Under the pieces are notes generated by a model that searched no databases, was not told where the DNA came from, and saw only the letters and a list, made by a program, of their open reading frames with translations. A program made the translations under genes and the position numbers. Shown piece after piece: positions 1-31,468 of a stretch of DNA of 31,468 nt. Every line of letters begins with the position of its first letter. Position 1 is the stretch's first letter. Source of the stretch: a virus; the IMG/VR virus record IMGVR_UViG_3300044826_000310, positions 1 through 31,468 of that record. One strand, written 5' to 3'.

Positions 1-855
1 CTACGGCAGCGCATCCGCCGCACGCGGGGAAATCCACAGCACCTCGGTGCGTGGTTGTCGCAAAACTCCCACAGCAAAATGCGCCCGCTCCACCCGCCGC
101 CACCCCACCAGCATCTCGTCGTACAGCGCGGACGGGTATCCGGCCAGCACCACCATCCCCTTGCAGCCCAGTAGCACCTCCAGCAGCTCGACATGCTGTT
201 GCGTGGTCAGCTCATGCCGGTAGCCTGTGTCGGATCGAGTGGAGGGGACGTAGGGGGGATCGACGAAATGCAGCGTCTGGGGCGTGTCCTGGGCTTTGAT
301 CACGGCCAGCGCATCACGGCACTCGATCACCACGCCTTGCAGCCGACGCCGGACAGCCACCAAGCTGCGCGGGTACGTGACCCATTCGCCGGCCTTGCCC
401 CTGCCTGACCCCGTGCGGTGCCGCGCGTCGGCAAACGACCGCTTGCGCGGATCGAACACCGATGCGTGGTGAAACGACAAATAGGCGCGAATGATCGTGC
501 GCTGAGCCGTCACCACCGGATCGGTAGACGACATGAACGCCTGGTCAAACTCGGCGCGGGCGTAGGGTGTGCGGCGCAGCTTGCGCATCAGCGCTGCGCA
601 TTGCATCGGGTCTTGGATGACGCGGAACAGCGACACGATCTCACTGTCGAGGTCGTTGTAGACCTCAATCTCGCTGCGGGTCTTGCGCATCAGCACGCTG
701 GCCGCGCCACCAAACGGCTCGACGTAAATGCGGTGGGGTGGAAGGTGCCGAAGCACCCACGGGGCAATCGCCCACTTGCCTCCAAAGTAGCGCAGCACCG
801 CCCGCTTGGGGCCATCAGCGGCCAAGCTGGCCGGTTTGGTTGTCGTCTGGTTCAC
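1..855 (-). CDS. D12-class DNA adenine N6-methyltransferase (in mom position)
   Basis: Predicted to transfer a methyl group from S-adenosylmethionine to N6 of adenine in phage DNA, a likely anti-restriction modification. The 284-residue product shows the Dam/D12 layout: YFGGK at residues 23-27 and VEPFGGAAS at 45-53 (SAM binding, motif I), NDLD at 67-70, and the catalytic DPPY at 199-202. The start is GTG at 853-855, with GAGGA about 7 nt upstream; the next in-frame ATG would remove the SAM motif. The gene overlaps the end of com by 41 nt in another frame, as mom overlaps com in Mu. The GTG lies in one arm of an 8-bp hairpin, which suggests translational control by Com. The stop codon is the first triplet of the window, so the gene is complete. 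Sequence specificity (GATC or other) cannot be read from the sequence. Confidence 0.93.
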   Translation of the reverse strand: MNQTTTKPASLAADGPKRAVLRYFGGKWAIAPWVLRHLPPHRIYVEPFGGAASVLMRKTRSEIEVYNDLDSEIVSLFRVIQDPMQCAALMRKLRRTPYARAEFDQAFMSSTDPVVTAQRTIIRAYLSFHHASVFDPRKRSFADARHRTGSGRGKAGEWVTYPRSLVAVRRRLQGVVIECRDALAVIKAQDTPQTLHFVDPPYVPSTRSDTGYRHELTTQQHVELLEVLLGCKGMVVLAGYPSALYDEMLVGWRRVERAHFAVGVLRQPRTEVLWISPRAADALP

Positions 856-1024
856 AGAGCCGTCCTCGTTGATGAGTCGCTCTGTGGCGATCGGGGGATT
901 GCGGGATCGTGTCCCTGGTCACGTCGCACATGGTGCCGCATCGCGGGCATTTGATTTGCACTCGGCCGATAAACCGTGCACGCGCCAGCAGCTTGTTACA
1001 GCCGCACCTGATTTCCTCATTCAT
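815..1024 (-). CDS. com: Com-family zinc-finger translational regulator
   Basis: A 69-residue protein resembling Mu Com (62 residues), an RNA-binding zinc-finger protein that activates translation of the downstream modification gene. It starts EEIRCGCNKLLARA and continues to IKCPRCG, giving zinc-ligand cysteines C7, C9, C26 and C29, with another at C33. The C-terminal half is polar and without known domain. The reading frame is open 35 codons further upstream, but family members begin just before the first cysteine pair, so the ATG at 1022-1024 is chosen; its ribosome binding site is weak. The gene overlaps the start of the methylase by 41 nt, which fits translational coupling. Expected role: derepress the methylase late in infection. 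Confidence 0.85.
   Translation of the reverse strand: MNEEIRCGCNKLLARARFIGRVQIKCPRCGTMCDVTRDTIPQSPDRHRATHQRGRLCEPDDNQTGQLGR
853..886 (-). promoter_or_regulatory. Hairpin enclosing the methylase ribosome binding site and GTG start
   Basis: On the minus strand CACAGAGC (879-886) and GCTCTGTG (853-860) are perfect reverse complements separated by 18 nt. The loop holds the GAGGA ribosome binding site and the 3' arm ends in the GTG start codon. In Mu the mom start is likewise held in an mRNA stem-loop that Com opens. The pairing is seen directly; the control role is inferred from the adjacent com-like gene. Confidence 0.6.
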
Positions 1025-1115
1025 TTTGCAAGCCTGTTGCAATTTCTGCCACGTAGGCTCCACCTGCTGCGCGCGCAGTAGTGGGGCCTTGGCCGGCTTG
1101 CAGCTCCTTCTGCAT
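1017..1115 (-). CDS. Possible 32-residue leader ORF overlapping com
   Basis: A short ATG frame lies directly after the strong hairpin and ends in TGA inside the first codons of com (overlap 8 nt, frame differs by one). The product would be 32 residues beginning MQKELQAGQG. No good ribosome binding site precedes it and no family is recognised. The overlapping stop/start would allow translational coupling to com, whose own ribosome binding site is poor. It may equally be a chance frame. Confidence 0.25.
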   Translation of the reverse strand: MQKELQAGQGPTTARAAGGAYVAEIATGLQNE

Positions 1116-1118
1116 GAC

Positions 1119-1159
1119 GGGGCCGCCACCGGTGCTCCAGCACCGGTGGCAGTCGCCCC
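1119..1159 (-). promoter_or_regulatory. Very stable hairpin upstream of com (terminator or attenuator)
   Basis: GCCACCGGTGCT at 1125-1136 and AGCACCGGTGGC at 1139-1150 form a perfect 12-bp stem with a 2-nt centre. GGGGC at 1119-1123 can also pair with GCCCC at 1155-1159 across small internal loops. It sits between the last tail gene (stop at 1165) and com. There is no T-run on either strand, so it is not a standard rho-independent terminator. It may reduce read-through into com or protect the 3' end of the tail message. Confidence 0.5.
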
Positions 1160-1164
1160 ACTCT

Positions 1165-1398
1165 TTAAATGTCGATTTCGACGTAGGTCATCCCTGGCGC
1201 GCTGCCTTCGATGACGCCGGCGCGCACGAACACCGTAGCGCCGGCAGCAGGCGCATCGCCTCGGGCCGTGATCCGATCGCCGCCAGGCAGCTCCACCACG
1301 GCCACACCTTGGCTCACGCTGACCACCGTACCCACTTGCACCGGCACATCCAGTCCCAGCGCGTCGCGCAGGGCGCGATACAGGTTAGGGCTGCTCAT
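1165..1398 (-). CDS. Small beta-rich phage tail protein, unknown
   Basis: A 77-residue protein from the ATG at 1396-1398, chosen because GGAG stands 9 nt upstream; five further codons are open before it. It overlaps the end of the 711-residue hub-like gene by 14 nt, so the two are probably co-translated. The sequence has short beta-type stretches (VQVGTVVSVSQGVAVVELPGG, then ATVFVRAGVIEG) resembling an OB-fold or spike-like barrel. The family is not recognised. Its place at the end of the tail operon suggests a tail-tip or baseplate accessory part. Confidence 0.7.
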   Translation of the reverse strand: MSSPNLYRALRDALGLDVPVQVGTVVSVSQGVAVVELPGGDRITARGDAPAAGATVFVRAGVIEGSAPGMTYVEIDI

Positions 1399-3520
1399 AG
1401 GTCTGCACTCCAATCGTCTGCCACACGCTGGCCCGCCCAGCTTGAATTGACAAGCTGCGCGTCATCCCCAGGCGAGTCAAATCGCCGTCCACGTACTGCA
1501 CCAGCTTGCCGGGGACGATGGCGCCGGTTTGGGCGAGTACCGGCAGACGAAGTTGCACCAGCGCTTGTCGCCCCACGTCCGACAGCACCGGCAACGCCCT
1601 GGCACGGGCTGCCTGCACATCCGTACACAGAGCGTCCGTGATCATCGGCGCCACCAAATCGCCCGCCGTGCCGCCACGGGTGACGCGCCCGAGAACGCCC
1701 CCCGCCGTAGTCCCTGAGACAAACACCCGGCTGTAGATGGCCTTCGACGTCCACTCGATCCCCTCTTGGCGCACCACGGCGGCAGGCAGCTCGATGTCAG
1801 GCACCAGGCTGTCCCAGGCCCATGGCGCAGCCAGGTAGCGCGGCAGAACCATCAATTCGTTCCCGGCGGGGGAAGATTGGACATACCCACCCGCCGCCTC
1901 GGCAATGCGACAGATCGCACTGATCGGCGTGCCTTGGTGGCTCCACACGCCTGCTGGAACCAGCCAATCTGGCACCTGCCAATCAATGGCCCAGTCGCTT
2001 GGCACGCCATTGGTGGCCAGTGTGTCGAGCGCCAACTGTTGCGTCATTGCCGCCACGACGGCGTTGTTGAACGTGCGCTTGGCTGCATAAGGAGCGTCCC
2101 AAATGGCCGAGGCGCTGCGCCCACCGATCGACAGCGACGACTTGCTCCACTCACGGTCGCGCTGCGCCGACTCCACGATCACCCGCCACACCTGCCCATT
2201 GACATGTGCCAGCAGTTCGCAGGCCGCTGCGCCTGCTGCCGGCGCCAGTTTGGCCTGATCGCTGGCCGCAATCGACGCGCTCCAGCGCCATGCCCAGCTA
2301 TCTACATCCGCACTGAGGGTCAGTGAGGTGCAGTTGATGGCGGTGCCGTCGTCCGCCCGAACCAGTTGAACGTCATTGATCACGAGGTACACCCTCCGCG
2401 CCGGGACGATGATCCCTGGCAATAGCTGTCGATCACAGCGGAAAATCAGATGCGGACTGGCCGGCGCTGGAACAAAAAACCGCAGGTCAGGCGTGCGCGG
2501 CCCGCAGCAGGTGTTGACGGGGATCACCGACCCCGGCATCACGCTGACGCCAGGCGGTGGCCTGACCGCATCCCGGCTCGACGCCTGCCACACCAGCGGC
2601 ATCGGGGTCGCCACCTGCCACTGATCCGGTCGCGCGGTATGTCGCGGCGCGGCCGGGCGCGCTCGAACGTCCAACCACGGGCGGGCTGTGCGCAGCAAAT
2701 CACGCTGTTTGAAGGCCGCGCCGCTGCCCATCTGCCGTGCATCCGCGTGCGTCACCTGCGCCGCCACCTGGCAGCGTTGGTGATCCCGGTGCCTGTACCG
2801 CGCACCAGCGGACAGCCGCCGGGCGTCTATTTGTCGCATCGTGGCTGTGCTGCCGAGGCGGGCGGTATCGACCTGCATCAGGCGGGCACCTTGGTGCATG
2901 GTTCGAAGCGGCGCATACGTCACCGCTGCTTGCACGGCCACCGGGGCGGATGGGGCCATCACAGCCACCACAGCCGCATCCAGTGTCACGGCGCGCTGGT
3001 GGCTTACGCCGATATCACGGGCCGGCCCCCGCGACACATCGGCGTCGTACACCCCCACCCCAGCCGGCACGACAGGCCCGCCCACTTGCACGGCAGCCAC
3101 GGCGGTCACGGCATTGGCCTGCAAGGTGGCCACGGGCACCACACTCGGCAGCGTCACTGCCGCCTGCACCGCGACACCCAGCACCGCCGCACCCGCAGGC
3201 GCAACCGTTGGCAGCGTCACCGCTGCTTGAACAGCCACCCCAACAACGCCCGCGCCGGCAGGCACGACACGCGGAAGGATCACCGCCGCCTGCGCCGCCA
3301 CACCAAGCACTACCGCACCCGCAGGCGTGACCGCCGGCAGCGTCACGGCGACTTGCGCCAGCCGCCCCAGCGCCTCGTACGTGACCCCTGCGGTCAGCGT
3401 CACCCCCGGCAACCCCACCGCCATCTGCGCCGCAAACACCGGCGCGGTGCCGTCGTCGCCGAACAGCAGCGCCGACGATGCGGGCAACCCCGCCGCAAAT
3501 CGCAGGTCGGTGGTGGCCAC
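1385..3520 (-). CDS. Tail hub/tip protein with N-terminal Ala-Val repeats
   Basis: A 711-residue protein starting at GTG 3518-3520, eight bases after the preceding stop. Residues about 52-132 hold about four copies of a 21-residue repeat with core VAVQAAVTLP..VPAGA. Residues about 215-300 form an Arg/His-rich stretch with repeated DARRL/DARQM motifs. The C-terminal half (about 365-711) looks like a phage tail hub: SIGGRSASAIWDAPYA, then VSGTTAGG, then PGKLVQYVDG with GMTRSLSIQ and WQTIGVQTYE at the end, a pattern of gp27/Mu gp44-type hub domains. It probably sits at the tail tip below the 1188-residue protein. The hub assignment is by pattern only. Confidence 0.75.
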   Translation of the reverse strand: MATTDLRFAAGLPASSALLFGDDGTAPVFAAQMAVGLPGVTLTAGVTYEALGRLAQVAVTLPAVTPAGAVVLGVAAQAAVILPRVVPAGAGVVGVAVQAAVTLPTVAPAGAAVLGVAVQAAVTLPSVVPVATLQANAVTAVAAVQVGGPVVPAGVGVYDADVSRGPARDIGVSHQRAVTLDAAVVAVMAPSAPVAVQAAVTYAPLRTMHQGARLMQVDTARLGSTATMRQIDARRLSAGARYRHRDHQRCQVAAQVTHADARQMGSGAAFKQRDLLRTARPWLDVRARPAAPRHTARPDQWQVATPMPLVWQASSRDAVRPPPGVSVMPGSVIPVNTCCGPRTPDLRFFVPAPASPHLIFRCDRQLLPGIIVPARRVYLVINDVQLVRADDGTAINCTSLTLSADVDSWAWRWSASIAASDQAKLAPAAGAAACELLAHVNGQVWRVIVESAQRDREWSKSSLSIGGRSASAIWDAPYAAKRTFNNAVVAAMTQQLALDTLATNGVPSDWAIDWQVPDWLVPAGVWSHQGTPISAICRIAEAAGGYVQSSPAGNELMVLPRYLAAPWAWDSLVPDIELPAAVVRQEGIEWTSKAIYSRVFVSGTTAGGVLGRVTRGGTAGDLVAPMITDALCTDVQAARARALPVLSDVGRQALVQLRLPVLAQTGAIVPGKLVQYVDGDLTRLGMTRSLSIQAGRASVWQTIGVQTYEQP
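3125..3367 (-). repeat. Coding tandem repeat, 63-bp period
   Basis: About four degenerate copies of a 21-codon unit (VAVQAAVTLP-x-V-x-PAGA) within the N-terminal part of the hub-like gene. The unit alternates hydrophobic beta-type residues with Pro and Gly, suggesting a fibrous or beta-solenoid-like extension. Confidence 0.7.
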
Positions 3521-3527
3521 GAGCGGC

Positions 3528-3914
3528 TTACGTCAGCGTCAGGCTGGTCAGGCGGACAAAACCGCCGGCATACAGCGCCACCGCCGACAGGATGACTTCA
3601 TGTCCACTCCCAGCGATCCCGACGGACATGTCCAACAGGGCCGCGCCCGCTGACGTGGACAGCCGCGCCCATCCCGCCGTGCCCGACGCGGCCACCGTCG
3701 CATCAGCCGTTGCAGAGACCGTCAACACGCCCGCCACTGGCGCCGCCACGGTGGCCGACATCACCAGATCAGCCAGCAGCGTGCCCGTGGCCGCCGTCTG
3801 GGGCGTTGCCGGTGCGGCGCCCGTGTAAATTTTGAGCCGAGCTGGGCCGGCGGTGAGCAGCGAGCGCAGGGCTTCTGCCCGCGCCGCAATGAGAACGTCT
3901 GATTGATTGGCCAT
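3528..3914 (-). CDS. Unknown phage tail-cluster protein (128 aa)
   Basis: Begins at the ATG 3912-3914, with GGAG 5 nt upstream; the longer open frame has no such signal. The product starts MANQSDVLIAARAEALRSLL, an amphipathic helix, then becomes Ala/Thr/Val-rich and beta-like, with GWARLSTSAGAALLDMSVG in the middle. It lies 2 bp after the discoidin-like protein and 8 bp before the hub-like gene in a tightly packed tail operon. No family is recognised; a structural or assembly role at the tail tip is inferred from position only. Confidence 0.75.
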   Translation of the reverse strand: MANQSDVLIAARAEALRSLLTAGPARLKIYTGAAPATPQTAATGTLLADLVMSATVAAPVAGVLTVSATADATVAASGTAGWARLSTSAGAALLDMSVGIAGSGHEVILSAVALYAGGFVRLTSLTLT

Positions 3915-3916
3915 GG

Positions 3917-4702
3917 TTACTCCAAGGTGGGCGCGAGCCCGTCGGCGATCAGGGCGCGGTACGTCCCGGCGTTGTCGTGGCACACCACCGAGTACGTGTC
4001 GGCCACGGAGAGCCCATCGAACCGGTACAGCCCATCCGTGCCCGACCACGTCTCACGCACCACGCGCCTCAGCCGCTCCGAGATCAGCAGCACCCGCCGC
4101 GCCAGCGGTGTCACTGGCGGCCCCAGCACGGCCACGGAACCCGCGATCACGCCGGGCCCACCATCAATGTCTCGGGCCGATGGCGCCAAATCAGGCAACA
4201 CCGATGCCACCGCACCGCCGGGCGCACCGCTGGCTGTCAGGCCGCGCGTCAGGTCGTACAGCACTGACCTGACCGGGACGATGATGCCGACCTTCCACGC
4301 CAAATCTGTGCTGGATGTGGGTGACGGGAGCGCGGCGTAGCCGTACTGCACCCATGTCGTGCCGTCGTCCGACCACTCCACGAGGGCTCCGATCCAATAG
4401 TGATCGCCGCCACCCGGAAGCTGCTGCACAGCAATCTGCGCGACATCGACCGCTGCGGGCCACTGGTAGCCGATCCATCGATCCGGGGCGTGCCCTTCGT
4501 ACATGTAGGCCTGCCAATAGGTGGCGGCGGCGCCGTCGTATGCACGTTCTGGGGCGTTGTCGACGTACTGCGACGACGCAATCGCCGTGCCACCCGCGAC
4601 CAAATTGCTACCCGCCGCGCTGCGAAATTGCAGCTCGCCCACCAAGACCTGGCCGCTCAGCGTGGCGATGCACCTGCATCGCCACCAACGATGGGCACTC
4701 AT
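3917..4702 (-). CDS. Discoidin (F5/8 type C)-like tail protein, possible receptor binder
   Basis: A 261-residue protein whose ATG (4700-4702) overlaps the preceding stop as ATGA. Residues about 40-125 resemble an F5/8 type C carbohydrate-binding fold: AYDGAAATYWQA, then WIGYQWPAAVDVAQIAVQ and LVEWSDDGTTWVQY, the usual pattern of a substituent of unit mass, a planar lattice and a final strand. The C-terminal 60 residues (RVLLISERLRRVVRETWSG, then GLYRFDGLSVADTYSVVC) look like a small beta-sandwich of carboxypeptidase-regulatory or transthyretin type. Together with its place in the tail cluster this suggests host-surface binding. The exact family is inferred, not tested. Confidence 0.7.
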   Translation of the reverse strand: MSAHRWWRCRCIATLSGQVLVGELQFRSAAGSNLVAGGTAIASSQYVDNAPERAYDGAAATYWQAYMYEGHAPDRWIGYQWPAAVDVAQIAVQQLPGGGDHYWIGALVEWSDDGTTWVQYGYAALPSPTSSTDLAWKVGIIVPVRSVLYDLTRGLTASGAPGGAVASVLPDLAPSARDIDGGPGVIAGSVAVLGPPVTPLARRVLLISERLRRVVRETWSGTDGLYRFDGLSVADTYSVVCHDNAGTYRALIADGLAPTLE

Positions 4703-5955
4703 GTCCACGGCCCCGTCAGATCAATGGCCATGGTCACGCCGTCACCCTCGCTGTACCCCTGCCACGCCACCGCCATCATCCGGCGGGTGGTGTTTCTGAC
4801 GACCTGGTCGAACACAGCGCCGTGCCCGACCGGCTTGTATTGAGGCATCCAATACAACCCCCGGAACGTCCCCCTGACGGAGTTCATCCCCTCTTGCACG
4901 CACAGCGTCGGCGTCAGCCACAGCCCGTTGTCCGGGCCGTGTGGGTACTGCATTGGCCCTCGCCCCGATGTCAGCACCCCATTGGCCATGTGCAGTGCCG
5001 GCGTGGCCGCGCACTTGACGGGGAGCCCCTGTTGCGTGTGGTTGCGCAGCAGCCATTTGCCGGCATAGGCCAGCGACTCGCCCAGGCCAAAGCTGTTGCC
5101 GGAACCGGGCTGATCCTCGTTGGCGCTCTCAGTTGCCACCAGCACCGTCCCCGTCGCGTCACCTGCGGCCACGTAAGACGACACATCCCCAAACGCGTAC
5201 TGCGCGAACCCACCCCAGCCCGTTGACACCTTGACCCACAGGTAGAACATCACGCCATCACCGACCAGCAGCCAATCCCGATTACCGGCGCCGCCGTCCC
5301 CCTCATTCAGCCACCCGTACTGCCGCGCGTGAATCCACTTCGCCCACCCCCAATCCCCACCGGTGCCCGCCGTCGTCCAGTTGCGCGCAGGGTTGGTGGG
5401 GTCATACGGCGCTTGGATGCCCGTGACCACGATCGGATTGATCCCGCTGATCGCCGATGCGATCCCCACTGACGCCCATTTGGCCCACGCTGAGTCGTAC
5501 CCCGCCCGCTGGGAGTTGTCCACCACCAGCAGGTTGCGGTTACCCGTGGGGGCCCGGTAGGCGCCCCGGTTTGTACCCGTGTTGGGCTTGCTCCACCCCA
5601 GGCTGGGCGTTTTGGCGGTGATCGATGTGGTGGTGGTCGCCGTGCGGATCGACCCCGGATCGTCGAGCTGAAAAGTAAAACTCGTGGCCTGCGCGCTCAG
5701 CACCGTCCAGCGGCCGTTGTAGTTGGCCTGCGCGCAGCCGGCAATCTCCACGACCTGCCCGGCCACGAATGCATGCCCGCCGGTGACCGTGGCCGTGGCC
5801 ACCCCCGCGACGGTCGATGTCAGCGTGGCGATCGTCTTGACCCCGTACCCATTGACCAAGCAGGCGTCCAACAGCGCCGTCAAACTCCCCCAGGCGTTGG
5901 TGAGCTGCGGCGCCCCTGCCAAGTAGTTCGCATGCCAAAAAACCGATGCGGCCAT
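4699..5955 (-). CDS. Phage tail protein (418 aa), possibly tip or fibre
   Basis: Starts at ATG 5953-5955 with GAGGAG five bases upstream. Residues about 40-110 contain a beta-rich domain (TLTSTVAGVATATVTGGHAF, VVEIAGC, YNGRWTVLSAQATSFTFQLDD), like the small barrel found in many phage tail proteins. The remaining 300 residues are rich in Trp, Gly and Asn (GGDWGWAKWIHARQYGWLNEG, MFYLWVKVSTGWGG), typical of exposed beta structures. It overlaps the discoidin-like gene by 4 nt and follows the 1188-residue protein after 14 bp. The function is unknown beyond a tail structural role. Confidence 0.78.
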   Translation of the reverse strand: MAASVFWHANYLAGAPQLTNAWGSLTALLDACLVNGYGVKTIATLTSTVAGVATATVTGGHAFVAGQVVEIAGCAQANYNGRWTVLSAQATSFTFQLDDPGSIRTATTTTSITAKTPSLGWSKPNTGTNRGAYRAPTGNRNLLVVDNSQRAGYDSAWAKWASVGIASAISGINPIVVTGIQAPYDPTNPARNWTTAGTGGDWGWAKWIHARQYGWLNEGDGGAGNRDWLLVGDGVMFYLWVKVSTGWGGFAQYAFGDVSSYVAAGDATGTVLVATESANEDQPGSGNSFGLGESLAYAGKWLLRNHTQQGLPVKCAATPALHMANGVLTSGRGPMQYPHGPDNGLWLTPTLCVQEGMNSVRGTFRGLYWMPQYKPVGHGAVFDQVVRNTTRRMMAVAWQGYSEGDGVTMAIDLTGPWT

Positions 5956-5969
5956 GTGATCTCCTCAAT

Positions 5970-8900
5970 TTAAGCGTCCACGTCGCCACGCAGCGACAGT
6001 TCAAATTGATCCGGTGTGTCATACGCTGCGCCCGGATTGATCGTGCGAACGACCCAAATCGGTGCCATCGCACCGATGGTGTTGATCCGCAGGATCGCGC
6101 CCACCGACCACCCACCGCCGCCCCAGCCAGCCGCTGGAATGTGCATATAGGGCGCCCCAGATGGCCCGAGCGGCTCGAAGTCCTGGCCGGTGTTACCCAC
6201 GGCCACGACACCCACATGCTCGCCAATCAGCTCGTAGCTCGTCGTCGTGGTGAACCGGGCAATCCAGCGCTCCGTGATGCCCCCCCGGTTTGTGATCAGG
6301 ATGGGATGGTCGGCGTTGTTGTAGGCCGCCAGGGTGCTTGAACCCGGTTCGGGGCTGTCAGACCACGCGCCGAACCAACTCGATTGGTCAAACACGCGCT
6401 CCACGCGGGCAAACAGATCCCCGAGCACCAGCGCCGTCGAGACGTAACTTCCAGGCGCCGAGTAGTCGTGGGTGATGGGCCGAGACAGCCCGATCTCCCC
6501 ATTGATCTGCACGTCGCGGATCATCGCCATGTCTTCCACGCGCCCTTCGATTCGCACGGGCTGGGCGTAGGCCGAAACGTCGCTGAAGGTTGCCGTCCCA
6601 GCGTCCAAATCGGTGGTGTAGCCGGTGCTGATCACCGCACCGTTGGCCCCCACCACGCGCAATCGAGACAGCCGCTCGCGCCCAGCAAACACCGTCTGCC
6701 CATTGGCCACGGTGGCCGTGACGGCTGTTTTGGCACCGACCACAACGAACCCACCCGCTCTGAAAATCGGCACCCGCCCGTCACTTGGAAGCCGCACGGG
6801 ATCCATGCCCAGGATGCTGGCATCGAGCGGCAGGTAGCTGTAGGCCACCGCGCTGTAGCGCAGCGTGGTCATGACGATCGGATCGGGCCGCCAGATGCGC
6901 CCATCCGACTCCACCCGGCTGGCCGAATACCACGGCTGGGATTCATTTCCCGCCGCCGTGACCATCGCCCCGAACCGCACCCGCACCAGCCCGGTCTCGT
7001 AATCCACGCTGCCCGCCACGCCGGTGCCACTGATCACGCCATCCACCCCCGCCGTGACCGATTTGGGGCCCCCGGTCGTGCGCGTCCACTGGATCGACAG
7101 CGATCCCGGTCGCAAGGGCGCCGAGGAAGCCCTGAACACAAACTCGCTGGACAGCGCATTGCCCAAGGTGGTGACGCACGACACCCGGCTGAGTGCATTG
7201 GTCGCCCCCGTGGCCCAGGACGACAGGGCAATGACGCCCGTGGTGTAGTCGATGGTGCCCCGCGTCAGCCAGCCAGACGCCACGGTGTTTTCGCGCAGCA
7301 CACCCGTGCCACTGTCCCCCCACGGCTGCGATCCGGGGATCGTCAGCACCACCGTGCCAGGCACCACTGGCGCCACAACGCCCGGCACCAGTTGCACCTT
7401 CGGGGTGAACGTCACCGTCTCGGTGCGGGTGCTCGTCGAGCCGGGCGAGTTGTACCGCAGGGTCACCGCCCCGGATTCATCGGCTGGGTAAATGGACGGC
7501 GCATCCACATACTCCAGCCCGGTATAGGTCAAGCGCCAGCGGTATAAATCGTCGTCCAATGCGGCGCTGTATTTCGGCCTCGGTAATTTGATCGTGACAT
7601 CTGGATTCCAGGTAATCGCTCCCGTCGCATACGTCACTGTGCCAATTTGCACACCTTCCCGCATGATTTTTCCGCCGCCGTCGTCCCGCGCATATTGCGT
7701 CGGATCGACCCACGTCGAAACGCCCATTTCGGTCAACTGGCCCAGGGTATAGGTGCCCAGCACAGCAGTGTCTGTGACGGTGTTCCACTCAACCTCCAAG
7801 CTCCCCGGCGTGATGGCCGCCGAAGCTGTCACCGCCAGCCGCCCATCGCCCTGCCGCGACGGATGTGCAAATGCGTCGGACGTCTTGGGGCCGGCCACAT
7901 AGCCGATCGTCAACTGCGCCCCTACGGCGGGCAGGGTCGCGGGCGCGAACGCCTCGATCACCCCCTGCGCCACGCGCACCGTGCCCGTGGCATGGCCGGA
8001 CAGCACCCCATCCGCGCCAGCGGTGGCGCTCTTGGACACGCCCGCTTGCAGCCAAGACACCGTCACTGAGCCCGGCTGTACCGATGTTCCAGCCGGCGGC
8101 GCCAACGCGATCGTCTGCGTCGCCTTGAGCGTCACAGCGGTGGGGTGCCGGGTCTCTTGCGTCGGTGCGCCCCAGCTCAGGATGACCGAACTACCCACAT
8201 CCGGCAGCACACCCAGCGTCAGGATGTAGCCGCCCGTCGCGGGGTTGAACGTGCCGGCGCCGTAGCTGGCATCGCTGCCCTTGAGCGCGCCGGTGCCATC
8301 GTCCGACAGCACATACCACCGCCCGCCCGCGCGGTAGCTGGCCGAGAGCGTGCCGGGCTGGGGCTGAGGATCGATCACCCCCACGTAGGACTGACTGCGG
8401 GACGCCGCCGTGATCTCGATTTCGGCGCTCTGCGGAACCCGCAGCACCTGCGCTGCGGGGGTGTAGGTGATGACCTTGCTGGCCGAGTAGTCCCCTGCGG
8501 CGGATGTCAGCAGCCCGTTGGCGTAGTCGATGGTGCCCACATCGGCCCCGGCTGATCGCAACATCCCGCCAGCGTCGGTGATCGTGACACCGGCCACTTG
8601 GATCGACAGTGATCCTGGAAGGCACCCTCCCGGCAGAGCCAGCTTGGTGGTGGGTGTCCACGCATGGGTGGCGGTGTAGGTGACACTGCCCGCGCCCGGG
8701 ATCGGCAGCCCAGCAGCCGCATAGGGCGGCATGACCGACAGCGGCGCCTCGGTCTGGGCGCTGGGCACCAGTTGCGAGTAGATCGACTCTGCCTTGATCT
8801 TCATCGCCCCCATGCTGACCGACTCGGCCAGGGGCGACACCCCAGCGTAGGTGCCCGCATCGGCCACCACGGTATCGCGCACCGCAGCAGCGGTGCTGAG

Positions 8901-9536
8901 GCGGGCGAACGTCTCGGAGGCGGGGCTGCCGGGGCAATCGAACCGCAGGGCATCGCTCAGGAAAACGGACACGATAGCCGCTTGGTACTCCGACCCATCG
9001 CCGGCGGTGAAGGTGCGGGTGACGCTGGACACCGTGATGGCGCGGATGTACTGCTCCACCTGCGTGGACAGGCCCTCGTCTTTGACCAACACCAACGTCT
9101 GCCCCACCGTGGGCGGGGCCTCGGACGGACGTTGAAACAGTTGCACCACACGTTGCCCGGTGATGTGGCCCTCGTACAGATACCCCGGCCACAGCGGCCC
9201 CTTGTTGAGGTACGCCTCCACGCGTGATTGCGCCTCCGACCGCGTGTCGAACGTCGCGTCGCGGGCAAACAGCGTGACGGCCGTATTGGCGTCCGTGGGC
9301 GGCTGCGCCACCACTACATTGGCCCCGAAATACACGTCGGTGTCGTCAGATCGAACACCCAAAAACACCTTGCGCAGGTTGACCCGTCCCCCTGCACGAT
9401 CCAACTCTGAGATGTCGGGGAACAGCGCGTTTTCGGCATCGCTGATCACCGTCCCTGTGGGGGCACCGCCACCCTCTGCCACATCAGCCATCACAGCGGA
9501 TGCCAGCAGTACCACGTCGCCTGAGAGGATGGGCAT
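5970..9536 (-). CDS. Large modular tail protein with six beta modules (1188 aa)
   Basis: The start is ATG 9534-9536, preceded by AAGGAGAT at good spacing; an open extension of 65 codons overlaps the upstream gene and is rejected. Residues 1-270 form an N-terminal region (LRKVFLGVRSDDTDVYFGAN, GYLYEGHITGQRVVQLFQRP). Residues about 305-860 hold six degenerate modules that open with PG[ST][LV] (307, 394, 488, 577, 726, 810), most of them followed by G[ST][VI]xYxxG (334, 632, 760, 842 and weaker forms). The C-terminal 130 residues (about 1065-1188) are Gly/Trp-rich. Such repeated beta-sandwich modules suit an elongated tail-tip or fibre. The family name is not known to me. Confidence 0.82.
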   Translation of the reverse strand: MPILSGDVVLLASAVMADVAEGGGAPTGTVISDAENALFPDISELDRAGGRVNLRKVFLGVRSDDTDVYFGANVVVAQPPTDANTAVTLFARDATFDTRSEAQSRVEAYLNKGPLWPGYLYEGHITGQRVVQLFQRPSEAPPTVGQTLVLVKDEGLSTQVEQYIRAITVSSVTRTFTAGDGSEYQAAIVSVFLSDALRFDCPGSPASETFARLSTAAAVRDTVVADAGTYAGVSPLAESVSMGAMKIKAESIYSQLVPSAQTEAPLSVMPPYAAAGLPIPGAGSVTYTATHAWTPTTKLALPGGCLPGSLSIQVAGVTITDAGGMLRSAGADVGTIDYANGLLTSAAGDYSASKVITYTPAAQVLRVPQSAEIEITAASRSQSYVGVIDPQPQPGTLSASYRAGGRWYVLSDDGTGALKGSDASYGAGTFNPATGGYILTLGVLPDVGSSVILSWGAPTQETRHPTAVTLKATQTIALAPPAGTSVQPGSVTVSWLQAGVSKSATAGADGVLSGHATGTVRVAQGVIEAFAPATLPAVGAQLTIGYVAGPKTSDAFAHPSRQGDGRLAVTASAAITPGSLEVEWNTVTDTAVLGTYTLGQLTEMGVSTWVDPTQYARDDGGGKIMREGVQIGTVTYATGAITWNPDVTIKLPRPKYSAALDDDLYRWRLTYTGLEYVDAPSIYPADESGAVTLRYNSPGSTSTRTETVTFTPKVQLVPGVVAPVVPGTVVLTIPGSQPWGDSGTGVLRENTVASGWLTRGTIDYTTGVIALSSWATGATNALSRVSCVTTLGNALSSEFVFRASSAPLRPGSLSIQWTRTTGGPKSVTAGVDGVISGTGVAGSVDYETGLVRVRFGAMVTAAGNESQPWYSASRVESDGRIWRPDPIVMTTLRYSAVAYSYLPLDASILGMDPVRLPSDGRVPIFRAGGFVVVGAKTAVTATVANGQTVFAGRERLSRLRVVGANGAVISTGYTTDLDAGTATFSDVSAYAQPVRIEGRVEDMAMIRDVQINGEIGLSRPITHDYSAPGSYVSTALVLGDLFARVERVFDQSSWFGAWSDSPEPGSSTLAAYNNADHPILITNRGGITERWIARFTTTTSYELIGEHVGVVAVGNTGQDFEPLGPSGAPYMHIPAAGWGGGGWSVGAILRINTIGAMAPIWVVRTINPGAAYDTPDQFELSLRGDVDA

Positions 9537-9559
9537 GTGGTGTATCTCCTTGTCCTTGA

Positions 9560-9961
9560 TTAAATGACCATGAGCTTGGCCGTCACGACATACATGTCGC
9601 CAGCCTGCTGATCGTCGTAAAACGTATAGGGATCGGCCGTCATCGCCGGGGCGTCGTGGTGGCGCCAGATCACCTCGCGCACCCCGTCCGGGGTGGTCAG
9701 CGTCATGACCTGGCCGGGCTCTGCGGCCCATCCGCGCAGCGTCTGCACGTCGGTCAGGCTGACCAGCCCGGCGCCCTGCTCGACCCCTTGCAGCGTCACC
9801 GGTCGGCCCGCTTCATCGGGCGCGCTGGCCGATTGCACGATCAGCGCCCCGGTCAATGACCGCTCGACGGTCTGCCCGACGGGGCTCCAACTGTGCTCAT
9901 CGCTCCAGGCACAGCCCGTTCCGAACGCCACCACCAAGCCATTGGCACTCAACTGGATCAT
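9560..9961 (-). CDS. Small tail-tip associated protein (133 aa)
   Basis: The ATG at 9959-9961 has a near-perfect AGGAGGT 5 nt upstream; the ribosome binding site lies over the end of the tape measure gene, whose TGA is 3 bp before. A TTG two codons earlier is less likely. The product contains an amino-terminal stretch LVVAFGTGCAWSDEHSWSP, a central VTLQGVEQGAGLVSL, and DPYTFYDDQQAGDMYVVTAKLMVI at the end. It is probably a tail component needed next to the tape measure, in the position of a distal tail protein, but it is shorter than most of those. The family is not recognised. Confidence 0.75.
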   Translation of the reverse strand: MIQLSANGLVVAFGTGCAWSDEHSWSPVGQTVERSLTGALIVQSASAPDEAGRPVTLQGVEQGAGLVSLTDVQTLRGWAAEPGQVMTLTTPDGVREVIWRHHDAPAMTADPYTFYDDQQAGDMYVVTAKLMVI

Positions 9962-9963
9962 GG

Positions 9964-12900
9964 TCAACCTCCTACTCGTGCGGCGTCAGATTCGAGGCGG
10001 CGCAGCATCGCCACCAGGGCCTGAGCGTCATCCTGCGAGGCCATCTCCACGGTCTCTTCACGGCCCCGATTGATCGTGATGGCCACGGCATACACCGTGC
10101 GCGATGTGGTGGGCGCAGCAGATGGCGCAGGCGCCGGCGCCGCCACCTGGCCCGACGCTGCGGGCGCTGGTGCGGGGGCCGCAGCGGCAGCGGCACGCCG
10201 GGCCATTTCGCCGCCGTGGCCGTCCTTGCCGTAGAGGTACTGACTGGCGGCAGTTTGCAGGGCTGACGACAGCGTCCCCCCCCCCGGCCCGCCGTACTTC
10301 CGTTGGCCGGGGTTGTTCATGTAGGGGACGTTGCCGTTCGCATCCACAAACTCGCGGGCGATCTGCTGCGCTGCCGCGTCGTCCAGCCCGTAGCCTTTGA
10401 GGTCATTGATCACGCTCATCAGCGTGTTGCCACCTGCGACGGTGCCGCTGCCGGTGCGCTTGCGGTAGTCGTCCTCAAACGCCGATTTAGGAGGGGCGTC
10501 GTCCCCGCCCTTCCCATCCTTGGCGTCTTTGGCGTCCTTGCGCAGCTTTGGCTCGCGTGCCAATTCGGCGTTCAGCCGGCGCTGTGCGTCTGTGAGCCCG
10601 TCAATACCCGATGCAGCTTCTGAGGCGGCGGCAGGGACAGCGGTCAGCGACTTGACTATCGCCTTACCACCTTCATCGACGGCGACAGTCATCCCAGCAG
10701 CAGCGGCCTGAACGTTCAGTTCGGCAGTGACCACGCCCCCATTGGCTTCGACAGCGGCCAGGGCGTACTTCTCAAAGGCGGCTTGTTTGTCGCGGGCCGA
10801 CGTCACGCCAGACACCCGGATGATTTCGTAGTTGCGTTGCGCCGCATCAGCCAGCCGTTGCAGGTGGGCGGTGCTCTTGATGCCCAGCCCCTCAAACGCT
10901 GCTTCGACCTCGCGGGCATCTGCCGCCCCCTGCTTCGTCGCCCCAGATGTCTTGCCCAACGCCAGCTGAATCTGTTGCTGAATCTCCGCCGCTCGCTGCC
11001 ATTCCCCATGGCTAACGGCGGCTTCATACTCCCGGCGCAGGTCGGCCACCTTGGCCTGAGTCTGTGCCGCTGCGGCCTGCTGGGTGCTGGCGCTGGTGAC
11101 ACTGGCATCGGCTGCGGCCTCCGCTGCTTTACTTGTGTCCGACAGCGCGCGGGTCACGTCCTGCTGGGCGGTGGCCGTTGCTTGGGCTTGAGCCGCCGTT
11201 TGTTGCTGGGCGTTGGTCAGGCCGTCCCATCCATCGCGGGCCAGCTCTGCCCCTTCGGCCACCTTGTTGAATGAGGCTTGCGCTTTCTGTTCATAGGCTT
11301 CACTCACGGCCCACGTAGCTTCAGCAGAAACCCGCACATCCGCCGCCACAGCTTTGAACACCTCGCTGAGCTTTGGGATGAAGAACGTGACGCGCCCCCA
11401 GTGCTCCAGCAACAGCGCAACACCCGATTGAATGTTGCTCGCCACGCCAGCGAATGCCTCCCCAATCGTGAAGACCACGCCCAGCACCGCATTCGCACCG
11501 GCTGTCATCACGCCAAAAATCACCGCCACGATGTTGCCGGCGTTGCGGGCAGACTCACCCACCGAGGTGAACCATGCTTCAGCCCGTCCGGCAAACGCTT
11601 GCATTCGGGCAGCGAGTGCCTCGAAGTCCACTTCGCCCGCAAACTTGCGCACCCACTCGATGCCCGCTTTGAAGCTGGCTGCAATCGCATCCCCGAAGCG
11701 CCCGACCGTCCCCCCGCTCACGGCACGGTTCAAGGCCTCAGCCAGTTGATTCACCCCGTCCTTGAGCACGGGCAGAACAGGGGTGGCCAGGGCGTTTTTC
11801 ACCGTGTCCCATGCGCTGCTGAGGTTGCCGATAGATCCCTGTAGGTTGTTGCCCATGATGGCAGCGGTTTCCGCCGCGCTGCCCTTGGCGTTTTGGAGCT
11901 TGCCCGTCAGCTCATCCAATGCGCCAATGCCCTGGTTCAGCAGCGCCCGCAGCGCTGGCCCCGCTTCGGTGCCCACGGCCAAGATGGCACGCTCTCCCAC
12001 TGCGCCCTTGCTGGCCAGTTGGCGCAGCGCTTCGCCGAAGTCGGTTGCCGTGACGCCAGCAGTGGACAGCTCTGTCCTGAACTTGCTCGCGGGGTCGCTG
12101 AACTGGCTCAGGATCGCGTTCAACGCCGTCCCCGCCCGGCTGGCATCGATCCCCGCATCGGCAAACTTGCCAATGATGGCCACCGTTTGCTCAAGGCTCA
12201 GCCCCACCGTTCGAGCAATCGGCGCGGCGTAGGAAAGCGCCTCCGCCAACCCCGTCACGCTGGTGCTGCTGGCGTTGGCACCCTTGGCCAGCACGTCAGC
12301 CACGCGGCCAGCATCGCCAAAGGTCAGCCCCATGCCCATGACGGCCTTGGTGACGTACTCGCTCGCCTGCCCCAGCTCCACACCGCCGGCCTCGGCCAGT
12401 TGCAACGTCGCCGGCAGCGCTGCAATGGCGTCCTTGGCACTCAGCCCGGCACGGGTGAGAGTGCCCAGCGCCGTGGCCCCGTCTGCGGCCGTGAATTTGG
12501 TGGTGGCCCCGGCATCCTCAGCCGCCTTGCGCAGCGCTTGCATTTCCTGTGCTGTGGCCCCTGAAACGGCCTGCACCTCGGACAGCTTGGCCTCCAGCTC
12601 GGCAGCACTTTGGACAGCCGACCCAAAGAGCCGCACCCCAGCGTAGGCCGCTACCGCCGCAGCCACCGACGCAATTTGCCCTTTGAGGTTGCCCAGCCCT
12701 GACAGCACCCCGCCGGTGGCCTTCTCAGCCCCGGCCATGCCCTGGGCAATGTCCCGGCCCGCCTTGGTGCCGGCGTCCCCAGCAGCACCCAAGCCTTGGC
12801 CAGCTTTGCGGGCTGCGCCGTCCAACTGCTCCAAAGGCTTGCCGGCTTTGGTGCCCGCCTGCTCAACTTCCCCCAGCGTCTTGGCCGCTTGCGTGCCCGC

Positions 12901-13623
12901 CTTTCCGGCACCGGCCATGCCCTGGGCAATCTCCTGCCCGGCTTTGGTGCCAGCATCCCCAGCGGTGGCCAGGCCTTGGCCAGCTTTGCGGGCTGTGCCG
13001 TCCAACTGCTCCAAAGGTTTGCCGGCTTCGGTTCCAGCCTTCCCAACTTCCCCCAGCGTCTTGGCCGCTTGCGTGCCCGCCTTTTCAGCCCCGGCCATGC
13101 CTTGGGCAATCTCCTGCCCGGCTTTGGTGCCAGCATCCCCCGCAGTGTCCAAGCCTTGGCCAGCCTTGCGGGCTGTGCTGTCCAACTGCTCCAACGGCTT
13201 GCCGGCTTCGGTTCCAGCCTTCCCAACTTCACCCAGCGTCTTGGCCGCTTGCGTGCCCGCCTTTTCAGCCCCGGCCATGCCCTGGGAAATGTCCTGCCCA
13301 GCCTTGGTGCCAGCGTCCCCAGCAGTGCCCAAGCCTTGGCCTGCCTTGCGGGCTGACTCGGTCAGCTTTTCGGCTGCGCTTGCCGTTTTCCCGAACTTGT
13401 CTTCGGCGTCTGCCATGCGCTGGCGCAACGCTTCAGCCGATTGTGAGCCGGCATCGTTCGCAGCTTTCAAGCGGGCGATTTCGGCGGAAAGGCTGGCCAC
13501 TTCTTGGCGCAGCGTCTCGGCTTCTTGGCTGTTTTTGTGAAGACTTTCAAGCAAGGTTGTCAGGTTCGACAGCCCCTCCTCGATCACTTTCAGCCGCAGG
13601 CTGACGCTGGCTTCAGCGTTCAT
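9964..13623 (-). CDS. Tail tape measure protein (1219 aa)
   Basis: Sets tail length and helps DNA passage. The N-terminal 80 residues are a coiled coil (LTTLLESLHKNSQEAETLRQ, then EVASLSAEIARLK). Residues about 86-300 are a four-fold repeat of 60 residues (AGTKAGQ, IAQGMAGAEKAGTQAAKTLG, KPLEQLD). Residues about 335-610 match the TP901-type tape measure core: LSEVQAVSGATAQEMQALRK, TTKFTAADGA, VTGLAEALSYAAPIA, AGIDASRAGTALNAILSQF. A hydrophobic segment (NIVAVIFGVMTAGANAVLGV) follows near residue 705. The C-terminal third is Ala/Gln-rich helical, ending in a basic tail. GAGGTG stands 8 nt before the ATG. The length predicts a tail near 180 nm at about 1.5 Angstrom per residue. Confidence 0.95.
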   Translation of the reverse strand: MNAEASVSLRLKVIEEGLSNLTTLLESLHKNSQEAETLRQEVASLSAEIARLKAANDAGSQSAEALRQRMADAEDKFGKTASAAEKLTESARKAGQGLGTAGDAGTKAGQDISQGMAGAEKAGTQAAKTLGEVGKAGTEAGKPLEQLDSTARKAGQGLDTAGDAGTKAGQEIAQGMAGAEKAGTQAAKTLGEVGKAGTEAGKPLEQLDGTARKAGQGLATAGDAGTKAGQEIAQGMAGAGKAGTQAAKTLGEVEQAGTKAGKPLEQLDGAARKAGQGLGAAGDAGTKAGRDIAQGMAGAEKATGGVLSGLGNLKGQIASVAAAVAAYAGVRLFGSAVQSAAELEAKLSEVQAVSGATAQEMQALRKAAEDAGATTKFTAADGATALGTLTRAGLSAKDAIAALPATLQLAEAGGVELGQASEYVTKAVMGMGLTFGDAGRVADVLAKGANASSTSVTGLAEALSYAAPIARTVGLSLEQTVAIIGKFADAGIDASRAGTALNAILSQFSDPASKFRTELSTAGVTATDFGEALRQLASKGAVGERAILAVGTEAGPALRALLNQGIGALDELTGKLQNAKGSAAETAAIMGNNLQGSIGNLSSAWDTVKNALATPVLPVLKDGVNQLAEALNRAVSGGTVGRFGDAIAASFKAGIEWVRKFAGEVDFEALAARMQAFAGRAEAWFTSVGESARNAGNIVAVIFGVMTAGANAVLGVVFTIGEAFAGVASNIQSGVALLLEHWGRVTFFIPKLSEVFKAVAADVRVSAEATWAVSEAYEQKAQASFNKVAEGAELARDGWDGLTNAQQQTAAQAQATATAQQDVTRALSDTSKAAEAAADASVTSASTQQAAAAQTQAKVADLRREYEAAVSHGEWQRAAEIQQQIQLALGKTSGATKQGAADAREVEAAFEGLGIKSTAHLQRLADAAQRNYEIIRVSGVTSARDKQAAFEKYALAAVEANGGVVTAELNVQAAAAGMTVAVDEGGKAIVKSLTAVPAAASEAASGIDGLTDAQRRLNAELAREPKLRKDAKDAKDGKGGDDAPPKSAFEDDYRKRTGSGTVAGGNTLMSVINDLKGYGLDDAAAQQIAREFVDANGNVPYMNNPGQRKYGGPGGGTLSSALQTAASQYLYGKDGHGGEMARRAAAAAAPAPAPAASGQVAAPAPAPSAAPTTSRTVYAVAITINRGREETVEMASQDDAQALVAMLRRLESDAARVGG
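12721..13365 (-). repeat. 180-bp tandem repeat in the tape measure gene
   Basis: Copies begin at 12721, 12901, 13081 and 13261, exactly 180 nt apart, and differ by only a few bases each (for example ccggccatgcc near the start of each). They encode 60-residue Ala/Gly/Lys-rich helical units. The high nucleotide identity points to recent expansion by recombination or slippage, which would change tail length in 60-residue steps. Confidence 0.93.
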
Positions 13624-13666
13624 GGTGTGAGCACCTCGGTCAGTGGGTCAGCCGGCGGCCAGGCCG

Positions 13667-14422
13667 TCAGGTCAGATCGCCGTAGCGAGCGCGGTAAAAA
13701 CCGGATTCACCCGCCGGCTTGCTTGCATCGCGCAGCAGCTCGGCTTCGTAGGTGATTTCCGTCGGCTTGTCGGCGATCAGCGCCAGATCGTCCAGCATGG
13801 GCACATGGAGCTTCCAGACTTCGAGCACCAGGGGGCGCCCGTCCATGTCGTTCATGCCTTCGATCACCAGCTCCAGATCGGTGCTCAACACCGTGCCGGC
13901 CTCGAACTGCTGATGCGGTTTGCTGACATAGGTCACCGTCGCGGCCACCGAGCCGCTGCCCACATGTGGCGCGTCACTGGGGATGTAGAGGCCTGCCGGC
14001 GTCATCTCGTAATCGGCGCCCGCCGTCAGCACCGTGTTGCCGGACGTGAGCGTCACCGACGTGATGGACGCGGGCAAATGTTCCAGCAGCGTCAGGCCCC
14101 CTTTGCTCAGGCTCACCGCCTCGCCGGCCACAGTGGCAGATGCCACCGCCGTGGCCTCACTGCCCACAGCCAGCGCCAAATTTTCGGCGCTCAGTTCGTT
14201 CAGCGTGAGCGCCAGCGTCACCGAATCGATGCGCTCGCTCTGAGCACGGGTGCCACCGCCGCGCCGCGTGTAGTCGGGCTGCTTGTTCGTTTTGAGTTTT
14301 TGCTTGATGTTGGCCTTCGAGCAATTGGCCAAAAACCGGCGGGTGCCCGTGGTGCCGCTCTTGCGCACCCAAATACGGCCAATGCCGTGGTAGCTCTCAT
14401 CGCGTTCGTAGGTTTGCGGCAT
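13667..14422 (-). CDS. Major tail tube protein
   Basis: A 251-residue protein beginning MPQTYERDESYHGIGRIWVRK, with AAGGAG six bases before the ATG. The middle region is beta-rich with Ig-like traits (VTLTSGNTVLTAGADYEMTPAGLYIPSD), and the C-terminal part (VEVWKLHVPMLDDLALI, preceded by DMDGRPLVLE) fits the tube fold of phage major tail proteins. It lies between the gp37-like gene and the tape measure, the usual position. No sheath gene precedes it, so the tail should be non-contractile. Assignment rests on position, size and beta content more than on a signature motif. Confidence 0.8.
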   Translation of the reverse strand: MPQTYERDESYHGIGRIWVRKSGTTGTRRFLANCSKANIKQKLKTNKQPDYTRRGGGTRAQSERIDSVTLALTLNELSAENLALAVGSEATAVASATVAGEAVSLSKGGLTLLEHLPASITSVTLTSGNTVLTAGADYEMTPAGLYIPSDAPHVGSGSVAATVTYVSKPHQQFEAGTVLSTDLELVIEGMNDMDGRPLVLEVWKLHVPMLDDLALIADKPTEITYEAELLRDASKPAGESGFYRARYGDLT

Positions 14423-14466
14423 GGCGCGCTCCTTGGTGCAACAGCGTTGCAGTGGTTGACATCAAA

Positions 14467-14994
14467 TCAGCGGGGCCGGCCCGCTTTGGGGTTCACGCCC
14501 GGTTGCGCGACGCTGGTCGCGTCGCACGCAAATCGCAGGACGACGAATGCGTTGCCCGCGTCCGAATAGCCCACCGGCGGCCCTTGCTCCGGCACCAGTG
14601 GGCCGAAACCCGTGATGCCGCAATCCCAGCCGTGCAGCGCCTGAGATACCGCCAGCACGATGGGGATGGCGCCTTCGTGCTGCACCAGCACGCCATCGGA
14701 CACGGGGCCCACCATCTGAGGCGGGATCGTCATGGCCGCCACCACCACGATCGAAAACAGGTGCTGCCAGACGGCCCGCGTGGGCGTGGCCTCGGTCAAC
14801 CGGGGCTGGCCGTAGATGAGATAGACCGCTGGCGGCTTAAGTCCCGTCTCATTGATGGCAGCCAGATCGGCTGCAATGCCCACCGCGTTGGCCAAGCCTG
14901 GCCCACCGGGCGGCATCAGCACGCTGCGCAGTCGCTCCAGCATGGCGCGCTCGGGGGCGCTCCAATCCAGGCCGTTGATTGCAGCGAGGCTCAT
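14467..14994 (-). CDS. Mu gp37-like tail terminator/completion protein (DUF1834-type)
   Basis: A 175-residue protein from the ATG 14992-14994, which overlaps the gp36-like stop as ATGA; the upstream extension in this frame lies inside that gene and is not used. It begins with AINGLDWSAPERAMLERLRSVL and includes VYLIYGQPRLTEA and IVVVAAMTIP, the pattern of Mu gp37-like proteins. In Mu this gene follows gp36, as here. The likely role is at the head-tail joint or tail terminator. Confidence is good for the family, moderate for the role. Confidence 0.75.
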   Translation of the reverse strand: MSLAAINGLDWSAPERAMLERLRSVLMPPGGPGLANAVGIAADLAAINETGLKPPAVYLIYGQPRLTEATPTRAVWQHLFSIVVVAAMTIPPQMVGPVSDGVLVQHEGAIPIVLAVSQALHGWDCGITGFGPLVPEQGPPVGYSDAGNAFVVLRFACDATSVAQPGVNPKAGRPR

Positions 14995-15491
14995 GCAAAC
15001 CCCCGTAGGTCGTCGTCGGTCACGCCGCGCCGACTGAAGCAGTAGCTCAGATCGGCCTCGGTCTGTGGCGTGGTGCTCAGCACGTCGCCCGGCTCGCCGC
15101 CCCAAGGGCAGCTCAGGGCCGTTTTGCCGCGCGCGAGCTTGTCCAGATCATCCAGGGCCTGCTTGCGCCGCTGGGTGACCTCGTGTTCGGGCGGTAGGTA
15201 GGTGCTGTAGAGCAGCGCCCGCGCCAGGTCGCAGCACAGCGGCACCAGCGCTGGCGGCGGCACGTACTCATCCGCGCCACCAGGCACGCTGGCCGGCTTG
15301 CGGCACCCGCGCAGCGGCAGGCGGTACAGCACGCCCAAATACCCGTCGATGAGCACGCTGGCATCGGACAGGGCCAGCGCCACGCGGTCAGCGTCGATGA
15401 CGCTGGGCGGGATGTTGGCCGTATCGGTGAGCTGCACCAACTCCCACTCGCCAAAGCGGCGCGCGAGGTCGTCCTGGGTGGCGTAGATCAT
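14991..15491 (-). CDS. Mu gp36-like head-tail protein (DUF1320)
   Basis: A 166-residue protein that starts MIYATQDDLARRFGEWELVQLTD, a typical opening for Mu gp36/DUF1320. It continues with DRVALALSDASVLIDGYLGVLYRLPL and LVPLCCDLARALLY, the helical pattern of head-tail connector proteins. The ATG at 15489-15491 is chosen over 57 open upstream codons that cross the neighbouring gene. It ends in the ATGA overlap with the gp37-like gene. Probable role: adaptor between portal and tail. Confidence 0.85.
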   Translation of the reverse strand: MIYATQDDLARRFGEWELVQLTDTANIPPSVIDADRVALALSDASVLIDGYLGVLYRLPLRGCRKPASVPGGADEYVPPPALVPLCCDLARALLYSTYLPPEHEVTQRRKQALDDLDKLARGKTALSCPWGGEPGDVLSTTPQTEADLSYCFSRRGVTDDDLRGFA

Positions 15492-15496
15492 GGTGG

Positions 15497-15877
15497 TCAG
15501 GTGTGACGGTGACGCAGCGTCATGCACTCGACCAACTGGCCCGCAGCCGTGGCTGCGCCCAGCAGCCGCCCGCAATGGTCGGTGGCCGTGCCATTGATGG
15601 CGCGCCCGGAACCGTCGGCGTGTGGCTTGACGAAGCCAAACTGCGCGATGGCTTCGGCGCACTCGATCAGCCCGGAGTAGCAGGTGATCACCGCCACGTC
15701 ATCGCCTGCCACGCCAGCGGTGTGCGTGATGCCAGCGCTGTCATGCACGCCGCCGGCACTGGTGGCATGGGCGCCATCCAGCCCAACGAACCGGTAGGCG
15801 GACACCGTGCCCGTCAGGGTCAGCGTCAGGAAGTCATCGGCCTGGTACTGCTGGCCGGAGTTGTTGATGGAGGGCAT
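15497..15877 (-). CDS. DUF2190-like capsid decoration/cement protein
   Basis: A 126-residue protein with AGGAG eight bases before the ATG. It opens with SINNSGQQYQADDFLTLTLTGTVSAYRFVGLDG and continues with DDVAVITCYSGLIECA, which resembles the small beta-tulip cement proteins of the DUF2190 group found next to capsid genes. It lies between the gp35-like and gp36-like genes. A role in stabilising the expanded capsid is inferred from family and location. Confidence 0.65.
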   Translation of the reverse strand: MPSINNSGQQYQADDFLTLTLTGTVSAYRFVGLDGAHATSAGGVHDSAGITHTAGVAGDDVAVITCYSGLIECAEAIAQFGFVKPHADGSGRAINGTATDHCGRLLGAATAAGQLVECMTLRHRHT

Positions 15878-15911
15878 GGATCAGCTCCTGATTTGGGTGA
15901 TGGGCCGACGA

Positions 15912-16223
15912 TCAGGCCGAGGCTGCGGCCTTGGCCTTGGTGGTCTTTTCCGCCTTGGGTGCGGCAGGTTCTGCCGCCACTTCGGCGGTACTGCCCACCG
16001 CATTGGCAGCACGCGCTGCCGCGAACTTGGCTTCCACTTCGGCCGCATCGGCCGCCTGCGCTTGGGCCTGGGCTTTCTCATCTTCTTCGACGCTTACGGC
16101 CCCGGCCGCCAGCAGGTCGGCGCGCTCTTTTTCGGTCAGGTCTTTCGGCAGCGTTTCGCCGGGTTCGATCCAGGTAGCACCGTCCTTGCGGTGCAGCTTG
16201 ATCCGGGTCTTTGCAGTCAGCAT
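15912..16223 (-). CDS. Mu gp35-like small head-region protein
   Basis: A 103-residue protein; GAGGAG stands upstream of the ATG at 16221-16223, so twelve further upstream codons are ignored. The N-terminal half (AKTRIKLHRKDGATWIEPGE, DLTEKERADLLAAGAV) resembles the short domain of Mu gp35-like (DUF7210-type) proteins. The C-terminal half is Ala/Glu/Lys-rich and low complexity (AQAQAQAADAAEVEAKFAAA). It follows the capsid gene, as gp35 follows T in Mu. The function is unknown. Confidence 0.7.
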   Translation of the reverse strand: MLTAKTRIKLHRKDGATWIEPGETLPKDLTEKERADLLAAGAVSVEEDEKAQAQAQAADAAEVEAKFAAARAANAVGSTAEVAAEPAAPKAEKTTKAKAAASA

Positions 16224-16279
16224 GGGGTTCTCCTCACCGCGCAGGTGGCCACGGGCCACATGCGCAGCACAGCGTCAGA

Positions 16280-17233
16280 TCAGGCGACGTTCTTGAACAG
16301 GAAGGCAGCGCCGGGGGTGGCGATGTTGGGCTGGCGCTCGTAGGTCACACCGTAGATCCAGCACTTGTCTTCGTAGCGCGGCGGCTCGGTCATCGGGTGG
16401 CCCTCGATGGTGTTCGTGAAGCCATGCGTGGGCGTGGCCAGGCTGACGTTGTTGCCCGCCACCGTCGGCGCGAACGAGAGCACGGCATCGGCGCCCCACA
16501 CGTCGTGAGCCACGCCGTCGGCGTCTTTCCAAATCGCTTCGCCGATCTTGATTTCCCGCACGTTGAAGATGACCTTCAGCTCTTCGAGCGTGGCCGGCCC
16601 CATGTGATTGGCCGGCAAATAGCCCTTGACCTCGGGGTTGGAGCGAATCGCTGCCAACGCCATGGCGGACAACCCCAGCTTCTGCGGGCGGCGACCCACC
16701 TTTTGGCGCACGACTTCGGCGGCGGTGTTGATGTCGGTCACCGGCGTGCCGGTGGCCGCGCTCCACTTGGTGGCGCCGGCCAGGGTGAGCGAGTTGCCCA
16801 CGGGGTAGTTGGCGGTGTTGGTGAGCAGGTCGGCGCAGTCCAGCTCGTAGGCCAGCATGATGATGCTCTTGGCCGTGGTCATGGCCACGGTGGAGATCGG
16901 GATGTTCAGGCCGATGTTGAGCGTGCGGGCGCCTTCGCTTTCGCGCACCAGCTCACGTGGGATGGGAATATCCACCGAGTCTTGCTTGACGCTGTAGACG
17001 GTGCCTTCCCAGTTGATGTCCACCCGCTTGGTCGGGCCGCCGGGGGCGCGGCGCAGGTTGTAGCGGCGCAGCGCAGCATCGCCCATCTTGGGCACCATCA
17101 CCGAGGTCAGCGCCTGCGGCAGCTCGGGCAACAGGAAGCTGCCCAGGAACTGGGTCTCGTCGTTGGCGACACCCAGCAGGAGGTTCTGCAACACCGGGTT
17201 GGTGCGCAGGCGGATTTGTTCGAGCGTCATCAT
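16280..17233 (-). CDS. Major capsid protein
   Basis: A 317-residue protein with AGGAG nine bases before the first of two adjacent ATG codons. It reads like an HK97-fold capsid protein: LGSFLLPELPQALTSVMVPK, VYSVKQDSVDIPIPRELV, ELDCADLLTNTANYPVGN, and DINTAAEVVRQKVGRRPQKLGLSAMALAAI, a common signature of this fold. The gene directly follows the protease/scaffold gene after 42 bp, as expected for a capsid that needs both. The sequence does not look like Mu gpT, so the capsid module is probably from a siphovirus-type source. Confidence 0.88.
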   Translation of the reverse strand: MMTLEQIRLRTNPVLQNLLLGVANDETQFLGSFLLPELPQALTSVMVPKMGDAALRRYNLRRAPGGPTKRVDINWEGTVYSVKQDSVDIPIPRELVRESEGARTLNIGLNIPISTVAMTTAKSIIMLAYELDCADLLTNTANYPVGNSLTLAGATKWSAATGTPVTDINTAAEVVRQKVGRRPQKLGLSAMALAAIRSNPEVKGYLPANHMGPATLEELKVIFNVREIKIGEAIWKDADGVAHDVWGADAVLSFAPTVAGNNVSLATPTHGFTNTIEGHPMTEPPRYEDKCWIYGVTYERQPNIATPGAAFLFKNVA

Positions 17234-17275
17234 GGCGAGCGGCTCCTGGTTGTTTGTGGGGTGGTGTTGTGTTGG

Positions 17276-17839
17276 TCAGCCGCTGAAGCTCACCGGTTTG
17301 CAGACGGCCTCGGCGGCCTCGGCGTAGCTCACCTTGTGGGTCGCCTGGTGCTGCTTGATGCGGGTATCCAGTTCGGCATCGCTCAGGCTGGCCACGTCAC
17401 CGCCGGGGTCGCCGTTGGAGAACGAGGCGGCGGGCGTGCCCTGGGGCTTGTACTCCCCGAAGCTGACCCGCACCGGCAGCGCGCCGAACGCATCGCGCAC
17501 GAACTTCACCGCGTCGAACTCCACGCGCTTGTCGCCCTCGGCGAAGCTCACGCGCTTGATGGTGGCGGCATCGCCCAGGGCGTCCAGCACAGCCACCAGC
17601 TTGGGCATGTCGGCCGGGCTGATGCGGGCACCGGTCTGGCCCTTGCCGCACATGCCCTCGGCGAAGCTCACATGCTCGGCATGGCGGGATTCAGCTTGGG
17701 CCTTGAGCACGGCCGCGTTCGCGTCGCGGGCGGCCTTGGCATCGGCTTCGGCCTTGATGCGGGCAGCTTCGGCGTCTTCGGCCTTCTTTTTGTCAGCGGC
17801 AGCCTGAGCCTTCAGTGCTGCGATTTCTTCTTCGGTCAT
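17276..17839 (-). CDS. Putative scaffold from an internal in-frame start (Mu gpZ-like)
   Basis: Within the protease gene an ATG at 17837-17839 (codon 195) follows GGAG at 7 nt. Translation from it gives 187 residues beginning MTEEEIAALKAQAAADKKK, a coiled-coil scaffold without the protease domain. Mu (I/Z) and lambda (C/Nu3) use the same nested arrangement. The internal start is inferred from the ribosome binding site and the family pattern. Confidence 0.5.
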   Translation of the reverse strand: MTEEEIAALKAQAAADKKKAEDAEAARIKAEADAKAARDANAAVLKAQAESRHAEHVSFAEGMCGKGQTGARISPADMPKLVAVLDALGDAATIKRVSFAEGDKRVEFDAVKFVRDAFGALPVRVSFGEYKPQGTPAASFSNGDPGGDVASLSDAELDTRIKQHQATHKVSYAEAAEAVCKPVSFSG

Positions 17840-18421
17840 GGTGGTGCTCCGTGGTGCGGTGGCGGTGGATGAGGCCTCAGCAAAACTCACCCGGCGGGTG
17901 GGAGCCTCGGCAAAACGTGCGGCGGTCGGGGTGGTGGTGCGAGCGGACAGCGGCGGGATGCGGGGGATGTCTTTGAGCCCCTTCACGGCTGGGGGCTGTC
18001 CACCCAGGGCGCCGATGTGGCGCGGATACCAGATGCCCGGCTTGGGGTTCACCGGGTCTTGCGGGTGGTAGAACTCGATGGAGCGCTTCTTGAGCTGGCC
18101 GCCATCGGTGGCTTGCAGGGCGTACTCGGGCACCACCTGATGTGCCCTGGCCAACAACTTGCCGTCATCGCTCACCGCGAACTTGAGCGCGTAGCCGTAC
18201 GCCGGGTCGCTGGTCTCGGGGTGGCCGATGGTGAACGGTGCTTCGTGCAGCTTTGGGTCGTAGGCGGCGGCGGTCTTGAGCAGGTCGTCACGGGTGATCG
18301 TGAACACGTCGCCTTGCTCCGACGGCCGGGTGCCTGCCGCAAATACCTCGATCAACTGCGATTCCATCGCCTGCTTGGCGGCGAGTGCTGCGGCTGTCGG
18401 TTTGCTTGTTGCGGTGCTCAT
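17276..18421 (-). CDS. Mu gpI-like head maturation protease with fused scaffold
   Basis: A 381-residue protein. The N-terminal 160 residues resemble the Mu I protease: FTITRDDL, FTIGHPETSDPAYGYALKF (H66 is the candidate catalytic His) and KKRSIEFYHP (S114 the candidate nucleophile), ending WYPRHIGALGGQPPAVKGL. Residues 195-250 are a Lys/Glu/Ala-rich coiled coil typical of scaffolds. VSFAE-type motifs recur at 169, 178, 251, 291, 319, 364 and 377. The ATG at 18419-18421 is chosen; the open frame extends 70 codons further but reaches the upstream terminator. An internal ATG at 17837-17839 may give a separate scaffold. In Mu, portal and gpF precede this gene; here the mor terminator does. Confidence 0.85.
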   Translation of the reverse strand: MSTATSKPTAAALAAKQAMESQLIEVFAAGTRPSEQGDVFTITRDDLLKTAAAYDPKLHEAPFTIGHPETSDPAYGYALKFAVSDDGKLLARAHQVVPEYALQATDGGQLKKRSIEFYHPQDPVNPKPGIWYPRHIGALGGQPPAVKGLKDIPRIPPLSARTTTPTAARFAEAPTRRVSFAEASSTATAPRSTTMTEEEIAALKAQAAADKKKAEDAEAARIKAEADAKAARDANAAVLKAQAESRHAEHVSFAEGMCGKGQTGARISPADMPKLVAVLDALGDAATIKRVSFAEGDKRVEFDAVKFVRDAFGALPVRVSFGEYKPQGTPAASFSNGDPGGDVASLSDAELDTRIKQHQATHKVSYAEAAEAVCKPVSFSG

Positions 18422-18617
18422 GGGACGACATGGTGCGCAACGGGACGGCATAACTCCAGTGAGCACGCGCTCCAGAATTGCCTGCATCCACTTGATTCCC
18501 CGGGCCAACCGCACCAATCCAATCAACCCATACCCAACAAACCCCGTTCCAAAACGTTCCCAAGGCCCATAGGAGCGCCTAATCCGATGCGGGACATACA
18601 TCGGCACCATCAAGACG
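18422..18617 (-). promoter_or_regulatory. Mor-dependent late promoter region (candidate)
   Basis: This gap separates the mor terminator from the protease start and should contain the promoter of the minus-strand late operon. CGTTCC occurs twice, at 18545-18550 and 18555-18560, exactly one helical turn apart, a possible activator site for Mor. GTATGGGT about 20 bp downstream on the minus strand is a weak -10 candidate. No good -35 is seen, as expected for a Mor-dependent promoter. The sites are guesses from pattern. Confidence 0.35.
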
Positions 18618-18643
18618 AAAAAAAGCCCCATTTCTGGGGCTTT
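18618..18643 (-). terminator. Rho-independent terminator after mor
   Basis: On the minus strand AAAGCCCC (18636-18643) pairs with GGGGCTTT (18622-18629) around a 6-nt loop, and seven T residues follow (18624 down to 18618). It stands 22 bp after the mor stop and should end the early transcript, separating it from the late operon. Confidence 0.9.
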
Positions 18644-18665
18644 GTTGTTTCGTCAGTAGTGCATA

Positions 18666-19079
18666 TCAGGGGCCATCAAGCGCTAGCGGAGGCTGGTGTT
18701 TGGCGTGGTACTCCTGACGCCACATTCGCACAATGCGCCGCACCTGTGGCTCACTCAGCTCGTATTCGCGCGCCAGCGCAGCAATGTTCCGACCTGTATA
18801 TCGGGCCATCATTTCGCGGTCGCGCTGTGTCAGCCTGTATGCGTGACCAACCATCATGTAGAACGTCTCGCCACCGTGCTCCATGCACAAGCTCTCAACA
18901 ACCGCAAACGCCAGCCACGCAATCCGATGCATAGCTGGCGAATCTGCGGGGGGCATTTCTTCGAGCAGTCTGGCGTACACCGTGAGCGCCATACTTTTCA
19001 GGCGCGCTGGGTACCGTGACGGCAAAAGGCCCTCTAAGGGCCTCCGCTGCTCTGGTGTGAGCCGCGCGCTGTCAGCCAT
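18666..19079 (-). CDS. mor: Mor-family transcription activator
   Basis: A 137-residue protein of the Mor/C family, which activates phage middle/late promoters. The C-terminal part shows the expected DNA-binding region: YTGRNIAALAREYELSEPQVRRIVRMW, a helix-turn-helix; the preceding AFAVVESLCMEHGGETFYM fits the Mor dimerisation domain (MVGHAYRLTQRDREMMARY joins the two). The ATG overlaps the gemA end by 8 nt. The gene is last in the early operon and is followed by a strong terminator, so its likely target is the promoter in front of the protease gene, and perhaps another on the plus strand. Confidence 0.85.
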   Translation of the reverse strand: MADSARLTPEQRRPLEGLLPSRYPARLKSMALTVYARLLEEMPPADSPAMHRIAWLAFAVVESLCMEHGGETFYMMVGHAYRLTQRDREMMARYTGRNIAALAREYELSEPQVRRIVRMWRQEYHAKHQPPLALDGP

Positions 19080-19605
19080 CGACGTTCAGCGGCACGTTCT
19101 TGCGAGCCGCCCACTTTTTGAGTGCCTCGATGATCCGGTGGCACTGGTAGGCATTGAGCCATCGCCAGTGATCCACGCCAGTTTGGCGCTTGACGTAGGC
19201 CAACAGCGCATCATCCGTGTTGTTGCGCACCTCGCCAGCAGCGGCCAGCGCATGCCAGATGCAGCGCGCCTTGAGCCACAGCGGTGAGCGCGCCCATGCA
19301 TCGCTGCTGGGCTGCGAGCGCCCGGCGCCGTAGCCCAGGGCGACAAAGTGCGCGAAAACTTCCGCCTGCTTGGCCTTGGGCACCAGTTTGAGCGAGCGCA
19401 CGCCGTAGCGATCTTGGAGCATGTCGTAGTAGGCCTCATCGGTCTCCAGCCCTGGGATGCGCTGATCCATAGCCCATTTGCGGGCCATGCCGACCTTGGC
19501 GTAGATGTTGGGCTCCATCGGCTTGGTGGCGCGTGGGGCTGGGCGGTGGACTTCCGCCGGTGGCGGCGCAGCGCGGCGGCGTTCGGATGCGGTGAGCGGT
19601 TCCAT
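19072..19605 (-). CDS. gemA: GemA-like regulatory protein (DUF1018)
   Basis: A 177-residue protein with AAGGAG eight bases before the ATG. MARKWAMDQ near residue 40, LETDEAYYDMLQDRYGVRSLKLVPKAKQAEVFAHFVALG, and WLKARCIWHAL, LLAYVKRQTGVDHWRWLNAYQCHRIIEALKKWA match the DUF1018/GemA pattern of Mu-like phages. Mu GemA modulates host gene expression and DNA topology. In Mu, gemA directly precedes mor, as here, with an 8-nt overlap. The N-terminal 25 residues are Pro/Arg-rich and probably disordered. Confidence 0.85.
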   Translation of the reverse strand: MEPLTASERRRAAPPPAEVHRPAPRATKPMEPNIYAKVGMARKWAMDQRIPGLETDEAYYDMLQDRYGVRSLKLVPKAKQAEVFAHFVALGYGAGRSQPSSDAWARSPLWLKARCIWHALAAAGEVRNNTDDALLAYVKRQTGVDHWRWLNAYQCHRIIEALKKWAARKNVPLNVDG

Positions 19606-19622
19606 TTGCGGGTCTCCTTGTG

Positions 19623-20261
19623 TCAGAGCTTGGCGATGTCCAGCGGCACCGATTCGTACTTGTCAAAGCGGCCTTCCACCCGACGGTGCAACCGCACATA
19701 GCTGCGCACACCGCCCACCCGCATGGCCTCGTTGATGATGTCCATCGCCTGGGCCCACTTGGGATGTTTGATGCCGTAGGTCAGCAGCTCAGTGAGCCGT
19801 TGCACGCTCAGCCGCCCGTCTTCCCCACGCCGGAAGGTGCGATCCAGTACCACCACCAAATCGGGATCAACTCCGTCAGTTTTCTCTTCGACGAACTCCT
19901 CCAGCAATTGCTTGGCCGCCATGACGTTCTCGTCGAACACGAGGAACTCCTGCGCCGAACGCTCGACCTTGAACTTTCCGTTGTAGGTGCGGATGGTCAT
20001 GTTCCCCTTGTCGCCGCCCAGCGTCACCTTGTGCTGGCTGGCGGCCACCTCGGCCAGGGCGGCCATCTCTGCAAAGATGCGACGCTTGAGCGCGCGGGTG
20101 CGGGCCTGCAAATCCAGCCACTCGGCGGCGATGCTGCCGGTCAGCTCATCGCCCAGCTTCTCGATTTCGGTCATGCCCGATTCGCGCACCAGTTGGCCGC
20201 GTGCGTTCTCGCGGTATCCGGGTTCAATGGGTTGGCCTGTTTGGGTGTGGAAGTTCGTCAC
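19623..20261 (-). CDS. DUF3164 family early phage protein
   Basis: A 212-residue protein starting at GTG 20259-20261, with AGGAG eight bases upstream, in overlap with the previous stop (GTGA). It contains YRENARGQLVRESGMTEIEK and KVTLGGDKGNMTIRTYNGKFKVERSAQEFLVFDENV, then DLVVVLDRTFRRGEDGRLSVQRLTELL, the typical DUF3164 sequence of transposable phages. Family function is unknown; its place between the ATPase and gemA suggests an early accessory role. Confidence 0.85.
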   Translation of the reverse strand: MTNFHTQTGQPIEPGYRENARGQLVRESGMTEIEKLGDELTGSIAAEWLDLQARTRALKRRIFAEMAALAEVAASQHKVTLGGDKGNMTIRTYNGKFKVERSAQEFLVFDENVMAAKQLLEEFVEEKTDGVDPDLVVVLDRTFRRGEDGRLSVQRLTELLTYGIKHPKWAQAMDIINEAMRVGGVRSYVRLHRRVEGRFDKYESVPLDIAKL

Positions 20262-20932
20262 GGCTGTTGCTCCTGTTGTGCGGTGTGGGGTTTGCGCCCA
20301 AGTTGCTGGCGGGCGCGTTCGATGGCGTCTTTGGGTGGCACGTAGGGCACCGCTGGCGGCATGGCCCGTGGCATGGCTGGCGCAGCCGCCACGGCTGGCA
20401 CCGGTGCCTGTTGCCCCACGGCAGGCCGGTGGCGCTGCTGCTCTTGCTGGGCTCTTTCGGACTTGGCCTCGAAGTCGTTGGCCTTGTTGACCAAGATGCT
20501 GTAGAGGTAGGCATTACCCTTGAGCGGCAGCGTCAGCGAGCCGGCATCGGCTTGGTCGAACAAGGCGCGCAGCGCCGCGAACCAGAGCGCTTCGGGTGCC
20601 TGCCATTCGCGCCCATGGCGCGTGATGCGGTTGCGGCGCATGTCGGGAACCAGCTCGGCCAGCAGGGCGCGGGCATCGGGCAGGCGGATGCGCTGCTTGG
20701 GCGGAACATGCAAATCCAGATACCGGATCACCAGCCCGCCCAGCGGGATGCTGTGCGCCAGGATGTCGGCGGTGTAGCGGCGCACTTCGTCGTCGTTGAT
20801 CATGTCCGCGATGACGGCGCTCAGGCTCTGCACCGCCGAGCAGCAGGGGCAGACGTGCAGGCCCAGCACCGGGGCGGTGGTGTGCGTCACGGCGGCGGTG
20901 GCGCTGTCGGCGGTGGCGTGGGTGGCTTTCAT
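20258..20932 (-). CDS. Unknown early protein with CxxC pair (224 aa)
   Basis: Starts at ATG 20930-20932 with AGGAG eight bases upstream, overlapping the previous stop. Residues 28-31 are CPCC, a possible zinc site in an otherwise variable N-terminus. The middle (VIADMINDDEVRRYTADILAH, then LPDARALLAELVPDMRRNRITRHGREWQAPEALWFAALRALFD) is helical. The last 70 residues are Pro/Ala/Gln-rich and likely disordered. No family is recognised. It is translationally coupled on both sides within the early operon. Confidence 0.75.
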   Translation of the reverse strand: MKATHATADSATAAVTHTTAPVLGLHVCPCCSAVQSLSAVIADMINDDEVRRYTADILAHSIPLGGLVIRYLDLHVPPKQRIRLPDARALLAELVPDMRRNRITRHGREWQAPEALWFAALRALFDQADAGSLTLPLKGNAYLYSILVNKANDFEAKSERAQQEQQRHRPAVGQQAPVPAVAAAPAMPRAMPPAVPYVPPKDAIERARQQLGRKPHTAQQEQQP

Positions 20933-21192
20933 TGGCTCAACTCCTGGCGCACTTGGCGCAGCTCGGTGGTCAGTTCGTCGCGCAGGTGGTGCAGGTCGGC
21001 CAGCTCATCGGCATGCCAGCGGTCGCGGTACGCGGCCACCAGCCGATCCGATTCGCGCTCCTCGGTGGTGCGTTCGATCAACTGGCCGACGGACACCAGG
21101 CGCAAGGCCAGCGCCTCGCGGCGCAGCATCAGCCGGGCGCGGTGGGCCAGCCTGAAGGGGCGCACCAAGGCGCGGGTCATCAGGGGCAGCAT
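20929..21192 (-). CDS. Small helical early protein (87 aa), unknown
   Basis: ATG at 21190-21192 with GGGAG seven bases upstream, directly after the ATPase stop. The protein is Arg/Leu-rich and helical: LMLRREALALRLVSVGQLIERTTEERESDRLVAAYRDRW, ending in a coiled coil LRDELTTELRQVRQELSQ. A weak hydrophobic start (MLPLMTRALVRPFRLAHRARL) does not look like a signal peptide. The function is unknown. Confidence 0.65.
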   Translation of the reverse strand: MLPLMTRALVRPFRLAHRARLMLRREALALRLVSVGQLIERTTEERESDRLVAAYRDRWHADELADLHHLRDELTTELRQVRQELSQ

Positions 21193-21194
21193 CG

Positions 21195-22355
21195 TCAGAC
21201 TCCCGTGATGACGTTGCCATCGACCTTGGCCATGCCCGCCAATGCGGCGGCATTCATCGCGCGGGCCACCAAGTTGTTGACCACCAGCGGGTGGCAGATG
21301 CTCACGCGCTCACTGGGGCGGCCACGCTCGGGCACGCGGATCAAGCGGGCGCGGATGGCGTCGTAGGCATCCGGGGCCAGCACGTCATCCACCTGGGCGC
21401 CGGCGCGGGCGAACTTGTGGCGCAGGTAGGCCTCCAGGTCGCCATCGAGCGCGGGCAGATGCACCAGCTCGCAGCGCTGCACCACTTCGCGCACCTCGCC
21501 GCTGCGCTCGCTCAGGCGGGTGGCCAGTTCGGGCTGGCCGATCAGCGCGATGCCAATGAGGCGCGAGAGGCCGTCCTTCAACTCCGCAAAACGCTTGAGA
21601 TGCTTGAGCGTGGGCACGGGCAGGCTGTGGGCCTCCTCGATCAGCAGCAGGTGGCTCTGGCCGGCGCGGCGGCTGGTGCGCAGCACCTCATGCACCTGGG
21701 CGAATCGGGCCTCGGGGCTGCTCTTGCAATGCGCCGTGGGCGTGAGGGTGCGGATGATGGCCTCGGCGATGGCCGGGGCGCGCAGAGGCTTGCCGCGTGA
21801 TTCACTCTCTTCCATCGCCAGCACGTAGGGACGGATGACGCTCACCGGCTTGTTTTCGTCGATGACCCGCTGTTCCAAGTCTTCGGCCAGGGTGCTCTTG
21901 CCCGAGCCGCTTTCGCCAACGATGGCCACGAACGCGTGATGCAGCGCGGCATCCAGCAGCACGTTGCGCACGTAGCGGATGGCGCCGCTGGCGAACACGT
22001 CATCGCGGGTTTGCACGTCGTCGCGGAAGGGGTCGCGTGCCAAGCGGAACGCCATCTTGGTTTTCTGGTTCAGGTTTTCGCATCGCAGCAGCATGGTGGT
22101 GTCCTCGGGATCGGTGGGGGTGGCAGTGGGTTGGCTGGCGTCTTCGCCAGCGGTAAATAGGGGGCGCAGGTCTTCAGGCTTTGCGCCGTGGTCGGTCAGG
22201 AACTTGGCGGCAGCGGCGCGCACTGCCGGGGCGTTGCGGGTGGGCCACTGGCCCTTGCTGACCAGCCGGCTGGTGGTGGCCTTGCCCAGGCACAGGGCGC
22301 GAGCCATGTCGGCCTGGCTGGTGCCGAGGCGGGCGAGGAGGGGTTGCAGGCTCAT
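21195..22355 (-). CDS. MuB/TnsC-type transposition ATPase
   Basis: A 386-residue AAA ATPase that would bind target DNA and activate the transposase. Residues 1-55 are a helix-turn-helix like that of MuB (LLARLGTSQADMARALCLGKATTSRLV). Walker A is GESGSGKST at 147-155, Walker B LLLIEE at 236-241 followed by AHSL, and sensor 1 IALIGQPEL at 269-277. A C-terminal helical part follows (LRHKFARAGAQVDDVLAPDAYDAI). The ATG overlaps the stop of the preceding small gene. MuB also gives target immunity in Mu; the same is expected here but not shown. Confidence 0.93.
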   Translation of the reverse strand: MSLQPLLARLGTSQADMARALCLGKATTSRLVSKGQWPTRNAPAVRAAAAKFLTDHGAKPEDLRPLFTAGEDASQPTATPTDPEDTTMLLRCENLNQKTKMAFRLARDPFRDDVQTRDDVFASGAIRYVRNVLLDAALHHAFVAIVGESGSGKSTLAEDLEQRVIDENKPVSVIRPYVLAMEESESRGKPLRAPAIAEAIIRTLTPTAHCKSSPEARFAQVHEVLRTSRRAGQSHLLLIEEAHSLPVPTLKHLKRFAELKDGLSRLIGIALIGQPELATRLSERSGEVREVVQRCELVHLPALDGDLEAYLRHKFARAGAQVDDVLAPDAYDAIRARLIRVPERGRPSERVSICHPLVVNNLVARAMNAAALAGMAKVDGNVITGV

Positions 22356-22687
22356 GGCTTCACCGCCTTCCAGGGTTCCGCGCTGTGATGCGCGATGAAC
22401 TCCATCCGGTTGGAAAAAACCGCTTCACGATCTGGCGGCAGTGCATGCTCTTTGGGCTGCCGCTTCGCTGTGTTTGCCCTGTAAATGGCCAAACCTGCGC
22501 ACCTGCTGCCAGCATGAACGTGGCACTCCACAACATGATCTGAGTGGCACAGCCGGGCGTATTCCTCCGGGGTGCTACCCCCGAGCCAACCATTCAGCGA
22601 ACTGCGCAGCAGCGGGCAATCACTGCATGCTTTCGTCAGTTGACTGCTGGCCGGGCTGGCCTCACCTCTGGTGATCAGCTTGCGCAT
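22352..22687 (-). CDS. DUF6283-like cysteine-rich protein between transposase and ATPase
   Basis: A 111-residue protein with GGAGG six bases before the ATG at 22685-22687, which overlaps the transposase stop. It contains KACSDCPLLRSSLNGWLGG near residues 18-36, STPEEYARLCHSD, VECHVHAGSRCAGLAIYRAN, a pattern with four or five cysteines and two histidines that may bind a metal. This resembles DUF6283. It is located between the two core transposition genes, where Mu has none. Confidence 0.65.
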   Translation of the reverse strand: MRKLITRGEASPASSQLTKACSDCPLLRSSLNGWLGGSTPEEYARLCHSDHVVECHVHAGSRCAGLAIYRANTAKRQPKEHALPPDREAVFSNRMEFIAHHSAEPWKAVKP

Positions 22688-24513
22688 CACACACCTCCAT
22701 TCACAATCCGCAGGGCCGGCGGTGCCGGGCGCTCCAGGCGGGCTTTAAGGTCATCGAGCTGGCTCTCGGGCACACCTTGCGGGTGCCACTGGTTCACCAG
22801 GGCGTTGCGCTCGGGCGTCATCTCCACGCCCTTGCTCACCAGCCAGCGGGCCGCTTCGAACGTGTTCAGCAGCCGGTCATCCGTGGGCGGCTGGTACAGC
22901 GGACGCAGCGGCGTGGGCGGCGGCGGGGCCACGGTCACGGGGTCGGGCATGTGCTCGCCACGGCGCGGCAGGAAGTCCACCGCCCCGGCCTCCACCCCGT
23001 CGAAGGGGTTGATGCGGCCACCGAACGGCGTGTAGTCCTTGCGGCGGCGCAGCTTGTCGGCGTCCTCCAGCGTCTTGGCACCGGTGGCCAGGTAGGCCAG
23101 CTCTTTGCGGTGCTTGTCGGCGACGGTGTCGGCGGGGCGCCCGTAGTCCTCGAAGAACACGTTGCCGCCACGCACAAACCGCCCGCCGTCGTCCATGCGC
23201 TCCACCAGTTGGCAGGGGTAGAGGGTTTCGTGCCCGTCCTGGTCGGCATCCACCACGAACACCTGGGCGGTGTCGTAGGGGTTCCAGGTGACGGCCAGCT
23301 TTTCGCCCACCATCACCCCAGGCACACCCGACACATCCCACGACTTGCCGCCGAACTCGACCCACAGCCGATCCGTCACGGTGCGCCGCTCCGGAGCGTG
23401 GGTCAGCAGCGTGCGGCACATCTCCACGCTTGGCGGGATGCGCAACTGCTCTGGCTGGATGCCCTGCCACACGGCAAACCGTGTCTTGCCCGTGCGGCTG
23501 TGGATGTGAGTGCTGTTGTAGCTGGCCATCCAGATGCCGGCCAGTGCGTTCAACTCCTCCAAGCTCTCCACCTTCGGTGCAAAGCGCAACCAGGCTTCAA
23601 ATTGCGTTTCGACAATGTTCTGGGCGTTCTCCACCTGGCCAGTGGCCCGCGCTTGCCGGGGGGCGTGCGCCTCGATCCGCACATCCAACCGGCGCAGCAG
23701 GTTCTTGGTGGTGCCGGCGGTGTTGGCACTGCCGGGGTCGCAATAGATGCCCACAGGCACGCCATGCATGGGGATGCGGTTGCCCTTGGGCTGCATCGCC
23801 CAGATGAGCGCCTCGGCCAGGTTGATGCCGCTCTCAGCCCCGAGCACGTAGAACACCAGCACCGCGCCGCTGTAGTGATCGGTGATGACGTAGCGCCACA
23901 CGCGGGACTGGGCAATGCGATCCAGGTTGGCCGGCTTGTTCTTGTAGAACTCGTCGTGATCCGCCACGCGCAGGCCGGAATCCTTGCCCTTAGCACCCTT
24001 CAGGTAGAACAGCACACACAAGCTGGCATCCACCTGCCACACATGGTTCGGATGCAGGCTGCGCATGGACACCGCCGGGGCGGGCCGCAGCATCTGATCC
24101 GGGTGGAGCTTGTAGGTGCGCAGTGCCCGAGCAATCGCCGAGATCGACAGCTCGCGGATCACGCCATCGGCATCCACGAACTCAGCGCGGATGTTCCCCG
24201 TGCGGCGCAGTGTGGTGACGGCCTCCAGCACCGACACCAGGCGCTTCTCGTTCTTCCGCATTCCCTCCAAGATGAACGCCGAGATCAACGCGGCCTCATC
24301 GCGCTTGAGCGATGTCTCCCCCGCATCAGATCGGCGCTTGCGTTCCGGTTTCACAGTGACCTCCTTCAGTGCTCTCAAGAGGGTGGCTCTGGACATCCCC
24401 AGCTCGGTGCAAGCGGCTGCGTAGACCGCTTCTTTCCCACCGTGCTGGGCCTGGGCTGCTGCCTGGGCGATCTGCACCAGGCGCTCAATCAGTGCGGGGC
24501 TGCGTGTGGCCAT
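22687..24513 (-). CDS. MuA-type DDE transposase
   Basis: A 608-residue transposase that cuts phage ends and joins them to target DNA, for both integration and replication. Residues 10-50 contain a helix-turn-helix (YAAACTELGMSRATLLRALK). The rve core begins HPNHVWQVDASL; candidate catalytic residues are D162 (QVDAS), D259 (IYCDPGS) and E295 (TGQVENAQ), the last pair separated by 35 residues. After the core, WVEFGGKSWDV and VTWNPYDTAQVFV form the usual beta-barrel. The C-terminal 100 residues, which in Mu contact the ATPase, hold a Pro-rich part. The gene is somewhat shorter than MuA (663). Start ATG overlaps the membrane protein gene by 25 nt. Confidence 0.95.
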   Translation of the reverse strand: MATRSPALIERLVQIAQAAAQAQHGGKEAVYAAACTELGMSRATLLRALKEVTVKPERKRRSDAGETSLKRDEAALISAFILEGMRKNEKRLVSVLEAVTTLRRTGNIRAEFVDADGVIRELSISAIARALRTYKLHPDQMLRPAPAVSMRSLHPNHVWQVDASLCVLFYLKGAKGKDSGLRVADHDEFYKNKPANLDRIAQSRVWRYVITDHYSGAVLVFYVLGAESGINLAEALIWAMQPKGNRIPMHGVPVGIYCDPGSANTAGTTKNLLRRLDVRIEAHAPRQARATGQVENAQNIVETQFEAWLRFAPKVESLEELNALAGIWMASYNSTHIHSRTGKTRFAVWQGIQPEQLRIPPSVEMCRTLLTHAPERRTVTDRLWVEFGGKSWDVSGVPGVMVGEKLAVTWNPYDTAQVFVVDADQDGHETLYPCQLVERMDDGGRFVRGGNVFFEDYGRPADTVADKHRKELAYLATGAKTLEDADKLRRRKDYTPFGGRINPFDGVEAGAVDFLPRRGEHMPDPVTVAPPPPTPLRPLYQPPTDDRLLNTFEAARWLVSKGVEMTPERNALVNQWHPQGVPESQLDDLKARLERPAPPALRIVNGGV

Positions 24514-25532
24514 GACGGCATCCCCCTAGGCATCCGTGCGGCCAGCCATTGCCCGGCCTGGCGCCAGCCCGACCGGGCCGCAGCAGGCGGCGGCGCAGCC
24601 CTCACTCCCTGACCCGCAGCGGGGGGCATGGCCGATGTCGCGGGGAACCCCGCCGGACGCACAGCCGTCAAGCGGCCAGCCGCAGGGCGCCGGCTGGTCT
24701 CGATGGGCATGACGCGCACCGGCTCGCCCAATTCGGCAGCGGCATCGCGCACCGACTCCGATTGCGCCTCGGCGCGGGGCTGCGATGGGATCGCCACCGT
24801 CCATGCCACGATGCCCAGCACCTCCAGCAGCAGGCCCTGCGCCAAGGTGGCCAGCAGCCCCACCGCGCCCACCGGCAGACCGGTGACGGATGCGATTTGT
24901 GCATCCATCGGGTCAACCCGGCGCGCGCTGGCGGCGCTGTCCGCAGCGGCGGACAGGGTCAGCAAGCGGGCTTCCAACCCGGCGCGGCGGTCGGCCTGTT
25001 GGCGCTCCACGGCCAGGGCGTCGATGCGTGCCTGTGCTGCTGTCACGCTGGCTTGCTGGCTGGTGCAGCGTCCTCCGCACCGGCTGGCGGCAGCGGTGGC
25101 GCGGGCCGCATCGGCGGTGGCCTTGGCCTGTTCAGCGGCCACGTCGGCCAGCGGTCTGGCCTTGATGGCGTCGATCTGCCGGCGGATGAGCGTCTGCTGT
25201 TCGCCCTGGCCGGTGCTGGCCTGTGTGGCGCGCTGGTGGCCTGCACGGTCAGCCGCAGCCCCGAAGTAGTGGCCGAGGTGGTACAGCGTGGCAACCAGGC
25301 ACAGGGCCGACAGCAGCCACATGCCCGGGCGCCGGCTGGACAGGGCGGGCAGCACATGCGAGCCGACCACAAACGCGCCCGCCACGGCGGTGTACAGCGC
25401 CTGATCGGCCACGCCTGCACCTCGGTCTGACGCGGCAGCAGCGGCCATCGTGACGCACACCCCGGTGATGCCCAGGGCCAGCGCCAGGGCTGCACGCTGT
25501 TGCAGCGGGGTGGGTTGAGCGGTAGCAGCCAT
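24489..25532 (-). CDS. Predicted membrane protein with coiled coil, early region
   Basis: A 347-residue protein from the ATG at 25530-25532 with GGGAGG upstream. Three hydrophobic segments near residues 14-34, 46-64 and 70-88 are followed by a long Ala/Gln-rich coiled coil (110-205) with two CxxxC-type cysteines (SRCGGRCTS), and a fourth hydrophobic segment at 220-248 (AVGLLATLAQGLLLEVLGIV). The last 90 residues are Pro/Ala/Arg-rich and disordered. No family is recognised. It overlaps the transposase start by 25 nt, so it is made together with it. A role at the cell membrane early in infection (for example exclusion) is possible but not shown. Confidence 0.75.
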   Translation of the reverse strand: MAATAQPTPLQQRAALALALGITGVCVTMAAAAASDRGAGVADQALYTAVAGAFVVGSHVLPALSSRRPGMWLLSALCLVATLYHLGHYFGAAADRAGHQRATQASTGQGEQQTLIRRQIDAIKARPLADVAAEQAKATADAARATAAASRCGGRCTSQQASVTAAQARIDALAVERQQADRRAGLEARLLTLSAAADSAASARRVDPMDAQIASVTGLPVGAVGLLATLAQGLLLEVLGIVAWTVAIPSQPRAEAQSESVRDAAAELGEPVRVMPIETSRRPAAGRLTAVRPAGFPATSAMPPAAGQGVRAAPPPAAARSGWRQAGQWLAARMPRGMPSWPHAAPH

Positions 25533-25534
25533 GC

Positions 25535-26392
25535 TCAAGCCTCCCCGCCCTGCGCGGCCTGAATCCAGTCGGGGATTTGCTCGGCGCCCAGGGTGGGCAG
25601 GCCAAACTCATCGCGCAGCGTCTCAAGCTCCACGATGAGCTTTGCAACCGTGGCGGCCATGCGCAAGGTGTGGTCGCCAGCATCGGCCTGCATGGCTTCC
25701 AAGGCGGGGCGCAGGGTGCCGGCAACTGTCATCGTGCAGGTGGCCTCAGCCTTCGCGAACTCAATCAGCAGCGCTTCGGTGGCCTCGTCTTTCGTGCGCA
25801 CCTTGATGCGGGCCGTTTCATCCTCCAGCGCTTCGATGCGCTCTTGCTTTTTGGCAATGCGCTCGTCTTTGGCCAGCAATTCGGCTTTTGCATCACGCAC
25901 CGCCTTGCGCAGCTCGGTCGGTGCCATGCGATCCACATCGTCAATTTCGGCGATGCGTTCGATCACATCGTCGTCTTCGGTGACCAGTTCGAGGAACAGG
26001 CTTTGTTGCTTCACCTGCTTCGCCAAAAGTGCCAAATTGGCACTTTTGGCCGTCTTGGCAGCGGCCCCCATGAACCGGTAGGCCGAGCGCTTGGCAAACC
26101 CGAGCAGTTCCAGGCGAGCCGTGAAATCTCCATGCGGGGTGGCTTCCTTGAGCAACAGCAGGCGTTTGCCCAGCTCCAGGCACGCCTCCACGGTGCGGCG
26201 CTGCCAGAACCGGATGCCGTCCTCCAGTGCGCCGATACTCAGCTCATCGGTGTAGCCCAGCTCGCGGGCCAGGGCCACGGCGCGCTGCTGGGTTTCGGTG
26301 ACTTCGGCCCGCATGTCCACCATCGCGCCGCCGAACTTGGCTTCATCCACCTCGGGATGCACGAGCAGGGCGGTTGCTTTCTTGTTTGCCAT
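25535..26392 (-). CDS. DUF3102-like early protein (285 aa)
   Basis: Starts at ATG 26390-26392; the 54 upstream codons run into the gap and the neighbour and are not used. The region IRFWQRRTVEACLELGKRLLLLKE, then HGDFTARLELLGFAKRSAYRFMGAA (residues about 65-115) fits DUF3102-type proteins of plasmids and phages. Residues 150-215 form a charged coiled coil (LRKAVRDAKAELLAKDERIAKKQERIEALED). The end is helical (MAATVAKLIVELETLRDEFGLP). A 29-bp perfect palindrome lies within the codons for KSANLALLAK. The function is unknown; a DNA-binding or replication-related role is possible. Confidence 0.75.
   Translation of the reverse strand: MANKKATALLVHPEVDEAKFGGAMVDMRAEVTETQQRAVALARELGYTDELSIGALEDGIRFWQRRTVEACLELGKRLLLLKEATPHGDFTARLELLGFAKRSAYRFMGAAAKTAKSANLALLAKQVKQQSLFLELVTEDDDVIERIAEIDDVDRMAPTELRKAVRDAKAELLAKDERIAKKQERIEALEDETARIKVRTKDEATEALLIEFAKAEATCTMTVAGTLRPALEAMQADAGDHTLRMAATVAKLIVELETLRDEFGLPTLGAEQIPDWIQAAQGGEA
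26022..26050. repeat. Perfect 29-bp palindrome inside a coding sequence
   Basis: GCCAAAAGTGCCAA at 26022-26035, one A, then TTGGCACTTTTGGC at 26037-26050: 14 paired positions without mismatch. It lies within the DUF3102-like gene and is not followed by a T-run. It could be a binding site for a dimeric protein, or the basis of an RNA hairpin in the early message. Confidence 0.9.
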
Positions 26393-26439
26393 GTTGATTT
26401 TTCCCAGTTGAAAAGCGTCAAAAAGTCGCTTTTGCGGTG

Positions 26440-26745
26440 TCAGTCGGGGGTGCGGGTGAAGCGGTTGCGAGCCTGCTCGACCCTGGCCGCGTGCAAGTCG
26501 ATGGCGCTGAACACCTTGACGGCCTGCTGCGGCAGGCGAGGCGTCAGGCGCCACAGGCCCGTTCCCTCGTCGCGCTCGGCGATGCCGGCGAGGCGCAAGT
26601 TGTCCAAATCACGCGTGACGTTGTAGGCACTGGAGCCGGTGGCCTTGGCGATGGCGGCGTTGCTCACGCCCTGCACCACGTCGGAGAACAGGGCCAAGAT
26701 CACTTGGATCAGCCGCTGTTGGGCGTCGTTGCGGTAGCTGCTCAT
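26440..26745 (-). CDS. Winged-helix DNA-binding protein (101 aa)
   Basis: Contains an IclR/MarR-like winged helix: VILALFSDVVQGVSNAAIAKATGSSAYNVTRDLDNLRLAGIAERDEG then GLWRLTPRLPQQ (residues 15-75). The ATG overlaps the preceding stop as ATGA, so the gene is coupled to the 262-residue protein. It is small, with no ligand domain. It probably regulates early transcription or assists replication; no specific partner is known. Confidence 0.8.
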   Translation of the reverse strand: MSSYRNDAQQRLIQVILALFSDVVQGVSNAAIAKATGSSAYNVTRDLDNLRLAGIAERDEGTGLWRLTPRLPQQAVKVFSAIDLHAARVEQARNRFTRTPD

Positions 26746-27530
26746 CGCACCACCCCTTCACCCAGGCTTTCGCGCACCAGTTGCAGGTAGCCCCGCAAGT
26801 CATCGGGCACCAGGTCGTAGCAGGTCATGGCCTCGGGCCAGAGGTGGGGGCCGAACGTGCCGTCGGAGTACTCCCACAGGTAGGCCAGTGGGGCGCCGGG
26901 CAGGCGGGTGGTGAGGCGGCATTCGTCCAGCAGGGCCACTTCCACCACCTCAATGCAATCGGCATCCAACTCCCAATGGCGGGCCAGGATGCTGGGCAGG
27001 CCTTCGGCCACCCCGTCGCAGTCCCAGTGCGGCGTCAACAGGTTGGTCAGGTGGGTGCCCACCGGCACCATCCACCGGCGCACGTCCCCGCCATCCTCCA
27101 GTTGATCCACCACCGCCCTGAACGGCACGCGGCCATCGACCTGACCCTGCATCACACCCGCATGCATCTGGCCAAACATCTGCACGCTGCGGGGGTTGTC
27201 AAACGCGTAGTAAGTCAACTCGGGGGCGATGTAACGGGGGAATCCAAGCCAGCCCTCTGACTCCAGCAAGCGGTGAGCCGCAATGGGCGACACCCCGCGC
27301 TCGTGCAACTGCGCATGGGTCAGCAGTTTGGCCACACGCACGCTGGCGGCGTCGGTGTGGTGGATGTCCAGCTTGAGGATCACCTTGGCCTTGATGACTT
27401 CGGCGGCCTGGTTGGCCGGGTAGTAGCCCGGCAGCTCATCAATGGCGAACAGCTCGCCGCCGGGGTACGGCGGGACGACCAGATTGCCCAGGGTGATGTG
27501 GGCGCGGTAGAGGGTGGTTTCGGTGTTCAT
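26742..27530 (-). CDS. Unknown early protein (262 aa)
   Basis: ATG at 27528-27530 overlaps the preceding CI-like gene stop; AAGGGG lies upstream. The protein is soluble, acidic and rich in aromatic and histidine residues: YRAHITLGNLVVPPYPGGELFAIDELPGYYP, KAKVILKLDIHHTDAASVRVAKLLTHAQLHERGVSPIAAHRLLES, WDCDGVAEGLPSILARHWELDADCIEVVEVALL. No helix-turn-helix, P-loop or membrane segment is seen. Position between two DNA-binding proteins in the early operon suggests an early takeover or regulatory role. I do not recognise the family. Confidence 0.75.
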   Translation of the reverse strand: MNTETTLYRAHITLGNLVVPPYPGGELFAIDELPGYYPANQAAEVIKAKVILKLDIHHTDAASVRVAKLLTHAQLHERGVSPIAAHRLLESEGWLGFPRYIAPELTYYAFDNPRSVQMFGQMHAGVMQGQVDGRVPFRAVVDQLEDGGDVRRWMVPVGTHLTNLLTPHWDCDGVAEGLPSILARHWELDADCIEVVEVALLDECRLTTRLPGAPLAYLWEYSDGTFGPHLWPEAMTCYDLVPDDLRGYLQLVRESLGEGVVR

Positions 27531-27892
27531 ACCGCTTCCCCTTGAGTTGTCAGATGGCTCAGCCGGCGCTGAATTCGATCCACCATGTCGCGCAAAACAA
27601 TCAGGTCGGCGACGATGTCTGCCAAGTCAGACGTCCTTCCGGGTTGGGATGCCGCACTTGTCGGCGTCTGCCGTTCCCCCGTCAGCACGTAGGCCACGTC
27701 GATCTTCAGATCGGGCCGATGCAGGGCTAAAACGGCGACTTTTTCCGCTGGGAACGAATCTCTTTCTTTGCGGGCATGGAATGCAGTTTTTGTCATGCCA
27801 AGTGCATCGGCAATTTCCACGTCCTTGCTTTTTCCAAGGCTCTCTTTTAAGCGGGCGAGGACTGCACCAAATTTTTCTGGTGGGGCTTTCAT
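27527..27892 (-). CDS. CI-like DNA-binding protein, early operon
   Basis: A 121-residue protein; AGGAGAT precedes the ATG at 27890-27892, so the 33 open upstream codons are ignored. Residues 8-70 form a CI-repressor-type helix-turn-helix (EIADALGMTKTAFHARKERDSFP, then VAVLALHRPDLKIDVAYVLTG). The last 45 residues (LADIVADLIVLRDMVDRIQRRLSHL) look like an oligomerisation helix. It is a paralogue of the repressor on the plus strand, with which it shares DLKIDVAYVLTG. It is probably a Cro/Ner-like counter-regulator, but it could act on other phage or host promoters. Confidence 0.8.
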   Translation of the reverse strand: MKAPPEKFGAVLARLKESLGKSKDVEIADALGMTKTAFHARKERDSFPAEKVAVLALHRPDLKIDVAYVLTGERQTPTSAASQPGRTSDLADIVADLIVLRDMVDRIQRRLSHLTTQGEAV

Positions 27893-27909
27893 GGCATCTC
27901 CTGTACGAT

Positions 27910-28110
27910 TCAGCCCGGTTGATGCGGGCCTTTGACGCCGGGCTTGATGCCCAGAGCCACAGCGATTCGGTGCGGCAAACCACGCTTGCAAGGCGTGTAG
28001 CCGTTCAGCACGCGATAGACGGATTCACGCGGAAAGCCGTTCTTGTCAGCCCACTCGGACACGGGCGTGCCAGAGGCGGCGAACTGGGCTTTAACTTGGG
28101 CTGGGGTCAC
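27910..28110 (-). CDS. BcepMu gp16-like DNA-binding protein (Ner-like position)
   Basis: A 66-residue protein, first gene of the minus-strand early operon. The start chosen is GTG at 28108-28110 because AAAGGAG stands 7 nt upstream; an in-frame ATG at 28144-28146 would add 12 residues but lies in the operator. The sequence TPAQVKAQFAASGTPVSEWADKNGFPRESVYRVLNGYTPCKRG, then HRIAVALGIK resembles the BcepMu gp16 family with its helix-turn-helix. Expected role: early switch protein repressing its own promoter or the repressor promoter. Confidence 0.8.
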   Translation of the reverse strand: MTPAQVKAQFAASGTPVSEWADKNGFPRESVYRVLNGYTPCKRGLPHRIAVALGIKPGVKGPHQPG

Positions 28111-28140
28111 TTGATGGCTCCTTTCTTTGGCTCTGTTGAA

Positions 28141-28157
28141 TGACATTTAACATGTCA
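28141..28157. promoter_or_regulatory. Operator O1 (inverted repeat)
   Basis: TGACA-N7-TGTCA, placed at the expected transcription start of the minus-strand early promoter. It matches O2 at GACA-N7-TGTC, with centres 19 bp apart, so one dimer per site on the same face of the helix is likely. Confidence 0.7.
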
Positions 28158-28160
28158 AAA

Positions 28161-28175
28161 GACACTTTAAGTGTC
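28161..28175. promoter_or_regulatory. Operator O2 (perfect 15-bp palindrome)
   Basis: GACACTT-T-AAGTGTC is a perfect dyad that covers the -10 element of the early promoter. It shares GACA-N7-TGTC with O1. Likely bound by the CI-like repressor or by its early paralogue. Confidence 0.75.
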
Positions 28176-28192
28176 ATTAGAAACCAAGTCAA
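28164..28192 (-). promoter_or_regulatory. Early promoter (sigma70 type)
   Basis: On the minus strand TTGACT (28187-28192) and TAAAGT (28164-28169) are separated by 17 bp, giving a start near 28157, about 47 nt before the first early gene. The -10 is inside O2 and the start inside O1, a plain arrangement for repression. No equally good promoter for the repressor on the plus strand was found. Confidence 0.65.
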
Positions 28193-28200
28193 GGGAACCA

Positions 28201-28659
28201 ATGAACTTTTTTGAAGAGGCCACGCTGCGCCTAAAGCAGCAACTCAAGGTCACTGAAGACAAGCAGGTAGCGGAAGCTCTCGGACTGACATCGAATGCAT
28301 GGACGCTTAGGAAGCGTCGATTTGCATTCCCAAAGACAGAGCTGTACGCCTTGGCTGCCAAGCGCTCCGATCTGAAGATCGACGTGGCCTATGTGCTGAC
28401 GGGCATCACCTCAGAGGCCACAGCACTGCTGGAGGCTAAGCAGGCTCGCATCGCCCGCGCGGTGGACGCTGGCCTGTCGCCGGAAGAAGTGCGGGCGCAG
28501 GAGCGCGTCCAGGGGCCGGGGCCGTCTCCCGAACGCATCCGGCTGCTAGCGGAAATGCTGCCCGGCCTGCGTGCTGCGGAATTCGAGGCCGTATTCACGC
28601 AGGTGGAATCAATCACGCAGTTGCGCGAAGCACTGCAAGAGGCCAAAAAACCGCAATGA
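28201..28659 (+). CDS. CI-like phage repressor
   Basis: A 152-residue protein on the opposite strand to the early genes, directly next to the operators, as expected for the lysogeny repressor. The N-terminal domain is a CI-type helix-turn-helix (KQVAEALGLTSNAWTLRKRRFAFP, ELYALAAKRSDLKIDVAYVLTG, residues about 20-70). The C-terminal half (AKQARIARAVDAGLSPEEV, EFEAVFTQVESITQLREALQEA) is helical and probably makes multimers; it has no LexA-type Ser-Lys protease domain. The ATG is chosen with AAGGGA at 4 nt; ten open codons lie upstream inside O2. Repressor identity is inferred from location and domain. Confidence 0.82.
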   Translation: MNFFEEATLRLKQQLKVTEDKQVAEALGLTSNAWTLRKRRFAFPKTELYALAAKRSDLKIDVAYVLTGITSEATALLEAKQARIARAVDAGLSPEEVRAQERVQGPGPSPERIRLLAEMLPGLRAAEFEAVFTQVESITQLREALQEAKKPQ

Positions 28660-28667
28660 CTGGGTTT

Positions 28668-28690
28668 GCGGCCTGCCCGTATCAGGCCGC
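28668..28690 (+). promoter_or_regulatory. Hairpin between repressor and pseudo-ATPase gene
   Basis: GCGGCCTG (28668-28675) pairs perfectly with CAGGCCGC (28683-28690) around 7 nt. It starts 9 bp after the repressor stop and ends just before the AAGGGAG ribosome binding site of the next gene. There is no T-run, so it may attenuate transcription or stabilise the repressor message. Confidence 0.5.
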
Positions 28691-28708
28691 TAAGGTAAAG
28701 GGAGTGGT

Positions 28709-29170
28709 ATGCCGCAGTGGATCGACTCGCACGGTGTCCAGCTTGGGAACCTGCACACCTACGGAAAGCTATGGGTGTTTGACCGCTTACCGTATTTCAG
28801 CGGGAGCAGTGACAACGGTGCCACTGTTTTTCAAACTCAGGCGACCCAAGGAGATGGGGTCACTGATTTGGTTATTCGATGGTGGCTAGCTCTCGATATT
28901 GGCCCACCCGCTAATGGTGACCAAGCGCTGTTCGCACAATTCAATGCTGTCTTGTGCAAAGTGGCTCAACCTGTTGCACTCATCGTCCGAGATGCACACC
29001 TCTTGCGCGGGTCTGTGTTGAACAGTTTGCGGCTGCTAACTGAGTGGAAGGGCGCACGCATCGCCGTTTTATTGGAGGGCGATGTAAGCGCCATCGATAT
29101 GGCTACGCGAGATTTCCCATCGTTCTATCAACGCGCAACGTATTGTGTGGAAGTTCAGAAGCTGTTTTAG
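28709..29170 (+). CDS. P-loop-less relative of MuB/TnsC-type ATPases
   Basis: A 153-residue protein with AGGGAG four bases before the ATG, in the same direction as the repressor. Residues 73-149 align by eye with residues 218-299 of the window's MuB-type ATPase: FAQFNAVL against FAQVHEVL, ALIVRDAHLL against LLLIEEAHSL, LNSLRLLTEWK against LKHLKRFAELK, and RIAVLLEGD against LIGIALIGQ. It has no Walker A, and the Walker B acid pair EE is replaced by RD, so ATP hydrolysis is unlikely. The first 70 residues (YGKLWVFDRLPYF, DLVIRWWLALDIG) are unrelated. It could interfere with transposition or recognise the target ATPase; a decayed relic is also possible. Confidence 0.65.
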   Translation: MPQWIDSHGVQLGNLHTYGKLWVFDRLPYFSGSSDNGATVFQTQATQGDGVTDLVIRWWLALDIGPPANGDQALFAQFNAVLCKVAQPVALIVRDAHLLRGSVLNSLRLLTEWKGARIAVLLEGDVSAIDMATRDFPSFYQRATYCVEVQKLF

Positions 29171-29227
29171 GCCTCTGGCCTCAACCTCTCACGGCCTCCC
29201 GGCGTCAGTGGTTGCGGAATAGACGGC

Positions 29228-29425
29228 TTATGACTGTGCCTCACACGCTGGAAGCGCCGCATCGGCTGCACGCAGCAATGCTGTTTTTCCAGTATCAAAT
29301 GAAGCTGCCGTTTCCACTGCAACCCGCAAGCAATCCACTATGGCCCGACGGATTGACACCGGCCAGTTTGCGGCAGCATTAAACGCAGCGATGTAGCAGG
29401 TGGCGTGTGCTTCGTCCCAGTCCAT
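29228..29425 (-). CDS. Small unknown protein (65 aa), opposite to repressor unit
   Basis: ATG at 29423-29425 with CAGGAG six bases upstream, a good start for such a short frame. The product MDWDEAHATCYIAAFNAAAN, then IRRAIVDCLRVAVETAASF and KTALLRAADAALPACEAQS, looks like a compact helical protein with three cysteines. It converges with the pseudo-ATPase gene and would be read towards the repressor. No family recognised. Confidence 0.55.
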   Translation of the reverse strand: MDWDEAHATCYIAAFNAAANWPVSIRRAIVDCLRVAVETAASFDTGKTALLRAADAALPACEAQS

Positions 29426-29593
29426 GGGTGGCTCCTGATTGGATGACCACCTGCCGGTGGCGTGAGGGGTGGAGCCGGTGCTCTGGGCGCTCTGGCGTGC
29501 GGTGACGCTCGGACACTCGTGGCACTCGAAGTGGCCCCGTTGATCGTTACAGTTAATTTATTCTATCCACAGACTGCGGCATCAAATAGTATC

Positions 29594-29617
29594 AGGCGCC
29601 ACCCGGCGCCTTTTTTT
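29594..29617 (+). terminator. Rho-independent terminator after the repressor unit
   Basis: AGGCGCC (29594-29600), loop ACCC, GGCGCCT (29605-29611), then a T-run to 29617. It would stop plus-strand transcription from the repressor unit before the late genes to the right. Confidence 0.85.
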
Positions 29618-29671
29618 ACGGGCCCGCCGATATTGAGCATCCGTTAGCTAGTATCCCGGTCGCCCGCCCCT

Positions 29672-29702
29672 AAAAATCCTCGCATTGCCTGTGAGGATTT
29701 TT
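29672..29702 (+). promoter_or_regulatory. Hairpin holding the ribosome binding site of the membrane protein
   Basis: AAAAATCCTC (29672-29681) pairs with GAGGATTTTT (29693-29702) over an 11-nt loop. GAGG, the only ribosome binding site before the ATG at 29704, is in the 3' arm. The T-rich end could also make it a second terminator. Either way it limits expression of the following gene. Confidence 0.65.
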
Positions 29703-29703
29703 T

Positions 29704-29973
29704 ATGTGCCAGTCATCCGCACTGTCGAGCACCACGAAATCGTGGATATCGTCCAACACCATCCTGCTTAATTTGATGATGCTGGTGGCCGTGTTCTTGG
29801 CGGGATTTGTGGCCCAGGCCGCTCCCGACATCATCCCCCCGACCATCCCGACGCATCAGGTGGGGGCCCTCGTGGTGGCGGTGTGCGTCATCAACATCAT
29901 TGCCCGCCTTTTTGTCAGCACGCCCATCCTCAACAGGGGCGAGCCATTACCGTCCATCGACGGTCGGTGGTAA
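29704..29973 (+). CDS. Small two-segment membrane protein (holin-like?)
   Basis: An 89-residue protein with hydrophobic segments near residues 20-40 (ILLNLMMLVAVFLAGFVAQA) and 50-71 (HQVGALVVAVCVINIIARLFV) joined by a Pro-rich turn (IIPPTIPTH). It opens the plus-strand late unit directly before the gp25-like gene, where lysis genes often lie in Mu-like phages. Size and topology fit a holin, but no endolysin is adjacent, so the role stays open. Confidence 0.65.
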   Translation: MCQSSALSSTTKSWISSNTILLNLMMLVAVFLAGFVAQAAPDIIPPTIPTHQVGALVVAVCVINIIARLFVSTPILNRGEPLPSIDGRW

Positions 29974-30008
29974 CCGGCGCAATGCCGCTGTGGATGAGGA
30001 GCCCCCCG

Positions 30009-30404
30009 ATGGCCGATGTACTGCAAGCCCTGCGCGATTGGCTGTCGCCCGTGGTGCTGCCGATCCTGGGTGTCATCTACACCTGGATCAAAACCAATGA
30101 CCGCGATAACGCCGAGCAAATCAAGGCCGTGGCCAGTGACCTCGGCGACAAGATCAGCGCCCACGATGACCGGCTGAACCAGCTATCCGGTCGGGTTGAA
30201 TCGATCGCTGCCAATCAGGCGCACCTGCCGAACCACGGCGAAGTCACCGACATCAAAGAGCGCCTGGCCCGGCTCGAAAGCACCGCCGAATCGCAAGGCC
30301 GCAGCCTCGAATCTCTGGCCACAGACGTCAGGGCCACACGCGGCGCCATTGAGACCGTGCGTGATTTTTTGCTGCACCACCCCATCCCCAAAGGAAAGTC
30401 ATGA
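30009..30404 (+). CDS. Mu gp25-like protein (DUF2730)
   Basis: A 131-residue protein with GAGGAG seven bases before the ATG. One membrane segment (residues 10-27, WLSPVVLPILGVIYTWI) is followed by a coiled coil (NAEQIKAVASDLGDKISAHDDRLNQLSGRVESIAANQ and later ERLARLESTAESQGRSLESL). This matches the DUF2730/Mu gp25 pattern. It ends in ATGA with the next gene. Role unknown; in Mu it lies between lysis and terminase genes. Confidence 0.8.
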   Translation: MADVLQALRDWLSPVVLPILGVIYTWIKTNDRDNAEQIKAVASDLGDKISAHDDRLNQLSGRVESIAANQAHLPNHGEVTDIKERLARLESTAESQGRSLESLATDVRATRGAIETVRDFLLHHPIPKGKS

Positions 30405-30703
30405 ACAGCTTCGCCGACCACATGGCCGAACACCGGCGCTTGAAGATGCTGCATGTGCTGCTCTCCAGCAACGGCTACACCACCAACACGCACGCACTCA
30501 ATGGCATGACGGCCCGCCTGGGCTACCCGGTGGAGATGGATCGCACCCGCACCGATGTGGCTTGGCTGGCCGAGCAAGGGCTGGTGGCGGTGGAGGACGT
30601 GGCGGGCCTGCAAATCGTCACGCTGACCGAACGTGGCCAGGACGCAGCCAACGGCCTGGCCCAAGTGCCCGGCGTCGCCCGCCCGCGCGCCGGGGAGGTG
30701 TGA
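30401..30703 (+). CDS. Mu gp26-like winged-helix protein
   Basis: A 100-residue protein of the Mu gp26/VpaChn25_0724 type: HRRLKMLHVLLSSNGYTTNTHALNGMTARLGYPVEMDRTRTDVAWLAEQGLV, then VTLTERGQDAANG, a winged-helix pattern. It starts in the gp25-like stop and ends 4 bp before the gp27-like ATG, as in Mu. It is predicted to bind DNA, probably near the terminase or packaging step. Confidence 0.8.
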   Translation: MNSFADHMAEHRRLKMLHVLLSSNGYTTNTHALNGMTARLGYPVEMDRTRTDVAWLAEQGLVAVEDVAGLQIVTLTERGQDAANGLAQVPGVARPRAGEV

Positions 30704-30707
30704 GCAC

Positions 30708-31256
30708 ATGGCCCGCCGTTCATCCATCGAAGACCTGCCCAAGGAAACCCAGGAGCGGCTGGCCGACCTGATCCGAGAAGGCTGGACGCTGGACGAAATC
30801 ACCCAGGTGCTCACCGACATGGGCGCCCAGGTGAGCCGCTCGGCGGTGGGCCGGTACGTGCAGAAGCAGAGCATGGCGATGCTGCGATACCAAGAGGCGC
30901 AGCAGGTGGCCAAGGTGTGGGTGGATCGAATCGAAGCCGAGCCGGATGGCGATGTGGCGCGCTTGCTGCCGCAGATGCTGAGTGCCGTGGCGTTCACTAC
31001 CATTGATGCCATGAGCGATGCGGAGGATGGGGCTGGATCGATGGATGTGGCCTTGATGGCTCGCGCAATCAAGGACATGAGCAGCGCCAAGATCAACCAC
31101 GCCAACCTGGAACTGAAGATGCGCGAGGTGCGCGAGCAGGAGCGTCGGAAGGCGCTGGAAGATGCCGCCAAGGTGGTGGGTGAAGCGGCCCGCGCCCAGG
31201 GCATGGATGAAGAGCAAGTGGACTTCTGGCGCCGCAAGGTTCTGGGGGTGAAGTGA
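30708..31256 (+). CDS. Small terminase subunit, Mu gp27-like (DUF3486)
   Basis: A 182-residue protein starting RRSSIEDLPKETQERLADLIREGWTLDEITQVL, a DUF3486 signature with a helix-turn-helix (SRSAVGRYVQK). A long charged helix fills the C-terminal half (IKDMSSAKINHANLELKMREVREQERRKALEDAAKVVGEAARAQG). GGGGAGG stands upstream of the ATG at 30708-30710; a longer open frame crosses gp26 and is not used. It overlaps the large terminase start by 1 nt. Role: recognise phage DNA for headful packaging. Confidence 0.92.
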   Translation: MARRSSIEDLPKETQERLADLIREGWTLDEITQVLTDMGAQVSRSAVGRYVQKQSMAMLRYQEAQQVAKVWVDRIEAEPDGDVARLLPQMLSAVAFTTIDAMSDAEDGAGSMDVALMARAIKDMSSAKINHANLELKMREVREQERRKALEDAAKVVGEAARAQGMDEEQVDFWRRKVLGVK

Positions 31257-31468
31257 TGGCCGCTCCAGCCTCAGCACTGGCCCCACGTGCCGACACCACC
31301 CGCTATGTGGAGTGGGACGAGCTGCCGGACACCGTCAAATCCATCCCGCAGGGCTTCAACCCGTTGGCCGATGGTGTGCTGATGCGGCACCAGGCCGAGT
31401 GGGTCAGCATTGATGCGCCGATCAAAGTGTGCCCCAAGGGGCGCCGCACCGGAATCACGTTTTCCGAG
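31256..31468 (+). CDS. Large terminase subunit, Mu gp28-like (partial, runs off window)
   Basis: Only the first 71 codons are present. The sequence DGVLMRHQAEWVSIDAPIKVCPKGRRTGITFSE is the start of a Mu gp28-type packaging ATPase, KGRRTGITFSE being its P-loop-like ATP-binding segment. The ATG overlaps the small subunit stop (TGATG). The motor and nuclease parts lie beyond the window. Confidence 0.92.
   Translation, partial: MAAPASALAPRADTTRYVEWDELPDTVKSIPQGFNPLADGVLMRHQAEWVSIDAPIKVCPKGRRTGITFSE

Follow-up and report, generated by a model that had tools for sequence, protein, structure and literature searches.

The window, by which we mean the whole stretch of viral DNA analysed (31 468 nt, IMG/VR record IMGVR_UViG_3300044826_000310), comes from a transposable phage; the contig carries a transposase gene (22687-24513) and a gene for a DNA transposition protein (21195-22355). 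On its minus strand a com gene overlaps a DNA methylase gene, and the following features were located there (hairpin loops in brackets).

1024-815, minus strand: com, 69 aa, ATG start at 1024, a zinc-ribbon RNA-binding regulator by its PF10122 and PHROG matches
915-903, minus strand: E1-like hairpin, GGGA[CACGA]UCCC, occupying the position of the first Com site in relatives
890-877, minus strand: candidate Com-site hairpin E2, UCGC[CACAGA]GCGA, fitting CC(N)3GAG; identified by motif and kept in L254, the nearest relative
886-853, minus strand: translation-inhibition hairpin (lock), 8-bp stem 886-879 / 860-853 with an 18-nt loop; identified by sequence, folding and comparison with L254
867-863, minus strand: Shine-Dalgarno sequence GAGGA within the lock loop, 7 nt 5′ of the start, identified by sequence
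855-1, minus strand: D12-class DNA adenine N6-methyltransferase gene (PF02086), GTG start at 855-853, 284 aa

The original prediction, of a Com-like zinc-finger gene overlapping a D12 methylase gene, was borne out by both protein families. The Com protein matched Pfam family Zn_ribbon_Com (PF10122) with 40.3 bits against a curated cut-off of 22.9, and its PHROG match is described as translational regulator / gpCom; the methylase matched MethyltransfD12 (PF02086) with 69.4 bits, phrog_56, and Dam chains in PDB (E 2.5e-10). The overlap is 41 nt long, com ending at 815, 38 nt beyond the methylase GTG. The four cysteines of Com include a first knuckle of CxC type (RCGC, window 998-1006) and not CxxC, which also sets it apart from Com of Mu; the CxC knuckle is common to the Com proteins of the window and of L254 and occurred in no other fetched locus, and zinc binding by the window Com is putative.

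Upstream of com, no GATC occurs between the stop of the preceding gene (1165) and the com start (1024), i.e. in 1025-1164; at the level of sequence the expected lack of a GATC cluster, and with it of the Dam/OxyR layer of Mu, holds. The nearest GATCs are at 905 and 889, inside com, and at 1270 and 1275, inside the preceding gene, whereas Mu (locus L057) has GATCs upstream of com at positions 1660, 1678 and 1691 of that locus. The same intergenic region has a 26-nt inverted repeat, GCCACCGGTGCTGGAGCACCGGTGGC (1125-1150), and L254 has a different, similarly strong inverted repeat in its place; judging by its sequence, the repeat may be terminator-like, lacking a T-run, or a regulator site. A 29-nt block, TGCAGAAGGAGCTGCAAGCCGGCCAAGGC (1086-1114), is identical in L254, with flanks that differ; it is a possible promoter or ribosome-binding element.

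In the lock, the 5′ arm CACAGAGC (886-879) faces the 3′ arm GCTCTGTG (860-853), which holds the GTG start, across the loop GACTCATCAACGAGGACG (878-861); a perfect 8-bp stem over the GTG with the ribosome-binding site (RBS) in its loop had been claimed, exactly as found. Folded alone, the hairpin has a minimum free energy of -15.8 kcal/mol, and in three sequence contexts its stem pairs with a mean predicted probability of 0.985-0.987. A perfect stem of at least 8 bp over the start appeared in 0.17% of shuffles of the upstream bases, and such stems cover 7 of the 1066 potential starts with 90 open codons in the window; an equal stem was produced by 6% of synonymous-codon shuffles of com, a figure explained by the methylase side having been held fixed. 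By these chance figures the lock stem alone is only moderately unlikely. Comparison with L254, whose methylase is 82% identical to that of the window, settles the point that the chance figures alone do not: all 16 of 16 stem bases are kept, with com 5′ of the lock diverged, and on this comparison of sequences we consider the stem real. Conservation of the stem in relatives that keep com next to a methylase, which had been put forward as a check, is what we observe in L254. An intrinsic terminator was also considered for the lock hairpin and rejected, as it has no T-run and lies inside two overlapping genes.

Work on Mu and SELEX experiments gave the Com recognition motif as a hairpin loop containing CC(N)2-3GAG; the Com hairpin of Mu is situated immediately 5′ of the translation-inhibition structure with the mom GUG, and the motif was bound in vitro by another Com than that of the window (PMC6483171). 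In the window, a further hairpin, E2, is of this kind; it was overlooked by the original prediction and is more telling than the lock. The loop of E2 together with the first two bases of its 3′ arm is the lock 5′ arm; as the two structures share CACAGAGC, the E2 hairpin and the lock are mutually exclusive. The block GATCGCCACAGAGCG.CTCA.CAACGAGGAC.GCTCTGTGA, which comprises E2 and the lock, is nearly unchanged between the window and L254, unlike the com stretch between the CPRC codons and E2, which has diverged. Both loci use AGA for the Arg codon in the stem, although AGA accounts for only 5 of the 379 Arg codons counted in ten genes of the window. The lock is evident from sequence, folding and comparison, and the Com site from sequence and comparison. 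In the E1-like hairpin, the closing pair is A-U instead of C-G, and L254 lacks this hairpin. Our first reading of it as a compensated Com site was shaken by this loss; because of the closing pair and the lack of conservation we do not rely on it, and the hairpin is possibly the remnant of a Com site.

With the Com proteins of the window, Mu, B3 and Chuche as queries we collected 227 com loci, 89 without near-copies, among which 85 had a com tail long enough for hairpin tests. A repeat search of viral contigs with the Com alignment gave the 55 loci of the first one again; a profile search of genome contigs with this alignment and three PF10122 surveys at class or phylum level added few extra loci, Com being rare in the sampled genomes (5 of 369, 6 of 289 and 14 of 247). 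Strict Com-site hairpins, defined as C[CN2-3GA]G with a stem of at least 4 bp, numbered 109 in the 85 loci, as compared with 3.9 expected (at most 11 in 200 synonymous-codon shuffles); two or more such hairpins were present in 39 loci, 0.08 being expected from the shuffles. A scan independent of the motif detected a four-pair stem exactly 19 nt 3′ of the CPRC codons (61 of the 85 loci) and a stem at offset 41 (38 loci), any other offset accounting for no more than 8. In an alignment of 61 sequences, two-sided (compensatory) changes were observed at all 8 base pairs, with helix 1 paired in 99.6% and helix 2 in 87.7%; none of 500 shuffles reached any of five covariation measures. The covariance model made from the alignment matched loci outside the training set (L018, L032 and L086). 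A search of Rfam 15 at gathering scores gave no family match in the window, Mu or seven relatives, and the papers searched for com-methylase RNA elements yielded only Com-RNA biochemistry and genome annotations.

Com hairpins are kept by the com genes of L175, L182 and L195, although their contigs, which may be partial, yielded no methylase of the D12 or N6/N4 type. Loci L106-L111, from genomes of the phylum of genome G005, encode Com-like zinc-ribbon CPKCG proteins followed by a gene for no recognised modification enzyme; most have no strict Com hairpin or too short a tail (L107 is the exception), and these proteins are possibly a different subfamily.

The cost of opening the Shine-Dalgarno sequence and the start behind com was above the synonymous-shuffle null in 46 of 61 loci (mean +2.4 kcal/mol, Wilcoxon p = 8e-8), the downstream starts being chosen by a rule that may be wrong in some loci; weak or wrong-looking choices (e.g. 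L030 and L043) were retained, which works against the result. Forcing the Com hairpins to form reduced the mean opening cost in the 61 loci from 10.1 to 6.5 kcal/mol (in the window, opening RBS and start costs 14.1 kcal/mol, and 6.3 with Com hairpins forced), and blocking the Com-hairpin region relieved the start more than in shuffled controls (p = 5e-6). When RBSs were swapped between loci, the mean opening cost went from 10.3 down to 7.7 kcal/mol; pairing of the RBS to an arm of a Com hairpin, present in 34 of 52 loci, was retained in 20.2 on average (maximum 26, 30 trials). Among 62 loci, the second Com hairpin provides the anti-RBS strand in 16, most strongly in the window, and the first one does so in 19, including phages of the B3 and Smp131 types, in which GGAGGC can lie opposite GAGCCUCC; 27 of the 62 have weak or other pairing in the model and no strong pairing of RBS to Com hairpin. 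A natural control was available in methylases of the window's clade, which we found via the methylase rather than com and split into com-bearing and com-less: opening the methylase start costs 12.2 kcal/mol in 18 com-bearing loci versus 6.7 in 12 com-less ones (p = 2e-5; p = 1e-4 before four loci with divergent Com proteins, recognised on inspection by eye, were reassigned to com-bearing). Both the nulls and the com-less homologs thus support the idea, already present in the original prediction, that the methylase start is held as in Mu mom.

The window is like Mu com-mom in that com overlaps the regulated gene, the GUG start is in the 3′ arm of a stem with the Shine-Dalgarno sequence in the loop, and a C[CN2-3GA]G Com site is just 5′ of the lock or overlaps it (PMC6483171). 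It differs in several respects: the enzyme is a D12 methylase (PF02086) instead of Mom (PF25680), an upstream GATC cluster is missing, and many relatives have two Com sites. Furthermore, all of the lock's 5′ arm is shared with the Com site in the window. In Mu, Com site and lock are neighbours that overlap slightly, and the computed opening cost hardly changes (9.4 to 8.9) when the Com hairpin is forced. The Pseudomonas transposable phage B3 and its relatives also have com followed by an overlapping adenine-methylase gene, and tandem Com-site hairpins; in B3-like phages, however, it is the 3′ arm of the first Com hairpin, GAGCCUCC, that is the anti-Shine-Dalgarno strand, whereas the window uses the second hairpin. 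Escherichia phage Chuche has a Mu-like lock, CCCCAC..GUGGGG, around a GUG start, but its enzyme is an N6/N4-type methylase, and instead of a Com hairpin with a 4-bp stem it has one short motif site, as in Mu.

Five types of protein were found behind com: D12, N6/N4 and C5 methylases, a protein with ABC-type ATPase and GNAT acetyltransferase parts, and Mom (PF25680), the latter in L105 and L244, where the Com hairpins occur in tandem. On the tree of the Com zinc domain, which is short and mostly unresolved, there are about 28 changes of enzyme type; well-supported branches alone account for at least 7 changes involving N6/N4, 4 involving C5 and 4 involving Mom. The proposal that the regulator was kept while the modification enzyme was exchanged is therefore supported, and in a broader form. 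The exchange itself is already partly known. Drozdz and co-workers reportedly described in 2012 Mu-like prophages in which adenine methylases have replaced mom; in the FluMu and Pnme1 prophages, non-specific adenine methylases (Hin1523, Hia5, Nma1821) are said to occupy the mom position, a likeness to the window, and we know of no RNA element from the description of these enzymes. B3 and KS5 have been annotated as carrying com and a methylase (PMC3091744).

The ABC-type ATPase/GNAT protein follows com in L003, L004, L053, L056, L062, L071, L078 and L245, often separated from it by a small gene; such com-linked genes are possibly an undescribed DNA-modification module. In phage Komp_PAO1_1 the next gene is annotated as phosphoribosylglycinamide formyltransferase.

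We consider it probable that a translational switch operated by Com prevents synthesis of the phage adenine methylase as long as Com is lacking. By sequence and folding, CACAGAGC of the free message pairs with GCUCUGUG and buries the Shine-Dalgarno sequence and the GUG start; Com made from the same message would bind the nascent E2 hairpin ahead of transcription of the lock's 3′ arm, and Com-bound E2 would leave the methylase start exposed. The predicted cost of switching from lock to E2 hairpin in the window is ∼8 kcal/mol, so the switch probably acts during transcription; according to the model, Com would have to come in while the second arm of the lock is still unmade. Ribosomes that translate com through the lock may contribute to its opening, or may suffice alone. 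Com binding at this locus, exposure of the start and delayed methylation are what we infer; the delay would make methylation late, as would suit an enzyme protecting packaged phage DNA that could harm a lysogen. Other phages have the same principle wired via one or the other of their two tandem Com hairpins.

Plain translational coupling, in which ribosomes on com melt the lock and methylase is made in proportion to com with no contact between Com and RNA, seems unlikely to be the whole account, though it is the most serious competitor. The 41-nt overlap, with the lock wholly within com, is what coupling would use, and buried starts in overlaps are common among coupled phage genes. Left unexplained by it are the covarying Com-recognition hairpins, the match to the SELEX motif (PMC6483171) and the overlap of lock and Com site; coupling and the Com switch may also operate together. 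That the hairpins are autoregulatory sites, at which Com limits its own translation or affects the stability of its message, with the hairpin at the methylase start being incidental, would agree with their position inside com and with L175, L182 and L195, where they are kept in possibly partial contigs with no methylase. We find this quite improbable: it is the opening cost of the downstream start that is specifically raised, and it is low in com-less homologs; also, the target of Mu Com is mom (PMC6483171). Chance origin from GC-rich coding sequence and conserved protein motifs of the Com tail may be dismissed: although the stem of the window is matched by 6% of synonymous shuffles, protein-preserving shuffles fall short of the observed hairpins >25-fold, and the two-sided changes at every pair already contradict it.

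The Com-operated switch proposed here follows the logic of Mu com-mom and is a widespread variant of it: the enzyme is a different one, Com site and lock share a single strand, and a tandem-hairpin element occurs in many com-bearing phages. Mu com-mom has so far been a classic yet isolated case of an RNA-binding zinc finger that activates translation, and target recognition by Com has been disputed (PMC6483171). The dozens of Com/target pairs collected here constitute a natural experiment in which covariation fixes the recognition hairpin, and the comparative data show Com sites and ribosome-binding site competing for one strand. We are inclined to think, with some reserve, that tandem Com hairpins with anti-RBS 3′ arms form a widespread, so far uncatalogued family of RNA switches that are operated by a protein and placed ahead of exchangeable DNA-modification genes, the uncharacterised ABC-ATPase/GNAT protein included. 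If so, the element points to unknown DNA-modification systems and could be used as a marker for such genes in phages. As the regulator persists through replacements of the DNA-modifying enzyme, the data suggest that delayed expression, whatever the chemistry, is the property under selection.
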